Shown: one piece after another, positions 1 through 64,000 of the stretch | Numbering within the stretch: position 1 is the first letter of the stretch | How the letters are laid out: the number at the start of each line of letters is the position of its first letter | Origin: Thermoanaerobaculia bacterium | GTDB lineage: Bacteria; Acidobacteriota; Thermoanaerobaculia; Gp7-AA8 | Assembly (NCBI GenBank): GCA_017883205.1 | Contig: JADGNZ010000001.1 | Location: 1 to 64,000 of the forward strand | Direction of reading: 5' to 3' | Length of the DNA stretch: 64,000 bases | Notes under the pieces: generated by a model | The model's database searches: none | Told to the model about the DNA's origin: nothing | Seen by the model: the letters and a program-made list of their open reading frames with translations, nothing else | Made by a program: the position numbers and the translations under genes

Positions 1-96
1 TGAACAAGATCACCAACTGGAGAGCCGGATGCGGGAGATCCGCCCGTCCGGTTCGGAGGGAGGGGGAGACCTTCACTGGTCTCTCCCTACCCCTAT
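1..96 (+). mobile_element. Group II intron, 3' end (domains V and VI); cut by the window edge
   Basis: Positions 22-54 fold like catalytic domain V. The outer stem GAGCCGGA (22-29) pairs with TCCGGTTC (47-54), contains the AGC triad, and encloses a GCGG/CCGC stem with a small purine-rich loop. Positions 55-96 form a domain VI-like hairpin (GGGAGACC with GGTCTCTCCC), and the sequence ends in CCCCTAT, a typical bacterial intron 3' terminus. The reverse-transcriptase ORF and 5' part would lie left of the window. The intron ends only a few bases from a Rho-independent terminator, which fits the habit of class C introns of inserting beside terminator stems, although the terminator is read from the opposite strand. 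The exact 3' splice site is inferred. Confidence 0.75.
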
Positions 97-100
97 CTTG

Positions 101-132
101 AAAAACAAAAAGCCGCGCCCGAAAGCGCGGCC
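101..132 (-). terminator. Rho-independent terminator
   Basis: Read on the minus strand, the arms at 125-131 and 112-118 form a GC-rich 7-bp stem with a 6-nt loop, followed by a run that is almost all T (complement of 101-111). It lies 24 nt past the stop of the small minus-strand gene at 156-335. Confidence 0.8.
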
Positions 133-155
133 AATCGTGAGCGAATTCTCTTTGG

Positions 156-335
156 CTAATGTAGCGGAAAGTGCGGGACGTAGTTCGTCTGCGGAACCGG
201 GACGATCTCGACTTCGACGACCTGCAACTCGGGGTAGAGATCTTCACCGTGTCGGGGCATGATCGTCTCCGGCTGCCGCTTCCCGGCTTCGTTCGCGCCC
301 TCTTCGATCCATTGATCACCGTCGTAAATCCACAT
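156..335 (-). CDS. Small conserved-looking protein of unknown function, 59 aa
   Basis: An ATG at 335 opens a 59-codon frame ending in TAG at 158-156. A good Shine-Dalgarno (GGAAAGG) lies about 8 nt upstream and a Rho-independent terminator follows, so the unit looks like a real gene. The product starts MWIYDGDQWIEE, is acidic overall, has no membrane segment or signal peptide, and ends in a valine/proline-rich stretch. I do not recognise the family. It is the downstream neighbour of rdgB, 175 nt away on the same strand, and may have its own promoter in that gap. The coding call rests on the signals rather than on homology. Confidence 0.65.
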   Translation of the reverse strand: MWIYDGDQWIEEGANEAGKRQPETIMPRHGEDLYPELQVVEVEIVPVPQTNYVPHFPLH

Positions 336-510
336 TGGGGCGTCCTTTCCACTGATCCCTCGGAGTCTCCGAAGGCTATCCCGTACAATTCAATCGGCCT
401 GCCAACCGGTGGCACGGCCAAATCCATCATTCTCAATGTCTTCTACGGATGATCCCGGTAGATGGTTTGGGGACCGTCCTCCCCCGGACTCAGTGCGTCC
501 GGTTACCGGG

Positions 511-1068
511 TCACGAGTCTCGCGTTTTGAGATACGCGCCGAGCTGGCGATATGCCGCACCGCGGTGCGAGACCTTGTCCTTCTCCTCGGGCGACATCTC
601 GGCAAAGGTCTTTTTCGATCCCCGAGGCTGAAACCAGGCATCCCAGCCAAAGTTCCCGTCGCCACGGGGCTCGACCAGAATCTCTCCTTCGGTCACGCCA
701 CGGAAGACTTCGCCTTGCGTACCGTCCCAGTAGGCGACGCAGCATTCCGCCTTCGCAGAACGGTTGTTGAGCGCGTATGCGATCGCAGCGAGGCCTTTTC
801 CGCCGGCAGCTTCCAGCAGCCACTTCACATACGGTCCGGGGAAGTTGCCCAGCTCATCAAAACCGAGCGAAACGTCCTCGACGATGATGCGGCTGTAACC
901 CTTTGAACGGGCGACCTCGAGCTTGTAGCGCGTGATCTCCTCGACTCCGGCGGCCTGAATCTCCGGCAGAGTGATCGAGACGCGAAGTAGAGGAAGTCCG
1001 AGGATTCGCTCGGCTTCGATTCCCTTGTTCGGATTCGAAGAAACGAGGATCAGTGGGTGATCAGACAC
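511..1068 (-). CDS. rdgB: Non-canonical purine NTP pyrophosphatase (RdgB/HAM1 family)
   Basis: This Ham1-family enzyme, 185 aa, hydrolyses XTP, dITP and ITP to the monophosphate and PPi and keeps deaminated purines out of DNA and RNA. The N-terminal SSNPNKGIEAERIL segment is the family's substrate loop (usual form (S/T)xNxxK). VEDVSLGFDELGNFPGPYVKW carries the acidic metal-binding region and the P-G-P-Y motif, and the length fits (about 190-200 aa). The C-terminal SHRG is the usual SHR signature. The start is a GTG at 1068 with no Shine-Dalgarno but a TAGAAT hexamer 6 nt upstream, so the mRNA is probably leaderless. It stands alone, with the anti-sigma gene ending 15 nt upstream on the same strand. 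Confidence 0.9.
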   Translation of the reverse strand: MSDHPLILVSSNPNKGIEAERILGLPLLRVSITLPEIQAAGVEEITRYKLEVARSKGYSRIIVEDVSLGFDELGNFPGPYVKWLLEAAGGKGLAAIAYALNNRSAKAECCVAYWDGTQGEVFRGVTEGEILVEPRGDGNFGWDAWFQPRGSKKTFAEMSPEEKDKVSHRGAAYRQLGAYLKTRDS

Positions 1069-1074
1069 GCGAGG

Positions 1075-1080
1075 ATTCTA
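1075..1080 (-). promoter_or_regulatory. -10 box (TAGAAT) for leaderless rdgB
   Basis: TAGAAT on the minus strand ends 6 nt before the GTG start of rdgB. That spacing puts transcription initiation at or next to the start codon. No convincing -35 is visible. Confidence 0.5.
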
Positions 1081-1083
1081 TGG

Positions 1084-1338
1084 CTAGACCTCACGCAAGG
1101 CGCGGAAGCTGCGGGTGAGGCGCTGCCGGAGAGTTGGCGGCGCTGCCATGCGTCCGAGCCTTCGGCTGATGAAGTTCCTCAGGCGCCGGTGGATGCTGAC
1201 GCGCTGTTCGCATTCGGGACATAGGCTGACGTGAGTCTTGAAGTCGGTCTGTTTCTTCTCGCCCATTGCGCCATCGAGGAAGAAGTAAGCAACTCGTTTC
1301 ACATCGTCACAGATCATTACTGCGGTCTCCTTGGCCAT
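1084..1338 (-). CDS. Zinc-binding anti-sigma factor (ZAS/zf-HC2), 84 aa
   Basis: A short soluble protein with the zinc anti-sigma signature: Cys10, then HVSLCPEC (H-x3-C-x2-C) near residues 36-43. RsrA/ChrR-type proteins of this size bind an ECF sigma factor and often release it when the zinc-thiolate centre is oxidised. There is no membrane helix, so it would act in the cytoplasm. It lies downstream of the ECF sigma gene at 1619-2389 on the same strand and is presumably its partner. Unusually, 280 bp containing a strong hairpin and a repeat element separate the two. An internal ATG at codon 8 could also be the start. Confidence 0.8.
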   Translation of the reverse strand: MAKETAVMICDDVKRVAYFFLDGAMGEKKQTDFKTHVSLCPECEQRVSIHRRLRNFISRRLGRMAAPPTLRQRLTRSFRALREV

Positions 1339-1396
1339 CGAGGTGACGACTCTGTATCGATCGCAACTGCCCGGCCGCAGGCTGAATTCCGGAGAG

Positions 1397-1553
1397 TCAG
1401 TGATCAGGAGAAGCGAGAGATCAGAGATCAGAAGAGGTCGGCACGATCGTGATCACCGATCTCTCATCGCTGGCAAACAAAAGCGAAGGGATCAGATGTG
1501 GCGGAGAAAGTAGTGACCTGATCTCTGATCTCTTTGTCCCTGATCTCTGCTCT
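1397..1553. repeat. Heptamer-armed inverted repeat (AGATCAG type)
   Basis: The left arm (about 1397-1434) contains tandem AGATCAG heptamers and the right arm (about 1517-1552) contains the complementary CTGATCT heptamers, separated by about 80 bp. The same heptamers recur at 16.3-16.4 kb and 34.6 kb. It sits between the sigma and anti-sigma genes. Confidence 0.8.
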
Positions 1554-1559
1554 AAACAC

Positions 1560-1590
1560 TTCGGGCGGCCGAAACAACCGGCCGCCCGAA
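1560..1590 (-). terminator. Strong GC hairpin after the ECF sigma gene (terminator or attenuator)
   Basis: Twelve-bp perfect arms (TTCGGGCGGCCG and its complement, 1560-1571 and 1579-1590) enclose a 7-nt loop 28 nt past the sigma stop codon. On the minus strand it is followed by GTGTTTAG rather than a clean T run, so termination may be partial. That would lower expression of the downstream anti-sigma gene. Confidence 0.6.
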
Positions 1591-1618
1591 GACTTGATCT
1601 TGCGATGAATGCAGCGAG

Positions 1619-2389
1619 TTACTCGATCTCGAACTGCTCCGGCTCTTCCTCTTCGATCTCGAGCTCGATATCCTCGTCGTCGGCGAACAGAATCGCCTCT
1701 TCGTCAGTCTCGGGCTCCTGAATCTCGGTCTCGTCGCCGGTCTCGGTGTCCTTCTTCTTGCGGCCCTTCGTCTCGTCTTTGCGCGAGCGCATCTTGGCCG
1801 GCTCTGCGGTACCGCGGATGTAGCCGTACTTGCGTGCGTACTCGAGCAGCGTGCGCTCGAGCATCTTGCGGCCGCGGTAGAGGCGCGACATGACGGTCCC
1901 GACCGGGCAGTCGAGGATCTCGGCGATCTCCTTGTACGAGAAGCCTTCGATGTCGGCGAGCAGAACGACCATCTTGTAATCGTGCGGCAGCGAATCGAGG
2001 GCACGCTTGACGTCGGCGTCCATCATGTCCTGGAAGATCTCGCTCTCCGGGTCCTTGATCAGGTCGGGCGCGTTCTTCTGGATGACCCGTTCGTACGACT
2101 CTTCAATCTCGGAGAAGTCGATCTTGTGCGGCGTGAGCTTCTTCTTCCGATAGTTGTTGATGAACGTGTTCTTCATGATCTTGAAGAGCCACGCCTTGAA
2201 GTTCGTGCCTTCCTCGAACTTGTCGTAGTACTTGTACGCCTTGAGGTAGGTTTCCTGAACGAGGTCCTCCGCGTCTTCGGAGTTCCGCGTCATGCGATAG
2301 GCGGTGTTGTACAGGGAGTCGACGTAGGGCATCGCAGCCTTCTCGAAGTCCCATCCCTGCTCGTGATCTGTCGCTACTGCGGTTTTCAT
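1619..2389 (-). CDS. ECF RNA polymerase sigma factor with acidic C-terminal tail
   Basis: 256 aa. Region sigma2 (about 20-90) has the TYLKAYKYYDKFEEG-type core-binding helix, and sigma4 (about 130-185) has the helix-turn-helix FSYKEIAEILDCPVGTVMSRL. These mark a SigR/RpoE-like ECF factor that directs RNA polymerase to stress promoters. After residue 190 the protein carries an unusual 65-residue extension, first Lys/Arg-rich and then almost purely Glu/Asp (ending EEEEPEQFEIE); typical ECF factors stop near 190-200 aa. The start has a good Shine-Dalgarno (GGGAGA). The partner is probably the ZAS anti-sigma factor at 1084-1338. A TATAAT promoter lies about 330 nt upstream, giving a long leader. 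Confidence 0.9.
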   Translation of the reverse strand: MKTAVATDHEQGWDFEKAAMPYVDSLYNTAYRMTRNSEDAEDLVQETYLKAYKYYDKFEEGTNFKAWLFKIMKNTFINNYRKKKLTPHKIDFSEIEESYERVIQKNAPDLIKDPESEIFQDMMDADVKRALDSLPHDYKMVVLLADIEGFSYKEIAEILDCPVGTVMSRLYRGRKMLERTLLEYARKYGYIRGTAEPAKMRSRKDETKGRKKKDTETGDETEIQEPETDEEAILFADDEDIELEIEEEEPEQFEIE

Positions 2390-2811
2390 CGTGTCTCCCG
2401 TACGTCAAACATCGAAAAATGCGTAACTCGTGCCGTTATCTCTATTAGATGCGCGGCGAAAGAAAAGGTTACCAAGGGCCCCCAGATCTGCTGGAGTGAG
2501 CTATCCGAAGTCGTTGGAACGATATGGGTTACGACGTTCGGATGGCGATTGTTGAAACTACCTCTTCGACATTCGGACTGGTCGGTGCCGCGTCACCGCG
2601 ACCGGACACGTCCGTCCTGATTGTTGCTGTCGTCGAGATTTACTACGGTCTAACGGAGGGAAGTGCTGGCAAACCGGCTGCGAACAAACAGGAAACTGCC
2701 CGAATTCCCGGACGGGCATTATACACAGCTGACAATCGTACGCAAGCCCCACGTACGTCCGAGGGTGATTCGACACCTTCTCGTGACAGGAAGCCGGTTC
2801 CGAGGCTCCAG
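2390..2811 (-). promoter_or_regulatory. 422-bp intergenic region with promoter and long leader of the ECF sigma gene
   Basis: No convincing gene is present; the 85-codon minus-strand frame here has no family resemblance. Reading toward the sigma gene, TTGCGT (2745-2740), a 16-nt spacer and TATAAT (2723-2718) form a good housekeeping promoter about 330 nt before the start codon. A second, weaker ECF-like site (GGTAACC ... TCTAAT, around 2470-2440) may allow autoregulation. The leader begins with a small GCCCG/CGGGC hairpin. Confidence 0.5.
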
Positions 2812-3558
2812 TCACTCCAAGTAGATGCTGAGAAGTATCTCATACGCGCGCGTGATCTCGATGAAGCGGGCGGCCGCCTCGCTCTGGACCGCCGCAGTTT
2901 CGCTGAAAACCTTGTCCGGGTGATGCTGCGCCGCCAGTTTGCGATAAGCAGCGATGATCCCGGCGCGATCTGCGGGGATAGCGAGCCCGAGGACCCGCAA
3001 GAGGTCAGCGGTCTCACGCTGATCCCGCGAGTAGAGCGGCGTCGAGATTCCCGCGCGATCGGCTCCGCGCGGGCGCGCATCTTTCGCATGGTCGACGTAG
3101 TCGAAACCGTAGACCTCGCGCAGCCGGGCCAGAGCATCGGTCTGAAAGCCGAGGGAAAAGCTGAGGTCCAGCAGCGCGGCGTACTGGCGCAACGGTACCG
3201 GTGTCGTGCGGTCGGCGACGAGGCGCACGGCGGTGTCGAGCAGCCAGGTTCGTTGTTCCGGGGAGGCGATCTTCGCGAAGCGCTCACCCCAGTTGGCGAT
3301 GTCGATTCCCGACGTGACCGGCCCAGCCAGCCCTGCACCGCGCCGGATCTCGCGCCGGGCAGTCTCCGCCTCGATGCCACCGAAAAGTAGAAGGTTGAAG
3401 AGGATCGATGCAGCTACCCGGTTGCGGTCAGGAGCGGCGTTTGCCTGCGCCGCGCCACGCTGGTCGGCTTCCCGTTGCGCCGCAGCGAACGTGATGGCCA
3501 CGGAGGCCGCCAGCCCGATGCCGACGGCAAGCATGATGATGACGAGTGTCAGCTCCAC
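2812..3558 (-). CDS. Membrane-anchored DnaJ-domain protein (DjlA-like)
   Basis: 248 aa. A hydrophobic segment at residues 3-27 anchors the N-terminus, and a TerB/DUF533-like helical region follows (about 45-185). The C-terminal 60 residues are a J domain with the HPD motif (residues 213-215, in AAQHHPDKVF), which stimulates the ATPase of a DnaK/Hsp70 partner. This domain order (TM-TerB-J) is that of DjlA co-chaperones. The gene starts 29 nt after the PTPS-like gene stops and is probably co-transcribed with it. No dnaK is present in the window. Confidence 0.8.
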   Translation of the reverse strand: MELTLVIIMLAVGIGLAASVAITFAAAQREADQRGAAQANAAPDRNRVAASILFNLLLFGGIEAETARREIRRGAGLAGPVTSGIDIANWGERFAKIASPEQRTWLLDTAVRLVADRTTPVPLRQYAALLDLSFSLGFQTDALARLREVYGFDYVDHAKDARPRGADRAGISTPLYSRDQRETADLLRVLGLAIPADRAGIIAAYRKLAAQHHPDKVFSETAAVQSEAAARFIEITRAYEILLSIYLE

Positions 3559-3586
3559 AGAACGGAATGGTACGCGCGCCGAAGCG

Positions 3587-4345
3587 TCACGGCCGGAACG
3601 TGACCGAATTCACCGGCCCTTCCCAGATCGTGACAGCTCGCACGACAGCCCTCTCCTCGGCCACGGCGGCCCCGAGGGCGCTTGCAAACCATTGCGCGAT
3701 GTTCTCGGCAGACGGATTGACCTTGTCGAAGGGAGGAACATCGTTAATGCAACCGTAGTCGAGCGTCTTTGCCAGTGCCTCGAGCTTTCGACGGGCACTG
3801 ACGAAATCGACGGCAATCGCGTCAGCGTCGACTCCGCCGCCGGCCGCAGCCAGATCGGCTTCGACCATGTACGAGTGGCCATGAAGCGGCTCGGAAATCC
3901 CCCGGTATTCGCGAAGAAAGTGCGCGGCTTCGAATCGGGCGGATACGCGGATGGTGAAGGACGGGGGGTGGGGGGTGGGGGGTGGGGGGCGGGAGGTGAA
4001 GGCATCAGGCTTTTCGGACGGGGTGCGAGACTTGTCGGGCGGCACAGGAGATTGGGCCGAAGGGAGGTGAGAAGCGGTAGCTTTGTTTTTCTCCGACCCC
4101 CCACTCCCCACACCCGACTCCCCAGATTTCTCCGACTCCCGACTCCCGACTCGCGACCCCCCAAACACCCTAGCAATCATCTCCTCGCTCATCCCCAGTT
4201 CGCGGACTTCGTCGGGGTTCGACTGGGATCGCAGCAGATCCTCGGCACGCGCATCGTCCCAGCAATCGGACGGGCTCGAGCCTTCCGCTAACTCGATCAG
4301 GGTCAGCAGTGTTTTGCGCCGCTCGGCATCGTTCCTGGCGTCCAC
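3587..4345 (-). CDS. 6-pyruvoyl-tetrahydropterin synthase/QueD-family protein with a repeat-derived N-terminal fusion
   Basis: The C-terminal 125 residues are a PTPS/QueD fold, starting around FTIRVSARFEAAHFL. They carry zinc-binding histidines (EAAHF, LHGHSY) and the C-terminal IWEGP glutamate. Family enzymes make 6-carboxy- or 6-pyruvoyl-tetrahydropterin from dihydroneopterin triphosphate. Two catalytic positions differ from E. coli QueD: the Cys three residues before LHGH is Ser (SEPLHGH), and LDHH is LDYG. Activity is therefore doubtful, or the chemistry differs. Upstream in the same frame is a separate approximately 62-residue acidic segment (DARNDAERRKTLLTL...) joined by a Ser/Gly/Pro-rich linker encoded by the repeat at 3963-4163. 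The start is uncertain: GTG 4345 is chosen, and ATG 4375 would overlap the divergent gene's start codon. Confidence 0.75.
   Translation of the reverse strand: MDARNDAERRKTLLTLIELAEGSSPSDCWDDARAEDLLRSQSNPDEVRELGMSEEMIARVFGGSRVGSRESEKSGESGVGSGGSEKNKATASHLPSAQSPVPPDKSRTPSEKPDAFTSRPPPPTPHPPSFTIRVSARFEAAHFLREYRGISEPLHGHSYMVEADLAAAGGGVDADAIAVDFVSARRKLEALAKTLDYGCINDVPPFDKVNPSAENIAQWFASALGAAVAEERAVVRAVTIWEGPVNSVTFRP
3963..4163. repeat. Heptamer-armed inverted repeat (GGGGGGT / GGGAGTC type) inside a coding frame
   Basis: Left arm 3963-3994 is four tandem copies of a G-rich 7-mer. Right arm about 4094-4163 is CGACTCC/CCCCACT-type 7-mers. It lies in frame between the two halves of the PTPS-family gene and encodes the low-complexity linker. 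Confidence 0.75.
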
Positions 4346-4356
4346 GGCCGGAAGTG

Positions 4357-4362
4357 TACAAT
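4357..4362 (+). promoter_or_regulatory. -10 box (TACAAT) upstream of the zinc-ribbon gene
   Basis: TACAAT ends 11 nt before the ATG at 4374. The transcript would be leaderless or have only a few leader bases. Confidence 0.45.
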
Positions 4363-4373
4363 CCCGCCCGACC

Positions 4374-5006
4374 ATGCCGCTGCCCAAAAGTATTCTTTGC
4401 AGCTCCTGCAGAAAGACCTACCCCGAAGGCTGGCGGCGCTGTCCCTACTGCGGTTTCGACGAAGTGCGTGCGCGGCAGGACGGGCCGATCCGGAAGTTCA
4501 TGCAGAAGAAGCTGCAGGAGTTCGAGCAGCGGACGGGCCGGAAGGATGCGCGGCGAGCCGGCGGTGGTACCCGCCCGCCCAGGCCGGATGGGAGACCACA
4601 GAAGCAGCAGCGGGAGCAGGGCCGAGACGGGCGTCCGCAACGGCCGCCACAACGCGGCGGACAACCTCAACGTCCTCCGCAGGTAAGGCCACCGCAGCAG
4701 CAGGCCGCAGCGCAACCCGAGGGAGAGCGGACCGGACGTCGTCGCAGGCGTCGTCGAGGTGCCGGGCGCGGAGAGGCCGGAGCTCCGCCGGCTGGCGCTG
4801 GCGGTGCACCGGCAGCAGCGATTCCGCATCCGCCCCAGCGGCCACCGCGCGAGGCTCGTCCCCCTCGTCCGCCACAAGCAAAAGCTGATGGCGGCGCGCC
4901 GCGCCCCGAGGGTGAAGGCGGATCGAAGCGGCGGAGACGTTTTCGGCGTCGCCGGCCGGGCGGTGGTGACGGCGGTGGACCGCAGAGCGGACCGCCGGCT
5001 ACGTAG
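4374..5006 (+). CDS. Zinc-ribbon protein with long Arg/Pro/Gln-rich tail
   Basis: 210 aa. Residues 9-27 form a CxxC...CxxC zinc ribbon (CSSC, CPYC). The rest is low complexity: PPQRGGQPQRPPQ-type stretches, then a run of arginines, then Gly/Pro, ending with another Arg-rich block. Such basic disordered tails often bind nucleic acid or acidic membranes, but no function can be assigned. The downstream end overlaps the convergent rhomboid-like gene by 8 bp. The start was set by the zinc ribbon and the TACAAT box; the longer upstream reading frame is only repeat sequence. Confidence 0.7.
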   Translation: MPLPKSILCSSCRKTYPEGWRRCPYCGFDEVRARQDGPIRKFMQKKLQEFEQRTGRKDARRAGGGTRPPRPDGRPQKQQREQGRDGRPQRPPQRGGQPQRPPQVRPPQQQAAAQPEGERTGRRRRRRRGAGRGEAGAPPAGAGGAPAAAIPHPPQRPPREARPPRPPQAKADGGAPRPEGEGGSKRRRRFRRRRPGGGDGGGPQSGPPAT

Positions 5007-5934
5007 CCGCGCCGGCTTGCTCGATTGAGGCGGACGCAGGTACCGGCACCGGCACGTTCGGCCGATTCATGCGAAGTTGGCGCACCGTGCATTCCGCAAA
5101 GCCTTCGCATCGAACACAATAGCGGTCCGAATGCTCCGGCTTGAAGTCGCCCGGAGAACAGATGTTCACGCCGCTGACGATCTCCCGTTCGGCGAGCTTG
5201 ATCAGCCGGTCGATGTCGGTGACCGAGCCAGTCTCGATCGCCCTCTTCACGGCTGTCACACGCGTGACGTTGCGCGTCGCGGTGATCACCGCTCGATCAT
5301 CGGAATCGACCTTGGCTGTCGCGCCAACTCCACCCGTGACGAGCGCGAGAACGCGTATCCGTTGCGAGATGTAATAGCCGAATCCGACCGCTGCACCCGC
5401 CAGCGCCGCGAGGTTTGTCTTGCTGCCGAAGAAGACGCCGGTCAGTAGCGCGGCGAGCGCCATCCACGCCAAAAATGTGATGCGGATCGGAAGAATCGTC
5501 GACAACGAAAACGTCTGGTCGCGGTTCAGAGCGGCGTAGACGAACAGAAGCGTGAAGTTGATGAAGAACGAGCCGAGTAGCGGCGTGTTGAACCATGCCG
5601 CCACCAGGGCCGTGGCGAGCGTCGACATCAAATAGAAACGAAGAAAGTGGCCGGTCCCCCACTCCGCTTCCACGGCGAATCCCATGAGAGAAAGCAGCAC
5701 GAGGTTGAGAAAGAGCGTCAGAACAGGCGGAATCGTGAAGAGGCCGAGGTGTCCGGCCTGCGCGAACTGGTAGGTGAAGAGGCGCCAGATCTGGCCGGCG
5801 GCGACGGCGTCACGGTCGAATCCAAAAAGCCGCGTGAACTTCGCACCATCCTGAAATTGCAGAAAGAAGAAGGCGACATTCAGGAACAGCAGAATGTACG
5901 TCGAGCGCAGATTCTCCCCGCGGCTGCGGAACAT
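4999..5934 (-). CDS. Rhomboid-fold membrane protein, probably protease-dead
   Basis: 311 aa with about six membrane helices (first at 12-28) and a rhomboid-like layout, including a loop of the GQIWRLFTYQF type (family W-R and H-containing N-terminal segment). The catalytic GxSG serine is not apparent at the expected helix (LLGSFFINFTLLF instead), so it is probably an inactive rhomboid or derlin-like protein. The cytoplasmic C-terminus has a cysteine cluster (CSPGDF...YCVRCEGFAEC) that may bind metal. It is the first gene upstream of the overlapping convergent zinc-ribbon gene. Assignment to the rhomboid superfamily is by overall pattern. Confidence 0.65.
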   Translation of the reverse strand: MFRSRGENLRSTYILLFLNVAFFFLQFQDGAKFTRLFGFDRDAVAAGQIWRLFTYQFAQAGHLGLFTIPPVLTLFLNLVLLSLMGFAVEAEWGTGHFLRFYLMSTLATALVAAWFNTPLLGSFFINFTLLFVYAALNRDQTFSLSTILPIRITFLAWMALAALLTGVFFGSKTNLAALAGAAVGFGYYISQRIRVLALVTGGVGATAKVDSDDRAVITATRNVTRVTAVKRAIETGSVTDIDRLIKLAEREIVSGVNICSPGDFKPEHSDRYCVRCEGFAECTVRQLRMNRPNVPVPVPASASIEQAGAAT

Positions 5935-6021
5935 GACGGTCCGAACATACCCTCGCGATTGAATAATTCAGCACTCCCGGCGGGCTTTGATACGAATCAG
6001 ACTCGGGAGGTGTTGAACCGT

Positions 6022-6511
6022 TTACCGCACGATTACATTGTCCATGCCTTCGAACTTCAGCGTGTTTCCTTCGGCAAGGTGATGCTTTGCCGCGACCCCT
6101 GCCGCGAGCTCCAGGACTGACGACGCCTCGGCGTGAGGGGGGTAGTTCGGGCATGGGTCGGCCTTGCAGGGCGGAACGTCATGCGCGATGTGCACGATGC
6201 GATGGTTGGCATCGCTCCAGATCATGTCGAGCGGAATGAGCGTGTTCTTCATCCAGAATGGATATTCGCCCGCTTGCGGAAAGAGAAAAATCATGCCGCG
6301 GTCATCGGCGAGATGGTCCCGATACATCAGACCCTGCGCGCGCATTTCGTCATCCGCCGCGACCTCAACCAAGATGACGGACCTGTCGGGAAGGGTGATT
6401 CGCGGAGAGGCCGCGTCCGAAGGGGCCGTAGCCGCTGACGCCGCTGACGCCGCCGGCGGTGCCGGCACCCGTTGCGCACACGCAAGCGCGCATGCGAGGA
6501 GCAGAACGACG

Positions 6512-6522
<11 letters not shown>
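6022..6522 (-). CDS. DUF192 family exported lipoprotein
   Basis: 166 aa from the ATG at 6522. The N-terminus MRSSVVLLLACALAC is a lipoprotein-type signal with Cys15. The DUF192 domain follows: RITLPDRSVILVEVA, then R-x-x-GLMYRDHLADDRGMIFLF and FWMKNTLIPLDMIW, the diagnostic motifs. The family's role is unknown; members are small periplasmic or membrane-anchored beta-barrel proteins. The start codon overlaps the end of the NtrC-type regulator gene (ATGAGAAGTAG, 11 nt), so translation is probably coupled. Longer upstream starts lack a signal peptide and lie in the regulator's coding sequence. Confidence 0.85.
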
Positions 6523-7918
<1,396 letters not shown>

Positions 7919-7933
7919 GATTTCACCGCGGCG

Positions 7934-7939
7934 ATTATA
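7934..7939 (-). promoter_or_regulatory. -10 box (TATAAT) before the NtrC-type regulator, overlapping the upstream stop codon
   Basis: The consensus TATAAT on the minus strand includes the TAA stop of the membrane-protein gene and lies 15 nt before the regulator's GTG start. Confidence 0.45.
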
Positions 7940-8555
7940 GGGCGCGCTCCTCGCGCATCGCGACCGCGACGCCCGCAGCGATGACCTGACCGATCAGAAA
8001 GAGCGACGACATGCCGTGCAGGAAGCCAAAGTGCCGCCGCAACGGGTCATCGGGCGAGAGGCTGCTAATCGGCACCAGGGAGTCGAGACGAATCATGCGG
8101 ATGCGCGTGTCGAGCAACGCCTGCGAGGACGCGAGGAGGATGGCGATGAAGAGAAGGATGAGCATGACCGGCCGGCTGCGACGCCATTCGAGCAGCAGGA
8201 GCAGAAGCGGGGCAAAAAGGGCGATGTAGTGCCAGCGCGTGAGTACGGCGCCGACGACATTCGCAGCGTCCGTCGTGTTGCTGGCCGCTCCGAACGCGGC
8301 AGCAGCTGTGAGAAGCAGAAACGCGCCGCTGCCGAGCCACAACGCGCGAACGAGCCGGGCGATGGCGAGCGAGAAGGGGCGCGGCGCGGAGACGCGGATC
8401 TCGGCGGCCGGCGGTGGCGCGGCATGGTGCTCAACGACAGGAACGGGCGCACTCGGTTGCTCGACGGCCTCGTGCACCGTGTGTTCCTCGACGGGCGCGG
8501 GCGAGATGCTGGGTGCTTCCTCGCCCGTCGGCTCTGCAACCGGCTCATCGGTCAT
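7935..8555 (-). CDS. Four-helix membrane protein with Pro/Glu-rich N-terminus, unknown function
   Basis: 206 aa from ATG 8555. Residues 1-62 are disordered and rich in Pro, Ala and Glu. Four hydrophobic helices follow (about 75-93, 107-125, 130-146 and 182-200). The loop between helices 3 and 4 ([12 protein letters not shown]) is basic. The C-terminal half resembles the DUF4149-like four-helix layout, but I cannot assign a family with confidence. Its start overlaps the mtnA stop by 4 nt (ATGA), so it is co-translated with mtnA. Confidence 0.75.
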
Positions 8556-9535
8556 CGAAATACCTCGCGGATCGCTTCTTCGTACGGCGCACGCAACACG
8601 CCGCGGTCGGTAATGATCGCGGTGATGAGCCGCGACGGCGTGACGTCGAATGCCGGGTGCCGAACGCTGATGCCTTCCGGCGCAATCGAGACGTTGTTGA
8701 TCGACGTCACTTCCAAGGCGCTTCGCTCTTCGATCGGGATCTGCGCGCCGGTCGGGCAGTGAACATCGATCGTTGACAGCGGAGCAGCAACGTAAAACGG
8801 CACCCCGTGCGCGTTGGCCAGAACGGCCACCGTGTACGTCCCGATCTTGTTCGCGGCATCGCCGTTGGCAGCGATGCGGTCGGCTCCAACGATCACAGCG
8901 TCGAACTTGCCCTGCTGAAAGAAGTGGCCCGACATGCTGTCCGTGATGAGCGTGACGTCGATTCCTTCCTCGTGTAGTTCCCAAGCAGTCAGCCGCGCGC
9001 CTTGAAGATACGGGCGCGTCTCGTCGGCGAAGACCGCCACGCGTTTGCCGCCTTCGACCGCCGCGCGAATCACGCCGAGGGCCGTGCCGTAGCCGGCCGT
9101 GGCCAGCGCGCCGGCGTTGCAGTGGGTCAGAACTGTTACGGAGTTGCCGAGGAGCGCGGCGCCGAATCGGCCGATGCGTTTGCACGACTCCACATCCTCC
9201 CGGAACATCGCCTCCGCCTCGGCAGTCAAATCGCGTCCGGCATCGCGGGCACGCAGCATCCGGTCGAGCGCCCACATGAGGTTGACGGCTGTCGGACGCG
9301 ATTTGCGCAGCTCGGCAGCAGCGGCATCGACATCGTCGCCGCGCTGTGCCGCCAGCGCGACGCCAAAAGCGGCCGAAACGCCGATGGCCGGCGCGCCGCG
9401 GACCATCATGTCTCGGATGGCATTAGCGACCTCGTGCGCATCGTGCAACGCGACGTAACGGACTTCTCGCGGCAAAAGGCGTTGATCGAGCAACTCCAGC
9501 GCGTCGCCGCGCCAACGGATAGGTTCAACGTGCAT
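8552..9535 (-). CDS. mtnA: S-methyl-5-thioribose-1-phosphate isomerase
   Basis: 327 aa, close to the usual size for MtnA, which isomerises methylthioribose-1-phosphate to methylthioribulose-1-phosphate in methionine salvage. Motifs in order: [32 protein letters not shown] (with the catalytic Cys), [17 protein letters not shown], and [18 protein letters not shown] (with the catalytic Asp). The eIF2B-like fold and the RGAPAIG phosphate loop distinguish it from translation factor subunits. No other salvage genes are nearby. It heads an operon with the membrane protein and is divergent from gap. Confidence 0.95.
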
Positions 9536-9559
9536 GGGCTTCGCAGTGAAACGCGTCGT

Positions 9560-9565
9560 TATACT
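9560..9565 (+). promoter_or_regulatory. Possible -10 box (TATACT) for gap-pgk
   Basis: TATACT lies 58 nt before the gap start codon in the divergent mtnA/gap spacer. No good -35 is visible, so support is limited. Confidence 0.3.
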
Positions 9566-9623
9566 ACGCGCCGAGCCAGCATGACACGACTGTGTGCAGA
9601 CTCAGAAAACACTTGGAGAATCA

Positions 9624-10649
9624 ATGATCAGGGTAGGAGTGAATGGATTCGGGCGGATCGGGCGGAACGTGCTTCGCGCTTCGCTCGAACGGAATCTCGA
9701 AATCGAATTTGTGGCCGTCAACGATCTCACCGACGCGGCCACGCTGGCGTATCTGCTGAAGTACGACTCGGTGCACCACACAATTCCGAATGACGTCGGC
9801 CACACGAATGGAAGCATCACGGTCGATGGAAAAGAGTTGCGCGTCTTCTCGTCTCCCGATCCAAACGACATTCCATGGGGCGACCTCGGAGTCGAGATCG
9901 TGGTCGAGTCGTCGGGACGCTTCACATCAAAAGACAAGGCCTCACGCCATCTTCGCGGCTCCGTCGAGCACGTCATTATTTCGGCCCCTTCGAAAGACGC
10001 CGATGTAACGATCTGCATCGGCGTCAACGAAGGCGTTTTCGATCCGGCCGCGCACAAGATCATTTCGAATGCCTCCTGCACAACGAACTGCCTTGCGCCG
10101 GTGGCGAAGGTGCTGCACGAAACATTCGGAATCGAGTTGGGGATCATGACGACGGTCCACTCGTATACGAACGATCAGGAGATTCTCGATCTGCCGCACA
10201 AGGACGTGCGCCGCGGGCGTGCGGCGGCGATGTCGATGATCCCGACCACGACAGGAGCGGCCAAAGCGGTCGGCCTCGTGCTGCCGGAGCTGAAGGGACG
10301 GTTCGATGGGATCTCCGTGCGCGTACCGACGCCGAACGTTTCGCTGGTCGATCTGACGTTCCGGACCGAAAAAGCAACGAATCCCGAGGAGATCAATCGG
10401 GTGCTGCGCGATGCCGCGAAAGGTCCGCTCAAGAACATCCTCGATTACTCCGACGAGCAGTTGGTCTCCGTCGATTTCAACCACAACCCGCACTCCTCGA
10501 TCATCGACACGACATTCACCCGCTCGGTCGATCCGCACATGCACAAAGTGCTGGCGTGGTACGACAACGAGTGGGGCTATTCGAATCGAATCCTCGATCT
10601 GATCGCCTACGTTGGACGGGTGAAGAAGGACGCCCCGCGACCCGCATGA
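9624..10649 (+). CDS. gap: Glyceraldehyde-3-phosphate dehydrogenase, type I
   Basis: 341 aa from the ATG at 9624, which has a GGAG Shine-Dalgarno 6 nt upstream (an in-frame earlier ATG adds ten unlikely residues). It converts glyceraldehyde-3-phosphate, NAD and phosphate into 1,3-bisphosphoglycerate. The Rossmann start is IRVGVNGFGRIGRNVLRA, the active-site motif is NASCTTNCLAP with the catalytic Cys, and WYDNEWGYSNR closes the C-terminal domain. It overlaps pgk by 4 nt (ATGA), the classic glycolytic gap-pgk pair. Confidence 0.97.
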   Translation: MIRVGVNGFGRIGRNVLRASLERNLEIEFVAVNDLTDAATLAYLLKYDSVHHTIPNDVGHTNGSITVDGKELRVFSSPDPNDIPWGDLGVEIVVESSGRFTSKDKASRHLRGSVEHVIISAPSKDADVTICIGVNEGVFDPAAHKIISNASCTTNCLAPVAKVLHETFGIELGIMTTVHSYTNDQEILDLPHKDVRRGRAAAMSMIPTTTGAAKAVGLVLPELKGRFDGISVRVPTPNVSLVDLTFRTEKATNPEEINRVLRDAAKGPLKNILDYSDEQLVSVDFNHNPHSSIIDTTFTRSVDPHMHKVLAWYDNEWGYSNRILDLIAYVGRVKKDAPRPA

Positions 10650-11827
10650 TCCGGATCCGAACGCTCGACGACCTGACGCTTCCCGCCGGAGCACGCGTTT
10701 TCTATCGCGTCGATTACAACGTGCCGCTCGATGGCGCGCGCATCGCCGACGCGACGCGGATCGAAGAGACGCTGCCGACGCTACGTCGTCTGCAAGATGC
10801 CGGCGCCGCCATCGTGATTGCCAGCCACCTCGGCAGGCCGAAAGGTGAGCGAAAAGCGAAGTACTCGCTCGAGCCCGTGCGCGCGAAACTGGCTGACCTG
10901 CTCGACGCTGAGGTTCAGTGGGCGGCCGATTGCGTAGGCGATGAAGCCGAAGCGAAGGCGTCGCAACTGAAAGCGGGCCAGATGCTGCTTCTCGAAAACC
11001 TTCGCTTTCATGCAGGCGAAGAAGCGAACGACGCTGCCTTCGCTGCCCAATTGCGCAAACTCGCGGACTATTACGTCAACGATGCATTCGGAGCGTGCCA
11101 TCGCGCACATGCGTCGATCGACGCGTTGCCGCGCTTGTTCGAAACGAATCGCACCGCCGGCGGCTTGCTGTTGGCAAAAGAGATCGAGTTTCTCCAGAAG
11201 ATCACCAACGTCTCCGAGCGCCCGTTCGTCGCCCTCCTCGGCGGTGCAAAGATCGCAGGCAAGATCGAGCCGCTGGAAGCGCTCGTCAAGCTCGCCGACA
11301 CCGTGCTCATCGGCGGCGGAATGGCAAATACCTTCCTTGCCGCCCGCGGCGTTCCGATGGGTGGCTCACTCGTCGACAAAGACTCGATCGAAGTGGCAAA
11401 GCGAATCGAGAATGTGACGCTGCCCGTCGACCTGATCGTCGCCGGCGATCTCGAATCGCCAACGTCGATCGATTCGGTGGATGTCGCCGAAGGGCTCACG
11501 GCCGGACAGAAGGCTTTCGACATCGGCCCGAAGACGATCGTGCAGTACGACAACGTGTTGAAGAGCGCGCGTACCATCTTCTGGAACGGACCGATGGGCG
11601 TCTTCGAGAAGGAAGCCTTCGCCAAAGGGACGATGGCGATGGCGCGATCCATCGCCGAAGCCGATGCGATTACGGTCGTTGGCGGCGGTGAATCGGTCGA
11701 AGCCGTGAAGGCGTCCGGATTTGCCAATCGCATCAGCCACATCTCGACCGGAGGCGGCGCATCGCTCGAGTTCATCTCGGGGGAAACGCTGCCGGGAGTG
11801 GAGGTGCTGAAAAAGGATGAAGGATGA
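10646..11827 (+). CDS. pgk: Phosphoglycerate kinase
   Basis: 393 aa. It transfers phosphate from 1,3-bisphosphoglycerate to ADP. The N-terminal RVDYNVPL substrate loop, HLGRPKGE and RAHAS motifs, and the C-terminal nucleotide site (WNGPMGVFE, VVGGGESVEAV, STGGGASLEF) are all present. Its start overlaps the gap stop (ATGA). The last codons (KKDEG, stop) are formed by the GGATGAA repeat that begins at 11815, so the repeat has set the C-terminus. Confidence 0.97.
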   Translation: MIRIRTLDDLTLPAGARVFYRVDYNVPLDGARIADATRIEETLPTLRRLQDAGAAIVIASHLGRPKGERKAKYSLEPVRAKLADLLDAEVQWAADCVGDEAEAKASQLKAGQMLLLENLRFHAGEEANDAAFAAQLRKLADYYVNDAFGACHRAHASIDALPRLFETNRTAGGLLLAKEIEFLQKITNVSERPFVALLGGAKIAGKIEPLEALVKLADTVLIGGGMANTFLAARGVPMGGSLVDKDSIEVAKRIENVTLPVDLIVAGDLESPTSIDSVDVAEGLTAGQKAFDIGPKTIVQYDNVLKSARTIFWNGPMGVFEKEAFAKGTMAMARSIAEADAITVVGGGESVEAVKASGFANRISHISTGGGASLEFISGETLPGVEVLKKDEG

Positions 11828-11884
11828 GGGATGAAGGATGAACGTATGCTCCGCGTTCATCCTTCATCCTTCATCACTAATCCT
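11815..11884. repeat. Heptamer-armed inverted repeat (GGATGAA type) at the pgk stop
   Basis: The left arm 11815-11844 is four tandem GGATGAA-like 7-mers. The right arm 11854-11884 is TTCATCC 7-mers, giving a long stem with a 9-nt loop. It contains the pgk stop codon and ends 7 nt before the CYTH gene, so it may act as a terminator or mRNA-end stabiliser. Confidence 0.85.
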
Positions 11885-11891
11885 TGAACCC

Positions 11892-12449
11892 ATGGCCACA
11901 GAAATCGAAGTCAAGTTCGCCCTCAAGGACCGCGCTGATCTCGTGCGCAGGCTGCACGAGATCGGAGGGCAGCGGCTCTATCCGGAGACGTTCGAGGACA
12001 ACATCGTTCTCGACCGGCGCGGGGATTTGAGGACGCGTGGCTCGTTGCTGCGCGTGCGCAAATTCGGCAAATACTCGATCGCGACGTACAAAGGGCCGAT
12101 GTCGATCGAGGGTGGCGTGAAGTCGCGCGAGGAAGTGCAGACCGGCGTGGAGAGCTTCGAGCTCGCCATCCAGCTCTTCGACGCGCTCGGCTACAAACCG
12201 GTCTTCCGCTACCAGAAGTTTCGCGAGGTCTGGCGCATCCGCGATGTCGAGGTCGTCCTCGACCGGACACCCATCGGCGACTACTTTGAGATCGAAGGTC
12301 CAATCGATGTGATTCGAACCGTCACCGCGGAGCTCGGTATGTCGATGGATCAGGCCATTCGCCAGACGTACTCGGATCTATATCGCCTGGCGCGGAGGGC
12401 ACGTCCTGACCTCGGGGAGAACATGATCTTTACGCCGGATCAGTTGTGA
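11892..12449 (+). CDS. CYTH domain protein (class IV adenylate cyclase / triphosphatase-like)
   Basis: 185 aa from the ATG that opens MATEIEVKF. The E-x-E-x-K signature (EIEVK) is the metal- and triphosphate-binding hallmark of the CYTH tunnel fold. Further conserved basic and acidic strands follow: LRVRKFGKYSIATYKGP, REEVQTGV, YQKFREVWRI and FEIEGP. Family members hydrolyse or cyclise triphosphates (thiamine triphosphatase, inorganic triphosphatase, CyaB adenylate cyclase); the sequence does not decide which. It is 20 nt upstream of the nucleotidyltransferase gene and probably co-transcribed with it. Confidence 0.87.
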   Translation: MATEIEVKFALKDRADLVRRLHEIGGQRLYPETFEDNIVLDRRGDLRTRGSLLRVRKFGKYSIATYKGPMSIEGGVKSREEVQTGVESFELAIQLFDALGYKPVFRYQKFREVWRIRDVEVVLDRTPIGDYFEIEGPIDVIRTVTAELGMSMDQAIRQTYSDLYRLARRARPDLGENMIFTPDQL

Positions 12450-12468
12450 ATCTGGTTGCAACCAAACC

Positions 12469-13491
12469 ATGAAAGCAATGATCCTCGCCGCCGGCTACGG
12501 CACGCGGCTCCGTCCGGTCACGTACACGACTCCCAAACCGATCGTGCCGTTGTGCGGGCGTCCACTGATGGCCTGGGCCGTCGAGTCGCTGCTTGCTGCG
12601 GGCATTCGAGACATTGTCGTCAATCTCCATCATCTTCCCGAGGCCATCGAGCGATGTTTGCGCGAGGCGTATGCCGGCGAGGCGCGCTTCGAGTTTTCTT
12701 ATGAGTCAGAGATCCTCGGCACCGGCGGAGGCGTGCGCCGAGTGCGGCCGTTGCTGGAGGCGGATGACGAGTTCTTTCTCGTCAACGGAGACACGATCCA
12801 GTTCCCTCCCTATAACGCCCTGCGTTCCGTTCTGCGCGAAAGCGACGCGCTGGCTGCGCTGACGTTGCGGCATCCGCCGCAGGGTGACCGCTTCACGCCA
12901 GTCTGGTTCGAGCAGAATCTCGTCACCGGCTTCGGGAACGGTACCGGCGAGCCACTGATGTTCGCGGGCACGCATCTGATCTCCCGCCGCATCTTTGATT
13001 ACCTGCCTGACAAAGAATTCTCGGGCATCGTCGACGAGGTTTACCAGCCGCTGATCGAAAGCGGTAAGGAGCGCGTGGCGGGAGTCGTCGACGACGGACT
13101 ATTGTGGTTCGACATCGGCACGCCTCTTCGCTACATGGCAGCGTCGCGCGTATTACTCGCCCGGACGGTCGACGGCACGCTCGCCCCCTCCCGCGGAGCG
13201 CACGTGGCGGACGACTCGCTCGTGCATGACACGGCGTCGGTGCGAGGAAAGTGCACGCGAAGCATTGTCGGCGCCCGAAGCACCAGCGAAGGAGATCTTC
13301 GCGACTCCGTCGTCTGGGATGACTGCCGGATCGCTCCGGGCGTCGTTCTCGAGTCGTGCGTCGTCGCGCACGACGTCGAAATCTCCACTCCCGTCGAGCT
13401 GCGCAACGTGCTCATCTGCCGAGACAACGCAGAGATCCCTCGTGACGGCGAGTGCCGCTTCGAGCATGGTCTGGCTCTCCGCGACATTTGA
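12469..13491 (+). CDS. Sugar-1-phosphate nucleotidyltransferase
   Basis: 340 aa. The N-terminal NTP_transferase domain starts MKAMILAAGYGTRLRPVTY, the GxGTRLRPxT signature, with KPIVPLCGRPLM for substrate binding and FLVNGDTI as the metal-binding motif. A left-handed beta-helix-like C-terminus (residues about 240-335) has hexapeptide-like repeats. It makes an NDP-sugar such as GDP-mannose or dTDP/UDP-glucose from sugar-1-phosphate; specificity is not evident. The MurU/GMPP-like short N-terminal domain and the context (CYTH, then a sensor kinase) do not narrow this. Alternative: N-acetylmuramate-1-phosphate uridylyltransferase. Confidence 0.87.
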   Translation: MKAMILAAGYGTRLRPVTYTTPKPIVPLCGRPLMAWAVESLLAAGIRDIVVNLHHLPEAIERCLREAYAGEARFEFSYESEILGTGGGVRRVRPLLEADDEFFLVNGDTIQFPPYNALRSVLRESDALAALTLRHPPQGDRFTPVWFEQNLVTGFGNGTGEPLMFAGTHLISRRIFDYLPDKEFSGIVDEVYQPLIESGKERVAGVVDDGLLWFDIGTPLRYMAASRVLLARTVDGTLAPSRGAHVADDSLVHDTASVRGKCTRSIVGARSTSEGDLRDSVVWDDCRIAPGVVLESCVVAHDVEISTPVELRNVLICRDNAEIPRDGECRFEHGLALRDI

Positions 13492-13506
13492 TCGACAACT
13501 CAGAAA

Positions 13507-13528
13507 GCACAGACAGGAGTGTCTGTGC
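13507..13528. repeat. Short hairpin repeat (GCACAGACA-GGAG-TGTCTGTGC)
   Basis: A perfect 9-bp stem with a 4-nt loop, 15 nt past the nucleotidyltransferase stop. A close relative (GCAAAGACA-AGAG-TGTCTGCGC) lies at 25396-25417, after mprF. Both follow plus-strand genes, so they may act as transcript ends. Confidence 0.7.
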
Positions 13529-13652
13529 CGCATCAGTCTGCCGAAGGGTGGGACACTTCTCCCGACGTCGCCATGCGGTATGAGCCTCCCGTCCGAGCAG
13601 TGCAGCGCCGGGTTCCGGTGCTACGATAACTGCCGGGTTCACTCACAATCCG

Positions 13653-15824
13653 ATGCCACACGGTTCCGATAACGCCCAACGGCGCACGATTACCGTTTTT
13701 CTCACTCAGGGGCTGGCCGGCCTGCTGCTGATGCTCTGGGTGACGTGGCTGCGGTTCGACCAGACCGCGGCGATCCTCCGGACCCTGCAGCCGAACGCCA
13801 TCGTCGTGATCGCAATCCTCGTCGCGTTCGCCACGACACTGGCGCTCCTGAAGTTCGAGCTAACGGAGCTGATCTTTGTCTCGCTCGTGCTGACGGCGTA
13901 CACGGTCATGATCCCGATTCTCGGTGTCGTGGCGGCGTCGTGGCTGGCGGTGATCGTTGCCGCGTTCGCGCGTTTTCTTGCGCTCAAACAGATCGGTCCC
14001 GCAAAAATCGAGTCCACCGACCGCTTCCTCGATCACGTCAAGACCTTCGGCCTTTTCGGAACGTACGGCATCCCCGTGGTCACGGCGGCGACGTTGTACG
14101 AGCGGCTCCACGGCGAGCTCCCGCTGGCTCACGCCACCTTCGGAGCCGCACTGAAGATCGCGCTCTGCGGTGTCGTCCTGAGCGTCACGAATATCCTGCT
14201 CATGTTCCGAGTGGCGCAGTCGTACGGCTACTCGCTGCGGAAGATTCTGCACCTCGACGGAGTGGACCTGGCGATCTATCTCGTCACGCTGCCGTACGCC
14301 GTCATGACCGCGCTCGGGTTTGCGGCCATGGGCTGGGGTGCGCTGATCGCCCTCGCCTTCAGCGGAAGCATCGCCGTCGGGATGGCGCGCATGCTGGCCA
14401 AGACAAGGATAAAGAGCGTGCAGCAGTTGCAGCGCATCGCCTCGCTCACCAACATCGGCAAGACCATTTCGCTGCGATACACCACCGACCAGCTTCTCAG
14501 CGCGATTTACAACGAGTGCAAACGCTCCGTCGACTGCACGCTCTTCACGATCGCTCTCCTCGACGAGTCGACGAACGAGCTGTCGTTCGAGCTCGACATC
14601 CGTGAGGACATCAGGCTGCCGGTGGAACGGATACCGGTGGGCCAGGGTCTGAACTCCTGGGTAGTCAATCATCACGAGCCGCTCCTCATCGGAAGCACCG
14701 CTGATGAAAAACGGCTCGGCGTCATGGCCGTGGCCGACACGAAACCCACGCAATCGTGGCTCGGCGTTCCGATGATCGCCCGCGACCGCGTGATCGGCGT
14801 GATCTCGGTCGAGAGCTTCAAGAAGAATGCCTTCACGCCCGACGACATGCTTCTGCTCACCGCGATCGCGAATCAGGCCGCAGTGGCCATCGAGAATGCG
14901 CATCTCTACAAAGATCTCGAAGGGCTCACGTACGCGCTCGAGCAGCGCGTCATGGAGCGCACGAACGAGTTGCGCGAAACGAACCTCCGCCTGCTCGCGG
15001 CCGACCGGTCCAAGAATCAGTTCCTGGCCAATATGTCGCACGAGTTGCGAACGCCGCTGAATTCGATCATCGGTTTCTCCAGCGTACTGCTCGAGAACAC
15101 GGGCACCACGCTTCCGAGCCGGTTCTACAAGTTCCTCGAAAACATTCACGTCGCCGGGAACCATCTCCTCGATCTGATCAACGACATCCTCGACCTCTCG
15201 AAGATCGAAGCGGGCAAGATGGAGCTGCGCACGGACGAGTTCGACCTGCGCGACACGATCGCGTCGGTGGAGCGGGTCATGAAGGGCTTCGCCGCCGAAG
15301 CAAAGGTGAGCATCAGCGCATCGATCGACCCCGCCGTGCCGCGCGTCCGGCTCGACGAGGGACGGCTGAAACAGATCCTCTTCAACCTGCTCTCGAATGC
15401 GGTGAAGTTTTCCCCGCGAGGCGGCCCCGTCACGATCTCGGTACGGTCGATTACGGATTCTTTGTCGCCGCTGGATGTGGCCACTGTTCGGATCGACGTC
15501 ACGGACGAAGGGATCGGCATCGCGCCCGATGAGCTGCAGCGGATCTTCGACGAGTTCTATCAGACCGAGGATGGGCGTCGGGCGCGGCGAGGCGGAACCG
15601 GGCTCGGCTTGTCGCTCACGCGCAACTTTGTGGAGTTGCACCATGGCCGGATCGAGGTTCAGTCAGCTTTGGGACGAGGCACCTGCTTCACTCTCTACCT
15701 TCCGGTCGACTACGACGAAGCGGCACCGATTCGGGTGTTGGGAGTCGGGAGTCGGGAGTCGGAGCACCGCCCTACGACCCCCGACCCCCGACCCCCGACA
15801 CCCCGCGTTCTACAGCAGCTCTGA
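13653..15824 (+). CDS. Membrane-bound hybrid-sensor-type histidine kinase (7TM-like, GAF, HisKA, HATPase)
   Basis: 723 aa. Residues 15-245 hold about seven hydrophobic helices, a GAF domain spans about 270-415, and a coiled segment leads to the HisKA domain with the phospho-accepting His in NMSHELRTPLNSIIGFS. The HATPase_c has the N box NLLSNAVKF, G1 DEGIGI and G2 GGTGLGLSL. It would autophosphorylate in response to a membrane or small-ligand signal; no adjacent response regulator is present. The last 30 residues (GVGSRESEHRPTTPDPRPP...) are encoded by the heptamer repeat at 15733-15806 and are not part of the kinase fold. The gene overlaps the convergent ndk by 15 bp. Confidence 0.92.
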   Translation: MPHGSDNAQRRTITVFLTQGLAGLLLMLWVTWLRFDQTAAILRTLQPNAIVVIAILVAFATTLALLKFELTELIFVSLVLTAYTVMIPILGVVAASWLAVIVAAFARFLALKQIGPAKIESTDRFLDHVKTFGLFGTYGIPVVTAATLYERLHGELPLAHATFGAALKIALCGVVLSVTNILLMFRVAQSYGYSLRKILHLDGVDLAIYLVTLPYAVMTALGFAAMGWGALIALAFSGSIAVGMARMLAKTRIKSVQQLQRIASLTNIGKTISLRYTTDQLLSAIYNECKRSVDCTLFTIALLDESTNELSFELDIREDIRLPVERIPVGQGLNSWVVNHHEPLLIGSTADEKRLGVMAVADTKPTQSWLGVPMIARDRVIGVISVESFKKNAFTPDDMLLLTAIANQAAVAIENAHLYKDLEGLTYALEQRVMERTNELRETNLRLLAADRSKNQFLANMSHELRTPLNSIIGFSSVLLENTGTTLPSRFYKFLENIHVAGNHLLDLINDILDLSKIEAGKMELRTDEFDLRDTIASVERVMKGFAAEAKVSISASIDPAVPRVRLDEGRLKQILFNLLSNAVKFSPRGGPVTISVRSITDSLSPLDVATVRIDVTDEGIGIAPDELQRIFDEFYQTEDGRRARRGGTGLGLSLTRNFVELHHGRIEVQSALGRGTCFTLYLPVDYDEAAPIRVLGVGSRESEHRPTTPDPRPPTPRVLQQL
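15733..15806. repeat. Heptamer-armed inverted repeat (GGGAGTC type) in the 3' end of the kinase gene
   Basis: Left arm 15733-15762 is tandem GGGAGTC 7-mers and right arm 15774-15806 is GACCCCC/CGACCCC 7-mers, with an 11-nt loop. It lies between the convergent kinase and ndk genes and forms the kinase's C-terminal tail. Confidence 0.85.
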
Positions 15825-16226
15825 TTCGGCGAAGAAAAAGCCGATCTCGATCGCCGCGTTTTCATCGGAGTCGGATCCGTGAATGGCGTTCTGCTCGATC
15901 GACTCGCCGAACTCCTTGCGGATCGTTCCGGCATCGGCTTTCGAAGGATCGGTCGCGCCCATGAGCTTGCGAAGCGCAGGAACGGCGCCTTCCTTCTCCA
16001 GCGCCGCGACGTAAACGGGTCCGGAAGTCATGTACTTCACGAGGTCGGGATAAAACGGCCGCTCGCTGTGAACTGCGTAAAAGCCCTGGGCCTGTTTGGT
16101 GGAAAGGCTGACCTTCTTCAATCCGAGGATGCGGAAGCCCTCGGACTCGAGCCGGCTGATGATCTTGCCGAAGTTGCCTTTGCGTACGGAGTCCGGCTTG
16201 ATGATCGTAAACGTGCGATTCGCCAT
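15810..16226 (-). CDS. ndk: Nucleoside diphosphate kinase
   Basis: 138 aa, the usual bacterial length. It passes the gamma phosphate of ATP to NDPs through a phospho-histidine. TFTIIKPDSVRKG begins the fold, and NAIHGSDS contains the catalytic His116. A Shine-Dalgarno (AAGGA) precedes the ATG, and a TATAAT lies 36 nt upstream. The C-terminus overlaps the convergent kinase gene. Confidence 0.97.
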   Translation of the reverse strand: MANRTFTIIKPDSVRKGNFGKIISRLESEGFRILGLKKVSLSTKQAQGFYAVHSERPFYPDLVKYMTSGPVYVAALEKEGAVPALRKLMGATDPSKADAGTIRKEFGESIEQNAIHGSDSDENAAIEIGFFFAESELL

Positions 16227-16261
16227 GAGTAGTTGTCCTTGCGGTTTGAAATGGGCGGCGG

Positions 16262-16267
16262 ATTATA
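16262..16267 (-). promoter_or_regulatory. -10 box (TATAAT) for ndk
   Basis: The minus-strand TATAAT lies 35 nt before the ndk ATG, giving a leader of about 28 nt. The expected -35 position falls inside the adjacent repeat element and is poor. Confidence 0.5.
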
Positions 16268-16275
16268 GCTGGTGC

Positions 16276-16484
16276 GGGGGTCGGTGATCGGGAGTCGGGG
16301 GTCGGAGGAATCAGAGATCAGAGATCAGAGATCAGAGATCAGAGACTCAGTCTGGAGATCAGAGATCAGAGATCGGAGATTCAGAGATCAGAGGCTTGCT
16401 GGCGACCTTCCGGTTTCCTGATCTCTTGTCTCTGATCTCTGCTCTTTTGTCTTTGCTCCGACTCCCGACTCCCGACCCCCGCGT
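16276..16484. repeat. Nested heptamer-armed inverted repeat (outer GGGAGTC, inner AGATCAG)
   Basis: Outer arms of GGGAGTC/GGGGGTC 7-mers (about 16276-16305) pair with GACTCCC/GACCCCC 7-mers (about 16458-16484). Inside them, about ten tandem ATCAGAG 7-mers (16309-16403) face CTGATCT 7-mers (16418-16443). Two sequence classes are thus nested in one element. It ends 2 nt from the rlpA stop codon. Confidence 0.85.
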
Positions 16485-16485
16485 A

Positions 16486-17484
16486 TCACTGCGTAGTAAT
16501 GATCGCCGAGATCCCCGCAGCTTCCAGCTTGGCGCGGACGCTGACTGCCTGTTCGCGGGTTTCGAACGGACCGATGCGCACGAGGTAGAGGGACGTGTGC
16601 TCGATCATCGCGTCCTGGCCGATGGCTTTCAGTTTTTTCTGGAGCGCCTTCGCGTTCGCTTCCTGGGAGAACGCACCTACCTGAACCTGATACCGCCCGG
16701 TGCGAGACGACGCAGACTGCGGCCGCGACGTGGCGGAAGCCGGTGTTGCGGCGGCGGGCGTCGAGCGTTTTGTTGGAGTAACGGGCGCCGGCGTTGGCAC
16801 CGGCGCGGGAAGCGGAGTTGACGTCACCGGGACTTCGACGATCGTCGTGCCGTCGGCGGCGACTTCTTTTCGCATCTCCGTGCCGCTTGTGTGCTGCTCG
16901 GTGACTTGCACGCTCTCGACAGTTGCCGGGACGGGCGCCGGCTGGGACTCTGCAGGCGCTCGAGTGGGAGCGGGAGCTGGTGCAGGAGTTGTCGCCGTAG
17001 CAGGTGGGACTGCGGCCACGCGTGTGTTGTCAGGCACGTTCACCGAGAACGCGGCGGGCGGCTCCCGGTCGCCGCGGCCGACCTTCGCCACGCTGATGTC
17101 GACTTCGCCACCGCCGCCATCGGCGAGTCCGATCTGCTGCGCTGCGGCGTAGGAAAGGTCGATGAGCCGGTCACCGACGTACGGTCCGCGGTCATTGACG
17201 CGGACGCGCACGGTCTGGCCGGTCTTCGGATTGTAAACATCGACGAGCGTTCCGAACGGGAGCGTGCGGTGCGCCGCCGTCATCAGCATCGGATCAAAAA
17301 TCTCTCCGTTGGCCGTCGTGCGTCCGGCGAATTCCTGGCCGACCCAGCCCGCTACGCCGTGCGCGGACATTTCCTGCGGTGGCACGGCCGCTGCCGATGC
17401 CGGCACCGATTGCGGCGATCCGTGCTGCCTGGTTGCGCACGCCGCCAGTGCCATCATCGCCACGGTCATCAGAGCTCGCTTCAT
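16486..17484 (-). CDS. rlpA: RlpA-family septal lipoprotein with SPOR domain
   Basis: 332 aa. The lipobox LAAC places the lipidated Cys at residue 16. A double-psi beta-barrel (about 45-130) carries the RlpA motifs (GQEFAGRTTANGEIFDP, RVRVNDRGPYVGDRLIDLSYAAAQ), and a long Pro/Ala/Thr linker leads to a SPOR domain (about 262-332, YQVQVGAFSQEANAKAL). RlpA proteins cut denuded peptidoglycan glycan strands at division septa in some species. The conserved catalytic Asp of the DPBB (in NDRGPY) is present. It overlaps purB by 4 nt (ATGA). Confidence 0.9.
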   Translation of the reverse strand: MKRALMTVAMMALAACATRQHGSPQSVPASAAAVPPQEMSAHGVAGWVGQEFAGRTTANGEIFDPMLMTAAHRTLPFGTLVDVYNPKTGQTVRVRVNDRGPYVGDRLIDLSYAAAQQIGLADGGGGEVDISVAKVGRGDREPPAAFSVNVPDNTRVAAVPPATATTPAPAPAPTRAPAESQPAPVPATVESVQVTEQHTSGTEMRKEVAADGTTIVEVPVTSTPLPAPVPTPAPVTPTKRSTPAAATPASATSRPQSASSRTGRYQVQVGAFSQEANAKALQKKLKAIGQDAMIEHTSLYLVRIGPFETREQAVSVRAKLEAAGISAIITTQ

Positions 17485-18917
17485 ACACGCACCTCGCCAA
17501 CATCCGATCTGATCTGCGTACGTTCGGCATCGAGAATGGGATCGACATCCTCGATCAGGAACTTTTCCGTCTGCTGCGTCGACAAGCCGGTGAACGCATC
17601 AGGCCGCGCCATTTCCTCGATCGATGCTCGATCGATGCCGAAGAATGAATCCGCGGCGATACGGTCGAGAAGATCGTTGTCGCTCGCACCCGATTTCAGC
17701 CTGCCGGCTGCGGCCTGCGAGTGAATCCGCACGCGCTCGTGCAGCACCTGGCGATCGCCGCCGCGCCGCACGCCTTCCATCATCAGATTCTCCGTCATCA
17801 TGAAGGGGAGCTCCCGCCGGACGTTCGCCGCGATCACTTCCTCGTGAACGACGAGCCCGGCAGCGATGTTGTCATAGATCAGTGCGATTCCATCGGCAGC
17901 GAGAAAGGCCTCCGGAACGGCGATGCGCCGGTTGGCGGAGTCATCGAGCGTGCGCTCGAACCATTGCGTGGCGGCGGTGAAGGCGGGATTCAGAGCGTTG
18001 ACGATGAGATGCCGCGCCAGCGCATCGATTCGCTCCGCGCGCATCGGGTTGCGCTTGTACGCCATGGCCGAGGAGCCGACCTGATCGTCCTCGAACGGCT
18101 CTTCGATCTCGCGCAGATGCTGGAGAAGGCGCATGTCGTAGCCGAATTTCGATGCGGACTGCGCGAAGCCCGACAGCACGTTCACCACCTGCGAGTCGAC
18201 CTTGCGCGAGTACGTCTGACCGGAGACGGGATAGCTTCGAGTCATCCCCACCTTCTCGGCGACGAGTTGCTCCAGGCGATTGACCTTCGCGGCGTCCCCG
18301 TCGAAGAGACTGAGGAACGACGCTTGCGTTCCGGTCGCACCTTTCACGCCGAGGAGTGCAAGGCTCGCGGTGCGAAACTCGACTTCGCGGTAATCGAGCA
18401 GAAGATCGTGGAGCCAGAGCGTGGCGCGCTTTCCGACCGTGGTGAGCTGCGCCGGCTGAAAATGCGTGAAGGCGAGCGCCGGAGTGGCGCGCCAGTGCCA
18501 GGCGAAATCGCGCAGCTTAGCCATCACGTTCACGATACGCCGCCGGATGATGGCCAGCGCCTCGCTCATCTGGAGGATGTCGGTGTTGTCGGTTACGAAC
18601 GCCGAGGTCGCGCCGAGGTGGATGATGCCTTTCGCGGATGGCGCCTGCAGGCCGTAGGCGTAAATGTGCGACATGACGTCGTGCCGGATCTCGCGCTCGC
18701 GGCGCTCCGCATCGGCGTAGTTGATGTCGTTGGCGTGTGCTTTCAGCTCGGCGATCTGAGCATCCGTAAACGCCAACCCCAACTCCCGCTCGGCCTCGGC
18801 AAGCGCAATCCAGAGTCGCCGCCATGTCCGAAACTTGTAGTCGGCCGAGAAGAGATACGACATTTCCTTCGAGGCATATCGATCCGTGAGAGGGTTCTGT
18901 GCGGCGTCGCGCGTCAC
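17481..18917 (-). CDS. purB: Adenylosuccinate lyase
   Basis: 478 aa. It splits adenylosuccinate and SAICAR in purine synthesis. The fumarase/aspartase superfamily signature is present as GSSAMAYKRNPMRAERI, along with THFQPAQLTTVGKR and LGATSAFVTDN with the catalytic residues. It is slightly longer than B. subtilis PurB and closer to the eukaryotic-like 470-480-aa group. The start is a GTG with TATAAT 8 nt upstream and no Shine-Dalgarno, so the message is probably leaderless. rlpA follows with an ATGA overlap. Confidence 0.95.
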   Translation of the reverse strand: MTRDAAQNPLTDRYASKEMSYLFSADYKFRTWRRLWIALAEAERELGLAFTDAQIAELKAHANDINYADAERREREIRHDVMSHIYAYGLQAPSAKGIIHLGATSAFVTDNTDILQMSEALAIIRRRIVNVMAKLRDFAWHWRATPALAFTHFQPAQLTTVGKRATLWLHDLLLDYREVEFRTASLALLGVKGATGTQASFLSLFDGDAAKVNRLEQLVAEKVGMTRSYPVSGQTYSRKVDSQVVNVLSGFAQSASKFGYDMRLLQHLREIEEPFEDDQVGSSAMAYKRNPMRAERIDALARHLIVNALNPAFTAATQWFERTLDDSANRRIAVPEAFLAADGIALIYDNIAAGLVVHEEVIAANVRRELPFMMTENLMMEGVRRGGDRQVLHERVRIHSQAAAGRLKSGASDNDLLDRIAADSFFGIDRASIEEMARPDAFTGLSTQQTEKFLIEDVDPILDAERTQIRSDVGEVRV

Positions 18918-18925
18918 TGATTCGA

Positions 18926-18931
18926 ATTATA
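18926..18931 (-). promoter_or_regulatory. -10 box (TATAAT) for leaderless purB
   Basis: A consensus TATAAT on the minus strand ends 8 nt before the GTG start of purB, in the 59-bp divergent spacer with ftsB. This is one of the clearest leaderless promoters in the window. Confidence 0.6.
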
Positions 18932-18976
18932 CGGCGTTGACAGCGCCGCACTGACCCGCGACACTACCTTTGACAC

Positions 18977-19297
18977 ATGCATCCCGCCGTCACCACACGG
19001 GCTCCACGCCGAGCCGCACAGGCCATCCGCAGAATCGCGGTGGTCCTGGTTGCCGTCTTCGCGTTTGGGGGCGTGGCGTCGCTCTTCTACACCGGGCGCG
19101 CAACCTCGGAGCTGCAGCAATCGCGCAAGCGCATCGAATCGCTCAACGCCGATGTGGCGCAGCTCGAGAAGGAGAATGCCCGCCTTCGCGCGGAGGTCGA
19201 CAGCGTGAAGAAGTCGACCTACGCGGTCGAGCGGGTGGCCCGCGAAGATCTGGGGATGTCGCGCAAGGGCGAAGTGATTTACCTGCTGGCGAGGTGA
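18977..19297 (+). CDS. ftsB: FtsB/DivIC-like septum formation protein
   Basis: 106 aa. A short cytoplasmic N-terminus, one membrane helix (about 20-38) and a periplasmic coiled coil (about 44-80, ELQQSRKRIESLNADVAQLEKENARLRAEV) are the DivIC/FtsB layout. The C-terminal YAVERVAREDLGMSRKGEVIY is the family signature. It links FtsL and FtsQ in the divisome. A TACCTT lies 6 nt before the ATG, so it may be leaderless. Two GC hairpins follow. Confidence 0.85.
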   Translation: MHPAVTTRAPRRAAQAIRRIAVVLVAVFAFGGVASLFYTGRATSELQQSRKRIESLNADVAQLEKENARLRAEVDSVKKSTYAVERVAREDLGMSRKGEVIYLLAR

Positions 19298-19365
19298 TTG
19301 CGCCGCCCGGTGGGCGGCGCGTTGTCGGTTGTCGGTTGGTTGCGCCGCTGACGCGGCGCGTTGTC
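19298..19365. terminator. Tandem pair of GC hairpins between ftsB and the M28 peptidase gene
   Basis: Two related units, TTGCGCCGCC-loop-GGCGGCGCGTTGTC (19298-19326) and TTGCGCCGC-loop-GCGGCGCGTTGTC (19340-19365), form strong stems each followed by GTTGTC. They sit between convergent genes and probably end transcription in both directions. The pair looks like a duplicated repeat. Confidence 0.6.
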
Positions 19366-19382
19366 AGATCCACACTACTGAT

Positions 19383-21647
19383 TCACTTTCCGCGCAGCGT
19401 CTCCAGGTTCTTCTCCGTCTGCGCGATGTACGCGTTGATCACGCCTGCGGCGATCTCGATCTGGCGGTTTGCTTCGCTCCACTCCTTCTGTTCGATCGCT
19501 TCACGCACGCCGGGCACGGTCTTGACGCCGTAGCCGGTATAGAAGCCGGGCGCGTAGATCTGGTGGCGGAACCACGGCCGTCGCGGCAATCCGTCCGCGC
19601 GAAGCAGTGACTGCTCGATGTGCATCAAGGCCTGATCGGCAGCCGCCTGACGTGCGGTTGCATCGGCGGGCAAAGCTGCCGCAGCCCGGTCGAACGCACG
19701 CGCACTTTCTTTGAGATGCAAAACCGCATTCTGCAGCGGCGCGAAATTGAGGTACTCCCCGGCCGCTTCCGCCTTCGGCGCCACGAACGGTTTTGTCGGA
19801 TCGGCGGCGATCTCGTAGGTGCGCTCGCGCACGAGACGGTTTCGCTCGTCGATATCCTGGCGTGTCTTCTCGGCCAGCTTCGTCAGCTCGTCGAGGTAGC
19901 GGGACATCGTGTCGGCGAAGGTGCTCAACTCGAATGGAAGCACGTCCGCGTTGGCGAGCCGCAGCACCATCCGCCCCGTCGTCTTCGCCTGCGTCACGCC
20001 GTAATCGAAGGTGGGATCGCCGAACCGCGTGTAGTGATCGAACGAGTCGTACACCGAGTGATACGACCCGCCGCCGCCCTCCCCGCCGTATCCGATGTTC
20101 AGCGCGGCGACGCCGGTGTGCTGCAGGAACGGCGTGTAGTCGGAGCCGGAGCCGAGCGCGTCGAGCCGGATCAGCTCGTGCTCGTGCGCTTCTTTCTTCG
20201 ATTCCGCGTTCCTGGATTCCGCATTCATGTTCAGCATCGCCTCGTGGGCGCGCATGCGCGTGAGGACTGAAACGTTGCGCTCCGGATCGGGAACGTCGCG
20301 CGCAACCTGCGTGACGAGGCGCTCCAGCGTGTGCGAGCCGCCGGCATCGAGGAAACCGCGTCCGTTCGTATCGGAGTTGATGTAGACCACGCCGTTACGC
20401 CGAAGGTCGTCCGCGTGCGTCTCCGCCCATTCGGTCGATCCGATGAGTCCTTCCTCTTCGCCGTCCCACGCCGCGAACTGGATCGTCCGTTTCGGACGCC
20501 AGCCGCTCTTCGCCAGCTCGCCGATCGCTCTTGCTTCCTCCAGCTCCGCGACCAGACCGCTGATCGGATCGCTCGCGCCGTTCACCCAGGCATCGGAATG
20601 ATTGCCGCGCATGACCCACTCGTCGGGATATTGCGATCCGGCCATGCGCGCGATGACGTCGTACGCAGGCACCATGTTCCAGTTGAACTCGAGCGCGAGG
20701 TGGACGCGGGATGGACCAGGCCCGAGGTGATAGGTGATCGGCAGCGCGCCACGCCAGTCAGGAGGCGCAACCGGACCTCCGAGCGCGCGCAGCAGCGGCA
20801 GTGCATCCGAATACGAGATCGGCAACACCGGGATCTTCGTGATGACCTCGGCGTCTTTGCGGTCGATGCGCTTCGCGTCCGCGGTCGCTCCGATGCCGGG
20901 CGTGAGCGGGTCGCCGGGATGGACGGGCATGTCCATCACCGAGCCGCGTTGCGCGCCGTTCTCGTTGCGGTAGGCACCTTTCGGATAGACGTCGCCCTGC
21001 GCGTAGCCATCGTCACGAGGATCGGAGTAGATGATGCAGCCGATGGCGCCATGCTCGGCAGCGACTTTCGGTTTGATGCCGCGCCACGAACCGCCGTAGC
21101 GCGTGATGACGATCTTCCCCTTCACGTCGACGCCGTTTCGCTCGAGCAACTCGTAGTCGGCAGGGATGCCGTAGTTCGCGTAGACGAGATCGCCGGTGAC
21201 ATCACCATCGATCGAGTAGGCGTTGTAGGTCGGAAGCTGCTCGCTGGTCTGTCCCGACGTCGCATCACCGGGCACTGGCGGTTCGGCGAGCTTCGCGATG
21301 AAACGCTCAGGCGCGATGAGCTCGACGACGCGCCGCTTCGGCGTCGGGAAGAGCACGCTGAACTCTTCGATCTTCGTATCGTAGCCCCACGACTTGAACG
21401 ACGCTGCGATGAATACCTGGTTGTCGTGATCGTAGGTGGAGCCGAGGTGATGCGGCCGCGCGGAAAGGCGCTTCATCCAATCGCGAAGCTCGTCGCGTTT
21501 CAGCGACGAATCGAACTGCGCTTCGAGCGCACGTTCCTTCGCGGCAGTTGCCGTGCTGAATCCGAGCATCGGCGGATCTGCTGCAGGTGTCTGGGCGAAC
21601 AGGGTGGTGGCGAGAAAGACGGCAAGTGCGAGAACAGTGCGGCGCAT
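19383..21647 (-). CDS. Secreted M28 metallopeptidase, glutamate carboxypeptidase II type
   Basis: 754 aa with a signal peptide (MRRTVLALAVFLATTLFA). A PA insert (about 130-300) is followed by the M28 zinc peptidase domain: GNHSDAW (zinc His and Asp), DGEEEGLIGSTEW (catalytic and bridging Glu), SDTNGRGF, and SYHSVYDSFDHY with the last zinc His. A transferrin-receptor-like dimerisation domain forms the C-terminus (about 600-754). This is the domain order of human PSMA/GCPII and bacterial relatives that remove C-terminal glutamate or short peptides. TACAAT ends 8 nt before the ATG, so it is probably leaderless. Confidence 0.92.
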   Translation of the reverse strand: MRRTVLALAVFLATTLFAQTPAADPPMLGFSTATAAKERALEAQFDSSLKRDELRDWMKRLSARPHHLGSTYDHDNQVFIAASFKSWGYDTKIEEFSVLFPTPKRRVVELIAPERFIAKLAEPPVPGDATSGQTSEQLPTYNAYSIDGDVTGDLVYANYGIPADYELLERNGVDVKGKIVITRYGGSWRGIKPKVAAEHGAIGCIIYSDPRDDGYAQGDVYPKGAYRNENGAQRGSVMDMPVHPGDPLTPGIGATADAKRIDRKDAEVITKIPVLPISYSDALPLLRALGGPVAPPDWRGALPITYHLGPGPSRVHLALEFNWNMVPAYDVIARMAGSQYPDEWVMRGNHSDAWVNGASDPISGLVAELEEARAIGELAKSGWRPKRTIQFAAWDGEEEGLIGSTEWAETHADDLRRNGVVYINSDTNGRGFLDAGGSHTLERLVTQVARDVPDPERNVSVLTRMRAHEAMLNMNAESRNAESKKEAHEHELIRLDALGSGSDYTPFLQHTGVAALNIGYGGEGGGGSYHSVYDSFDHYTRFGDPTFDYGVTQAKTTGRMVLRLANADVLPFELSTFADTMSRYLDELTKLAEKTRQDIDERNRLVRERTYEIAADPTKPFVAPKAEAAGEYLNFAPLQNAVLHLKESARAFDRAAAALPADATARQAAADQALMHIEQSLLRADGLPRRPWFRHQIYAPGFYTGYGVKTVPGVREAIEQKEWSEANRQIEIAAGVINAYIAQTEKNLETLRGK

Positions 21648-21655
21648 GGGCGGGG

Positions 21656-21661
21656 ATTGTA
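21656..21661 (-). promoter_or_regulatory. -10 box (TACAAT) for the leaderless M28 peptidase gene
   Basis: The minus-strand TACAAT ends 8 nt before the ATG at 21647. The same TACAATCCC sequence precedes the amidase gene. Confidence 0.5.
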
Positions 21662-21720
21662 ATTTGGAGATTCGCTCGACGGCGGGCTTTTCGCGAGAAA
21701 CTGACGGAAGGGTTGCCTGT

Positions 21721-21726
21721 TAAGAT
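21721..21726 (+). promoter_or_regulatory. -10 box (TAAGAT) for hicBA
   Basis: TAAGAT ends 7 nt before the ATG at 21734. This favours that ATG over the in-frame one at 21725, which would lie inside the box. Confidence 0.4.
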
Positions 21727-21733
21727 GAACGGT

Positions 21734-21943
21734 ATGACTGAGTACACAGCGATCGTGAAGAAGTCCGGTGACGCTTGGATTGGTTGGATCGAAGAAGTTC
21801 CCGGAGTCAACTGCCAGGAGAGCACACGAGAAGAGTTGTTGGCGACGCTCCGGATAACGCTCGCGGAGGCGCTCGAGTTCAACCGTGCTGATGCCCGCTC
21901 CGCAGCAACGGAGGACTTCGAGGAGATTCGTATTGCAGTATGA
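21734..21943 (+). CDS. hicB: HicB-like antitoxin
   Basis: 69 aa. The partial RNase H-like fold typical of HicB antitoxins is visible: MTEYTAIVKKSGDAWIGWIEEVPGVNCQESTREELLATL, then a helix with EALEFN. It would neutralise the HicA mRNA interferase and may repress its own promoter. It lacks the C-terminal DNA-binding extension found in longer HicBs. The antitoxin is encoded first and overlaps hicA by 4 nt (ATGA), ensuring coupled translation. Confidence 0.85.
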   Translation: MTEYTAIVKKSGDAWIGWIEEVPGVNCQESTREELLATLRITLAEALEFNRADARSAATEDFEEIRIAV

Positions 21944-22134
21944 AACGCCGCGCTCCGGAGCGATGGCTGAGCGATCATGGCTGCACGCTGCTGCGTGAGG
22001 GTTCGCGTCACTCCTGGTACGTCAACGTGAGCCTCAACCGGCGTTCCGCAGTTCCGCGACACGCCGAAATCGGGGACGACTTGATTCGCAAGATCTGCCG
22101 GGACCTGGGCATTGCCAGACCTGAACACACATGA
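21940..22134 (+). CDS. hicA: HicA-like mRNA interferase toxin
   Basis: 64 aa, with the double-stranded-RNA-binding-like HicA/YcfA fold. The active-site motif G-S-R-H (EGSRHSWYVN) contains the catalytic His, and the C-terminus VPRHAEIGDDLIRKICRDLGI is the family signature. It cleaves mRNA and stops growth when HicB is lost. The gene is in a 4-nt overlap after hicB; the reversed order (antitoxin first) is common among short HicBA pairs. Confidence 0.88.
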   Translation: MKRRAPERWLSDHGCTLLREGSRHSWYVNVSLNRRSAVPRHAEIGDDLIRKICRDLGIARPEHT

Positions 22135-22233
22135 GTTCCTGACCGGGTCACGGTTTCACGCCTGAAATGCGTTTATTAAATCCCGGGCCCGATCCCACTG
22201 CACAACGGCGCCCACGTACGGTACGCTGCCCAT

Positions 22234-22749
22234 GTGTCGATCGTCTTCGTCGCCGGCAGTGCTGCCGATGTCTTTGCACCAGATCTCGCGCAGGCCATTG
22301 ACGCCGAACTTCGGGAACGATTTCCCGCGCTCGGATTTGTGGAGGCCGAGGCCTATCGCTCCGATCCGGTCGAAGCGATTGGATGGTCGAAATTGCAGGA
22401 GAGCGTCATGCGCGCGATCCCCTCTGCGCCGCAGATCTCCGGCATCGACGCCTACCAATCGGTCTATCTGCCTCTGCCGTTCGCGAACGTGGAGCACATC
22501 CTCATCCCGACTGTCGCCGATCCGCTGGAGGCCGGAAGCCTGCCCGTCCTTCTCGATGAGCTGCGCCTCTTTGCCACGAGCGCCGCTCTACCGACCGACG
22601 ATGTTGAGCTGCTGCAGCTCGCGGCGAAGTACCTCGAGGATGATGCGCTTTTCGATGCCGACCTCGACGTGCAGACGTACGTGCAGCTTTTTCTGACAGC
22701 CAAGCAGGCGGCAGCGCACGGCGTGCCGTTGTGGATTGCGGTGGAGTGA
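22234..22749 (+). CDS. Hypothetical protein, 171 aa
   Basis: The start is a GTG with TACGCT 6 nt upstream and no Shine-Dalgarno. The protein is acidic, soluble and lacks signal peptide or membrane segments; predicted strands (VSIVFVAGSAADVF, VEHILIPTV) alternate with helices. I do not recognise the family. Coding potential is good (strong G/C third positions). It lies after hicBA and 87 bp before mprF, but the palindrome ATCTCGCG/CGCGAGAT at 22748-22765 probably separates it from mprF. Confidence 0.65.
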   Translation: MSIVFVAGSAADVFAPDLAQAIDAELRERFPALGFVEAEAYRSDPVEAIGWSKLQESVMRAIPSAPQISGIDAYQSVYLPLPFANVEHILIPTVADPLEAGSLPVLLDELRLFATSAALPTDDVELLQLAAKYLEDDALFDADLDVQTYVQLFLTAKQAAAHGVPLWIAVE

Positions 22750-22765
22750 TCTCGCGGTCGCGAGA
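22748..22765. terminator. Perfect palindromic hairpin (ATCTCGCG-GT-CGCGAGAT)
   Basis: Eight-bp perfect arms with a 2-nt centre overlap the stop region of the hypothetical gene. No T run follows, so this could be a terminator-like stem or a repeat; similar CTCGCG/CGCGAG stems occur near 52335. Confidence 0.4.
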
Positions 22766-22822
22766 TCTCGCGGGTTCTGCACTCCGCGAATGAGCGACCG
22801 CGCGACAGCAACCGCGACCGCA

Positions 22823-22828
22823 TAGAAT
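22823..22828 (+). promoter_or_regulatory. -10 box (TAGAAT) for leaderless mprF
   Basis: TAGAAT ends 8 nt before the mprF ATG. No Shine-Dalgarno is present. Confidence 0.5.
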
Positions 22829-22836
22829 CACCACGA

Positions 22837-25386
22837 ATGGATCGACTCAAACGGCTCGTGCCGTTTCTCAAACCGCTTCTGGTGCTGGCTCTGTTCGCCA
22901 TCGCGCTGCGGGTACTGCAAGACACGCTGGCTGGGTACCGCTATCGCCAAGTCCTCGCCTACATCAACACTCTTCCGCGCCAACAAATCGTTCTCGCTGT
23001 CGTCCTCACGCTCCTCAGCTACCTGGTGATGACCGGCTACGACACCCTGGCCTTCCGTTATATCCGGCATCCGCTTCCGTACTTCAAGATTGCTCTGGCC
23101 TCGTTCATCGGCTACGCCTTCAACAACAGCGTCGGCTTCTCCGGGCTCGTGGGCGGCTCGCTGCGCTTCCGGCTCTACAACGCATGGCGACTCACCGCCG
23201 TCCAGATCGCCAAAGTCATCGCCTTCTGCACAATCACCTTCTGGCTCGGTTTCGTCCTGCTCGGCGGGGTTTTCTTTCTGGCCACGCCGCCGGAGATTCC
23301 CCCCTCGATTCATTTGCCATTCGTCTCGATCCGTCTCCTCGGCATCGTGCTTCTTCTGCCGGCGATCGGCTACCTGCTCTGGATCGCAATCCGCCGCCAG
23401 CCGATCCGCTTCAAACAGTGGGAGTTCGAGCTGCCGTCGCCGGGATTGTTTCTGGCGCAGGTCACGACCTCGTGCCTCGATTGGATTCTCGCCGCCAGCG
23501 TTCTCTACATCCTGCTGCCGGTCTCGCTGCCGCTGACGTTCAGCCAGTTCTTATGCGTCTTCCTTCTGGCGCAGATCGCCGGCGTCGCCTCCAGTGTGCC
23601 TGGCGGCCTGGGCATTTTCGAGGCCATCATCATCGTCTTCCTGGTGCCATTCTTCTCGGCATCGTCGATCCTCGGCGCGCTCGTTGCCTTTCGCGCCATC
23701 TACTACCTGCTACCGCTCCTTGTGGCCATCGTGCTGCTGGCGATTCACGAGATCGTCGAGAGGCGCGAAGGGGTGGCAAAAGCGTGGAGGATCTTCGGGC
23801 GATGGGCACCGGGCCTCGCGCCGCAGCTTCTCGCCTTCACAACCTTCGTCGGCGGCGCGGTGCTCCTCTTTTCCGGCGCAACGCCGACACTTCCAGGACG
23901 TCTCGGTTTTCTTCGCCGTGTCGTGCCCCTCCCGATCCTCGAGCTGTCACACTTCTTCGGATCGATTACCGGCGCGGCGTTGTTGCTGCTCGCGCGCGGG
24001 CTGCAACGGCGCCTCGACGGGGCATACCAGGTCACCCTGGGAGTGCTCGGTGCGGGCATCCTGTTCCAGCTCTTCAAAGGCGGCGACTTCGAAGAAGCCA
24101 TCATCCTGGCCGTGATGTTGTTCGCTCTCGTGGCGTCCCGGCGCCACTTCTACCGCAAGGCCGCTCTCCTCAATGAAGGGTTCGGGCCGGGATGGATCAC
24201 CGCCATCATCCTGGTTGTGATTACCTCGGCCTGGCTGGGTTTCTTCAGCTACAAACACGTCGAGTATTCGCGCGATCTTTGGTGGCACTTCCAGTTCCGC
24301 GCCGACGCGCCACGGTTTCTGCGAGCCTCAGTCGGTGTCATCGCGGTGTTGCTTCTGTTTTCCATCCAGCGGCTGCTCCGTCCCGCACCCGAGGAGCCCG
24401 ATCCGCCGCGGATTGAAGAGGTCGAGCATGCCGCCGCAATCATCGTCAACGAGAAGAACAGCCAGACCAACCTCGCCCTGCTCGGCGACAAGCCACTGCT
24501 TTTCAGCCCGAGCGGACGAGCATTCATCATGTACGGCATCGAAGGCCGCAGTTGGATTGCCATGGGCGATCCGATCGGCGCCGAAGACGAAAAACAGGAG
24601 CTGATCTGGCAGTTCCGCGAGTTGTGCGATCTGCACGCCGGCTGGCCTGTGTTCTACGAAGTGCAGCGGCAGAACATGCACTTGTATCTCGACCTCGGGC
24701 TGACGCTGTTGAAGGTCGGCGAACAGGGGCGCGTGAGGCTGGAGGACTTTTCGCTCGAAGGGCGCCACCGCAAATGGATGCGCTACGTACTGCGTCGCGT
24801 CGAGGCGGAGGGCTGCCGTTTCGAGATCATCGATCCGGGGCCGGTCATCGAAGAGCTCCGCGTCATCTCCGATTCCTGGCTCGCCGAGAAGCGTACGCGC
24901 GAGAAAGGCTTTTCCCTCGGCTTCTTCTCCGAGCAGTACATCCGCCGCTGCAAGGTTGCGGTCGTGCGGCGGGGCGATCGCATCGTGGCCTTCTCCAATC
25001 TGTGGGAGGGGGCAGGCGTCGAGCTGTCCGGCGACCTCATGCGCCACCTGCCCGACGCGCCCAACGGAGTGATGGACTACATGTTCGTAAGCCTCATTCT
25101 CTGGGCGAAAGAGCACGGATACCATTGGTTTAACCTGGGCATGGCTCCGCTGTCCGGATTGGAGAACCGCTCGCTGGGCACCATCTGGAACCGCATGGGT
25201 GCGCTCGCCTATCGCTTCGGCGAAAACTTCTACAACTTCCAGGGCCTGCGACAGTACAAGGAGAAGTTCGACCCCGTGTGGGAGCCGATGTACCTGGCCA
25301 GTCCCGGAGGATTTGTCTTGCCTCGGGTCCTCACGAACCTCGCTGCGCTCATCTCGGGAGGATTACGCGGAGTGATCACGAAGTAG
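22837..25386 (+). CDS. mprF: Phosphatidylglycerol lysyltransferase/flippase MprF
   Basis: 849 aa, the usual size. The N-terminal half has a lipid flippase domain with about eight helices and the motifs GYAFNNSVGFSGLVGGSLRFR and SSVPGGLGIFE, and further helices extend to about 500. The C-terminal cytosolic domain (about 545-849, DUF2156) is the aminoacyl-tRNA-dependent transferase: FSPSGRAFIMYGIEGRSWIAMGDP and KLYNFQGLRQYKEKF-like FYNFQGLRQYKEKFDP near the end. It adds lysine or alanine to phosphatidylglycerol and exposes the product on the outer leaflet, lowering negative charge and resisting cationic peptides. It is transcribed alone. Confidence 0.93.
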   Translation: MDRLKRLVPFLKPLLVLALFAIALRVLQDTLAGYRYRQVLAYINTLPRQQIVLAVVLTLLSYLVMTGYDTLAFRYIRHPLPYFKIALASFIGYAFNNSVGFSGLVGGSLRFRLYNAWRLTAVQIAKVIAFCTITFWLGFVLLGGVFFLATPPEIPPSIHLPFVSIRLLGIVLLLPAIGYLLWIAIRRQPIRFKQWEFELPSPGLFLAQVTTSCLDWILAASVLYILLPVSLPLTFSQFLCVFLLAQIAGVASSVPGGLGIFEAIIIVFLVPFFSASSILGALVAFRAIYYLLPLLVAIVLLAIHEIVERREGVAKAWRIFGRWAPGLAPQLLAFTTFVGGAVLLFSGATPTLPGRLGFLRRVVPLPILELSHFFGSITGAALLLLARGLQRRLDGAYQVTLGVLGAGILFQLFKGGDFEEAIILAVMLFALVASRRHFYRKAALLNEGFGPGWITAIILVVITSAWLGFFSYKHVEYSRDLWWHFQFRADAPRFLRASVGVIAVLLLFSIQRLLRPAPEEPDPPRIEEVEHAAAIIVNEKNSQTNLALLGDKPLLFSPSGRAFIMYGIEGRSWIAMGDPIGAEDEKQELIWQFRELCDLHAGWPVFYEVQRQNMHLYLDLGLTLLKVGEQGRVRLEDFSLEGRHRKWMRYVLRRVEAEGCRFEIIDPGPVIEELRVISDSWLAEKRTREKGFSLGFFSEQYIRRCKVAVVRRGDRIVAFSNLWEGAGVELSGDLMRHLPDAPNGVMDYMFVSLILWAKEHGYHWFNLGMAPLSGLENRSLGTIWNRMGALAYRFGENFYNFQGLRQYKEKFDPVWEPMYLASPGGFVLPRVLTNLAALISGGLRGVITK

Positions 25387-25395
25387 CGCCTCACC

Positions 25396-25417
25396 GCAAA
25401 GACAAGAGTGTCTGCGC
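25396..25417. repeat. Short hairpin repeat related to that at 13507
   Basis: GCAAAGACA-AGAG-TGTCTGCGC, 10 nt after the mprF stop. It shares the AGACA/TGTCT stem and GAG loop with the 13507-13528 copy. Confidence 0.6.
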
Positions 25418-25435
25418 GGCGGTCAACTCCTAAAT

Positions 25436-25441
25436 TACAAT
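25436..25441 (+). promoter_or_regulatory. -10 box (TACAAT) for the leaderless amidase gene
   Basis: TACAAT ends 8 nt before the ATG at 25450; no Shine-Dalgarno is present. Confidence 0.5.
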
Positions 25442-25449
25442 CCCGCGCC

Positions 25450-27159
25450 ATGAAGAGCGCCGCAACATCCGCCCTCCTCCTTTTCGCAATCGCCAGCACG
25501 ACACTCGCCGCGGGGAAGACGAACAAGCCCGCCCCGAAACCATTCAGCGTCGTCGAAGCCAGCATCTCCGACATGCAGGCCGCGCTGCGCGATGGACGCG
25601 TCACCTCGCATGAGCTCGTGCAGCAGTATCTGACGCGAATTGCGACGTACGAAGACAAGCTGCACGCCGCGATCACCGTCAACCCGAACGCGCTGCAAGA
25701 GGCCGACGAGCGCGATCGCGAGCGTGCGGCCGGCAAGATTCGCGGACCGCTTCACGGGATCCCCATCGCGCTCAAGGACAACATCCAGACCACCGACCTG
25801 CTCACGACAGGCGGTGCCCTCGCATTCGCGAGCCTCACGCCGCCGTACGACGCGACGCTCACGAAGAACCTCCGCGATGCCGGCGCCATCATCATGGCCA
25901 AGACGCAGCTCACCGAGCTCGCGAACTGGGTGGCAGGCAATCCGCCGATGCCGACGAACTACAACGCGCTCAATGGCTACGGCTTCAATCCCTACGATCC
26001 GCGCCGCGACCCGCGCACCGAAATGGGCGACGGCCGGCCGGCCCTTGCAACGGGTGGCTCGAGCTCCGGCGCAGGAACGACCGCAAGCTTCTGGGCCGCA
26101 AACGTCGGAAGCGAAACGTCGGGATCGATCCTCAGCCCGGCAAACCAGAACATGCTCGCTGCGATCAAGCCGACTGTCGGCCGCATCTCGCGATACGGCG
26201 TCATCCCCATCACCGCCGATCAGGACACGGCCGGCCCGATGGCGAAGTTCGTTACCGACGCCGCGATCCTCTTCGGCGTTCTCGAAGGCAACAATCCTGA
26301 CGCGAACGATCCGGCCACCAAGCTCTGCACGCCTCCACCGAATCACGACTACACGCAGTTCCTGAAAAAGGACGGCCTCAAAGGAGCTCGCATCGGCATC
26401 CCGCGCGCCGGCTTTTACGACAAGATCACGCTCCCGGGAGCGACCACGCCCCGTGGCGGATTGAATCCTGATCAGACGAAGGCGATGAACGATGCCATCG
26501 CAGTCCTCAAGGAACAGGGCGCAGTCGTCGTCGATCCTGCCGACATCCCCAGCATCACCGACAAGAACGCCGCCGACAACTACTTCCTCTGGGGCGTATG
26601 CACGGACATGGACGAGGTGAAGGGCCACAAGTGCTCGATCGCTCTCGCCTACGGTATGGAGCGCGACTTCAACAAGTGGCTAACCGCCCTCGGCAAGGCT
26701 GCGCCGGTGAAATCGCTGGCCGACCTTCGCAAGTGGAACACCGATCACGCCAAGATGGGCGCGATCAAATACGGCCAGTCGCTGCTCGACATCTCCGACG
26801 CGATGGATCTCGATCTCTACAAGTCGCGCTACGAATCCGACCGCGCCAACGACATCCGCCTCACCGCCACGCACGGTATCGACGAAGTGATGAAGGCGCA
26901 GAACCTCGACGCGATCCTCTTCCCCGGCCCCGGTGGCGCCTCGATCGCCGCCCGCCCCGGTTACCCAACCGTGATCGTGCCGTGGGCAATGATCCCGAAC
27001 GCGCCGCCGACGGCCTTCCCGGAAGGATTCAAGGCCCTGCCACAACCCTACGGAGTGAGCTTCACCGGCATGGCGTGCAGCGAGCCGACGCTGCTGAAAC
27101 TCGCGTACTCGTTCGAGCAAGCCACGAAGAAGAGAGTGCCGCCGCCGTCGACGCCGTAG
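25450..27159 (+). CDS. Exported amidase-signature hydrolase
   Basis: 569 aa with a signal peptide (MKSAATSALLLFAIASTTLAAG). The amidase-signature core includes IPIALKDNI with the catalytic Lys and TGGSSSGAGTTASFWAANVGSETSGSILSPA with the cis-Ser and nucleophilic Ser. Such enzymes hydrolyse amides by a Ser-cisSer-Lys triad. Export separates it from GatA, and length and layout resemble peptide amidases or aryl amidases. It stands alone; the 21-bp repeat array begins 76 nt downstream. Confidence 0.9.
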   Translation: MKSAATSALLLFAIASTTLAAGKTNKPAPKPFSVVEASISDMQAALRDGRVTSHELVQQYLTRIATYEDKLHAAITVNPNALQEADERDRERAAGKIRGPLHGIPIALKDNIQTTDLLTTGGALAFASLTPPYDATLTKNLRDAGAIIMAKTQLTELANWVAGNPPMPTNYNALNGYGFNPYDPRRDPRTEMGDGRPALATGGSSSGAGTTASFWAANVGSETSGSILSPANQNMLAAIKPTVGRISRYGVIPITADQDTAGPMAKFVTDAAILFGVLEGNNPDANDPATKLCTPPPNHDYTQFLKKDGLKGARIGIPRAGFYDKITLPGATTPRGGLNPDQTKAMNDAIAVLKEQGAVVVDPADIPSITDKNAADNYFLWGVCTDMDEVKGHKCSIALAYGMERDFNKWLTALGKAAPVKSLADLRKWNTDHAKMGAIKYGQSLLDISDAMDLDLYKSRYESDRANDIRLTATHGIDEVMKAQNLDAILFPGPGGASIAARPGYPTVIVPWAMIPNAPPTAFPEGFKALPQPYGVSFTGMACSEPTLLKLAYSFEQATKKRVPPPSTP

Positions 27160-27234
27160 GAGGAATTGGTTAGCGGCAAAGCATTGAACGACTGATACTT
27201 ACGACTTCGTCGTTGGTGTGATCGTTACTGGAAG

Positions 27235-27632
27235 GATCACGACCTATCGGCGACAGATCGCGATCTATCCGGGATAGATCCGCATCTACCAAGCATGGAT
27301 CGCGATCTTCCAAGCATAGATCGCGATCTACCAAAGATAGATCCGCATCTAAAAAAAGAGATCGCGACCTCCCCGGGGGAGATCCGCATCTCCCCGAAAG
27401 AGATCGCGACCTCCCCGGGGGAGATCCGCATCTCCCCGAAAGAGATCGCGACCTCCCCGGGGGAGATCCGCAGCTCCCCGAAAGAGATCGCGACCTCCCC
27501 GGGGGAGGTCCGCATCTCCCCAAAAGAGATCGCGACCTCCCAGGGAGAGATCCGTATCTCCCAAAAAGAGATCGCGATCTACCAAAGGCAGATCGTGACC
27601 TGCCGGGCAGAGATCGAGACCTCGCCGATCCA
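27235..27632. repeat. Tandem repeat array, 21-bp period, about 19 units
   Basis: Units begin GATC at 27235, 27256, 27277, 27298, 27319, 27340, 27360, then every 21 bp to 27612. Two unit types alternate in the centre, GATCGCGACCTCCCC... and GATCCGCATCTCCCC..., making a 42-bp higher-order repeat; outer units are more diverged. Both strands stay open over much of the array. In the outer left units the plus strand reads DRDLPxx heptads, and a 1-bp deletion at 27359-27360 shifts the frame. No Shine-Dalgarno or clear start is seen. The 27160-27679 spacer holds nothing else recognisable. Confidence 0.9.
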
Positions 27633-27679
27633 CCCCAGTAATCTTTTCTTCCGTGCTCCGTCTCAAAGAATGAGCCGGC

Positions 27680-27961
27680 GTGAATCAGCCTGACGGTGGC
27701 GGGGCACGGATCTATGTCGATGAGTTACAGAGTGCCGTCGATCGGACGATGAACCGCCGCAAGCCGCGCAAACCCGCCAACAACCCTCCCACCACACCAC
27801 CCTCAACAACTCCTCCCACCACTCCTCCCATGCAAAGCTTTATGGCCCCCTCTCTTGCAACGAAGGCTGCGGCGAAGGCGCAAATCGATCTGGATATCGA
27901 TCCTGATAGTGAAGAGATCCTCGATCTCCTTCAGGAAATCGCAACGGATCCGAAGAAGTAG
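27680..27961 (+). CDS. Small Pro/Thr-rich protein, unknown function
   Basis: 93 aa from GTG 27680, or 70 aa from ATG 27749 (MNRRKPRKPANNPP). A basic start is followed by a PPTTPPSTTPPTTPP linker and an acidic helical C-terminus (IDLDIDPDSEEILDLLQEIATDPKK). No family is recognised. A bidirectional terminator follows 15 nt after the stop, which supports a real transcription unit. The frame begins just past the 21-bp array, so the array could lie in its leader. Confidence 0.5.
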   Translation: MNQPDGGGARIYVDELQSAVDRTMNRRKPRKPANNPPTTPPSTTPPTTPPMQSFMAPSLATKAAAKAQIDLDIDPDSEEILDLLQEIATDPKK

Positions 27962-27975
27962 CCGCGCGTGAGGAA

Positions 27976-28007
27976 GGGGCGCCGCGTGAATGAGAACGCG
28001 GCGCCCC
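27976..28007. terminator. Bidirectional terminator hairpin
   Basis: Perfect 12-bp arms (GGGGCGCCGCGT, 27976-27987, with its complement 27996-28007) and an 8-nt loop lie between the convergent small gene and the SpoIIE phosphatase gene. It is followed by GTTTC on the plus strand. Confidence 0.75.
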
Positions 28008-28022
28008 GTTTCGCGGTTGACG

Positions 28023-30071
28023 TTACGTGGTCGCGACGACTTCCTCGTTATCGGGAACCGTTGCAACCGCGTTTTCCGAAATCACTGCTGCCGGCCGCGA
28101 GGGTTTGAAGTTGTCGAAGCGCAGGATCATCACGGTGCGGTCGTCGTCGGCGGGGCGCGTGCCGCAGTGGCGGGCTACGGCTTCGAGGATGCGGTCGCGG
28201 ATCGTGCTCGGCGAGCGGTCGGTCGACTCGGTCAGCAGCGCTTCGAGGTGATCGAAGCCGAATGGCTCGCCGTTCTCGTCCTGCGCTTCGACGATGCCGT
28301 CCGAGAGATAGACGATTGCGTCGCCTTCCTGCAGGTCGACCTCGGCGGTATGCGTGCTGATTGTGCTGCGGACGCCGAGGGGGAGGGAAGGAACTTCGAT
28401 GCCGCGCGGACGCTGCCCTTCGCGCAGAAGGTAGGGATAGAGATGGCCGGCGTTGGTGTGGCGGATCGTGCCCTTCTCGAGATCGAAGATCGTGAAGGCC
28501 AGCGTCATGAAGGCCCGGCGCTCGGTCGATCGGAAGACGAGATCGTTGAGGCGTTGGAAGAGCGATGTCTCTTCGGCGCCCTCTTCGACCAGCGTAGTGA
28601 TGGCAGCTTTTACCATCGCCATCACCAGTCCCGTCGAGAGACCGTGACCCGATACGTCGCCGATGGCCACTGCCAGGCGCGTCTTGTCGATGTTGAAGAC
28701 GTCGTAGTAGTCGCCGCCGATCGATGCCGTCGGCTCGAAGTGTGCGGAGAACGACACGCCGCGGAATTGCGGGCCCTCTTTCGGCAGGAGGTTTCGCTGG
28801 ATCGATGCGGCGATCTCGATCTCGCTCTGCAATCGCTCGTTCTCGGCGACGTTCACGAGCAGTGCCGCGATCGACTCGGTCATCCGGTCGAACGATTGCG
28901 CCATCTCGCCGAGCTGATTCTGCGGCTTCATAGCGATGCGGTAGGTGAAGTCGCCGCGCTCGACGGCCTTCGTGCCCTTCTCGATGCGGTTCACGGCGCG
29001 CGTGATCGAGAAGATCAGCACCGCCGCAAACAGCACCGCCATCGCGTAGAAAACCAGCAGCAGAATAATGAGGAAGGCCGTGAACTGCAGAAGGCCATTG
29101 ACGTAGTTGTCCGCCGCCGCGCCGAAATAGAAGTGGAAGAGGTTTTGGAACGGATTGACGATCAGCGTGAAGAGCGTGTGTTTCCCTTCGGCAGCCGGGC
29201 CGGCGTCCCAGTCCGTGAGGTCAGTTTGGTCAGCCCAGATGACTTTCCGGCCGGCGGAGCGCACGAAGAGGTCGGTGAACTGACCGTCGTCGTCTCCATC
29301 AATGTTGAATGAGCGTCCCCCAGTTTCCACACGAACTCCGCGGCGATAGCGGGCTGTTGTCCGGTCGCCGACCTTGGTGAGGATGGTCATTCCCGACTTG
29401 TCCTGAAACTGTTCGATCCACTCAGCATCGAGCGGCTCAGCGAACACGATCGTCCGCGCTGCCGCACCTTCCTGACGCGCGACTTGACGCGATGCCACCA
29501 GGAGTGCCTGACCGTCACGCCAAACCATCCCGCTGAACGTCGTCGCCTTTAGCCACAACGGGAGCTTGCCGCCGGATGCGTTGTCTGTGTCATAAATTTC
29601 GAGTGCCTTCGTCGCGCCGGCTGGATGTTTGCCGGTGAGTGAGTACTCGAACGCGGAGGACTCCAACTGGCCGAGGCTGGCCTGGCGCTCGCCGCGCAAC
29701 GCGGCATGCGTCATCACGCCGCAGATCATGTAGCCGATCGTCAGAAGAAGAATCGCGAAGAGAAAGAACGGCAAAACGCCGATGAGGGTGTAGCTCAGGA
29801 AGAGCCTTCGTCCCACGCGCCAGAAGAGTTTTCGCAGCGTCCAGCGGACGAAGACCGCGAGGCCGTAGAGCGTCAGTGCGATGACGAGCAGGCAGGCCAG
29901 AAACGTCGTGAACCCGAACAATGCGCCGCCGGGCAGATCGAGTGGCCGCAGAACGAACCGGGTGATCAGCTCACCGGCGATGATGATGCCGATCCCAAGC
30001 AGCCACACCAGGAACAGTCGCGCTCCTCGGCGCGATTTGGGTGGTTCGGGTTTTTGTTGTACAGGCAGCAT
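28023..30071 (-). CDS. Membrane PP2C-type (SpoIIE/RsbU) phosphatase with HAMP domain
   Basis: 682 aa. Two membrane helices near the N-terminus (19-39, 50-72) and one at 92-115 precede an extracytoplasmic sensor region (about 120-310). Another helix (about 330-360) leads to HAMP (ITRAVNRIEKGTKAVERGDFTYRI). The SpoIIE domain (about 440-655) has metal-binding motifs GGDYYDVF, GDVSGHG and YLSDGIVEAQ. It would dephosphorylate an anti-anti-sigma protein and so tune a sigma factor by partner switching; no such partner is in the window. Terminator hairpins flank the 3' end. Confidence 0.92.
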   Translation of the reverse strand: MLPVQQKPEPPKSRRGARLFLVWLLGIGIIIAGELITRFVLRPLDLPGGALFGFTTFLACLLVIALTLYGLAVFVRWTLRKLFWRVGRRLFLSYTLIGVLPFFLFAILLLTIGYMICGVMTHAALRGERQASLGQLESSAFEYSLTGKHPAGATKALEIYDTDNASGGKLPLWLKATTFSGMVWRDGQALLVASRQVARQEGAAARTIVFAEPLDAEWIEQFQDKSGMTILTKVGDRTTARYRRGVRVETGGRSFNIDGDDDGQFTDLFVRSAGRKVIWADQTDLTDWDAGPAAEGKHTLFTLIVNPFQNLFHFYFGAAADNYVNGLLQFTAFLIILLLVFYAMAVLFAAVLIFSITRAVNRIEKGTKAVERGDFTYRIAMKPQNQLGEMAQSFDRMTESIAALLVNVAENERLQSEIEIAASIQRNLLPKEGPQFRGVSFSAHFEPTASIGGDYYDVFNIDKTRLAVAIGDVSGHGLSTGLVMAMVKAAITTLVEEGAEETSLFQRLNDLVFRSTERRAFMTLAFTIFDLEKGTIRHTNAGHLYPYLLREGQRPRGIEVPSLPLGVRSTISTHTAEVDLQEGDAIVYLSDGIVEAQDENGEPFGFDHLEALLTESTDRSPSTIRDRILEAVARHCGTRPADDDRTVMILRFDNFKPSRPAAVISENAVATVPDNEEVVATT

Positions 30072-30119
30072 GTCAGACGCTGCTGAGCGTATACGAAGAA
30101 ACGATGTTGCGGTTCAGAA

Positions 30120-30267
30120 CGGGTGTCGGTAGTCGGGTGTCGGGTGTCGGAGAGGGTTGTTGGGATTGGCGCGATTCGGCGGCTGGTTTTGCTACGACCC
30201 CTGACTCCCGACGTGCGACCCCCGCGCTTTACTACGACTCCCGACCCCCGACTCCCGACTCCCGCGT
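30120..30267. repeat. Heptamer-armed inverted repeat (GGGTGTC/GGGAGTC type)
   Basis: Left arm 30120-30150 is tandem CGGGTGT 7-mers. The right side (30194-30267) has two blocks of GACTCCC/GACCCCC 7-mers. It fills the spacer between the permease stop (30270) and the SpoIIE start (30071), both minus strand. Confidence 0.85.
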
Positions 30268-30269
30268 CC

Positions 30270-31430
30270 TCATATCTCGCGCAGTGCTGTTGTGATCGGC
30301 ATCCGTGCGGCTGAGATTGCCGGAAGTGCCCCGCCGATGATCCCTGCAATCAGGGCGACGATGATGCCGGTCAGTCCCACGTGCCAGTCGACACGAAAGT
30401 TGAAGGCGACTTCAGAGAACGTCACGAAGTTCGTCGTTCCTGTCGAGATTGCATTGACCGGAATCGCAAGCAAGAGCCCGACGATACCGCCGAGGAGCGA
30501 GACGAACGCGCTCTCGATGACGACCGAGAAGAGGATCGCGCGGCGCTTGAAGCCGAGGGCGCGCATCGTGGCCAGTTCGCGTCCGCGTGAGGCGATCGCC
30601 GAGAACATCGTATTCATGGTGCCGAGGATTGCGCCGATCGTCATGAAGAACGTCACGATCGCAACCAGAATCACGATGCCGGCAAGACCATTCGTCTGAT
30701 CGGCGTAGTACTGGTACTCACTCTTGACGTCGAGCTTGAGCCGGTTGTCGTCCTTGATGCCGGCCTTGATCGACTCGAACGCGGCGTGGTCGACGGGACG
30801 CAGGATGAGCGACGAGTAGGCGTCGCGCTTGCGCGCCTGGCCGAGGAAATCCGCGTCGCACCACATCTCGGAGTCGAAGGCTGTTCCCTGCGCGTCGAAC
30901 ACGCCGACGACGTTGTACCTCTGCGTGCCGAACTGGAACGTATCGCCAACTGCTGTGTTGACGAAACGGTCGCGGATGCGGCGGGCGACGACGACTTCGT
31001 TGACGCCTGGGTGGAACATCCGTCCTTCGATGATCTTCACATACGGCCGCATCACGAACGCCTCGGGCGTCACTCCGCGGACCAATACATTCGACCCTTT
31101 AGGATCGTCCTTCTTCGGGATCTTGAAGATGATCACGAGCTCCGGCGAGATCATCGGCGCGCCGCTGTTGTCTTTGGCGATGCCGGGCATCGCACGAATG
31201 ATGCGAAAGGCGTCCTTGGTGACCCAGCTCGAGAGCTCGGCGGCCGCGCCTTCGCGCATGACCATGAGGTTGTCCTTCGAGCCGGAGGAGACGACGGCAG
31301 AATTGACGCCGTTCTGCAGCGCCATCATCGAGATCATCACGGCGATGACCACGCCGATGCCGAGAATCGTCATCAACGTGGAGACCCGCCGTGCCGTCAG
31401 ATTGCCGATGTTGTATTTGAGCGGGATCAT
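30270..31430 (-). CDS. ABC transporter permease (MacB/FtsX family), second
   Basis: 386 aa with the MacB layout: helix 1 (about 18-40), a large periplasmic MacB_PCD domain (about 45-230), then three helices in an FtsX domain (about 250-375). It starts at ATG 31430, whose A is the last base of the upstream permease's TGA, so translation is coupled. With the paired permease, ATPase and adaptor it forms a tripartite-type efflux or lipoprotein-related exporter. The repeat element follows immediately. Confidence 0.9.
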   Translation of the reverse strand: MIPLKYNIGNLTARRVSTLMTILGIGVVIAVMISMMALQNGVNSAVVSSGSKDNLMVMREGAAAELSSWVTKDAFRIIRAMPGIAKDNSGAPMISPELVIIFKIPKKDDPKGSNVLVRGVTPEAFVMRPYVKIIEGRMFHPGVNEVVVARRIRDRFVNTAVGDTFQFGTQRYNVVGVFDAQGTAFDSEMWCDADFLGQARKRDAYSSLILRPVDHAAFESIKAGIKDDNRLKLDVKSEYQYYADQTNGLAGIVILVAIVTFFMTIGAILGTMNTMFSAIASRGRELATMRALGFKRRAILFSVVIESAFVSLLGGIVGLLLAIPVNAISTGTTNFVTFSEVAFNFRVDWHVGLTGIIVALIAGIIGGALPAISAARMPITTALREI

Positions 31431-32578
31431 CAGACGACCCTCCGCAGACCATCAACGACTCGCAGATTCGACGCCCGAAGAGCGGGCAACCCACCCGCGA
31501 TCAGGCCGATACCTGCGGCCGTGGCCATGCAGACAGCCAGTGTCTTCGCGTGCACGCCCAGATTCTGCAGAAAGCCCTGCGTCATCTTTCCCGCGTCGAC
31601 GAAAAGGAAGAGGAAGTGCGCGCCAAAGCTGCCGATGGCCCCGCCGATCAACGTCAGAAGGATGAACTCCGTCAGCATGATGCCGAGGATGAGTCGCTGC
31701 TCGAAGCCGATCGCCTTGAGCACCGCGATCTCGGTGACGCGCTCGCGTGCGGACATCGACATCGTGATCGCCGCCAGCAGGATGACCATGAAGATCGCGC
31801 AAGTCGAAACTGCGGTGAAGAGCAGTTTGACGTTCCCCATCATCGACATGAAGTTCTGCTGGAACTCTTTTTCCGTGAAGGTCTCGGTGGGGAAGTCGCT
31901 GTTCTTGAACATGGCGTCGATCTGCTGGCTGATCGCTGCCATCTGCTTCGGATCTTTCACTTTCACCCAGATCGTGCCCACCTCGCTGCGGGTTTGCGCA
32001 GGCAGCGACTGGTCGAAGTACTCGATAGGAAAGAACACCGACGTCGTCTGCACCGGATGGACGTAGGTGCCGCGAATGGTCAGCTCGGGGTCGAACGGGA
32101 AGATCTGGCGCTTCAGGGTGATGCGATCGCCGATCTTCCAGCCGAAGCGTTTCATGAGATCGACGCCGACAAGTGCGCCGCGGCGGTCCGCCTGGAAAGC
32201 GGCGAGCTCCTTCGGATCGACCTTGTAGTCATCGAAAACCGTCGGCATCTTGTCGACGTCAATCGCGAAGTTCGCGAAGAAGTTCGACTTCTCCTTGTAG
32301 TACGCGCCGATCCACTGGAGCTTGGCAGTGTCGACGACGCCCGGAAGCGCACGGATCTTCGCCTCGTGCGCGTACGGCAGCAGATTCGCCAGCGAGATTG
32401 CCGACTGCACGACGAGGCGGTTCGCGCCTTCGCCGGCGTTGGAAAAGCTCTCGAAGTTATCGAGGATCGCCAGCAGCGTGGCCACGAAAAAGAAAATGAC
32501 GGCCAGCAGCAGCATCGTGAGGATGGCGCGCAACTTGTTGCGGAAGAGATTGCGGCGGATCAGTTTGAGGAATCTCAT
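31430..32578 (-). CDS. ABC transporter permease (MacB/FtsX family), first
   Basis: 382 aa. A first helix (about 18-40, [18 protein letters not shown]), a periplasmic domain (about 45-255), then three C-terminal helices with an FtsX-type core ([23 protein letters not shown], the cytoplasmic coupling motif). Together with the next gene it makes a heterodimeric membrane part, unlike E. coli MacB where one fused protein dimerises. It overlaps the ATPase gene by 4 nt (ATGA). Confidence 0.9.
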
Positions 32579-33279
32579 GCGCTTGCCATCGTGTCGAGGT
32601 TGTACCCGTTGACGAGAAGGCCCTTCTCGAGGTGCAGCGTCCGCTTTGCGTGCAGTGCCGCTTTGGGATCGTGCGTGACCATGACGATCGTCTTCTGATA
32701 TTCGGTATTGAGGCGCTGCAACAGATCGAGCGTCTCCTGCGCGTTCTTCGCGTCGAGATCGCCGGTCGGTTCGTCAGCGACGAGCAGCGTGGGATCAGTG
32801 ACGATTGCGCGCGCGATTGCCACTCGTTGCTCCTGTCCGCCCGAGAGCTGACGTGGATAGTGGAGCGAGCGATCTTCCAGGCCGACGATGCCGAGCGCGG
32901 CATGAACGTGCTCGCGGCGCTCCTTCTTCGAGAGCTTCGTCAGCAGCAGTGGCAGCTCGACGTTCTCAGCCGCGTTGAGAACCGGGATGAGGTTGTACAT
33001 CTGAAAAATGAAGCCGACGTGGCGGGCGCGCCAGCTCGCCAGTTGCGTTTCGGAGAAGCGCGAGATCTCCTTCCCGTCGACGAAGATGCTTCCGGCGGTG
33101 GGTCGGTCGATACCAGCCATGAGATTGAGCAGCGTGGTCTTACCGGAGCCGGAAGGCCCCATGAGCGCGAGGAAATCGCCGCGCGGCACTTCCAGCGTGA
33201 CGCCGTTGAGCACAGGTACTTCGAACGCATCGCGTTTGTAGACCTTGCGCACGTTGTTGATGTCGACCAGTGTGTCCAT
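32575..33279 (-). CDS. ABC transporter ATP-binding protein (LolD/MacB type)
   Basis: 234 aa. Walker [14 protein letters not shown]-loop [18 protein letters not shown], signature [15 protein letters not shown], Walker [13 protein letters not shown] and H-loop MVTHD are all intact. The Q-loop sequence and size are those of the LolD/MacB/FtsE group. It powers the two FtsX-type permeases encoded downstream. A Shine-Dalgarno (GGAGCGG) precedes the ATG. Confidence 0.95.
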
Positions 33280-33309
33280 TGCCGCTCCTTCGTAACGATT
33301 CGATCCGAG

Positions 33310-34470
33310 CTATTCGATCCTGACCAGCTGCCCATCTTTGAGCGCCTCGGCACCCGAGGTGATGATGCGGTCGCCGGACTTGATTCCGTTCGTGATCTCG
33401 ATTCGTTGCTCGCGCACAGCGCCGGTCGTGACATGCCGGAGCGCGACGTGCTTCTCGGCATCGACGACGGCCACGTTGCCGTTGGCGACTGCCGATGCCG
33501 GCACCCAGAGCCGCGCCGGCTCGTGCATCTCGGCATCGGTGCGCTCGCTTTGAAGGAACGAAACGCTGGAGCTCATTTCCGGCAGCAGCCGGTCGCTGGG
33601 ATCGACGATCTTCACTTTCACCTGCACGGTCGCTTTGGCGCGGTCGGCGGTGGGGATGATCTGTCGCAGCACGCCCTTCCACTTCTGATTCGGAAACGCG
33701 TCCACCGAAACCTCAGCTGACTGCCCTTCATGCAATTGACCGATGCTGGCTTCGTTGACGTCGGCGACGACTTCGAGCGTTTTCAGATCGACGAGCGTGC
33801 AAATCGCGCCGGCAGGAAGCGTGCCGCCGGCCTGCGTCATCATCACCGACGAGATCACTTCGCCGACTTCGGTGTTTTTCGTGGCGATCGTCCCCGCGAA
33901 CGGCGCGCGGACGACCATGTCCTGCATGTTGATGCGAATCTGTTCGACTCGTGCCTGAGCGCCTTTGAGCTGCGCCTCCGCCGAGTCGAGCAGTGCATGC
34001 GTCGTGACGCCTTCTTTCCAGAGTGCGGATTGCCGCTTCCATTCGCGGTCGGCCTCGGTCAGAGCCGCCTGCGACTCATCGAGCTGCGCCTGCAAGTTCG
34101 TGCTCTCGAGAACGGCGAGCACCTGTCCGGCGGTCACTTTGTCGCCGACGTCGAAATTGAGACTGACGACTTTTCCTGAGATCTTCGGAGTGATCTTCGA
34201 CTGCTTGTCAGCGACGAGATAGCCGGTCGCTGTCAACAGCGGCGGGTTCGTGACGTTGACGGTGGGCTTGACGACGATGGTGTCGACGAGGGGCGCGCGG
34301 CGAGGCCCAATCCACAGGGCGTAGATCGCGTAAGCAGCGCCTAAAACGACCACCAACGCCACGATCCAGCCGGCAACAGTCCCCCAGGCGACGGACTTTG
34401 CGTCCTCATCGTCTCTCTGAATACGCAATGCGGACAGATCGGGCCGCTGCCGCTCTTCGGTAACTGACAT
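33310..34470 (-). CDS. Periplasmic adaptor (membrane fusion protein, MacA/HlyD type)
   Basis: 386 aa from ATG 34470. One N-terminal membrane helix (about 33-53), a biotinyl-lipoyl-like half (GKVVSLNFDVGDKVTAGQVLAVLES), a helical hairpin (about 115-180), then beta-barrel domains. It would link the inner-membrane ABC permeases to an outer-membrane TolC-like channel, not encoded here. It is the first gene of the four-gene exporter operon. A longer frame to 34677 exists, but its extra 69 residues are repeat-encoded and there is no start signal. Confidence 0.92.
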   Translation of the reverse strand: MSVTEERQRPDLSALRIQRDDEDAKSVAWGTVAGWIVALVVVLGAAYAIYALWIGPRRAPLVDTIVVKPTVNVTNPPLLTATGYLVADKQSKITPKISGKVVSLNFDVGDKVTAGQVLAVLESTNLQAQLDESQAALTEADREWKRQSALWKEGVTTHALLDSAEAQLKGAQARVEQIRINMQDMVVRAPFAGTIATKNTEVGEVISSVMMTQAGGTLPAGAICTLVDLKTLEVVADVNEASIGQLHEGQSAEVSVDAFPNQKWKGVLRQIIPTADRAKATVQVKVKIVDPSDRLLPEMSSSVSFLQSERTDAEMHEPARLWVPASAVANGNVAVVDAEKHVALRHVTTGAVREQRIEITNGIKSGDRIITSGAEALKDGQLVRIE

Positions 34471-34494
34471 ATGGGTTTCGCGTGATGATATCGG

Positions 34495-34683
34495 ATGGAG
34501 GGTGGGGAGTTGGGGGTGGGGTGTGGGAGGCCTGCAGTTGGTTCTCGATCGGAAGAGATCAGAGATCAGAAGATCAGAGATCAGCGCATGCGAGGTACGA
34601 GTGTCCCTGGTCTCTGATCGCTTGTCTCTGATCTCTGCTTCAATCGCTTCTCCCACCCCCGACACCCTACTCCCCACCCCCCA
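34495..34683. repeat. Nested heptamer-armed inverted repeat (outer G-rich, inner AGATCAG)
   Basis: Outer arms of GGGGAGT/GGGGTGT-like 7-mers (34495-34526) face CCCCGAC/ACTCCCC 7-mers (34650-34682). Inner arms of AGATCAG 7-mers (34556-34584) face CTGATCT/TCTCTGA 7-mers (34611-34640). The architecture is the same as at 16276-16484. It lies between the adaptor gene's start and the 34684 gene's stop. Confidence 0.85.
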
Positions 34684-35202
34684 TCAGAACGTCCGGAACT
34701 GTAGTTCCGTCAGCTCCATTGCCGCCACGTTCATGCGGCTCGTCGTACCGTCGCAGTACGCCCAGTCGTGGCTGATGCCGGTGACCATGAGGGCGTCGTC
34801 GGGACAGAGCTCGCCCAATGCCAGGCCCAACGTCTGAACGTCGGTGGTGTCGGGGGATTGCACGACGAAGGTCGACTCGAACGGCAACTCGACGACGATG
34901 CCGAGGCGTGCGATGGCGTCGTGCAGCTCGCTGTAGTCCGCGCCGGGAGTCAGGCTGTGGCGGATGAACAGAAAGTCGCGCGAGGTGGTGAACTGGGCGC
35001 AGCCGACGAGAACGCGCGCCTCCATGCCGGCCTCCATCCTCAAGTAGCGGACGATCAGCTCGGCGTGGCCACCCTCGGGAACCCAGACATGCCAGCTCTG
35101 ATCGAAGTTCGGCTCAGCTCCCAGGCGGCGCATGGCGTTCGAAACGTCAATGGTCAGCTCGCCCTCGTAGCAAACCTGGAACAGCTTGGTTTCTCCCATC
35201 AC
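34684..35202 (-). CDS. Hypothetical protein, 172 aa
   Basis: A soluble alpha/beta protein without signal peptide. It starts MMGETKLFQVCYEGELTIDVSNAMRR, with strong purine-rich sequence (GGGAGGGTGTG) before the ATG acting as Shine-Dalgarno. Two similar halves are suggested by repeated strand-helix patterns (residues 7-60 and 85-150), as in DUF4265-like or two-domain ferredoxin-like folds, but the family is not recognised. It is upstream of the exporter operon and separated from it by the nested repeat. Confidence 0.65.
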   Translation of the reverse strand: MMGETKLFQVCYEGELTIDVSNAMRRLGAEPNFDQSWHVWVPEGGHAELIVRYLRMEAGMEARVLVGCAQFTTSRDFLFIRHSLTPGADYSELHDAIARLGIVVELPFESTFVVQSPDTTDVQTLGLALGELCPDDALMVTGISHDWAYCDGTTSRMNVAAMELTELQFRTF

Positions 35203-35307
35203 ACCCTCCCACCATAACTGTCAGTGACGGACAAATGATAGCACGGTGATGCCGTCCGGCTGCTGGCGCGGTTCTTGAGTTATCTGAGTACCGAAGGAGA
35301 CCCAACC

Positions 35308-35517
35308 ATGCGATTCAACACCGACGAAGTGAAGGGCAAGATCAACCAGGCGAGCGGAGCCGTGAAAGAGAACATCGGCCGCGTCAAAGGCGATCCCGTG
35401 ATGGAGAACGAAGGCGCCGGCCAGCGCGCCAGCGGCAAAATCGAAGCCGGCTTCGGCAAGACCCGCCGCAAAGTGGGCGAGGCTGTGAAAGACCTCGGCG
35501 ACAAGCTGGGGAAGTAG
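35308..35517 (+). CDS. CsbD-like stress protein
   Basis: 69 aa, the usual size. MRFNTDEVKGKINQASGAVKENIGRVKGD is the CsbD family start, followed by GAGQRASGKIEAGFGKTRRKVGEAVKDLGDKLGK. These highly charged helical proteins accumulate under general stress; their molecular role is unknown. The start has a strong Shine-Dalgarno (AAGGAGA) 8 nt upstream, so an in-frame ATG at 35275 is not used. A bidirectional terminator follows. Confidence 0.93.
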   Translation: MRFNTDEVKGKINQASGAVKENIGRVKGDPVMENEGAGQRASGKIEAGFGKTRRKVGEAVKDLGDKLGK

Positions 35518-35531
35518 GAAAAAACAACGCA

Positions 35532-35565
35532 CGGCGAGAAACCCAGCAGGTAGGGTTTCTCGCCG
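35532..35565. terminator. Bidirectional Rho-independent terminator
   Basis: Thirteen-bp perfect arms (CGGCGAGAAACCC, 35532-35544, and 35553-35565) with an 8-nt loop. On the minus strand it is followed by TGCGTTGTTTTTT and on the plus strand by TTATT. It separates csbD from the convergent gene at 35587. Confidence 0.85.
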
Positions 35566-35586
35566 TTATTGCTCATCGCTTGCGCC

Positions 35587-35877
35587 CTAGTGATCGATGA
35601 TGATCTCCGGGTCGAGTGTTTGGTAGCCCGTTGACTCAACAGCGTATTCCAGCGTGCCCGGGGCCGTGAATGGTCCGCACTCCGCCTTCCAGACTCCACC
35701 AGTTCCGGTCGTGACGGGGTTCGGCCAATCCGATCCAGGCTTGAACTTGATCTGGAAATCGCCGTCGTGACATGACCACAGCACCTTCGTTTTACCCGAT
35801 ACCGAAACCTTGACATGTGCGTCGTCGACGGTGATCGTCTTGGAGCCGCTGACCAGCGTCACTTTTACATTAGCCAT
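35587..35877 (-). CDS. Hypothetical small beta-sheet protein, 96 aa
   Basis: It starts MANVKVTLVSGSKTITVDDAHVKVSVSGKTKVLW, with alternating hydrophobic residues typical of a beta sandwich, and contains two cysteines (WSCHDG, KAECGPF). No signal peptide is seen. The Shine-Dalgarno (AGGGAGG) is strong. No family is recognised; an immunoglobulin-like or cupredoxin-like fold is a guess. It is 37 nt downstream of the kinase-TPR gene on the same strand and may be co-transcribed with it. Confidence 0.7.
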   Translation of the reverse strand: MANVKVTLVSGSKTITVDDAHVKVSVSGKTKVLWSCHDGDFQIKFKPGSDWPNPVTTGTGGVWKAECGPFTAPGTLEYAVESTGYQTLDPEIIIDH

Positions 35878-35913
35878 ACTGCCTCCCTCTTTCCCGATGC
35901 CAAAGGACAGTCT

Positions 35914-38499
35914 CTATTGTACGCGCACTGCAAATTCTGTTTTGTAGTCCGCCGATTCACGCAATATTGAAAACTCAGGGTTGCGCTCGATCTCGGCCCG
36001 GCTGTAGCCTTTATCCACGGCGCGTTTCAAGTACTGCACGGCCGACTGCTTGTCGCCTGCAGCGTTGGCGACTACGCCGGCGTTATACAGGACATAGATG
36101 TTTGCGGGATCGCCCGAAACCGCCGTGGCGATTTCACGGGCAGCATTACTAGTGTCACCGCGCTTGGCAAGGCATGCTGCCAGCCTAGCTCGCGCGGCAC
36201 TGTCGGTTGGATTCAACTGTAGATCTGATTTCCCCAGCCGGATGGCCTCGTCGTAGGCTTTCGCCGCTTTCGAATCGGCTCCAGGCACCCATCTGTAGGC
36301 ATCACCGAGGTTGAGCCAGATAACCTGACGCTTCGGGAGCATTGCCGCAGCGCGCTCGAACGCCGCAGCAGCGTCGGCGTACCGTCCAAGATAGTAATGA
36401 GACATCCCAAGGTTCGAGTAGGCTGAGGCGGTGGGTTGTATTGCAATGCTCTTCGACAATACCTGTACTGCATCCTCGTATCGCCCCAAGCGCAAATACG
36501 CGCCGCCCAGGTTGGTATAGCTCCGCACACTCTCGGGGCTCAAGCTCACGGCCTTCTGAAACATCGAGATTCCTTCAGTCGGTCTTCCGTGCTCGGCGTA
36601 GAACGCGCCCAACTTGTTGTAACCGCCCCAATAGTTTGGCTGCAAGCCGATTGACTCCTTGTAAGCCTTCTCGGCCTCAGGCAACCTGCCTTGCTGTTCG
36701 TATGTCTCTGCCAAACCGAGGATAGCGTCCGCATTTGTCGGCTGTTGGGCCAAAGCTGCGTTGTACTCTTTGATTGCGTCCGGAAGGCTTCCTGTCACTC
36801 TTCGCAACTCCGCAAGCGTTACGTGCACGTCGGGGTTCTGCGGGTCCGCAGTGATCGCCCTTTCGCACGCTGCCGCAGCGGGCGTCGCCCATTTCCCGTC
36901 GTGCGTCAATTGGTACTTTGCCAGATACGCACGCCCGAGCGCCGCTTGAATCGACGCCGAGCTGCTTTGCGCGGCCAGCCCCTCGAGGATGTGAATGGCG
37001 CTGTCGACCTCGGGTTCGCTGTCGTAGCGGCGGAGGTGGCCGAGGGCTTCGAGGTAGCGGGTTTGCGAGACGCTGCTGTCGGGGACGGCGGCGCGGAAAG
37101 CGGGTGCGCCGAGCTGTAGCGACGCGGCGATGCTGTCGGCAAGTTTGTCCTGGATCGTGAAGAGGTCGGAGGCGGAGCCTTCGATCAGGTCGCCTGAATG
37201 CGACGTCCCCTTCGCCAGGTCGACGATCTCGTAGGCAATACGCACTCGGTCGCCGGCGCGCTGCATCGAGCCGGTCAGCACGACGTTTGCGCCGAGGTTG
37301 TGGCCGGCCTTTTGGGGGTTCGTTTCTGCAAGGGCTTCGGGTGTTGTCGGCCGCATCACCTGCACCGAGGTGAAGTGTGCCAGACGGGCAGAGAGCGTCT
37401 CGGCCAGACCTTCGACGACGAGCTGTCCGTTCGGTTCGCCCGTCAGGTTCTTGAAAGGCATGACGGCCAGATACTTCTTCGATGCCGCTGCGGGTGCTGC
37501 GGCTGTCGTCGCTGCGTGGCGTTGCCAGACGGCAGCCGTGCCGGCCAGCAGAAGGACGACGCCGGCGATTGCGGCGATCATCAACCGCTTCCGCGAGATT
37601 TTCGGAGGCCGCGGCCGCTCCTCCGACCGCGTCTTCGTGGCGAAGCGGTCGCGGATGTTGTGCAGATCGGTGGCGAGGTCGCGCGTCGACGAATACCGAT
37701 CCTTCGCGTTCTTCGAAAGCAGCCGGTCGACGATCCCGCAGAACGCTTGCGGCACTTGCGCGTTGAAACGCGCGATCGAAGGGATCTCGCGGTGCAGAAT
37801 CGCCGACAGCGTATCGATCGCGTTCTCGGCTTCGAATGCTGCCGCTCCCGTCGACAGCTCGTACAAGATCGCGCCGAGCGCGAACTGATCGGAACGGAAA
37901 TCGAGGCCCTTGCCTGTGGCCTGCTCCGGCGACATGTAGCCGATCGTGCCGAGGATGGTGCCCGGGTTCGTTCCCGGCATGTCAAGCCGTGCCGTGTCCT
38001 CTTCCTCTTCTTTCGTTCCGACCATTTTGGCCAGACCGAAGTCGAGGATCTTGACGTAGCCGTCCTTCGTCACCATCACGTTCTCGGGCTTGAGATCGCG
38101 ATGGATGATTCCCTGCTCGTGCGCGGCGGCCAGACCGTCGGCGATCTGCGCGGCGATGTCGAGTGTTCTGCGGTTCGGCAGCGGCCCGTCCGCGAGAAGG
38201 TTGCGCAGGTCGCGCCCTTCGATGTACTCCATCACGATGTAGGGCGAGCCTGAGCTCTTGTCCATGCCCACTTCGTAGATCGTGACGATGTTCGGATGAT
38301 TGAGCGCCGACGCGGCACGGGCCTCGCGCGTGAAGCGGACCAACGTCTCGCGGTCGCCGGAGAGGCGCACGGGCAAGAGCTTGATCGCCACCTTCCGGCC
38401 CAGCGAGGGGTCGCGGGCGACATAAACCTCGCCCATCCCACCGGCTCCGATGGGTCCGAGGATCTGGTACTGCCCGAGTTGTTCGCGCGTTGCGTTCAT
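35914..38499 (-). CDS. Membrane Ser/Thr protein kinase with TPR sensor domain
   Basis: 861 aa from ATG 38499. The kinase domain (11-275) has the glycine loop GAGGMGEV, Lys40, catalytic HRDLKPEN (Asp135) and DFGLAK (Asp153), so it should be active. A membrane helix (about 310-330) leads to a TolB/adenylate-cyclase-associated domain (KKYLAVMPFKNLTGEP, about 345-475), then about nine TPR motifs to the C-terminus. This Pkn/TPR layout is common in Acidobacteria and Myxobacteria. The substrate is unknown. An upstream in-frame ATG (38547) would add 16 unlikely residues. Confidence 0.92.
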   Translation of the reverse strand: MNATREQLGQYQILGPIGAGGMGEVYVARDPSLGRKVAIKLLPVRLSGDRETLVRFTREARAASALNHPNIVTIYEVGMDKSSGSPYIVMEYIEGRDLRNLLADGPLPNRRTLDIAAQIADGLAAAHEQGIIHRDLKPENVMVTKDGYVKILDFGLAKMVGTKEEEEDTARLDMPGTNPGTILGTIGYMSPEQATGKGLDFRSDQFALGAILYELSTGAAAFEAENAIDTLSAILHREIPSIARFNAQVPQAFCGIVDRLLSKNAKDRYSSTRDLATDLHNIRDRFATKTRSEERPRPPKISRKRLMIAAIAGVVLLLAGTAAVWQRHAATTAAAPAAASKKYLAVMPFKNLTGEPNGQLVVEGLAETLSARLAHFTSVQVMRPTTPEALAETNPQKAGHNLGANVVLTGSMQRAGDRVRIAYEIVDLAKGTSHSGDLIEGSASDLFTIQDKLADSIAASLQLGAPAFRAAVPDSSVSQTRYLEALGHLRRYDSEPEVDSAIHILEGLAAQSSSASIQAALGRAYLAKYQLTHDGKWATPAAAACERAITADPQNPDVHVTLAELRRVTGSLPDAIKEYNAALAQQPTNADAILGLAETYEQQGRLPEAEKAYKESIGLQPNYWGGYNKLGAFYAEHGRPTEGISMFQKAVSLSPESVRSYTNLGGAYLRLGRYEDAVQVLSKSIAIQPTASAYSNLGMSHYYLGRYADAAAAFERAAAMLPKRQVIWLNLGDAYRWVPGADSKAAKAYDEAIRLGKSDLQLNPTDSAARARLAACLAKRGDTSNAAREIATAVSGDPANIYVLYNAGVVANAAGDKQSAVQYLKRAVDKGYSRAEIERNPEFSILRESADYKTEFAVRVQ

Positions 38500-38749
38500 C
38501 GGAGAGGGGACTAACGCGATTCTACGGCCCTCCGAGACATAAGGCACATCTTTCGACGGACGTCCACTCGCGAACTCGAATGGACATCCTCACGAGGAGG
38601 TGTGACGTCGGCGCGCGGTAGACCGCCGCCGCGTTGGCGGAGGCGGGAGTCGGAAACCGGGGGTCGGGTGTCGGAGCATTCGATCCGACCCGCCTCATGT
38701 GACGCCGGAAGAGTACCGGCGCATTGCGCTACAACGCTGAGACCCTTTG
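38500..38749. other. Intergenic region, 250 bp
   Basis: No gene was found between the kinase start and the desaturase stop. It holds a short single-sided run of the GGGAGTC/GGGTGTC heptamer family (about 38645-38675) without an obvious right arm. The kinase promoter must lie here, but no clear hexamers are seen. Confidence 0.5.
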
Positions 38750-39871
38750 CTACGCTGCTTCCGGCATGCTGCGCAGCGTGCGCACGACCCACTTCCACTG
38801 GCGACGCGACTGCTTCACGTGAAGACGCGACGCGCGGCGTGTTTCGCGCCACGCTTTCGAAAGCCCCTCGGCTTTCTCCTCAGCGTGCTGACGCCAGAGT
38901 TTCAGCGCCGTCTCGAGATGCTCCATCGCCACGTGCGCGCGGCGGCGGATCTCATCGCCGAGCGAGCCCGAGGTCGTTTCGATCTGTGTCTTGACCGTGC
39001 GAAGCGCAGCCTGCATGCGCGCCTGTTCGATCTGCGGCAGCGGCGTCGTGCGGAGCTCCGAGGCGAGACCGAGCGAGCGGAAGGCCGTGATCAGCCACTT
39101 CGAAGGATCCCACTGGTACCAGCGGATCCCGTTGCGGAAGTCGGTGGGAAAACGGTGGTGGAAGCTGTGGTAGCCCTCGCCCAGCGTCAGCAGCGCCACC
39201 ATCCAGTTGTCGCGCGCCGAAACCTCGGCATTGAAGAGCGGCTTGCCGACCATGTGCGCGAGCGAGTTGACGAAGAAAGTCGTGTGATGGATGACGACGA
39301 TGCGGAGGAAGCCGCCCCAGAGCAATCCCGCGATCGGATCGCCGAACGCGGCGCCAATCAGCGTGGGGATGCCGAAGCCGGCCACGATCAGGATGACCTT
39401 GTGCCAGCGGTATTGCCACATCACGATCGGGTTTTTCAGCAGGTCAGGCGCGTTCGCGAAGGTCGTATCGAAATCTTCGTTCTTGTTGAAGATCCAGAAG
39501 ATGTGTGCCCACCAGAATCCGCGCTGGATGTTGTACGGATCCCAATCCTTGTCGACATGTTTGTGGTGAACGCGATGCGCGGACGACCACCAGAGAATCG
39601 AGTTCTCCGCGGCCATCGCTCCGAAAAACGCGAAGAAGGCCTGCACGATCGGCGAAGCCTCATATGTCTTGTGCGAGAAGAAGCGGTGGTAGCCGGCGCA
39701 GATCGAGAAACCGACCGCGGCATACATGCCCATGAGGAGAGCGAGCATCCAGAAGTGGAAGCCGTGCGACCACGTCCAGGCCACGGTTCCTACGATGCCG
39801 ATGATCGGTGTGAGAGAGAGGAACGCGATGTTCACCCAGTCTTTTTTTTGATGCGTCTGCGCTGTGCTGAT
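38750..39871 (-). CDS. Acyl-lipid/acyl-CoA delta-9 fatty acid desaturase
   Basis: 373 aa if the start is the codon at 39871. It is a membrane di-iron desaturase with three histidine boxes: HRFFSH, HRVHHKH and GEGYHSFHH, about four membrane helices, and a charged C-terminal helical extension (about 95 residues) beyond the usual end. It introduces a cis double bond into acyl chains to keep membranes fluid. The start is odd. Homology and a perfect GGAGG Shine-Dalgarno (39882-39878) point to an ATC at 39871 (reading STAQTHQKKDWVN); the in-frame ATG is at 39967 and a GTG at 39835. Confidence 0.88.
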   Translation of the reverse strand: MSTAQTHQKKDWVNIAFLSLTPIIGIVGTVAWTWSHGFHFWMLALLMGMYAAVGFSICAGYHRFFSHKTYEASPIVQAFFAFFGAMAAENSILWWSSAHRVHHKHVDKDWDPYNIQRGFWWAHIFWIFNKNEDFDTTFANAPDLLKNPIVMWQYRWHKVILIVAGFGIPTLIGAAFGDPIAGLLWGGFLRIVVIHHTTFFVNSLAHMVGKPLFNAEVSARDNWMVALLTLGEGYHSFHHRFPTDFRNGIRWYQWDPSKWLITAFRSLGLASELRTTPLPQIEQARMQAALRTVKTQIETTSGSLGDEIRRRAHVAMEHLETALKLWRQHAEEKAEGLSKAWRETRRASRLHVKQSRRQWKWVVRTLRSMPEAA

Positions 39872-39976
39872 GGTGCACCTCCGAATGTGCGGACATACGA
39901 TAACCCTGATCGGCGAGGTCGTATTGCCAAAATCGCTGCCGGGTCCGGTGGTTGACAAGGATGACACGCAACATTC

Positions 39977-40020
39977 TACGAAGTTCTTCGTTGACAGCTA
40001 CGAGTTGTTTCGTACATGAT
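39977..40020 (+). promoter_or_regulatory. Promoter with two tandem operator palindromes (TACGA-N6-TCGTA)
   Basis: TTGACA (39991-39996) with an 18-nt spacer to CATGAT (40015-40020) forms the promoter of the 40043 gene. Two matching inverted repeats cover it: TACGA-AGTTCT-TCGTT (39977-39992) and TACGA-GTTGTT-TCGTA (39999-40014). Their centres are 22 bp apart, two helical turns. One overlaps the -35 and the other fills the spacer, so a dimeric repressor bound side by side would block transcription. Confidence 0.7.
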
Positions 40021-40042
40021 CCGCAAACGAAGGAGAAACCCG

Positions 40043-41107
40043 ATGAAAACCGCACTCTTGATCCTCCTCGCCGTCGCCATCTGCTTCACCGTCTACGCCG
40101 CCAGCGATTCCCGCAACGGTGTCTGGACCGCGGAGCTGAATACCGACGGCTCCGCCCTCCAGCTCACACTTTTTCGAGGCAATCACGAGTCAGAGCGGGG
40201 CCTCGGCCGCGGGATGAATAACGTGATGGGCTTCGAGCTGTCGCTCGGCTCGCTGACCGGGCTCACGTCCGCCGACATCAAATCGACCGCGGCGAACGTG
40301 CAGTTCGCGATGTCGCGCCCGGCTGGCAAGATCAGCTTCGAAGGGCGCTTCTCCGACGGCAACGGAGCGGGGAACTTCAAGTTCGCGCCGAGCGAGGCCT
40401 TCGTGCGCGAGATGGCCACCCTCGGCTACACGCCGTTCAAGGATGATGAGCTGCTCATGTTCGCGACCACGGACTTCACTCCGCAGACCGTTCGCGATCT
40501 GCGCGCGCTCGGTTATCAGCCGACGCAGAAGGAGATCATCGAGGCGGCCATCTTCAGGATCGACGCGAACGCGATTCGTGAATTCACCCGCCTCGGTTAT
40601 CCGAATCTCACCTTTCGCGAGCTCGTCAACTTCCGCGTCGGTAACGTGAACGCCGCTTTCGTCACCGGCATGCGCGAGCTTGGTTATACCGACATCTCCG
40701 CGCACAAGCTCGCCAATCTGGCAATCCTGGGGGTCACGCCCGCGTATGTGCACGAGCTGCGCGCGGCAGGCCTGAAGGATCTGTCCGCGCACGAAGCCGA
40801 GCAGCTTCGTATCGGCGACATCACCCCCGCGAAGATCACCGAATACAAGCGCCTCGGCTACACGCTCAGTTCGCACGAGCTGAGCGAGTTCGGCATCCAG
40901 GGCGTGACGCCGAAGACAATCGAAGAGCTCAACGCCATGGGCTACGGGCACCTCACCGCGCACCAACTCGTGGAGATGCGCATCTTCGGAGTGACCCCCG
41001 ACTACATCCGCAAGGTCGAGGCAAGTGGATACAAAGGCGTCCCTGTCGAGAAGCTGATCAAGCTGCGGATGAGCGGCGCGGACGAGTTGATGACCGGCGG
41101 AAAGTAG
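40043..41107 (+). CDS. Exported helical-repeat protein (BlaR1-associated-type repeats)
   Basis: 354 aa with a signal peptide (MKTALLILLAVAICFTVYAAS) and a Shine-Dalgarno (AAGGAGA). An N-terminal beta domain (about 22-125) is followed by about seven repeats of about 27 residues, each like GVTPxYIxELRALGYxxLSAHELxxLRI. I recall the same repeats at the C-terminus of M56/BlaR1-type sensor proteases in Acidobacteria and Gemmatimonadetes, usually beside BlaI-like repressors. Here they occur in a free secreted protein under a double-operator promoter. Ligand and function are unknown. Confidence 0.8.
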   Translation: MKTALLILLAVAICFTVYAASDSRNGVWTAELNTDGSALQLTLFRGNHESERGLGRGMNNVMGFELSLGSLTGLTSADIKSTAANVQFAMSRPAGKISFEGRFSDGNGAGNFKFAPSEAFVREMATLGYTPFKDDELLMFATTDFTPQTVRDLRALGYQPTQKEIIEAAIFRIDANAIREFTRLGYPNLTFRELVNFRVGNVNAAFVTGMRELGYTDISAHKLANLAILGVTPAYVHELRAAGLKDLSAHEAEQLRIGDITPAKITEYKRLGYTLSSHELSEFGIQGVTPKTIEELNAMGYGHLTAHQLVEMRIFGVTPDYIRKVEASGYKGVPVEKLIKLRMSGADELMTGGK

Positions 41108-41166
41108 CCGCGCCTCGGGAGCAATGGCAGCAACCACATCGGCCTCGCCGATGTGAGAATGTCGCG

Positions 41167-41916
41167 GTGATCAAGCTTGCCTACCGCTCCCCGTACGATT
41201 GGGACGGAATCCTCAAGTTCCTCCGCCCGCGTGCCATCGCCGGACTGGAAACGATCGACGACGTTGCATACGTGCGTGGCTCCGTTCGCGTAACGCATGA
41301 CGCCGCCGGCAACGCGATCAACGTCAGTGACAAATCGGCGGCGGATCAGGTCCGCAAGATCTTCGACATCGATGCCGACATCGAGACGATCGAAAAACAC
41401 TTCGCGCGTGACCCAACGCTCGGTCCGCTCGTCCGCGCGCATCGCGGCATCCGCGTGCCAGGAACATGGGACTCATTCGAGATGGCAATCCGCGCCATCG
41501 TCGGCCAGCAGATCAGCGTCGCCGGTGCCACGACGCTGATGGCGCGGATCGCCACGCGACACGGCATCACGCCGCTCTCGCTCATGCGCGCACGCACGAA
41601 CCCGGGCATGCCCCAAGCGCGCTGGAGCTCGATTCGCGGCCTGGCGAAAGCCGTCGCCCGCGGCGAAGTCTCGTTCACGCGCGGCGCGACCTTGGATGAG
41701 TCGATCGAGCGACTGACCGCGCTGCCCGGCATCGGCCCGTGGACCGCGCACTACATCGCCATGCGCGCCCTCCGCGAGCCCGACGCCTTCCCCCACAGCG
41801 ACCTCGGCATCCGCAAAGCCGCCGGCACGACCAGCGACCGCGAGCTCCTCGCCCGCGCCGAAGCCTGGCGGCCGTACCGGTCGTACGCGACGATGCTGCT
41901 CTGGCGCAGTTTGTAG
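41167..41916 (+). CDS. alkA: DNA-3-methyladenine glycosylase II
   Basis: 249 aa. It removes alkylated bases from DNA. An AlkA_N-like domain (1-90) precedes the HhH-GPD domain: the hairpin LPGIGPWTAHYIAMRAL and the catalytic Asp in DAFPHSDLGIRKA. The start is a GTG, 6 nt after GAGAAT. It is followed 110 bp later by ogt, so two alkylation-repair routes are encoded side by side. Confidence 0.9.
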   Translation: MIKLAYRSPYDWDGILKFLRPRAIAGLETIDDVAYVRGSVRVTHDAAGNAINVSDKSAADQVRKIFDIDADIETIEKHFARDPTLGPLVRAHRGIRVPGTWDSFEMAIRAIVGQQISVAGATTLMARIATRHGITPLSLMRARTNPGMPQARWSSIRGLAKAVARGEVSFTRGATLDESIERLTALPGIGPWTAHYIAMRALREPDAFPHSDLGIRKAAGTTSDRELLARAEAWRPYRSYATMLLWRSL

Positions 41917-41925
41917 CTAGCAGGA

Positions 41926-42012
41926 TTTATCCGCAGATGTCGCAGATGTTCGCAGATAGTTCAAAACCGCGTCGCTCTCATCTGCGAAACATCTGCGTCA
42001 TCTGCGGATAAA
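41926..42012. repeat. Inverted repeat with short tandem arms (CGCAGATGT type)
   Basis: The left arm 41926-41958 has three CGCAGAT-containing units (TATCCGCAGATGTCGCAGATG...), and the right arm 41976-42012 has ATCTGCG units ending TCTGCGGATAAA. It spans the alkA-ogt spacer and may supply the TAAAAT promoter element of ogt. Confidence 0.85.
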
Positions 42013-42026
42013 ATACCTATCGCCCG

Positions 42027-42506
42027 ATGCTGCGCTACACATTCACCGACACCCCAATCGGAGCAATCCTCATCGCCGGTGACAGCGAATCCATCGTCGA
42101 GATCCACTTCGCCGGAGCAAAGCCAAAGCCCGATTGGATTCGCGACGACGATGCATTCCCCGAGGCGGCCGGCCAGTTGCGCGCCTACTTCGCCGGCGAG
42201 CTGCAAACCTTCGCGCTTCCACTGGCCCCGCAAGGAACCGAGTTCCAAATGTCCGTCTGGCGCGCGCTGCAACAGATCCCCTACGGCGAAACGACGACCT
42301 ACTCCACCATCGCCAATCGGATCGGGCGGCCCGCCGCAATCCGCGCCGTCGGCGCCGCCAACGGCGCCAACCCCATCCCGATCGTAATCCCGTGCCACCG
42401 CGTAATCGGCACCAACGGCTCCATGACCGGCTTCGGCGGCGGAATCGACGTAAAGCGAAGACTACTCGCCCTCGAAGCGCGGGTGGCGGGGCAGGCGCTG
42501 TTCTAG
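42027..42506 (+). CDS. ogt: Methylated-DNA-protein-cysteine methyltransferase
   Basis: 159 aa. It transfers methyl groups from O6-methylguanine to its own cysteine and is used once. The active-site motif IVIPCHRVIG contains Cys123, and the helix-turn-helix YGETTTYSTIANRIGRPAAIRAVGAAN with its Arg finger precedes it. TAAAAT or TACCTA lies 7-12 nt upstream of the ATG within the repeat, with no Shine-Dalgarno. It stands alone after alkA. Confidence 0.93.
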   Translation: MLRYTFTDTPIGAILIAGDSESIVEIHFAGAKPKPDWIRDDDAFPEAAGQLRAYFAGELQTFALPLAPQGTEFQMSVWRALQQIPYGETTTYSTIANRIGRPAAIRAVGAANGANPIPIVIPCHRVIGTNGSMTGFGGGIDVKRRLLALEARVAGQALF

Positions 42507-42576
42507 CGAATGAGCAGCGTTTGCCGAGCAGCCTCGTGTTGTGCGTGAACCGTCACACATCACAAAGATGGTCGTT

Positions 42577-42957
42577 TCAAACTCTCAGAAGGTCGGTTAA
42601 GAATTCGTCGACTCCGGCGACCTGATAACGCACCGCTTCCAGTAGATCATTTAGCGCAGGATTATCTGGCACTTTCCACACGGGATTCTGCTGTGCGTCT
42701 ATGATCTCTAAGACTACACGCTCACGCACACCAAAGATGCCGCCGAACGGTCCGTTATCCGTAGACGTGTGCGGTTCTATTTTGTAAAGACGCAATCCTT
42801 TATCTTTGTGTGTAGTGCGATACACCATTTGTATGTTTGGGTTTTGTTTCGGAACATAGGACGACCATTTGAGTCGGTTCTCTTGTGTTCGCTCGATAAG
42901 ATCGGCGACTAGTTGCACCCACTTGTCAGGTTTGTCGACCATGGCTACGGCTCCCAA
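42577..42957 (-). CDS. Hypothetical protein, 126 aa, in a lower-GC gene pair
   Basis: A soluble alpha/beta protein (MVDKPDKWVQLVADLIERTQENRLKWSSYVPK...VERVVLEIID...) with no recognised family. Its codon use has more A and T than neighbouring genes, which suggests acquisition. It overlaps the membrane-anchored gene upstream by 13 nt, so the two are probably translated together and act together. The start could be ATG 42957 or the internal ATG at codon 6 (42942). Confidence 0.6.
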   Translation of the reverse strand: MGAVAMVDKPDKWVQLVADLIERTQENRLKWSSYVPKQNPNIQMVYRTTHKDKGLRLYKIEPHTSTDNGPFGGIFGVRERVVLEIIDAQQNPVWKVPDNPALNDLLEAVRYQVAGVDEFLTDLLRV

Positions 42958-43364
42958 TTGTAATCGCTTTGCACTTCTTTGAAGGTAAGCAGGAGCGTTC
43001 GGATGGCGACGTATAGCTGGCGGGCGTCGGATGCCGAACGGGGGAAGTTTAGCTCTATGCGACTAGCGAGGCTCTCGGCTGCTGCTCTAGGAGCGCCACT
43101 ACTTTTCTTCGCGAGTGACCGGATGAGCACGGCTGCTTCCGCAAGTTCCAGCTCGATGCTTTGCCTGGAACCTTCGAAGTCGCTGAGTAGTGACGACAAG
43201 TTTGACGCACGCTCGTTCAGCGACGCAATCACTTCCGGCACGCGAGCCCGAAACGTGTAGAACGCCCTTAGTTTTCTGACGTTTAACCAAACAACAGCGC
43301 TGACCATTAGGCCCATCACAGAAGCGATGTCTGCTGCCAGCGCGAGCGTGTGTTGCCAGCCCAT
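42945..43364 (-). CDS. Hypothetical single-span membrane protein, 139 aa
   Basis: One N-terminal membrane helix (about 8-28, AADIASVMGLMVSAVVWLNV) is followed by a basic stretch (RKLRAFYTFRARVPEVI) and a long helical cytoplasmic part (about 50-135). The family is not recognised. It starts 4 nt after mnmA stops, on the same strand, and overlaps the next gene. The pair could be an inserted module using mnmA's transcript. A membrane anchor plus a small soluble partner is a layout seen in some defence or signalling pairs, but nothing here proves that. Confidence 0.6.
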   Translation of the reverse strand: MGWQHTLALAADIASVMGLMVSAVVWLNVRKLRAFYTFRARVPEVIASLNERASNLSSLLSDFEGSRQSIELELAEAAVLIRSLAKKSSGAPRAAAESLASRIELNFPRSASDARQLYVAIRTLLLTFKEVQSDYNWEP

Positions 43365-43368
43365 AAGC

Positions 43369-44541
43369 CTATTCTAACGGAGTTGCATCTTTCGAGGCTT
43401 CGCCGTCTCTGGTCGCTGCCTCTTTGATACTCTCGATATCGGTCGAATCGGGCACGGGCTTGCTGATCCACCCCCCACCCAAACACAAATCCCCATCGTA
43501 GAAGACCACCGCCTGTCCCGGCGCCACCGCGCGCAGTTTCTGCGCGAACTGCACCTGCGCGCGGCCATCGGGCAGCGGTGTGACAGTCGCGGCGATGTCG
43601 GCGGCGCGGGAGCGGACGCGGGCTTGCACCTCGATGGGGCCGGAGGGCGCGTCGCCGCTGATCCAGTGGACGCGCTCGGCGTGGAGCTCGTCGCGCTCGA
43701 GGTCGGAGGCGTCGCCGACGGTGACGCGCTTCGTGAAAGGGTTCACGTCGACGACGTACATCCTGTCTGCCGTTCCGCCGACCTGCAGGCCGCGGCGTTG
43801 GCCGATCGTGAAATGGTAGTAGCCGTCGTGGGTGCCGAGGACGTTGCCGTGGGTGTCGACGATCTCGCCGGACGACTCGCCCGGTGCGATGCCGGCTTCG
43901 CGCTCGACGATCGCGGCGTAGCTGTCGGTCTGCGGGACGAAGCAGATCTCGAAGGACTCCTTCTTGCGCGCCACGGTGAGGCCGGCCTCTTCGGCGACGT
44001 CGCGCACTTCCGGCTTGGTCATCTCGCCGAGGGGAAAGAGGGCGCCGGAGAGCTGCTCCTGGCTCAGCTCGAAGAGAAAGTACGACTGATCCTTTTCGAG
44101 ATGCAGCGCCTTGCGGAGCTCGAAGCGGCCGGCGGCGTCGCGCGTGATGCGGGCGTAATGACCTGTGGCGATCTTCTCCGCGCCGATCGCTCGCGCCTTC
44201 TGATGAAAGAGGTCGAACTTCACATGAGTGTTGCAGAGCACGCATGGGCTGGGCGTCAGGCCACTCAGGTACGACTGCACGAACGGCGTGATGACCTTCT
44301 CGTGAAAGTTCTGCTCGAGGTTCAGCGTGAAGTGCGGAATCTCAAGCTTCCAGGCCACGCGCCGCGCGTCGGTGAGGTCATCGATCGTGCAGCATCCGCC
44401 GTAGGTCGTATCAGCGTTCGTGAGGTTGTCGTACATCTGCATCGACAGACCGACGACGTCGTGTCCGTGGGACTTGAGGATGTACGCGGCGGTCGATGAG
44501 TCGACCCCGCCCGACATGGCGACGGCGATTTTCAAAGCCAT
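43369..44541 (-). CDS. mnmA: tRNA-specific 2-thiouridylase MnmA
   Basis: 390 aa from the ATG that opens MALKIAVAMSGGVDSS, the PP-loop ATP motif. It adds sulfur to U34 of tRNA-Lys, -Glu and -Gln. The catalytic Cys103 is in PCVLCNTHVKF and the second, persulfide-forming Cys200 in FEICFVPQ. The tRNA-binding GGCCTIDDLTDARRVA and HYARI motifs are present. The N-terminal extension of the longer frame (to 44679) has no start signal. The C-terminus has about 25 extra charged residues. Confidence 0.95.
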   Translation of the reverse strand: MALKIAVAMSGGVDSSTAAYILKSHGHDVVGLSMQMYDNLTNADTTYGGCCTIDDLTDARRVAWKLEIPHFTLNLEQNFHEKVITPFVQSYLSGLTPSPCVLCNTHVKFDLFHQKARAIGAEKIATGHYARITRDAAGRFELRKALHLEKDQSYFLFELSQEQLSGALFPLGEMTKPEVRDVAEEAGLTVARKKESFEICFVPQTDSYAAIVEREAGIAPGESSGEIVDTHGNVLGTHDGYYHFTIGQRRGLQVGGTADRMYVVDVNPFTKRVTVGDASDLERDELHAERVHWISGDAPSGPIEVQARVRSRAADIAATVTPLPDGRAQVQFAQKLRAVAPGQAVVFYDGDLCLGGGWISKPVPDSTDIESIKEAATRDGEASKDATPLE

Positions 44542-44587
44542 TCGAGAAGCGCCCGCTGCGAGTACGATATTCCGCGAGGCACTTTTC

Positions 44588-45058
44588 GTGCATGCTGGAA
44601 ACTTTGTGGTCCAGACAAGTGAGGAACCCGAGAGCAAACGTCCCTTCTGTGTGCTCGTCGTCGATGACGATCCGAGCATCCGGCGGATGATCGTTGCGGC
44701 ACTCCGCCGCGACGGCTACGTCTTCCGCGAAGCACCCAACGGCAAAGAAGCGCTCGATCTGATGCGCAGCGAGCATCCCAACGTCGTCGTGCTCGACCTG
44801 ATGATGCCGGTCCTGTCCGGCTGGGACGTGCTCCAGGCGCGCGAGCTCGAGCCGGAGTTGAAAGAGATTCCGGTCATCATCATCAGCGCGAATCGGGCCC
44901 CCGAGGTGGCGACGGCGGTCGATAAGGGCATCTGCGCGTTTCTGCCGAAGCCGTTCGACATCGGGGCGCTCAGCGCACTCGTTCGAAGCTGCCTGACGCC
45001 CGGAAGCTCGACAAGCGTCCACGCGACGCCGATTGACGAAGCGGAAGCGCCGCGCTGA
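44588..45058 (+). CDS. Single-domain response regulator (CheY-like)
   Basis: 156 aa from GTG 44588 (GTG 44606 is an alternative). The receiver domain is complete: CVLVVDDDPSIRRM acidic pocket, VVVLDLMMPVLSGWD with the phospho-acceptor Asp, PVIIISA, and the conserved Lys in FLPKPFD. No output domain follows, so it would act by binding a partner protein. It is divergent from mnmA with a 46-bp gap. No adjacent histidine kinase is seen; the degenerate kinase at 60 kb and the GAF kinase at 13.6 kb are in the window but not linked. Confidence 0.9.
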   Translation: MHAGNFVVQTSEEPESKRPFCVLVVDDDPSIRRMIVAALRRDGYVFREAPNGKEALDLMRSEHPNVVVLDLMMPVLSGWDVLQARELEPELKEIPVIIISANRAPEVATAVDKGICAFLPKPFDIGALSALVRSCLTPGSSTSVHATPIDEAEAPR

Positions 45059-45123
45059 GCCGCCCAGCCGTGGCTCGCTTGCTTCGGCTAGCTCCTTCCT
45101 GTCACGGCATTTGACTACCCAAC

Positions 45124-45291
45124 GTTGAGGACGATCGCGATAACGTTGAGGACGATTTCCTCAGCGTTGAGTAAAATCTTCCGAATGTTGAGGACATTTT
45201 CCTCAAAGTTGAGGACATTCTCCTTAACGTCAGCGACGATTTCGAGGACGTCGACATCGAGCCATCAAGGAATGAGGATGTCGCAGTCCAT
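45124..45291. repeat. Tandem array, exact 21-bp period (GTTGAGGACGATTTCCTCA type)
   Basis: Unit starts fall at 45124, 45145, 45166, 45187, 45208, 45229 and 45250, all exactly 21 bp apart, with drift toward the right end. In the plus-strand frame beginning at 45124 it reads VEDDRDN VEDDFLS VE-stop-NLPN VEDIFLK VEDILLN VSDDFED VDIEPSR, an acidic heptad pattern broken by one TAA. There is no start codon upstream in that frame (a TGA lies at 45112). Confidence 0.85.
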
Positions 45292-45313
45292 GGTGACGAT
45301 TTCGATTAGAAAC

Positions 45314-45607
45314 TGACGACGCCTGCATCCAGGATGTCGATTCCAAATAAGAAATGACGACGATGACATCCATGAAGACGATCGCGAACAACTGATGTCA
45401 TCGATGACATCCAGGATGCCGATTTCACTTAAGAAATGTCATCGATGACATCCAGGATGCCGATTTTGGTTAAAAAATGTCATCGATGACTTCCAACATG
45501 CAAATTTTGCTTAAAAGATGCCATCGATGACTAAAAATATGTCATCGATGACTTCCAGGATGCAAAATTTGCTCAAAAAATGTCATCGATGACCTCCGGG
45601 GATGACG
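45314..45607. repeat. Tandem array with 41-bp period carrying palindrome TGTCATCGATGACA
   Basis: Units begin at 45314, 45355, 45396, 45437, 45478, 45519, 45540 and 45581 (spacings 41, 41, 41, 41, 41, 21 and 41). The first two are degenerate. From 45396 on, the core GTCATCGATGAC is perfect in five of six units, and the 14-bp palindrome is perfect in two. AT-rich linkers (such as TTTTGGTTAAAAAA) separate the palindromes. All frames are closed by stops, so it is not coding. It looks like an array of protein-binding sites on one face of the helix. Confidence 0.9.
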
Positions 45608-45793
45608 ATCTCACATCCAAAATGACGACGTTGACATCGAAAATGTCCCCGTCTCCACGATCGGTGGTACCTCCTCAGAACGCCGCCAAGCCTTCCTCTT
45701 CATTGAAGGAGCGCGCCGGACCAATCCAGGCCTGCCGGTAGCTACGATTCGAGCCGCGCGATTCTTCACAACCTCTGAGCCACGAGCGCCTGC

Positions 45794-45799
45794 TACCAT
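45794..45799 (+). promoter_or_regulatory. -10 box (TACCAT) for leaderless purE
   Basis: TACCAT ends 8 nt before the purE ATG; no Shine-Dalgarno is visible. Confidence 0.4.
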
Positions 45800-45807
45800 T
45801 CGCTTCC

Positions 45808-46314
45808 ATGTCCTGGGTCTGCATCATCATGGGAAGCGATTCGGATGCCGAGGTGATGTCGCAGGCGTGTGCGGCCCTCGATGACGCCGGCGTCCCCTAC
45901 GAAATGAGCGTTGCCTCGGCGCACCGGAGTCCGGAGCGGACGAAAGAGGTCATCACGGCCGCCGAGCGCGATGGCGCCGCGGTGTTCATCGCCGGCGCTG
46001 GAATGGCCGCCCACCTCCCGGGAGTGGTCGCGTCGTTCACGACCAAGCCGGTGATCGGTGTCCCGCTCGTGGGCGGCGCGCTGCAGGGGCTCGACGCGCT
46101 GCTTGCGGTGGTACAGATGCCGCCGGGCATCCCCGTGGCGACGGTCGCCGTCGGCGGCGCGCGGAACGCAGGCATCCTCGCGGCGCAGATCATCGCGCTG
46201 ACGGATGACGCGTTGGCTTCGCGGCTGCGTGAGAAGCGGGTGTCGATGGCGGAGGAAGTGGTTAGGAAGTCTGCGAAGGTTGAGAAGTCGACGAGATCGC
46301 TGAAAAAGGCATAA
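45808..46314 (+). CDS. purE: N5-carboxyaminoimidazole ribonucleotide mutase
   Basis: 168 aa, class I PurE size. It converts N5-CAIR to CAIR in purine synthesis. IIMGSDSDAEVM is the phosphate loop, SAHRSPERT carries the catalytic His, and IAGAGMAAHLPGVVAS and GVPLVGGALQGLDALL are conserved. No purK is next to it; purB is at 17.5 kb, so purine genes are scattered. A hairpin repeat starts at the stop codon. Confidence 0.96.
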   Translation: MSWVCIIMGSDSDAEVMSQACAALDDAGVPYEMSVASAHRSPERTKEVITAAERDGAAVFIAGAGMAAHLPGVVASFTTKPVIGVPLVGGALQGLDALLAVVQMPPGIPVATVAVGGARNAGILAAQIIALTDDALASRLREKRVSMAEEVVRKSAKVEKSTRSLKKA

Positions 46315-46371
46315 CCACAGAGACACAGAGGACAGAGAGAAAACCTCTGTGATCTCTGTGTCTCTGTGGTT
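46313..46371. repeat. Inverted repeat with short tandem arms (CACAGAG type)
   Basis: Left arm AACCACAGAGACACAGAGGA (46313-46332) and right arm from CTCTGTGATCTC to CTCTGTGGTT (46345-46371) make a long stem with an approximately 10-nt loop. It begins within the purE stop codon and ends 7 nt before the CDF transporter start. Confidence 0.85.
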
Positions 46372-46378
46372 CAAACAC

Positions 46379-47290
46379 ATGTCCCACGACCACAGCCACA
46401 ACGGCCAGATCTCACGGAAGCTGCTCGTGGCCTCCGTCGCCACGGGCGTGTTCGTTGCGGTCGAGCTCACGGTTGGCATCGCGGCGAATTCGCTTGGCCT
46501 CGTCGGCGATGCGCTGCACAACATCACAGACACGCTCGCGCTACTGCTCGCTCTCTTCGCCGTGCGGGTGGAACGGCGGCCGGCGACGAGCGCGAAGTCG
46601 TACGGATGGCATCGCGCCGGCGTGCTGGCGGCGTTCATCAACGCTGCGGCTCTGGCGGCGTTCACGATCTTCCTGTTCGTCGAAGCGATTGCCAGGCTGC
46701 GCACGCCGGTCGCGGTGAACAGCACGGCCATGCTCGTGACGGCCGCGGCAGGGCTCGTGCTCAACGGCGCGATCACGCTCTGGCTGCGCGAGCACGGGCA
46801 TCAGAATCTCAACATCCGCAGCGCCGTCCTGCACATGCTCGGCGACGCCTTTTCCTCGGCTGGAATCATCGCCGCAGCGCTCCTGATCCGCGCGACCGGC
46901 GCGTTGTACTGGGATCCGGCGGTCTCCATCGCCATCGGTGTGCTGATTCTCTGGAGCAGTTGGGGGATTCTGCGGGAAGCGATCAATCTGCTGCTCGAAG
47001 GAACGCCGGCCGGTATCGATCCCGACGAGGTGACGAAAGCGATCGCGTCGCTCGACGGCGTCGACGGCGTGCATCACCTTCACATCTGGGCGCTGGCGCC
47101 CTCGCGGCCGGCGCTGTCGTGTCATCTGATGGTTGGCGATATCCCGCTGCGCTCGACCGGCAATCTGCTGGCGCAGGTGAATGAACTGCTGGAGCGGGAG
47201 TACGGCATCGGCCACACTACCGTGCAGTTCGAGTTCGCGACCTGCGACGTCGATGATCCCTACTGCGTGCCGTACAGCGAGGCGAAGTAG
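46379..47290 (+). CDS. Cation diffusion facilitator (Zn/Co/Cd efflux)
   Basis: 303 aa with six helices. It starts with a His-rich metal segment (MSHDHSHNGQ). Metal-site motifs HNITDTL (helix 2, HxxxD) and HMLGDAFSS (helix 5, HxxxD) mark a ZitB/CzcD-type proton antiporter. The cytoplasmic domain (about 205-303) includes VHHLHIWAL, the family's dimer-interface region. The C-terminus ends with two cysteines (TCDVDDPYC). Confidence 0.93.
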   Translation: MSHDHSHNGQISRKLLVASVATGVFVAVELTVGIAANSLGLVGDALHNITDTLALLLALFAVRVERRPATSAKSYGWHRAGVLAAFINAAALAAFTIFLFVEAIARLRTPVAVNSTAMLVTAAAGLVLNGAITLWLREHGHQNLNIRSAVLHMLGDAFSSAGIIAAALLIRATGALYWDPAVSIAIGVLILWSSWGILREAINLLLEGTPAGIDPDEVTKAIASLDGVDGVHHLHIWALAPSRPALSCHLMVGDIPLRSTGNLLAQVNELLEREYGIGHTTVQFEFATCDVDDPYCVPYSEAK

Positions 47291-47298
47291 CGATCGTG

Positions 47299-48357
47299 CT
47301 ACTTCAGTTTTGCGCGCAGCTCCGCCTCGTGCTTCTTCGCGCGATCGAGCGCGGCTTCGAGCGATTGCACCACTGCGCTCGCTGATGTCAGCAGCGATTG
47401 GAGGTCGGCTCGTTCTGCGCCGGAATCGTGAATTGCCGCGGCTCCTTCGGCAAACGGATCGCCTGCCTGTTCGGGCTCCGGCTCGACCGTCGCCATCGCG
47501 CCGAACGGATCCTCTTCCTCCGCGACGGCCACACCGTCGTACGACTCTGGCTCGTACTCGTGAACCTCGAACGGAGAGACCGCCATCGTCGCTTCGGCAT
47601 CGAACGGAGCAGGCGCTGGCGATACGGGTGCTGAGGATAACGGCGATTGGGAGGGCGTGCCCGGCGTGTCTTTCATCGACAGCTTCGGTGTTCCGGCCGA
47701 CATCTGCGTCACGCCTGATTTTGCGGACATGTCCGGCGCGGCCAGCTCCGGCTCCTCGTGCAGCGTGGTGTCGACGTTCCTCTTCAGGTTATCGAGAATC
47801 CGCGTCACTGCCGCCCGCAGCGTGGCCGTCACGCCGGTGCCGTTGATCGCAGACGCTTCGACGGCCGGTGCGGCGTTCGGGTTGAGGTACGCGTTCATCG
47901 CCTCGACCGAATCGACGTTCGGGAGATCGCGTTTGTTGTATTGGAGAACGAGAGCGATCTTGTCGGGATCGATGCGATTGATCCGAAGGTTGGCTTTCAG
48001 ATTCTCAAAGCTGTCCGTGTTGGAATCGCGCATCGACGACTGCGAATCAGCCACGAAGACCACGCCGTCCGCGCCGCGCAGAACGAGCTTGCGCGTGGCG
48101 TCGTAGAAGACCTGTCCGGGCACGGTGTATAGCTGAACGCGCACCTTCTGCCCCGCGATCGTGCCGAGCTCCATGGGCATGAAGTCGAAGAAGAGCGTCC
48201 GGTCGGTCTCCGTCGACATGGAGATCATCTTCCCCTTGTTGTCGAGCTTCGGATTGCCGTAGATCTTCTCGAGATTCGTCGTCTTCCCGCAAAGACCGGG
48301 CCCGTAGTAAACGAGCTTGACAGTCACCTCATTGATCGCTTTGTTGATCAGGACCAT
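47299..48357 (-). CDS. mglA: MglA-family polarity GTPase with C-terminal extension
   Basis: 352 aa. Residues 1-190 are a Ras-like MglA GTPase: P-loop YYGPGLCGKTTNL, switch region with the MglA-specific threonine (TVPGQV in place of DTAGQ) and NKRD as the base-specificity motif. MglA sets cell polarity and drives gliding or twitching motility, usually with an MglB GAP and a response regulator. Here the GTPase is followed by an approximately 160-residue acidic Pro/Ser-rich tail ending in a short coiled coil (AVVQSLEAALDRAKKHEAEL), which typical 195-residue MglA lacks. No mglB is adjacent. Confidence 0.92.
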   Translation of the reverse strand: MVLINKAINEVTVKLVYYGPGLCGKTTNLEKIYGNPKLDNKGKMISMSTETDRTLFFDFMPMELGTIAGQKVRVQLYTVPGQVFYDATRKLVLRGADGVVFVADSQSSMRDSNTDSFENLKANLRINRIDPDKIALVLQYNKRDLPNVDSVEAMNAYLNPNAAPAVEASAINGTGVTATLRAAVTRILDNLKRNVDTTLHEEPELAAPDMSAKSGVTQMSAGTPKLSMKDTPGTPSQSPLSSAPVSPAPAPFDAEATMAVSPFEVHEYEPESYDGVAVAEEEDPFGAMATVEPEPEQAGDPFAEGAAAIHDSGAERADLQSLLTSASAVVQSLEAALDRAKKHEAELRAKLK

Positions 48358-48397
48358 GTTCGGAGCCTCCCGGGGTGGGTGAAGCTTACCGGATTGT

Positions 48398-48512
48398 GGG
48401 GGGTGGGGAGTGGGGTGTGGGGTGTGGTAGAAAAAGGCGGCGGTTGGCTTCGTGCGTAGACAGCGGTTCAGCTCCCACCCCCCACTCCCTACTCCCCACA
48501 ACCCACCCCACG
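48398..48512. repeat. Heptamer-armed inverted repeat (GGGGTGT/GGGGAGT type)
   Basis: Left arm 48398-48429 is tandem GGGGTGT-like 7-mers and right arm 48475-48512 is ACTCCCC/CCCCACT 7-mers. It fills the divergent spacer between mglA and the aldolase gene, leaving promoters close to both starts. Confidence 0.8.
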
Positions 48513-48519
48513 AACCTGA

Positions 48520-48525
48520 TATCTT
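48520..48525 (+). promoter_or_regulatory. -10 box (TATCTT) for the leaderless aldolase operon
   Basis: TATCTT ends 6 nt before the ATG at 48532. Confidence 0.4.
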
Positions 48526-48531
48526 TTTCCC

Positions 48532-49209
48532 ATGTCCCGCAAAGAGCTGTTCGAAAAAGTAGCGCTGGAGCAGATCATCGGAGTCGTTCGCGAGGAGAGC
48601 GTGGAGGAGGCGGAGTCGGTCGCGGAGGCGTACGCGCGCAACGGCATTCGCATCATCGAAGTGACCCTGACGACGCCCCAGGCGTTCGAGCTCATCTCGC
48701 GCTTTGCGCAAACGTACGCGCCGCTCGACGTCGTAATCGCGGCCGGCACGGTCCGCAACTCGCATGACGCCGCGCAGGCTCGCCGCGCCGGAGCGCAGCT
48801 CATCGTCTCGCCGCACACCGATGTCACCGTGATCGAGTACGCAAACGAGCACGATCTCCTTTCGATCGCCGGCGCCGGCACAGCCACCGAGATCATTCGC
48901 GCGTGGGAAGCCGGCTGCGACATCGTCAAAGTCTTTCCGGCGCTCTACCTCGGCGGCCCCGATTACATCCGCACGCTGCGCGGCCCGATCCGCGATGTGC
49001 CGATGCTGGCCGGCGGCCCGGTTCCGCTCGACACGATCGAGAACTATCTCGACGCCGGCTGCATGGCCGTGAACCTGGGCGCTTCTCTGGCTCTGCCCGA
49101 TCTCGTTCGCTCCGAGCAGTGGGAGGAGATCGGGCGCCGCGCGCTTCTGGCAACATCGATCGTGCAGTCGCGCAACGTCGACATCGAATCCGATTCGTAC
49201 GTCCACTAG
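48532..49209 (+). CDS. KDPG/KHG-type aldolase
   Basis: 225 aa, class I aldolase of the Eda family. Glu43 (IIEVTLTTP) and the Schiff-base Lys133 (DIVKVFPA) are present, with the phosphate-binding AGGPVPLDTIENY. Eda cleaves 2-keto-3-deoxy-6-phosphogluconate to pyruvate and glyceraldehyde-3-phosphate, and relatives act on other 2-keto acids. Its operon neighbours point to aromatic amine or kynurenine breakdown rather than the Entner-Doudoroff pathway, so the physiological substrate is open. The next gene starts 4 nt after its stop. Confidence 0.88.
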   Translation: MSRKELFEKVALEQIIGVVREESVEEAESVAEAYARNGIRIIEVTLTTPQAFELISRFAQTYAPLDVVIAAGTVRNSHDAAQARRAGAQLIVSPHTDVTVIEYANEHDLLSIAGAGTATEIIRAWEAGCDIVKVFPALYLGGPDYIRTLRGPIRDVPMLAGGPVPLDTIENYLDAGCMAVNLGASLALPDLVRSEQWEEIGRRALLATSIVQSRNVDIESDSYVH

Positions 49210-49212
49210 ATC

Positions 49213-50610
49213 GTGAGCGGTTTACTCCAGAAGGCGTACCTCGTGCCCGGGCAGCCGCACATCCTTCTCGGTGCGGACCGCAACGCCGGCTGGGCATCGC
49301 TGAAGGCGAGCTACGAGGCGGTCGGCCGCGAGATCGAGCGCTCAGGCGCCGAGTTGATCCTCCTCTATTCGACGCAATGGTTCTCCGTCATCGGTCACCT
49401 GTTTCAAACCGATCCCAATCCGACCTGGACGCTTGTCGATCAGAACTGGTACGAGCTGGGCGAGATCCCGTATTCGTTTCGCGTCGATCCTGAATTCGGA
49501 GCGCTCTACGCCGGCATCTGCAAAGACCTCGGCATGCAGACAGCGACCGTTGCCTATCACGGCTTTCCGATCGATACCGGCACGGTCGTCGCGCTCAAAC
49601 TGCTCACTCCGAACAACGCCATTTCGGCTTCGGTCGTCTCATGCAATATCTACGCGGAGCGCGACGAAACGCGCGCGCTCGGCCGGGCCGCGCGAACGGC
49701 GATCGAGCGGTACGGCAAGAAGACCATCGTCGTCATCGTCTCGAATCTCTCCAACCGCTTCGAAGTCGGCGAGATCGATATGGCGCACGACCGGATCTCG
49801 TCGTCAAAGGACGATGAGTGGAACCGCAAGATCCTGGAGATGCTTGGCGAAGGGCGGCTCGAGGATGTGGCTCAGGTGGCACGCGAGTTTGGCCGCGAGG
49901 CCAACGCGGACATGGGTTTCAAGGCCATCTGGTGGCTGGCTGCGCTTGCGGGCGAGAACAACAAATACGACGGCAAGGTGTGGGATTACCAGCCGGTGTG
50001 GGGCACCGGCAACGCCATCGTCGAGCTGACGCCGAATCCGAACAAAGAGCTAGATTTCGAGAAGGAGTTCGATGAAGGACCGGTCGAACAGGGCACTGGT
50101 CTCGAGACGCACAACGTAGCCGAGGGAGGTCCGGATGTGCATCGCGAGAGCGAGATGACGTCGGATCCGGGCGTCATCCCGAATGCCAGCGAGTTGGCGA
50201 CGGAGCCCGAATTCCGCGCAGCACCGGCGAAAAGCAACACGTTCAATACCTCGCGAGCCGCATCGCCCGTCGGCGCCTACCCGCACGCCCGCCGCGTCGG
50301 TGATCTTCTGTTCCTTTCCGGCATCGGACCGCGGCGTCCGGTGACGAATGAGATTCCTGTCGGGATCGAGGCGCAGACACGGGCCACCGTCGACAACGTT
50401 CGCGCGATTCTCGAAGACGCCGGCAGCTCGCTGGAGAAAATCCTCGATGTGACTGTCTATCTAACAGACATGAAGCGCGACTTCGATTCCTTCAACCGCG
50501 TTTACGCGGAGTTGATCGGCCGTATTCAGCCCACACGAACCACCGTTGGCGTCGACTCGCTGCCGACGCCGATCGCGGTGGAAATGAAGATCATCGCGGC
50601 CGCACGATGA
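49213..50610 (+). CDS. Fusion of class III extradiol dioxygenase-like protein (AmnA type) and RidA-family deaminase
   Basis: 465 aa from GTG 49213. The N-terminal part (1-275) is LigB-superfamily and closest in pattern to the alpha subunit of 2-aminophenol 1,6-dioxygenase (STQWFSVIGH, VDQNWYELG, YHGFPIDTGT, ADMGFKAIWWLAAL). Possible iron ligands His16, His62 and Glu271 are kept, but the usual catalytic-base His is not apparent (SNLSNRF). A 60-residue acidic linker joins it to a RidA domain (about 340-465) with the conserved Arg (QPTRTTVGV) and Glu (VEMKIIAA). RidA-type AmnD deaminates 2-aminomuconate, the product two steps after ring cleavage. The two halves may thus serve one pathway. It overlaps kynB (ATGA). 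Confidence 0.82.
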   Translation: MSGLLQKAYLVPGQPHILLGADRNAGWASLKASYEAVGREIERSGAELILLYSTQWFSVIGHLFQTDPNPTWTLVDQNWYELGEIPYSFRVDPEFGALYAGICKDLGMQTATVAYHGFPIDTGTVVALKLLTPNNAISASVVSCNIYAERDETRALGRAARTAIERYGKKTIVVIVSNLSNRFEVGEIDMAHDRISSSKDDEWNRKILEMLGEGRLEDVAQVAREFGREANADMGFKAIWWLAALAGENNKYDGKVWDYQPVWGTGNAIVELTPNPNKELDFEKEFDEGPVEQGTGLETHNVAEGGPDVHRESEMTSDPGVIPNASELATEPEFRAAPAKSNTFNTSRAASPVGAYPHARRVGDLLFLSGIGPRRPVTNEIPVGIEAQTRATVDNVRAILEDAGSSLEKILDVTVYLTDMKRDFDSFNRVYAELIGRIQPTRTTVGVDSLPTPIAVEMKIIAAAR

Positions 50611-51239
50611 CGCTGATCGATATCTCACCTGTGATCGACGCCACGATCAGCGTCTGGCCGGGCGACACTCCGTTTGTCCGGACGATCAACAGCGACATGC
50701 ACGACGGCGCGAACCTCACGCTGAGCGATATCCGCACGTCGCTACACGTCGGTGCGCATGCCGATGCGCCAAGCCACTACCTCGCCGGCGGACCTGACAT
50801 CGCCGAACGCTGTCTCGACTACTACTATCTCGGGCAGTGCGTCGTCGTGCACATCGACATCGCGCGCGGCGAACGGATCACGCCCGATCACATTGCGAAC
50901 AAGATTGAAGACATCTGCGCGTCGCGCGTTCTTTTCCGAACGGGCACGTTTCCCGATCCCCGCCACTGGAACACCGACTTCGCCAGTCTCTCGCCCGAGG
51001 TCGTCGACGATCTCTACCACCATGGTGTGCGGCTCATCGGAATCGACACGCCATCGGTCGATCCGTTCGACTCGAAGGCCCTCGAAGCGCACCACGCCTT
51101 CGCGCGGAACGACATGGCCATGCTCGAAGGTCTCGTGCTCGACGGTGTCGAAGAGGGTGAGTACGAGCTGATCGCACTGCCGCTTCGGATCAAAGGGGGA
51201 GACGCGAGCCCTGTACGCGCAGTGTTGAGGACGCTGTGA
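50607..51239 (+). CDS. kynB: Kynurenine formamidase-type cyclase
   Basis: 210 aa, bacterial KynB size. The metal-binding motif HVGAHADAPSHY (family HxGTHxDxPxH, with Ala for Thr) is present, plus the C-terminal GVEEGEYELIALPLRIKGGDASPVRAVL signature. KynB hydrolyses N-formylkynurenine to kynurenine and formate in tryptophan breakdown. Its coupling to the dioxygenase-RidA fusion supports a kynurenine/3-hydroxyanthranilate/aminomuconate route. The 3' end overlaps the convergent glycosyltransferase gene by 50 bp. Confidence 0.88.
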   Translation: MTLIDISPVIDATISVWPGDTPFVRTINSDMHDGANLTLSDIRTSLHVGAHADAPSHYLAGGPDIAERCLDYYYLGQCVVVHIDIARGERITPDHIANKIEDICASRVLFRTGTFPDPRHWNTDFASLSPEVVDDLYHHGVRLIGIDTPSVDPFDSKALEAHHAFARNDMAMLEGLVLDGVEEGEYELIALPLRIKGGDASPVRAVLRTL

Positions 51240-52293
51240 GACGTTCGTACGTCTCGATGAGCCGTTCCGCCGCGCGCGCGTAGCTGAATTCCTGCGATTG
51301 CTCGTAGGCACGCCGCCGAAGTTCCGCGATGTCTCCGTGCGCAATGCCCGTGACCTTCTGCGCCGCTGCCTCGGGAGTGCCGGCGCTCGCGATCAGCGAT
51401 TCACTGAGGCTGCCGAGCAACGCGGGGATTCCGGCGATCGGAAAAGTGACCGGCACGACGCCACACGCCATCGCCTCGAGCACGGCGCGATGACCTTCGT
51501 CCGATCCGCGAGCGGTGAACAGAAGAATGTCGGCGGCGCGATAGTGCTCGGCCAGATCGTCCTCGTGATAGCCGGCCCAGATCACATCGATGGCAAGCTC
51601 GCGCGCCAATGTTTCCAGCGCCGGACGGTGCTCGCCGTGACCGATGATCATGAGCCGCGCGTTGGCGATCTCGCGGCGCACCAGCGCGTACGTGCGCAGA
51701 ACGTCTTCGAAACCGCGGTCCTTCGACAGCTTGCCGATTGCCATGAGCAGCAGAGTGTCGGGGCCGAGCCCGTAGTGTGACCGAAGGTCGGGTCCGTCAG
51801 GGGTGAACTGCCGGTCGTCGATGGGAGGTGGAGTGAAGATGGGGTTCCGGCGCCGAACCGGTTCCATCGCCGCGAAGGAATCGTTGTTGACGCAGATCCC
51901 ATCCGTGCGGGCGATGAGCCATCGTGTGAACGGATCGCTGCGGAGAACGCGAGCCGCATGAAATGTTCGGACGATGGCCGGCCCGCTTCCGCGCGCGGCG
52001 AAGAGCGTCAGCCAATGATCGTAGGTGAGGTGGGCGTGAACGACGTCGAAGCGATGGTGGTCGTTCAGCCGCGAAATAGCGTCGGCCGTGCGCAGGAACG
52101 ACCAGGGAGTCTGCGCCTTGCCGATGAGCGGATGGGCGAAGTCGTGATGCCCGATCTTCTGCTGGAGCTTGTAGCCGCCAACGTAAGCGTAGTGCGCGTC
52201 GACGCCGGCCTGGCGCAGCGCCTCCGTTTCAGCAAATGCCGGAGCTGCGGCGCCTGTCCATCGGTTGCCGGAAGCGAGGTGGAGAACTTTCAT
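51190..52293 (-). CDS. GT4-family glycosyltransferase
   Basis: 367 aa from ATG 52293, opening MKVLHLASGNRWTGAAAPAFAE. It is GT-B fold: N-terminal acceptor domain, then LLLMAIGKLSKDRGFEDVL, AGYHEDDLAEHYRAADILLFTA, and the nucleotide-sugar motif DEGHRAVLEAMACGVVPV (E-x7-E). It would transfer a sugar from an NDP-sugar onto a lipid or glycan. Nearby O-antigen ligase suggests surface polysaccharide work. The ATG at 52320 gives nine extra unconserved residues. Confidence 0.88.
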   Translation of the reverse strand: MKVLHLASGNRWTGAAAPAFAETEALRQAGVDAHYAYVGGYKLQQKIGHHDFAHPLIGKAQTPWSFLRTADAISRLNDHHRFDVVHAHLTYDHWLTLFAARGSGPAIVRTFHAARVLRSDPFTRWLIARTDGICVNNDSFAAMEPVRRRNPIFTPPPIDDRQFTPDGPDLRSHYGLGPDTLLLMAIGKLSKDRGFEDVLRTYALVRREIANARLMIIGHGEHRPALETLARELAIDVIWAGYHEDDLAEHYRAADILLFTARGSDEGHRAVLEAMACGVVPVTFPIAGIPALLGSLSESLIASAGTPEAAAQKVTGIAHGDIAELRRRAYEQSQEFSYARAAERLIETYERLTASSTLRVQGSRLPL

Positions 52294-52357
52294 GGTGCGT
52301 AGTTCCGGAGCGGAGGACACGCATCCGCGCGACCTCGCAACCGCGAGACCGCGATGT

Positions 52358-52363
52358 TACACT
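52358..52363 (+). promoter_or_regulatory. -10 box (TACACT) for the Trm112-like gene
   Basis: TACACT ends 10 nt before the ATG at 52374, giving a leaderless or nearly leaderless transcript. Confidence 0.4.
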
Positions 52364-52373
52364 CCGCGCCGTC

Positions 52374-52613
52374 ATGGCCATCCAGCCCCAGCTTCTCGAG
52401 ATTCTGGCCTGCCCGATCTGCAAAGAAGAGGTCAGGCCCGTGCCACTTTCGGAAGCGAAGCGGGTGACTGTCCGCGACAAGTTCCGCGACAAAATGCGGG
52501 GCGAGGAGCTCGTCGTCGAAGAGGGGCTGCAGTGCGTGAAGTGCCACCGCGTCTACCCGATCGTCAGCGACATCCCGGTCATGCTCGTCGACGAAGCCTT
52601 CGAAGAAGCGTGA
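52374..52613 (+). CDS. Trm112/YcaR-family zinc-ribbon protein
   Basis: 79 aa. LLEILACPICKEEVRPV and GLQCVKCHRVYPIVSDIPVML, with Cys13, Cys16, Cys54 and Cys57, are the Trm112-like zinc ribbon. Bacterial members (YcaR) often lie beside lipid A or cell-wall genes; some activate methyltransferases. A longer loop (residues 24-50) separates the two CxxC pairs. The O-antigen ligase gene begins 9 nt after the stop, so they share a transcript. Confidence 0.9.
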   Translation: MAIQPQLLEILACPICKEEVRPVPLSEAKRVTVRDKFRDKMRGEELVVEEGLQCVKCHRVYPIVSDIPVMLVDEAFEEA

Positions 52614-52622
52614 CGTCACGCC

Positions 52623-53837
52623 GTGTTCCTTAAGCGCCGGCTGGACGTTCCTGAAGAAACACCACTCCCCGTCGCGGTTGCTCTTCTTTTCTACGTCGGT
52701 CACCTTTTCTGCGCCGGCTGGGTAGCCTCGTCGGAAGTCTTCGCGTTTGCCACGACAGTGACGATCGGCTGGTGTCTCTGGCGGCGTCTCCTCAAGCCGT
52801 CGTTTCACATTCTCTACGTACCGCTCGCGCTGTACGGGTTGGCGTCTACGGTTTCTGCGCTGGTCGCGGTGCGCGAAATCCACTCGTTCGGGGAGTCAGC
52901 GTTGTGGGGAAAGATGCTGCTCTTTCCGGCGGCGCTGATTCTGTTCCGCAACGTCCCGCGAGCGCGCGCCACGGCGCTGCGGATGGTCCTCATTTTCGGT
53001 GCGATGGCGTCAGCCATGGGCCTGGCGCAATACGTCACTGCAGGCGGCTTTCGCGACCTCGAGCATCGCATCACCGGTCCGACCGCGCACGTGATGACGT
53101 TGTCCGGACTGCTGCTGCCGGTTGCGCTGATGTTCATCGTGCTCTGGATTTACGAAGCCGGGAATCTCTGGCTGCTCGCCGGCGCGGCCGTCACGAACTT
53201 GGCGCTCCTCATCACCTTCACGCGCAGTGCCTGGCTCGGATGGATCGTCGGCATCGCCGTGCTGCTGATCCTGAAGTGGCCCAAGGCGCTGGCCTGGGCC
53301 GTCCCGGTGGCGATCATCGCGATCAGTTTCGCGCCGCTGCCGCTGTTCAGCAGGGTGATCTCGAGCTTCGACACGCGGCAGTCGTCGAACCTCGACAGGA
53401 TTCGTATGGCCGAGGCCGGCGTTGAGATCATCAAAGACTATCCGGTCTTCGGCGTGGGGCCTGCGAATGTCAAGGAGATCTACCCCCTTTACCGGAAGCA
53501 CGATGCGCCCCGCTTCCGTATCCCGCACCTGCACAACAACGTGATCCAGCTTCTCGCGGAACGCGGTGTGCTGGCCCTTCTGGCGTATCTCTTTCTCCAG
53601 GGACTCTTCCTGCGAGAGTGTGCGCGCGCCTGGGGAGGGCCGGCAACGAAATACGCGGAGATCGGCGTGGTGGTCGTCGCCAGTCTCGGAGCAGCCGGGA
53701 TGTTCGAGTTCAACTTCGGCGACACCGAGGTCTTCTGGATCATGCTCGATCTCTTCGCGATTATTACCGCCTTCATCGAGCGGCCTGAGCAGTCGAATGA
53801 ACCGGTCGCCGCCCTTGTTCCGCCGGACGGTCCGTAA
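52623..53837 (+). CDS. O-antigen ligase / Wzy-like membrane protein
   Basis: 404 aa from GTG 52623 with about ten to eleven membrane helices. The Wzy_C domain has the periplasmic loop with conserved Arg/His: FGVGPANVKEIYPLYRKHDAPRF and HLHNNVIQLLAERG. Enzymes of this family join O-polysaccharide to lipid A-core or polymerise repeat units. The last residues (SNEPVAALVPPDGP) are within the tandem duplication that continues into the sigma gene. Confidence 0.87.
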   Translation: MFLKRRLDVPEETPLPVAVALLFYVGHLFCAGWVASSEVFAFATTVTIGWCLWRRLLKPSFHILYVPLALYGLASTVSALVAVREIHSFGESALWGKMLLFPAALILFRNVPRARATALRMVLIFGAMASAMGLAQYVTAGGFRDLEHRITGPTAHVMTLSGLLLPVALMFIVLWIYEAGNLWLLAGAAVTNLALLITFTRSAWLGWIVGIAVLLILKWPKALAWAVPVAIIAISFAPLPLFSRVISSFDTRQSSNLDRIRMAEAGVEIIKDYPVFGVGPANVKEIYPLYRKHDAPRFRIPHLHNNVIQLLAERGVLALLAYLFLQGLFLRECARAWGGPATKYAEIGVVVVASLGAAGMFEFNFGDTEVFWIMLDLFAIITAFIERPEQSNEPVAALVPPDGP

Positions 53838-53984
53838 CCTTTCCGCGATGGCTACGTCGAAGAAGAGAGGACGGGAAATGAAACACCTGAGCGAACCGGT
53901 CCCCGCCGTTGTTCCGGACCGTCAGTAACCTTTCCGCGATGGCTACGTCCAAGAAGAGAGACCGGGATATGAAACACCTGAGCG
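53799..53984 (+). repeat. Two-copy tandem duplication (about 92 bp) spanning ligase 3' end and sigma 5' end, with a 26-aa chimeric ORF
   Basis: The first copy starts at GAACCGGTCGCCGCC (about 53799) and the second at GAACCGGTCCCCGCC (about 53893); each contains TAACCTTTCCGCGATGGCTA and ATGAAACACCTGAGC. The copies differ by a 3-nt deletion and a few substitutions. The first copy creates an ORF at 53848-53928 encoding MATSKKRGREMKHLSE followed by PVPAVVPDRQ, that is, the sigma factor's first residues joined to a copy of the ligase tail. Confidence 0.92.
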
Positions 53985-54556
53985 ATGAGGAGTTGATGAG
54001 CATCGTTCAGGCGGGTGATTTCGCTCCCGCTTCAGAGCTTTACGACCGTTATTCAGGTCGAATCTACAACTTCGCATACCGCTTCCTGAGAAACAGCGAA
54101 TCGGGCGAAGACGTGACACAGGAAGTTTTTGCCAGGATGTTCAAGAACGCAAATCAGTTTCGTGGTGGCGCCAAGTTCTCGACGTGGCTTTTCGCGATCG
54201 CGCGCAACCAATGCCGCGATTACCTGAGAAAACCGGAGAACAAAGTGAAGAAGGAAGGGGAGGATGTGCTGATCACCCTTCAGGCGCCGGCCGAGCTCTC
54301 GCCGTATCGGAATCTCGAACGGCAGGAAGACAAAAAAATGAACGAGGAAATGATCGAGGAAGCGCTGATGGTGCTATCGCCGGATCAACGCGAGGCCATT
54401 GTGCTCTCGCGTTATCACGGATTGACGTATGGGGAGATCGCGCAAATCTCGGGAGTTTCCGAGAATGCGATCAAAACCAGGGTCTTTCGCTCCCTGGAAT
54501 TGCTCAAGCAAGCACTCGTCGCACGTGGAGGTGACCAATGTCTGAATGTCGTGTGA
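53969..54556 (+). CDS. ECF RNA polymerase sigma factor
   Basis: 195 aa from ATG 53969 (GAGAG 8 nt upstream as Shine-Dalgarno), or 205 aa from ATG 53939. MKHLSDEELMSIVQAGDFAPASELYDRYSGRIYNFAYRFL is sigma2, with DVTQEVFARMF and FSTWLFAIARNQCRDYLRK. Sigma4 is LSPDQREAIVLSRYHGLTYGEIAQISGVSENAIKTRVFRSLELL. It overlaps its anti-sigma partner by 19 nt, so the two are translationally linked. The duplicated leader may alter its translation. Confidence 0.92.
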   Translation: MKHLSDEELMSIVQAGDFAPASELYDRYSGRIYNFAYRFLRNSESGEDVTQEVFARMFKNANQFRGGAKFSTWLFAIARNQCRDYLRKPENKVKKEGEDVLITLQAPAELSPYRNLERQEDKKMNEEMIEEALMVLSPDQREAIVLSRYHGLTYGEIAQISGVSENAIKTRVFRSLELLKQALVARGGDQCLNVV

Positions 54557-55545
54557 TGGCAGAAAACATGCCGCTGCTGCTCACCGAGTCACTCGACCCG
54601 GTACAGCGCGAGCTCACGCATCAGCACATCGAAAGCTGCGCTGCCTGCGCCAGCGAGTGGGAGGCAACGAAGGAGACCTGGCGGATTCTGGAAACTCTGC
54701 CGACAGTGGAAGTACCGGCTCGTGTGAAGCAGCGTTTCCTCGCGGAGATCTCCGCCGCTTCCGAGGTTCCTGCGAACGTCGTTCCTTTCCGGCGCCGCAG
54801 CGCCGCGCGCTGGCTGGCCGAGGCGGCGGCAGTCGTGATCGTCGGCGGCAGCGCGTTCTATGCCGGATATCGCGCCACGCCGAACGTTGGCCTAAAGCCT
54901 ACGCCGGCGGAGGTCACGGCGATTCAGCCGTCCTACTCCATCGCCGAATCGCGCGTTCTTCCGGCCGCGTCGATCAGTCCGAATATCGAAGGGCGGCCTG
55001 ACATCCAGAATGTTCAGTTCACGGACGCGTCGCCGTCGAGTCAACAGATCGGCGTCTCGTTCGACATCACGTCGCACGTAACCGTCACTGGCAAGCCGGC
55101 GGACAAGAGCATGGTTCGCCTGCTGCGGTACGTCCTGGAGAACGAGGACAAGATGTCGCCGTCGCGCTCGCGCGCTATCGATTGGGTGCGGGCAACATAC
55201 TCGCGCGTCGACAACCCTGACCCGGAGATCACCGAAGCGCTGGCTACCGTGCTGCGCAACGATGAGCACCAGGGCGTGCGCATCAAGGCAGCGGATACGC
55301 TGCAGTCGATGCAGTCGGCGATGACCGGCGGCACGCGCGACGCGCTCGTCGAAGCGCTGAAGAACGATCCCAATCCCGCGGTGCGCGTGAAGGCAGTCGA
55401 GGCGCTCGCGAAACTTGCCCGCAGCGGCGCGGTCCTCGATCCCGATATGGTCGACACGCTGCGCAAGAAAGCGGCGCAGGGTGACGAAAACGTCTATGTA
55501 CGCGTCAAAGCGGCAGAGGCATTGAGCAGCATTCAACCCCGATGA
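54538..55545 (+). CDS. Membrane anti-sigma factor with zinc-finger and HEAT repeats
   Basis: 335 aa. The N-terminal zf-HC2 (HQHIESCAACASEW, H-x3-C-x2-C, about 30-43) would bind the upstream ECF factor. One membrane helix lies at about 98-116. The extracytoplasmic part has a linker (about 120-195) and a HEAT-like repeat domain (about 205-335, VRLLRYVLENE, VRIKAADTLQSM, VRVKAVEALAKL, VRVKAAEALSSI). HEAT repeats suggest protein-protein sensing outside the membrane. It overlaps the DUF4097 gene by 4 nt (ATGA). Confidence 0.87.
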   Translation: MSECRVMAENMPLLLTESLDPVQRELTHQHIESCAACASEWEATKETWRILETLPTVEVPARVKQRFLAEISAASEVPANVVPFRRRSAARWLAEAAAVVIVGGSAFYAGYRATPNVGLKPTPAEVTAIQPSYSIAESRVLPAASISPNIEGRPDIQNVQFTDASPSSQQIGVSFDITSHVTVTGKPADKSMVRLLRYVLENEDKMSPSRSRAIDWVRATYSRVDNPDPEITEALATVLRNDEHQGVRIKAADTLQSMQSAMTGGTRDALVEALKNDPNPAVRVKAVEALAKLARSGAVLDPDMVDTLRKKAAQGDENVYVRVKAAEALSSIQPR

Positions 55546-57101
55546 AACCAAGCATTCGAATTCTCATCGCTGTCGCGGTGCTGTTGCCGGCGACACAACT
55601 CTTGGCGACGACGTTCCTGCCAAGCAACCGCATCGTGCGCCAGCTTGCGATCGAGCCGGCGGGATCCGTCTGGATCGATAATCCGTTCGGCAGCATCGAC
55701 GTCATCGGCGGCGAGGGCACCGTGATTACGGTTACGGCCCAGCGCTCGATCGTCGCTTCGGACGCCACCGCGTTGAAGGAAGCGTCGGACGCGGTGACCA
55801 TCAGCTTCGAGGGCGACTCCAAAGTACGCCTGATTCGCACGTTGATGCCTGCATTGCGCAATGCCCACGCCACGGTCGACTACACCATCCGCGTGCCGAA
55901 GAGTGTCGCTGTGAAAATCGGTTCCAAATCGGCAGACCACATCCGCGTCTCGCACATCACCGGCAGTGTGACGGTCAACGGATTTGCGGGTACTGTGATC
56001 ATGGAAGACGTCATTGGTGCCTCAATTCTCAACATCGTCAACGGCCGGGTCATCTACGACTATCAGCAGAACCCGATCGCGAAAGCGGAAGTGCAGGCGG
56101 TCAACGCCGACATCGATGTCTACGTGCCGGCGTCGGCGAAATTCAACTGGGTCGCAGACACGATCAATGGCGACATCCTTACGACGTTCCCGATTCGGAG
56201 CCCGCGTTTCGCCGGCACGATTTTCCGCGGACAAATCAACGGTCCGGGTGGGCCGACGATCAACACGGCGACGATGATGGGGCGGGTTCTTCTGCTGGCT
56301 AAGGGATCGGACCCAGGTAAGGCCTCTTCCATGCGGCTCAACCCGCCAGAGCACCGGCCGGCGCCGAGCGACGTGATGCTGACTCCTGGGGTAAAGATTC
56401 AATTGCCGTTTCATGACGGCGACTGGTCCTTCGTCGCGTCTGTTGCCGCCATCGCCGTCGGGGAAGTTCGTGGCAATGCTCATATCCAGATTGGCGCCGG
56501 CGAATTGGAGTTGGGCGCTGTGTTTGGACAGTGCAACGTAACGTTGATGGGCGGCCCTCTGAACCTTGGCGACGTCACTGGCTTGCTTTCCGCGCACACC
56601 GGCGCGGGAGACATCCTCGTCCGCGCGGCGCGCTTGGGCGGCGAGGTTTCGACCGACGGCGGCCTCCTTCACGTGTTGTACTCGGGCGGGCCAATGACGC
56701 TCCATTCCGGCGGCGGCGACATCATCGTCGGGCAGACGTCGGGCGCAGTCGACGCGCAGACGACCTCTGGCGATATCACCATCACCGCCGATCCCAGACA
56801 TCGGACCCTCAAGGTGGGAGCCCGCACCATGCAGGGGAACGTGATCCTGAACGTCAGTCCCCGCTTCGGTGCCGACATCGACGCCACAATCGTGACGTCT
56901 GATCCTGACGCGAACGTCATGCACATCGACTTCACCGGCCTCACCGTCCGGCGTGAGCAGGCTGGCGCCAAGACTCGCATCCACGCAACCGGCAAAATCA
57001 ACGGAGGCGGCGAGCGCGTCGAGCTCTACGCCGAAGAAGGCGATATCCACATCTCCGCGCAGACGATCACCCCGGTGAGGCTGGCGAATCCGCGGCGGTA
57101 G
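55542..57101 (+). CDS. Exported DUF4097-type beta-repeat protein
   Basis: 519 aa with a signal peptide (MKPSIRILIAVAVLLPATQLLA). Repeated short strands with GxI/GDI patterns (GSIDVIGGEG, SGAVDAQTTSGDITITAD, ADIDVYVPASA) form two DUF4097/adhesin-like beta-solenoid halves (about 30-240 and 300-515). Such proteins are often encoded with ECF sigma/anti-sigma pairs, as here, and may report or respond to envelope state. Molecular function is unknown. Confidence 0.82.
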   Translation: MKPSIRILIAVAVLLPATQLLATTFLPSNRIVRQLAIEPAGSVWIDNPFGSIDVIGGEGTVITVTAQRSIVASDATALKEASDAVTISFEGDSKVRLIRTLMPALRNAHATVDYTIRVPKSVAVKIGSKSADHIRVSHITGSVTVNGFAGTVIMEDVIGASILNIVNGRVIYDYQQNPIAKAEVQAVNADIDVYVPASAKFNWVADTINGDILTTFPIRSPRFAGTIFRGQINGPGGPTINTATMMGRVLLLAKGSDPGKASSMRLNPPEHRPAPSDVMLTPGVKIQLPFHDGDWSFVASVAAIAVGEVRGNAHIQIGAGELELGAVFGQCNVTLMGGPLNLGDVTGLLSAHTGAGDILVRAARLGGEVSTDGGLLHVLYSGGPMTLHSGGGDIIVGQTSGAVDAQTTSGDITITADPRHRTLKVGARTMQGNVILNVSPRFGADIDATIVTSDPDANVMHIDFTGLTVRREQAGAKTRIHATGKINGGGERVELYAEEGDIHISAQTITPVRLANPRR

Positions 57102-57117
57102 GGGCGCGCCGCGCGCG

Positions 57118-58974
57118 CTACGCCTTGTTCGCCGTTCTCCGCCGCTTTGCGTGAAGCCGGTCGATGAGCTTCGTGGTGGAGCGGATCTGCTCGAGGATCT
57201 TCTCTTCGAGTCCGGCGCCCTGCGCTTTGAAGCTCTTGGCTTTACGGAAGACCTGGCGGGCGCGGTCTTTCTGGCCGCTTTCGAGGAGGGCCATGCCGAG
57301 GTGCATGAGGTTTGTTGCGGTCGGGCCGAGGTCGGCGGACTTCGTCAGGAAATCGACAGCGTTGTCGAACTCGCGGCGCTTGAAGTAGACCCAGCCGAGG
57401 GCGGCGAGGGGGAACTGTTTCAGCTCTTTGGGTGAATAGCGAAGGGCGAGCTGCGCGGATTCGAGCGCTTCATCGAGGCTCTCTTCCATCTCGGCGAGGT
57501 TGTACGCCTTCTCGTAGTAGGCGATCGACTTCGCGTAGTTGGATGTGTAGTCGCGCAACATCTCTTCGAGCGCGCGATTCGCGTCCTTAAAGTTTCCCTC
57601 GGCGCGAAGCGCTTCGACGAGCGTCGTGTACGCAGCCGCTGCAACGACATCGGTCGGCCGCTGGCGAAGCACCCGCCGCGCGGCCGCGATTGCCTCGGTA
57701 TTCATCTCGAGGTGCGAGCAGAGAAGCGCGTACGGCATCAGGATGCTGGTGTTGTCGGGATCGACCGCCGACGCACGACGGTAGTGATCGAGCGCTTCGA
57801 TGTACTTGCCGCTCGTCGCCAGTATCTCGGCGTTCTTGAACTCGTCCGCGGCTGGACCCTCGAGCGGGATGTGCCCGGAGATGCCCTCGTAGATCTTGAC
57901 GGCCTGCTGGTACTCGATCTTGTTCGGATTGAGCTCCAGCGCTTCCTGGAAACAATCGATCGCTTTGCGGTTCCAGTTGCGGTCGAGGTAGCAGAGGCCG
58001 AGGTGGTAGATCGCTTCCTCGTACTCGGGGTCGAGCTTCAGCGCGGATTGAAACGACTTGATGGCGCGCTCGAGCTGGCCTTTGTCGTAGAAGATCGTGC
58101 CGAGGAGATAGTGCGCCTGCGGCAACTGCTCGATTTGAATGGCTTTCTCGAGGAACTTCTGCGCGCGCAGCAGCTTTCCTTTGCGAGCGTAGATCGCACC
58201 GAGAGAAAAGTACGGCAGGAACGACTCCTGTGAGATCTGGATTGCGCGCCGCAGCCAGCGCTCAGCGCCCTTGAGGTCCTGGCGCTCGTGAAGCAGCACG
58301 CCGTAAAAAACGGCGGCGTCGAAATGATCGGGCTGCACTTCGAGAGTACGTTCGAGGTAGTGCTTGGCGCGGTCGAGGTTGCCGTCGTTGAAAAACATCT
58401 CGCCGAGGAAGAAAGAAAGCTCATAGTTGTCGCGGTCGAGCTTGAACGCCTCTTCCAGCGCCTTGATCCCGCGATCAGGATCGAACGCGTCGATGGCCGA
58501 CTCGGCCTCGGCAACCAGCTGTACGAAGCGCTCCCGCCGCTCACCGCGGAACAGCGACATGATCCGGTCTTTGCGCTCGGTGAAGCGCTGCTTCTTCTCG
58601 AGTGCGAGCATCTGCTCGCCCATCTTCGATTCCCAGAGCTCGACCAGCTCGTCCGCGGAAACGACGTTCTTCCGCTCCAGCAATTCCTTCACGGAGAGGA
58701 GGCCGGTCTGGTTGATGAAGATGGCCCGTTCGTGCTTCTGGATTGCGTCGACGACGCTGCGGATCGTTTCGGCGCTGCGCTTGACGATCTCCTCGAGACC
58801 GGAGACGCGCTCGAGCAGATGCTCGTCCAGCGATACATCGCCTTCTTCGTCGTATTCCTCGACTTCGTCCTCTTCGAACGAGTTCACTCCGGAGAGAACG
58901 AGAAGTTTCGCCTGACAACGAAAGCAATACTCGCGCTCGTCATCGTTCAACGCGCTACAGGTCTGGCAGAGCAT
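57118..58974 (-). CDS. TPR protein with N-terminal zinc ribbon and coiled coil
   Basis: 618 aa. A zinc ribbon opens the protein (CQTCSALNDDEREYCFRCQ, two CxxC pairs), an acidic stretch and helices follow (about 25-150), and then about ten TPR motifs (about 165-600; for example AIYHLGLCYLDRNWNRKAIDCFQEALELNP). It has no membrane segment, so it is a cytoplasmic scaffold. TCTAAT lies 9 nt before the ATG, suggesting a leaderless message. Family function unknown; similar TPR-zinc proteins occur near motility or polarity genes. Confidence 0.85.
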   Translation of the reverse strand: MLCQTCSALNDDEREYCFRCQAKLLVLSGVNSFEEDEVEEYDEEGDVSLDEHLLERVSGLEEIVKRSAETIRSVVDAIQKHERAIFINQTGLLSVKELLERKNVVSADELVELWESKMGEQMLALEKKQRFTERKDRIMSLFRGERRERFVQLVAEAESAIDAFDPDRGIKALEEAFKLDRDNYELSFFLGEMFFNDGNLDRAKHYLERTLEVQPDHFDAAVFYGVLLHERQDLKGAERWLRRAIQISQESFLPYFSLGAIYARKGKLLRAQKFLEKAIQIEQLPQAHYLLGTIFYDKGQLERAIKSFQSALKLDPEYEEAIYHLGLCYLDRNWNRKAIDCFQEALELNPNKIEYQQAVKIYEGISGHIPLEGPAADEFKNAEILATSGKYIEALDHYRRASAVDPDNTSILMPYALLCSHLEMNTEAIAAARRVLRQRPTDVVAAAAYTTLVEALRAEGNFKDANRALEEMLRDYTSNYAKSIAYYEKAYNLAEMEESLDEALESAQLALRYSPKELKQFPLAALGWVYFKRREFDNAVDFLTKSADLGPTATNLMHLGMALLESGQKDRARQVFRKAKSFKAQGAGLEEKILEQIRSTTKLIDRLHAKRRRTANKA

Positions 58975-58983
58975 GTGGTGGCG

Positions 58984-58989
58984 ATTAGA
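58984..58989 (-). promoter_or_regulatory. -10 box (TCTAAT) for the leaderless TPR gene
   Basis: The minus-strand TCTAAT ends 9 nt before the ATG at 58974. Confidence 0.4.
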
Positions 58990-59021
58990 ACACCGCTGAG
59001 GCGTTACGTCATCCCTGTTAT

Positions 59022-59873
59022 TCAGGACTTCCGATAGTCGTAAAAACCGTGGCCGCTCTTGCGGCCAAGCCAGCCGGCATCGACCATCTTGACCAGCAGC
59101 GGACAGGGGCGATATTTCGGATCGCCGAATCCTTCTTCGAGCACGCGAAGAATGGCCAGACAGACATCGAGCCCGATGAAGTCGGCCAGTGTGAGTGGCC
59201 CCATCGGATGGTTCATGCCGAGCTTCATCACGCCGTCGATCGATTCGGCTGTGGCCACACCTTCGAACAGCGCAAAGATCGCCTCGTTGATCATCGGCAT
59301 CAGCACGCGGTTGGAGATGAAGCCGGGATAGTCGTTCACTTCGATCGCCGTTTTGCCCATCTGCTTTGAGAGTTGTTCGACGCGGCCGTAGGTCTCGTCG
59401 CTGGTGGCAATGCCGCGGATGACTTCAACAAGGGTCATGACTGGCACCGGATTCATGAAGTGCATGCCGATGACTTTGTCCGGCCGCCGCGTCGCCGCGG
59501 CGATCTTCGTGATCGAGATCGACGACGTGTTCGAGGCGAGAATGCAGTCGGGCCGTGTGAGCGAGTCGAGCTTCTCGAAGAGCTGTGTTTTGGCAGCAAG
59601 GTTTTCGATGATCGCCTCGATGACGATGTCGGCATCGGACACAGAGGCGACGTCGCTCGTAGCGCGAATCCGACCGAGAACCTGCTGTTTTTCCTCGGCG
59701 GTGATTTTTCCCTTGTCGACGCCGCGCTGGAGGTTGCTGGAGATCGTCGACATCCCGCGCTCGAGGAATGCCTCGGCCACGTCGATGAGGGTTACGTTAA
59801 AACCGGATGCGGCGGCAGTGTGGGCAATGCCGTTTCCCATGGTGCCTGCGCCGATGACGACGATCTGTTTCAT
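59022..59873 (-). CDS. hbd: 3-hydroxybutyryl-CoA dehydrogenase
   Basis: 283 aa, the standard length. It oxidises (S)-3-hydroxyacyl-CoA with NAD(P), or reduces acetoacetyl-CoA. The Rossmann motif is [25 protein letters not shown] includes a catalytic Ser, [17 protein letters not shown] has the catalytic His, and [16 protein letters not shown] binds substrate. C-terminal [11 protein letters not shown] is typical. It is a single gene here with no beta-oxidation neighbours. Confidence 0.96.
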
Positions 59874-60014
59874 GAAGCCCTCCGACGGCGGCGAAGCCTA
59901 TCATCCGGCTGTGGGTCAGAATGAATCGGAAGGGCTGTAATAAACTGACCCGTGAGCTATCATCTTGCAGCTCTGTAAGTAGCGGGCGTAAGATCCCGGA
60001 GCTGAGCTTGTCCC

Positions 60015-61307
60015 ATGGCCTCGAAATGTTTCATGTGCGGTGCGGCGATCACGCGGGGAATCCTCTGCGAACGATGCGACAAGCCCAGAAAACCGAAGCA
60101 GGCCGCGTCCGCAAGCGCAGCCTCTGAGGTGATCCCGCCTTCGCCCCCTATCGAGACGCCGCGCGCGAGCGCACCGCTCCCCGCCAAGCCGAAGGCGCAG
60201 CAGCAGCCGCAGCAGCCCCAACCTTCGCGCGAGTCGGCAACTCCTCGAAACAGCGGCCAGGCCGCGGCTGCAACGGCGATGGCTCCGGAACCGGAGCCTT
60301 TCCCCAAAGCACCTCTCCTGCCGTTCCCTGTCGAGTCGGCCTCGCCGGCCATCACCAGCATCGCCAACGTCCTGATGGCGGCGGGCGCGCCGGCGATCGT
60401 GCTTTCTGCCGACCGCAGCGTGAAGTTTGTCACCGAAGAGGCGAAGCGGCTGTTCCGTGTGCCGCAGACCGATCTGGCGACGGTCAAGCAGATCGAGACG
60501 CTGAGCGGCGCGCGCGTCGGCGAGTTGTCGGTGCCGTCGTCGACCGCGCTCCGGATCAACAACCGCAACATCCTCTACACACTCGTTCCCATCTCGGGCG
60601 GCGCGATGGGCGCCGTGTTGATGTTCCGCGAAGCCGATCCGATGAATCCAGCGCATGCGTCGTTCGTGGCCTTCGTGCGCGAGACGGTGTTCACGCCGCT
60701 GCGGTCGTTGCGCGAGTCGGTGCTCGCGTCCGCGCGCACGGGCCAGCGCGATCCTCTTCTTCAGGATTGGGCAGGGACGATCGATCAGATTCTTTCGTCG
60801 CTGGAAATGGCGCCCGAGGTAAAAGAAGCGGCGCCGGAGGCACGGATCCCGAAGGTTGGGGACATCATCCACTCGGTCGCCGAGCGTTTCGGTCCGTTCG
60901 CCGATCTCAAGAACGTCCAGCTCCAACGCGACGTGCCGGAGCTGGAGGAGCGTTTCCGGAACCATGAGCAGCTCGCCGACGCGCTCAGCGTGCTGATGGA
61001 TAACTCGCTCCACTATGTTCCGCCCGGCGGCCAGGTTGTGATGGGCGTTCGCTGGATGGAGCACAAAGGTAAGCCGCTGCTGCTGCTCTTCGTGATGGAC
61101 AACGGTCCGGTCGTGCCGGAAGAGCTTCGGTCCGCGATCTTCGAGCCCGGCTTCGTCTGGAATCCGCAGGGGCCGGAGCGGACGGGAAGGAGCCTCTTCA
61201 AAGTGCGCGAATTCGCGCTTGCGCACGCCGGCTCCGTCTGGGTCGAGTCGAAGACGGGCAAGGCCTGCACGTTCTTCCTGCGCGTCCGCCCTGACGGCGC
61301 AAGGTAG
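60015..61307 (+). CDS. Degenerate histidine-kinase-like protein with zinc ribbon and PAS-like domain
   Basis: 430 aa. A zinc ribbon (CFMCGAAITRGILCERC, 5-21) is followed by an approximately 80-residue Pro/Gln/Ala linker, then a PAS-like domain (about 110-205). A HisKA-like helix (RETVFTPLRSLRES) has Glu where the phospho-His would be. The HATPase-like C-terminus (about 275-430) keeps an N-box (DALSVLMDNSLHYVP), but its G1 box is MDNGPVVP and no G2 glycine cluster is clear. It therefore may bind ATP poorly and not autophosphorylate. It is probably a signalling scaffold. Confidence 0.8.
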   Translation: MASKCFMCGAAITRGILCERCDKPRKPKQAASASAASEVIPPSPPIETPRASAPLPAKPKAQQQPQQPQPSRESATPRNSGQAAAATAMAPEPEPFPKAPLLPFPVESASPAITSIANVLMAAGAPAIVLSADRSVKFVTEEAKRLFRVPQTDLATVKQIETLSGARVGELSVPSSTALRINNRNILYTLVPISGGAMGAVLMFREADPMNPAHASFVAFVRETVFTPLRSLRESVLASARTGQRDPLLQDWAGTIDQILSSLEMAPEVKEAAPEARIPKVGDIIHSVAERFGPFADLKNVQLQRDVPELEERFRNHEQLADALSVLMDNSLHYVPPGGQVVMGVRWMEHKGKPLLLLFVMDNGPVVPEELRSAIFEPGFVWNPQGPERTGRSLFKVREFALAHAGSVWVESKTGKACTFFLRVRPDGAR

Positions 61308-61311
61308 GAGT

Positions 61312-61359
61312 GCGAGCGTCTCGCTCGCGGCCGTCGGGCGTCCCGCCCGGCGGTGGTTT
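61312..61359 (+). terminator. Double-hairpin terminator after the degenerate kinase gene
   Basis: GCGAGC-loop-GCTCGC (61312-61328) is followed by CGTCGGGCG-TCC-CGCCCGGCG (61331-61352) and then GTGGTTTT. Confidence 0.6.
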
Positions 61360-62057
61360 TCGTGAGTCACACGCAATTGGGCGTTGCCGTGGGGTCAGGC
61401 CCTCGTCTTCTTCTCCTGAATACGTGCGAATAACTGAAAAGGCATCGTGACGGCAGTAGTCGGCCCTCGCAAGTAACTGCTTTTTAATGGTTTGCAGGTC
61501 GGCCACGAGGGAAGGTCTGACCCTCACGCCTTCCGGGCATCGTCGAAGGGGAGCGTCGCCAATGTCAAACGGCGCGCCGCCGAAGTGAAACGGAGCGTCA
61601 CCAATGTCAAACGGTGCGCCGCCGAAGTGAAACGGTGCGCCGCCAATGTTAAACGGTGCGCCGCTGAAGTGAAACGGAGCGCCGCTGAAGTGAAACGGAG
61701 CGCCGCCAATGTCAAACGGTGCGTCTCCGAAGTGAAACGGAGCGCCGCCAATGTCGAACGGAGCCCCGCCGAAGTGAAACGGAGCGTCGCCAATGTCAAA
61801 CGGAGCGTCTCCGAAGTGAAACGGAGCGTCGCCAATGTCAAACGGAGCGTCTCCGAAGTGAAACGGAGCGCCGCCAATGTCAAACGGAGCGTCTCCGAAG
61901 TGAAACGGAGCGCCGCCAATGTCAAACGGAGCGTCTCTGATACCCAAACGGAGTGCCTCCGATTCGAAACGGAGCGTTTCCAATATCGAGGGGAGCGTCC
62001 TCAATAAGGAAGAGCAGGCGTCACCGTGCAGGTGCAGCTTGAGCCGACCCGCGTTTG
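61360..62057. other. Gene-free region containing the third 21-bp repeat array
   Basis: Beyond the array at 61543-62004 I see nothing in this stretch. Positions 61360-61540 hold a GGTCAGGCCCTCGTC / GACCCTCAC pair but no gene, promoter or hairpin I can support. Confidence 0.6.
61543..62004. repeat. Tandem array, 21-bp period, about 22 units (GTGAAACGGAGCGTCGCCAAT type)
   Basis: Exact 21-bp units alternate GTGAAACGGAGCGyCGCCAAT and GTCAAACGGAGCGTCTCCGAA, giving a 42-bp higher-order repeat in the right half. One frame (61564 onward) reads heptads such as VKRSVAN VKRSVSE without a stop to 62007. Another reads xETERRQ CQTERLR and matches the diverged right end (FETERFQ YRGERPQ) after a 1-bp shift near 61941. 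The minus strand is also open (FDIGDAP FHFGDAP). A three-frame-open, near-identical repeat is weak evidence for coding; no start signal or Shine-Dalgarno is seen. Confidence 0.9.
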
Positions 62058-62435
62058 TCAGCGCGCGCGACGCCGGGCGCCGACGCGCATCCGCAACGTG
62101 GCGAACTTCGTTTTTTGCGCGGGCGTCAGGACGATCTCGATATCCGCGTTCGTTGCGTCGATCTCGCCGCGCACCTGCGGACGGACATTGCTCATGAGCG
62201 CGTCGATCTTCGCGCGGTGGCGTTCGATGATCTGCTGTACCTGCGTCTTCTGCTGTGGCGTGAGCTCGAGCTCGCCGGCGAGTCGTTCCGCCATCCGGTC
62301 GGCGGCGAAACGTGCTGCGCGCCGCGGGAAGAGACGGATCAGGTAGAAATGGTCGCCAGCCACGCCAACGAGAATGCCGGCGAGAAACGCGACGATCACG
62401 ACCACGACGGCCGCTGTGCGGGTCTTATTCGACAC
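62058..62435 (-). CDS. Membrane-anchored Spy/CpxP-like periplasmic sensor
   Basis: 125 aa from GTG 62435 (GGAGGAG 9 nt upstream; an ATG at 62444 is too close to that site). One membrane helix (about 8-29), then a periplasmic helical hairpin with LTPQQKTQVQQIIERHRAKI and LTPAQKTKFATLRMR, the LTxxQ motifs of Spy/CpxP/CnrX-like proteins. These sense misfolded proteins or heavy metals. The start overlaps the anti-sigma-like gene's stop. It is the last gene of the Spy-ECF-anti-sigma-Spy operon. Confidence 0.82.
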   Translation of the reverse strand: MSNKTRTAAVVVVIVAFLAGILVGVAGDHFYLIRLFPRRAARFAADRMAERLAGELELTPQQKTQVQQIIERHRAKIDALMSNVRPQVRGEIDATNADIEIVLTPAQKTKFATLRMRVGARRRAR

Positions 62436-62742
62436 TGAACACATCTCCTCCGACCGAGACGTCGACCGTCTGGCTGCTCGACACCGCGTCGAGGCCCGGC
62501 GCGGGCTCGGGAGATAGCTCCAGCCAGCCGACGCCGACAATCGCCGCCAGCGAGAGTGCCGCGAGCGAGGCCACGACCGGCCGGAACCAGCGCGCCAGTA
62601 TCAGCGCCACGCCTCCCGCCGCTTCTTCGGACACACGCGCGCGGACGCGGGCCGCGATGCGCGTTGTCATTACGTCATCCGGCTCGTACTGAAGTTGCCG
62701 GGCGTCGTTACGCAACTGCTCGAGGAAGGTGTCGTCAGTCAT
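62425..62742 (-). CDS. Small membrane protein, probable anti-sigma factor
   Basis: 105 aa. A cytoplasmic charged N-terminus (MTDDTFLEQLRNDARQLQYEPDDVMTTRIAARVRARV, about 1-40) and one membrane helix (about 52-74) with a short periplasmic tail match the layout of CnrY- or RseA-like anti-sigma factors, although no zinc motif is present. It overlaps the upstream ECF sigma gene by 8 nt. The assignment rests mainly on operon position and topology. Confidence 0.75.
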   Translation of the reverse strand: MTDDTFLEQLRNDARQLQYEPDDVMTTRIAARVRARVSEEAAGGVALILARWFRPVVASLAALSLAAIVGVGWLELSPEPAPGLDAVSSSQTVDVSVGGDVFSVE

Positions 62743-63394
62743 TGTTGCCCCCGTGAAGGTCTGCCAGTTTCTCTTTCAGCTTGCCCCGTGCCAGCGACAG
62801 ATGCGACCGCACCGTGCCCTCAGTCAGCTTTGTCATCGCGGCGATCTCAGTGTGGCCGAACTGCTCGACGAGATACAGGCGGGCCACGATACGCTGCATC
62901 TCCGGAAGCGACTGGATGGCGCGATCGATCCGCGCCGCCAGCTCGTTCGTGATCGCCGGAAGATCGGCGCGGTCACGCCGCTCTGCCGGTGCCGCGTCGG
63001 TGATCTCTTCATGCCGGAACCGTTTGCGATGCTTGATCAGGTCGAGGCCGAGGTTCGTGACGATGCGATAGATCCAGGGACCGAATGGCTCGCCGGTCTT
63101 GAAACGGGCGATGTTCTCGTACGCCTTGACGAACGCCTCCTGCGCCAGGTCTTCCGCGTCGGCTGCATTCCGCACGATTCCCCAGGCGATCGAGACCACA
63201 CGCTTCGTGTATTTCGTCACGAGGTAGCCGTACGAACCGGCATCGCCCGCCTTGACCGCGGTAATCGCGCGCGCTTCGATCGGGTCTTCGCTTATTGCGC
63301 TTCTCGTCTGCGCCCTCTCCGCCGTAAAAACCGATCGATCGAGCGCAAGGGAGCCAAGAGAGGCTCCCCCGAACATCGACGTGGCGCTCATCAT
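62735..63394 (-). CDS. ECF RNA polymerase sigma factor
   Basis: 219 aa. Sigma2 includes DAEDLAQEAFVKAYENIARFKTGEPFGPWIYRIVTNLGLDLIKHRKR, and sigma4 has LPEMQRIVARLYLVEQFGHTEIAAMTKLTEGTVRSHLSLARGKLKEKL. About 40 N-terminal residues precede the usual start (MMSATSMFGGASLG...), and an internal start is possible. It begins 4 nt after the Spy-like gene and is followed by a probable anti-sigma factor. Confidence 0.92.
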   Translation of the reverse strand: MMSATSMFGGASLGSLALDRSVFTAERAQTRSAISEDPIEARAITAVKAGDAGSYGYLVTKYTKRVVSIAWGIVRNAADAEDLAQEAFVKAYENIARFKTGEPFGPWIYRIVTNLGLDLIKHRKRFRHEEITDAAPAERRDRADLPAITNELAARIDRAIQSLPEMQRIVARLYLVEQFGHTEIAAMTKLTEGTVRSHLSLARGKLKEKLADLHGGNND

Positions 63395-63398
63395 CTTC

Positions 63399-63875
63399 TT
63401 ACTTCTCGGCCTGTCTGGCTATCCGCTGCTGCAGAAACGTTGCAGCTTTGGCGCGCTGGTCGGCGGAGAGGACGTTGAGTGCCTTTGCGGCGGCGTTGAG
63501 AGCGTTGCTCTTCATGATGTGCTCAGCTTCGCTCTGCTTGTCGAGCAGCGCCTGCGCGGCAGCGACATCGTTCGGATTCGCGATCAGAGCCTGTGCGACG
63601 GACTGCATGCCGCTGCGCATCGACGCGCGGTACGGCTCATTCTGCGTCCGCAGATCGGCGAAGATCTTCTTGATGTCGGCAGCCTGCTGATCGGAGAGGT
63701 TGAGTGCCGCTTTGGCGCGGCCGAAGTGACCGAACATCATCATGCCGCTGCGGCCGCTAGCCATGCATCCATGTCCGCGGCCCATTCCGAGCCCGTGCTG
63801 CGCCAGCGCGAGCGGGACGATGATCAGTACGACCAGGACCGCAACCCCCGATACGATGAGAATGCGCTTCTTCAT
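63399..63875 (-). CDS. Periplasmic Spy/CpxP-like protein
   Basis: 158 aa with a signal peptide or anchor (MKKRILIVSGVAVLVVLIIVPLALAQ) and then a Met/His/Gly-rich patch (GLGMGRGHGCMASGRSGMMMFGHFG) that could bind metal. A helical domain follows with LNLSDQQAADIKKIF and LSADQRAKAATFLQQR, the LTxxQ-like motifs. Shine-Dalgarno AAGGAGA precedes the ATG. It is the first gene of the envelope-stress operon. Confidence 0.85.
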   Translation of the reverse strand: MKKRILIVSGVAVLVVLIIVPLALAQHGLGMGRGHGCMASGRSGMMMFGHFGRAKAALNLSDQQAADIKKIFADLRTQNEPYRASMRSGMQSVAQALIANPNDVAAAQALLDKQSEAEHIMKSNALNAAAKALNVLSADQRAKAATFLQQRIARQAEK

Positions 63876-63928
63876 GGGTTCTCCTTGTTAGCGAACGGGT
63901 TACGACGGTGGCATACGAACGTTGAACA

Positions 63929-63934
63929 TATAAT
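63929..63934 (+). promoter_or_regulatory. -10 box (TATAAT) for the gene at the right edge
   Basis: A consensus TATAAT lies 21 nt before the ATG at 63956. The matching -35 is unclear. The divergent Spy-operon promoter must lie in the same 80 bp. Confidence 0.45.
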
Positions 63935-63955
63935 CCCGGCAAGTCGCGCCGCTCC

Positions 63956-64000
63956 TATGCGAACTCTCTTAGCAATCGTCGCGCTTGTGTGCGCGTGCTT
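63956..64000 (+). CDS. Start of an exported protein (partial, 15 codons)
   Basis: ATG followed by RTLLAIVALVCAC is a signal-peptide or lipoprotein start cut by the window end. Nothing of the mature protein is visible. It is divergent from the Spy-ECF operon. Confidence 0.45.

Follow-up and report, generated by a model that had tools for sequence, protein, structure and literature searches.

The window analysed here, that is, the whole 64,000-nucleotide stretch presented above, comes from a soil bacterium of the phylum Acidobacteriota and carries an array of palindromes set at helical spacing between a response regulator gene and purE. The question raised by this locus is what such an array is for and how it came to lie between these genes. 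In the preliminary description, it was taken for an array bound by a dimeric DNA-binding protein, such as a partition site, nucleoid anchor or operator. The features of the window considered below are listed in Table 1.

Structure of the array

The eight-unit array described previously was borne out by the unit starts (45314, 45355, 45396, 45437, 45478, 45519, 45540 and 45581), which give steps of 41, 41, 41, 41, 41, 21 and 41 bp, and by a self-identity of 0.69 at shift 41, as compared with 0.26 at shift 42 and 0.23 at shift 40. Relative to TGTCATCGATGACA, the units in order have 7, 3, 0, 0, 1, 2, 1 and 1 mismatches; the first is a unit by position only, and the second is degenerate. The array is non-coding and intergenic, its GC content is 42% versus 62% for the whole window and, as had been stated, all frames are closed by stops (3-7 per frame in six of six frames). 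The neighbouring 21-bp array, also reported earlier, is real and degenerate.

A CRISPR array was ruled out, as the linkers are themselves repeated and are not unique spacers, and no cas genes were found among the immediate neighbours, which are mnmA, the response regulator gene, purE and a cation efflux gene. Between purE and the efflux gene, a hairpin CCACAGAGACACAGAGG...CCTCTGTGTCTCTGTGG is located at positions 46315-46372 of the window, and one resembling it is found near L008:4810-4870.

Table 1. Features of the window (positions are those of the window; strand is given as. where none applies)
Feature	Position	Strand	Remarks
Second phased array of the class, GAGATCGCGACCTCCCC..	27226..27628	.	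21/42 bp
Truncated B-superfamily gene right after the second array	27680..27961	+	HMM E=8.6e-19, model positions 135-197
Response regulator receiver-domain protein, left neighbour	44639..45058	+	Pfam PF00072; ends ~60 bp before the repeat block
Degenerate 21-bp array beside the main array	45120..45243	.	TRF
Leader common to other copies, GTCGACATCGAGCCATCAAGGAATGA and flanks	45236..45286	+	Belongs to the dispersed repeat
Main phased array	45314..45607	.	8 units, palindrome TGTCATCGATGACA, steps of 41 and one of 21
21-bp step of the main array	45513..45560	.	GACTAAAAATATGTCATCGATG nearly invariant in 7/7 genomic copies (paralog alignment)
Tail of the dispersed repeat, ATGACGACGTTGACATCGAAAATG...	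45608..45653	+	In common with the G002:C24 module array
purE (AIR carboxylase), right neighbour	45808..46314	+	Pfam PF00731
Third phased array of the class	61528..61977	.	42/21 bp; no B gene found adjoining

Copies of the array at other loci and at orthologous sites

The palindrome clusters anticipated elsewhere in the genome were found. The 6.37-Mb genome contains 33 palindromic occurrences of the pattern GTCATCGATGAC, and none of the reversed control pattern. A pattern scan of genome contigs returned mostly chance and coding matches. The array cores cluster at seven loci, namely the window, C23, C28, C31, C32, C35 and C102. The dispersed paralogs are 79-86% identical to the window copy, and the step pattern (41..41-21-41) is closely similar across the seven copies; the shared spacing was thus inherited and not independently selected. 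Homology between some of these copies extends over almost 600 bp, and a related leader and array are located at the ends of contigs C76 and C77.

Among the seven paralogous arrays, palindrome columns vary less than linker columns (0.078 versus 0.186, p=4e-4), which upholds the earlier statement that the palindromes are the better conserved part. The C/G positions are almost invariant at the palindrome sites and conservation is roughly dyad-symmetric, with absolute values biased upwards by the choice of sites with ≤3 mismatches. Substitutions affect one side of the palindrome, and compensating pairs are absent from the variable positions 2/11, which argues that the palindromes are read as DNA rather than RNA.

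In both congeners, G001 and G002, mnmA, the response regulator gene, purE and the cation efflux gene follow one another as in the window, and no array is present between the regulator gene and purE at the orthologous locus of either. The window array is therefore not a conserved site. The C31 copy is also missing at the orthologous place in both congeners, and an array in L163 (15760-16084) is absent from the orthologous place in G002, where the family of this array is present at several other loci. Arrays occupy non-orthologous sites across the congeners. The preliminary description had held that absence from close relatives would speak against its interpretation, and this is largely what was found at the window and C31 sites. 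Dozens of dispersed copies of another repeat, which is 60 bp long and located at L163:9906-9964, are found in G001 and G002.

A class of arrays with a period near 21 bp

In the shift spectrum of the genome sample, 3794 starts of scanning windows fall at shift 21, 375 at shift 22 and 162 at shift 20, and 21 bp and its multiples dominate the period spectrum of 460 kb of genome G000. These 460 kb contain 24 arrays of roughly 100-620 bp each, nearly all outside predicted genes; the calls are threshold-dependent and the gene caller was simple, two of the 24 partly overlap gene calls, and one is a 14-bp repeat. Within single arrays, steps of 20, 21 and 22 bp occur together. The unit sequences are unlike between arrays, and many of the arrays group into families.

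Palindromes (dyads) cover 0.37 of the arrays in G000 versus 0.07 for mirror repeats (ordinary sequence, 18%), and 0.59 versus 0.04 in G002 (ordinary sequence, 14%); about a quarter of the arrays have little or no dyad. The mirror-repeat control was relied on over a permuted folding control because the latter is biased when step length varies. Helical spacing and dyad symmetry, as described for the window array, are real and are general to the whole class.

Many arrays are present in G002 and some in G009. None was found in a 152-kb random sample of G001 or in 282 kb of five further relatives. Arrays lean towards convergent gene pairs (9/25 versus 64/380, p=0.03). Given that the assemblies are fragmented and many contigs end inside arrays (the ends of L151 and L152, and the starts of L237, L238 and L241), counts of arrays and of the modules described below are underestimates.

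Short 7-bp/14-bp tandem repeats (ATCAGAG, GGGGGGT and others), found in the window at 3963-3998, 16310-16393, 34554-34584 and 48395-48427, are scattered genome-wide and form a class separate from the 21-bp arrays. The window also includes a 91-bp tandem duplication (53799-53985), with two copies that are 88% alike.

Genes associated with the arrays

A tail motif common to unrelated arrays resembled ECF promoters of downstream genes, and led to a gene, designated A, that encodes a 225-residue protein directly after one array in G002. Among the eight genomes searched, homologues of A were found only in G000, G002 and G009. Every full-length homologue has an array just upstream, and in all A loci the next gene is a second gene, designated B. 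At two loci in G009 (L327:5312-6637 and L328:5279-6604), a fusion of A and B encodes a single protein of 441 residues. The module thus defined consists of an array of roughly 300 bp with dyad units spaced at about two helical turns, a gap of ~70-180 bp that is regular where A follows the array and amounts to a promoter region of about 100 bp, an optional gene A, and gene B. By our reading, many of the gaps between array and gene contain an ECF-like promoter of the TGTGACCTTTT..CGTCTAA type. The B superfamily is broader than the A-linked genes, and includes other members that lie directly after arrays without A.

By our tally, an array is located upstream of ~40 of the 45 B genes in G000, G002, G009, G001 and G016, a figure that includes about eight B genes found through their arrays. 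As at most 20 candidates per genome were scored, the totals for each genome are at-least values. An array within 1 kb upstream was found for 18 of 301 ordinary genes (6%). The best test of this near-obligate pairing of arrays with B is G001, where arrays accompany four of the six B genes despite the array-free random sample. Two B genes in G001 and one in G016 have no array. Array-free B genes in these two genomes (L378:900-1560 and L377:900-1560) share a conserved upstream region of another kind, and possibly represent the ancestral, array-free copy.

As judged by dN/dS values of about 0.33 at larger distances and 0.4-0.6 in recent pairs, B is a real protein under purifying selection. Of 396 genomes of the phylum searched with a narrow model of B, matches were confined to G000, G002 and G009; of 149 genomes of the class searched with a broad model, they were confined to these three, G001 and G016. 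Hence, among the genomes searched, B is restricted to five, all of one family. Searches of phages, plasmids and viral contigs gave no B, and the protein had no match in Pfam, NCBIfam or PADLOC, nor in the PDB by sequence. A had no Pfam match and is recognised by no family library. The structural model of A is a confident helical bundle with a helical core mostly at pLDDT >90, and that of B is a helical domain of lower confidence with a disordered tail; structure searches with both models gave nothing significant, and neither includes a recognisable DNA-binding fold. No description of the arrays or the module was found in the open-access literature. At L368:8202-9020, a gene encoding a helix-turn-helix-like N-terminus adjoins an array, and related ORFs are found near two arrays of L362.

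All 30 module arrays examined have periods close to 21 bp or to a multiple of it (21, 42, 43, 41, 63 and 64), and palindromes cover 0.45 of these arrays versus 0.11 for mirror repeats. Two B proteins that are 91% identical are associated with unrelated arrays, which argues against simple sequence-specific recognition by B. Taken with the constant period, this suggests that geometry is kept rather than sequence, or that arrays are exchanged between modules. Two other close pairs do share arrays, and the overall correlation between B similarity and array similarity is weak (Mantel p=0.0005).

Probable orphan arrays and decaying modules

The family of the window array matches the array of a module in G002 (C24), with E values down to 7e-35 for the paralogs and of 2e-16 for the window copy. 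Furthermore, the C28 and C31 copies run past the array into the promoter and first codons of gene A of the same module. The B gene that follows the second array of the window has lost its first two thirds, whereas full-length relatives (238 aa) are found at L157 and L170. This array and the truncated gene together form a decaying module. Other orphan arrays show matches to those of modules C17 and C45. Together, these matches, remnants and the truncated gene indicate that modules appear to decay to arrays. In an unbiased sample, a B gene was found downstream of seven of 36 arrays.

The window array therefore looks like an orphaned module array, the partner gene of which is gone, and is better read as the remnant of a multicopy module of array and gene than as a fixed site. 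Neither a transposase nor terminal repeats or target duplications were found for arrays or modules, and the region of module C50 has little flanking match in the congeners.

Interpretation of the window array

We propose, with a probability of about 0.5, that the array at the purE locus is an orphaned copy of the array that precedes the genes of a lineage-specific multicopy module, left by spread and subsequent gene loss, with units that are perhaps read by a protein. Modules, or parts of them, would have spread copies through the chromosome, and loss of the genes by deletion would have left arrays behind in intergenic space. We infer that the units are bound by protein. The least certain part of the proposal is how this would occur. 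A dimeric protein (A, B or a partner) may read the units as duplex DNA from one face of the helix, such that spacing and dyad symmetry would outweigh the exact letters, and in an intact module, the protein on the array might control or mark the module's own promoter.

That the arrays are instead a neutral satellite, grown by slippage and segmental duplication with no protein reader and with B genes that merely co-travel, is somewhat unlikely. Such a satellite would be consistent with the species-specific sites, the varied units, the dyad-free arrays and a weak lean away from gene starts, but not readily with a period pinned near 21 bp across unrelated sequences, dyads in strong excess over mirror repeats, or the location of arrays 5' of B genes in four to five genomes. 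The idea originally put forward, that a dimeric host protein binds the array as its dedicated operator, partition site or nucleoid anchor, is improbable given that the orthologous locus is empty in both congeners, that the seven copies are scattered in varied contexts, and that many other arrays in the genome have unrelated units and an equal period. The 14-bp palindrome, its helical spacing and a dyad-symmetric conservation that is higher in palindromes than in linkers among the paralogs do agree with it. Thus, the features that pointed to a binding array (helical spacing, dyads and palindrome conservation) stand, but a fixed site serving the neighbouring genes is not supported, the array being missing at that locus in both congeners.

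A transcribed tandem-hairpin RNA that acts in 3' regions or as a regulatory RNA would suit the lean of arrays to convergent gene pairs and the predicted folding above permuted controls in many arrays, a control that is biased where steps vary. We consider it highly improbable, as the palindromes are loop-free and show no compensating changes, no Rfam family was found at its gathering score, and RNA hairpins do not need a 21-bp rule. The chance that the arrays are REP/BIME elements moved by a RAYT transposase is very slim: clustered and dispersed extragenic palindromes, several families per genome and an association with a gene are features of both, but the array-associated B is not PF01797, only two of five RAYT loci in G000 held any array, and Y1 transposases number 14 in G010, where no arrays were seen, and one in G009, where arrays are present. 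Genes for heptad-repeat proteins, for which 21 bp would be seven codons, were rejected and retain hardly any credibility. Some arrays, including one in G009, are open in one frame, but steps of 20, 22, 41 and 43 bp break the frame, stops occur in all frames of the window array, and substitutions are not concentrated in one codon position.

Beyond the window array itself, we suggest more tentatively that the B superfamily, often with A, makes, reads or spreads arrays that are set by helical period and dyads and not by sequence, and would constitute a new kind of genetic element, with the orphan arrays as a by-product or a target network. If this is true, a protein family absent from the searched databases is tied to arrays that keep their period and not their sequence. 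Geometry would then guide either the recognition of DNA or the synthesis of arrays, and the mobile repeats would form a counterpart of REP/RAYT that uses other proteins. The proposal also opens to testing the puzzle of why phased, dyad-rich satellites fill some bacterial genomes and not those of sister species.

Comparison with known systems

Iterons of plasmid origins are direct repeats about two helical turns apart, and an initiator encoded by an adjacent gene binds them on one face. The arrays share such direct repeats at about two helical turns, but are present in many chromosomal copies with unrelated units, and no iteron-type replication initiator was found beside them, A having no Pfam match and B no match in Pfam or NCBIfam and no plasmid record. 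Partition centromeres consist of repeated operators upstream of a two-gene operon, and the array can double as an operator. The module similarly has an array before a two-gene operon, which could double as an operator. However, there are many module copies per genome, and no match to a ParA-like ATPase, a ParM/TubZ-type NTPase or a ParB-like protein was found in the A-B operon.

REP/BIME elements with RAYT (Nunvar 2010, PMC2817692; REPINs, PMC3116915) are extragenic palindromes in many copies, clustered at regular spacing, with gene-linked, species-specific families. The arrays resemble them as dispersed, extragenic, palindromic, species-specific repeats in many copies, with families tied to a gene beside some copies and a spread that is likely due to something linked to the associated gene. 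We read the spread of the window array as somewhat REP/RAYT-like, without that transposase. However, the units here are head-to-tail at ~21 bp over 150-600 bp, the module gene is not a Y1 transposase (PF01797), the array is located 5' of the gene and before its promoter, and even modules whose proteins are 91% identical differ in array sequence.

The tandem repeats of Borgs (PMC9879509) form many recent, independently formed regions per genome and are rare in relatives. Their units are perfect, of varied lengths and A-rich, and about half are in genes. Many recent tandem-repeat regions of independent origin in one genome that are rare in relatives are likewise seen here, but the period is fixed near 21 bp, and the units are imperfect, dyad-rich, intergenic and tied to a protein family.
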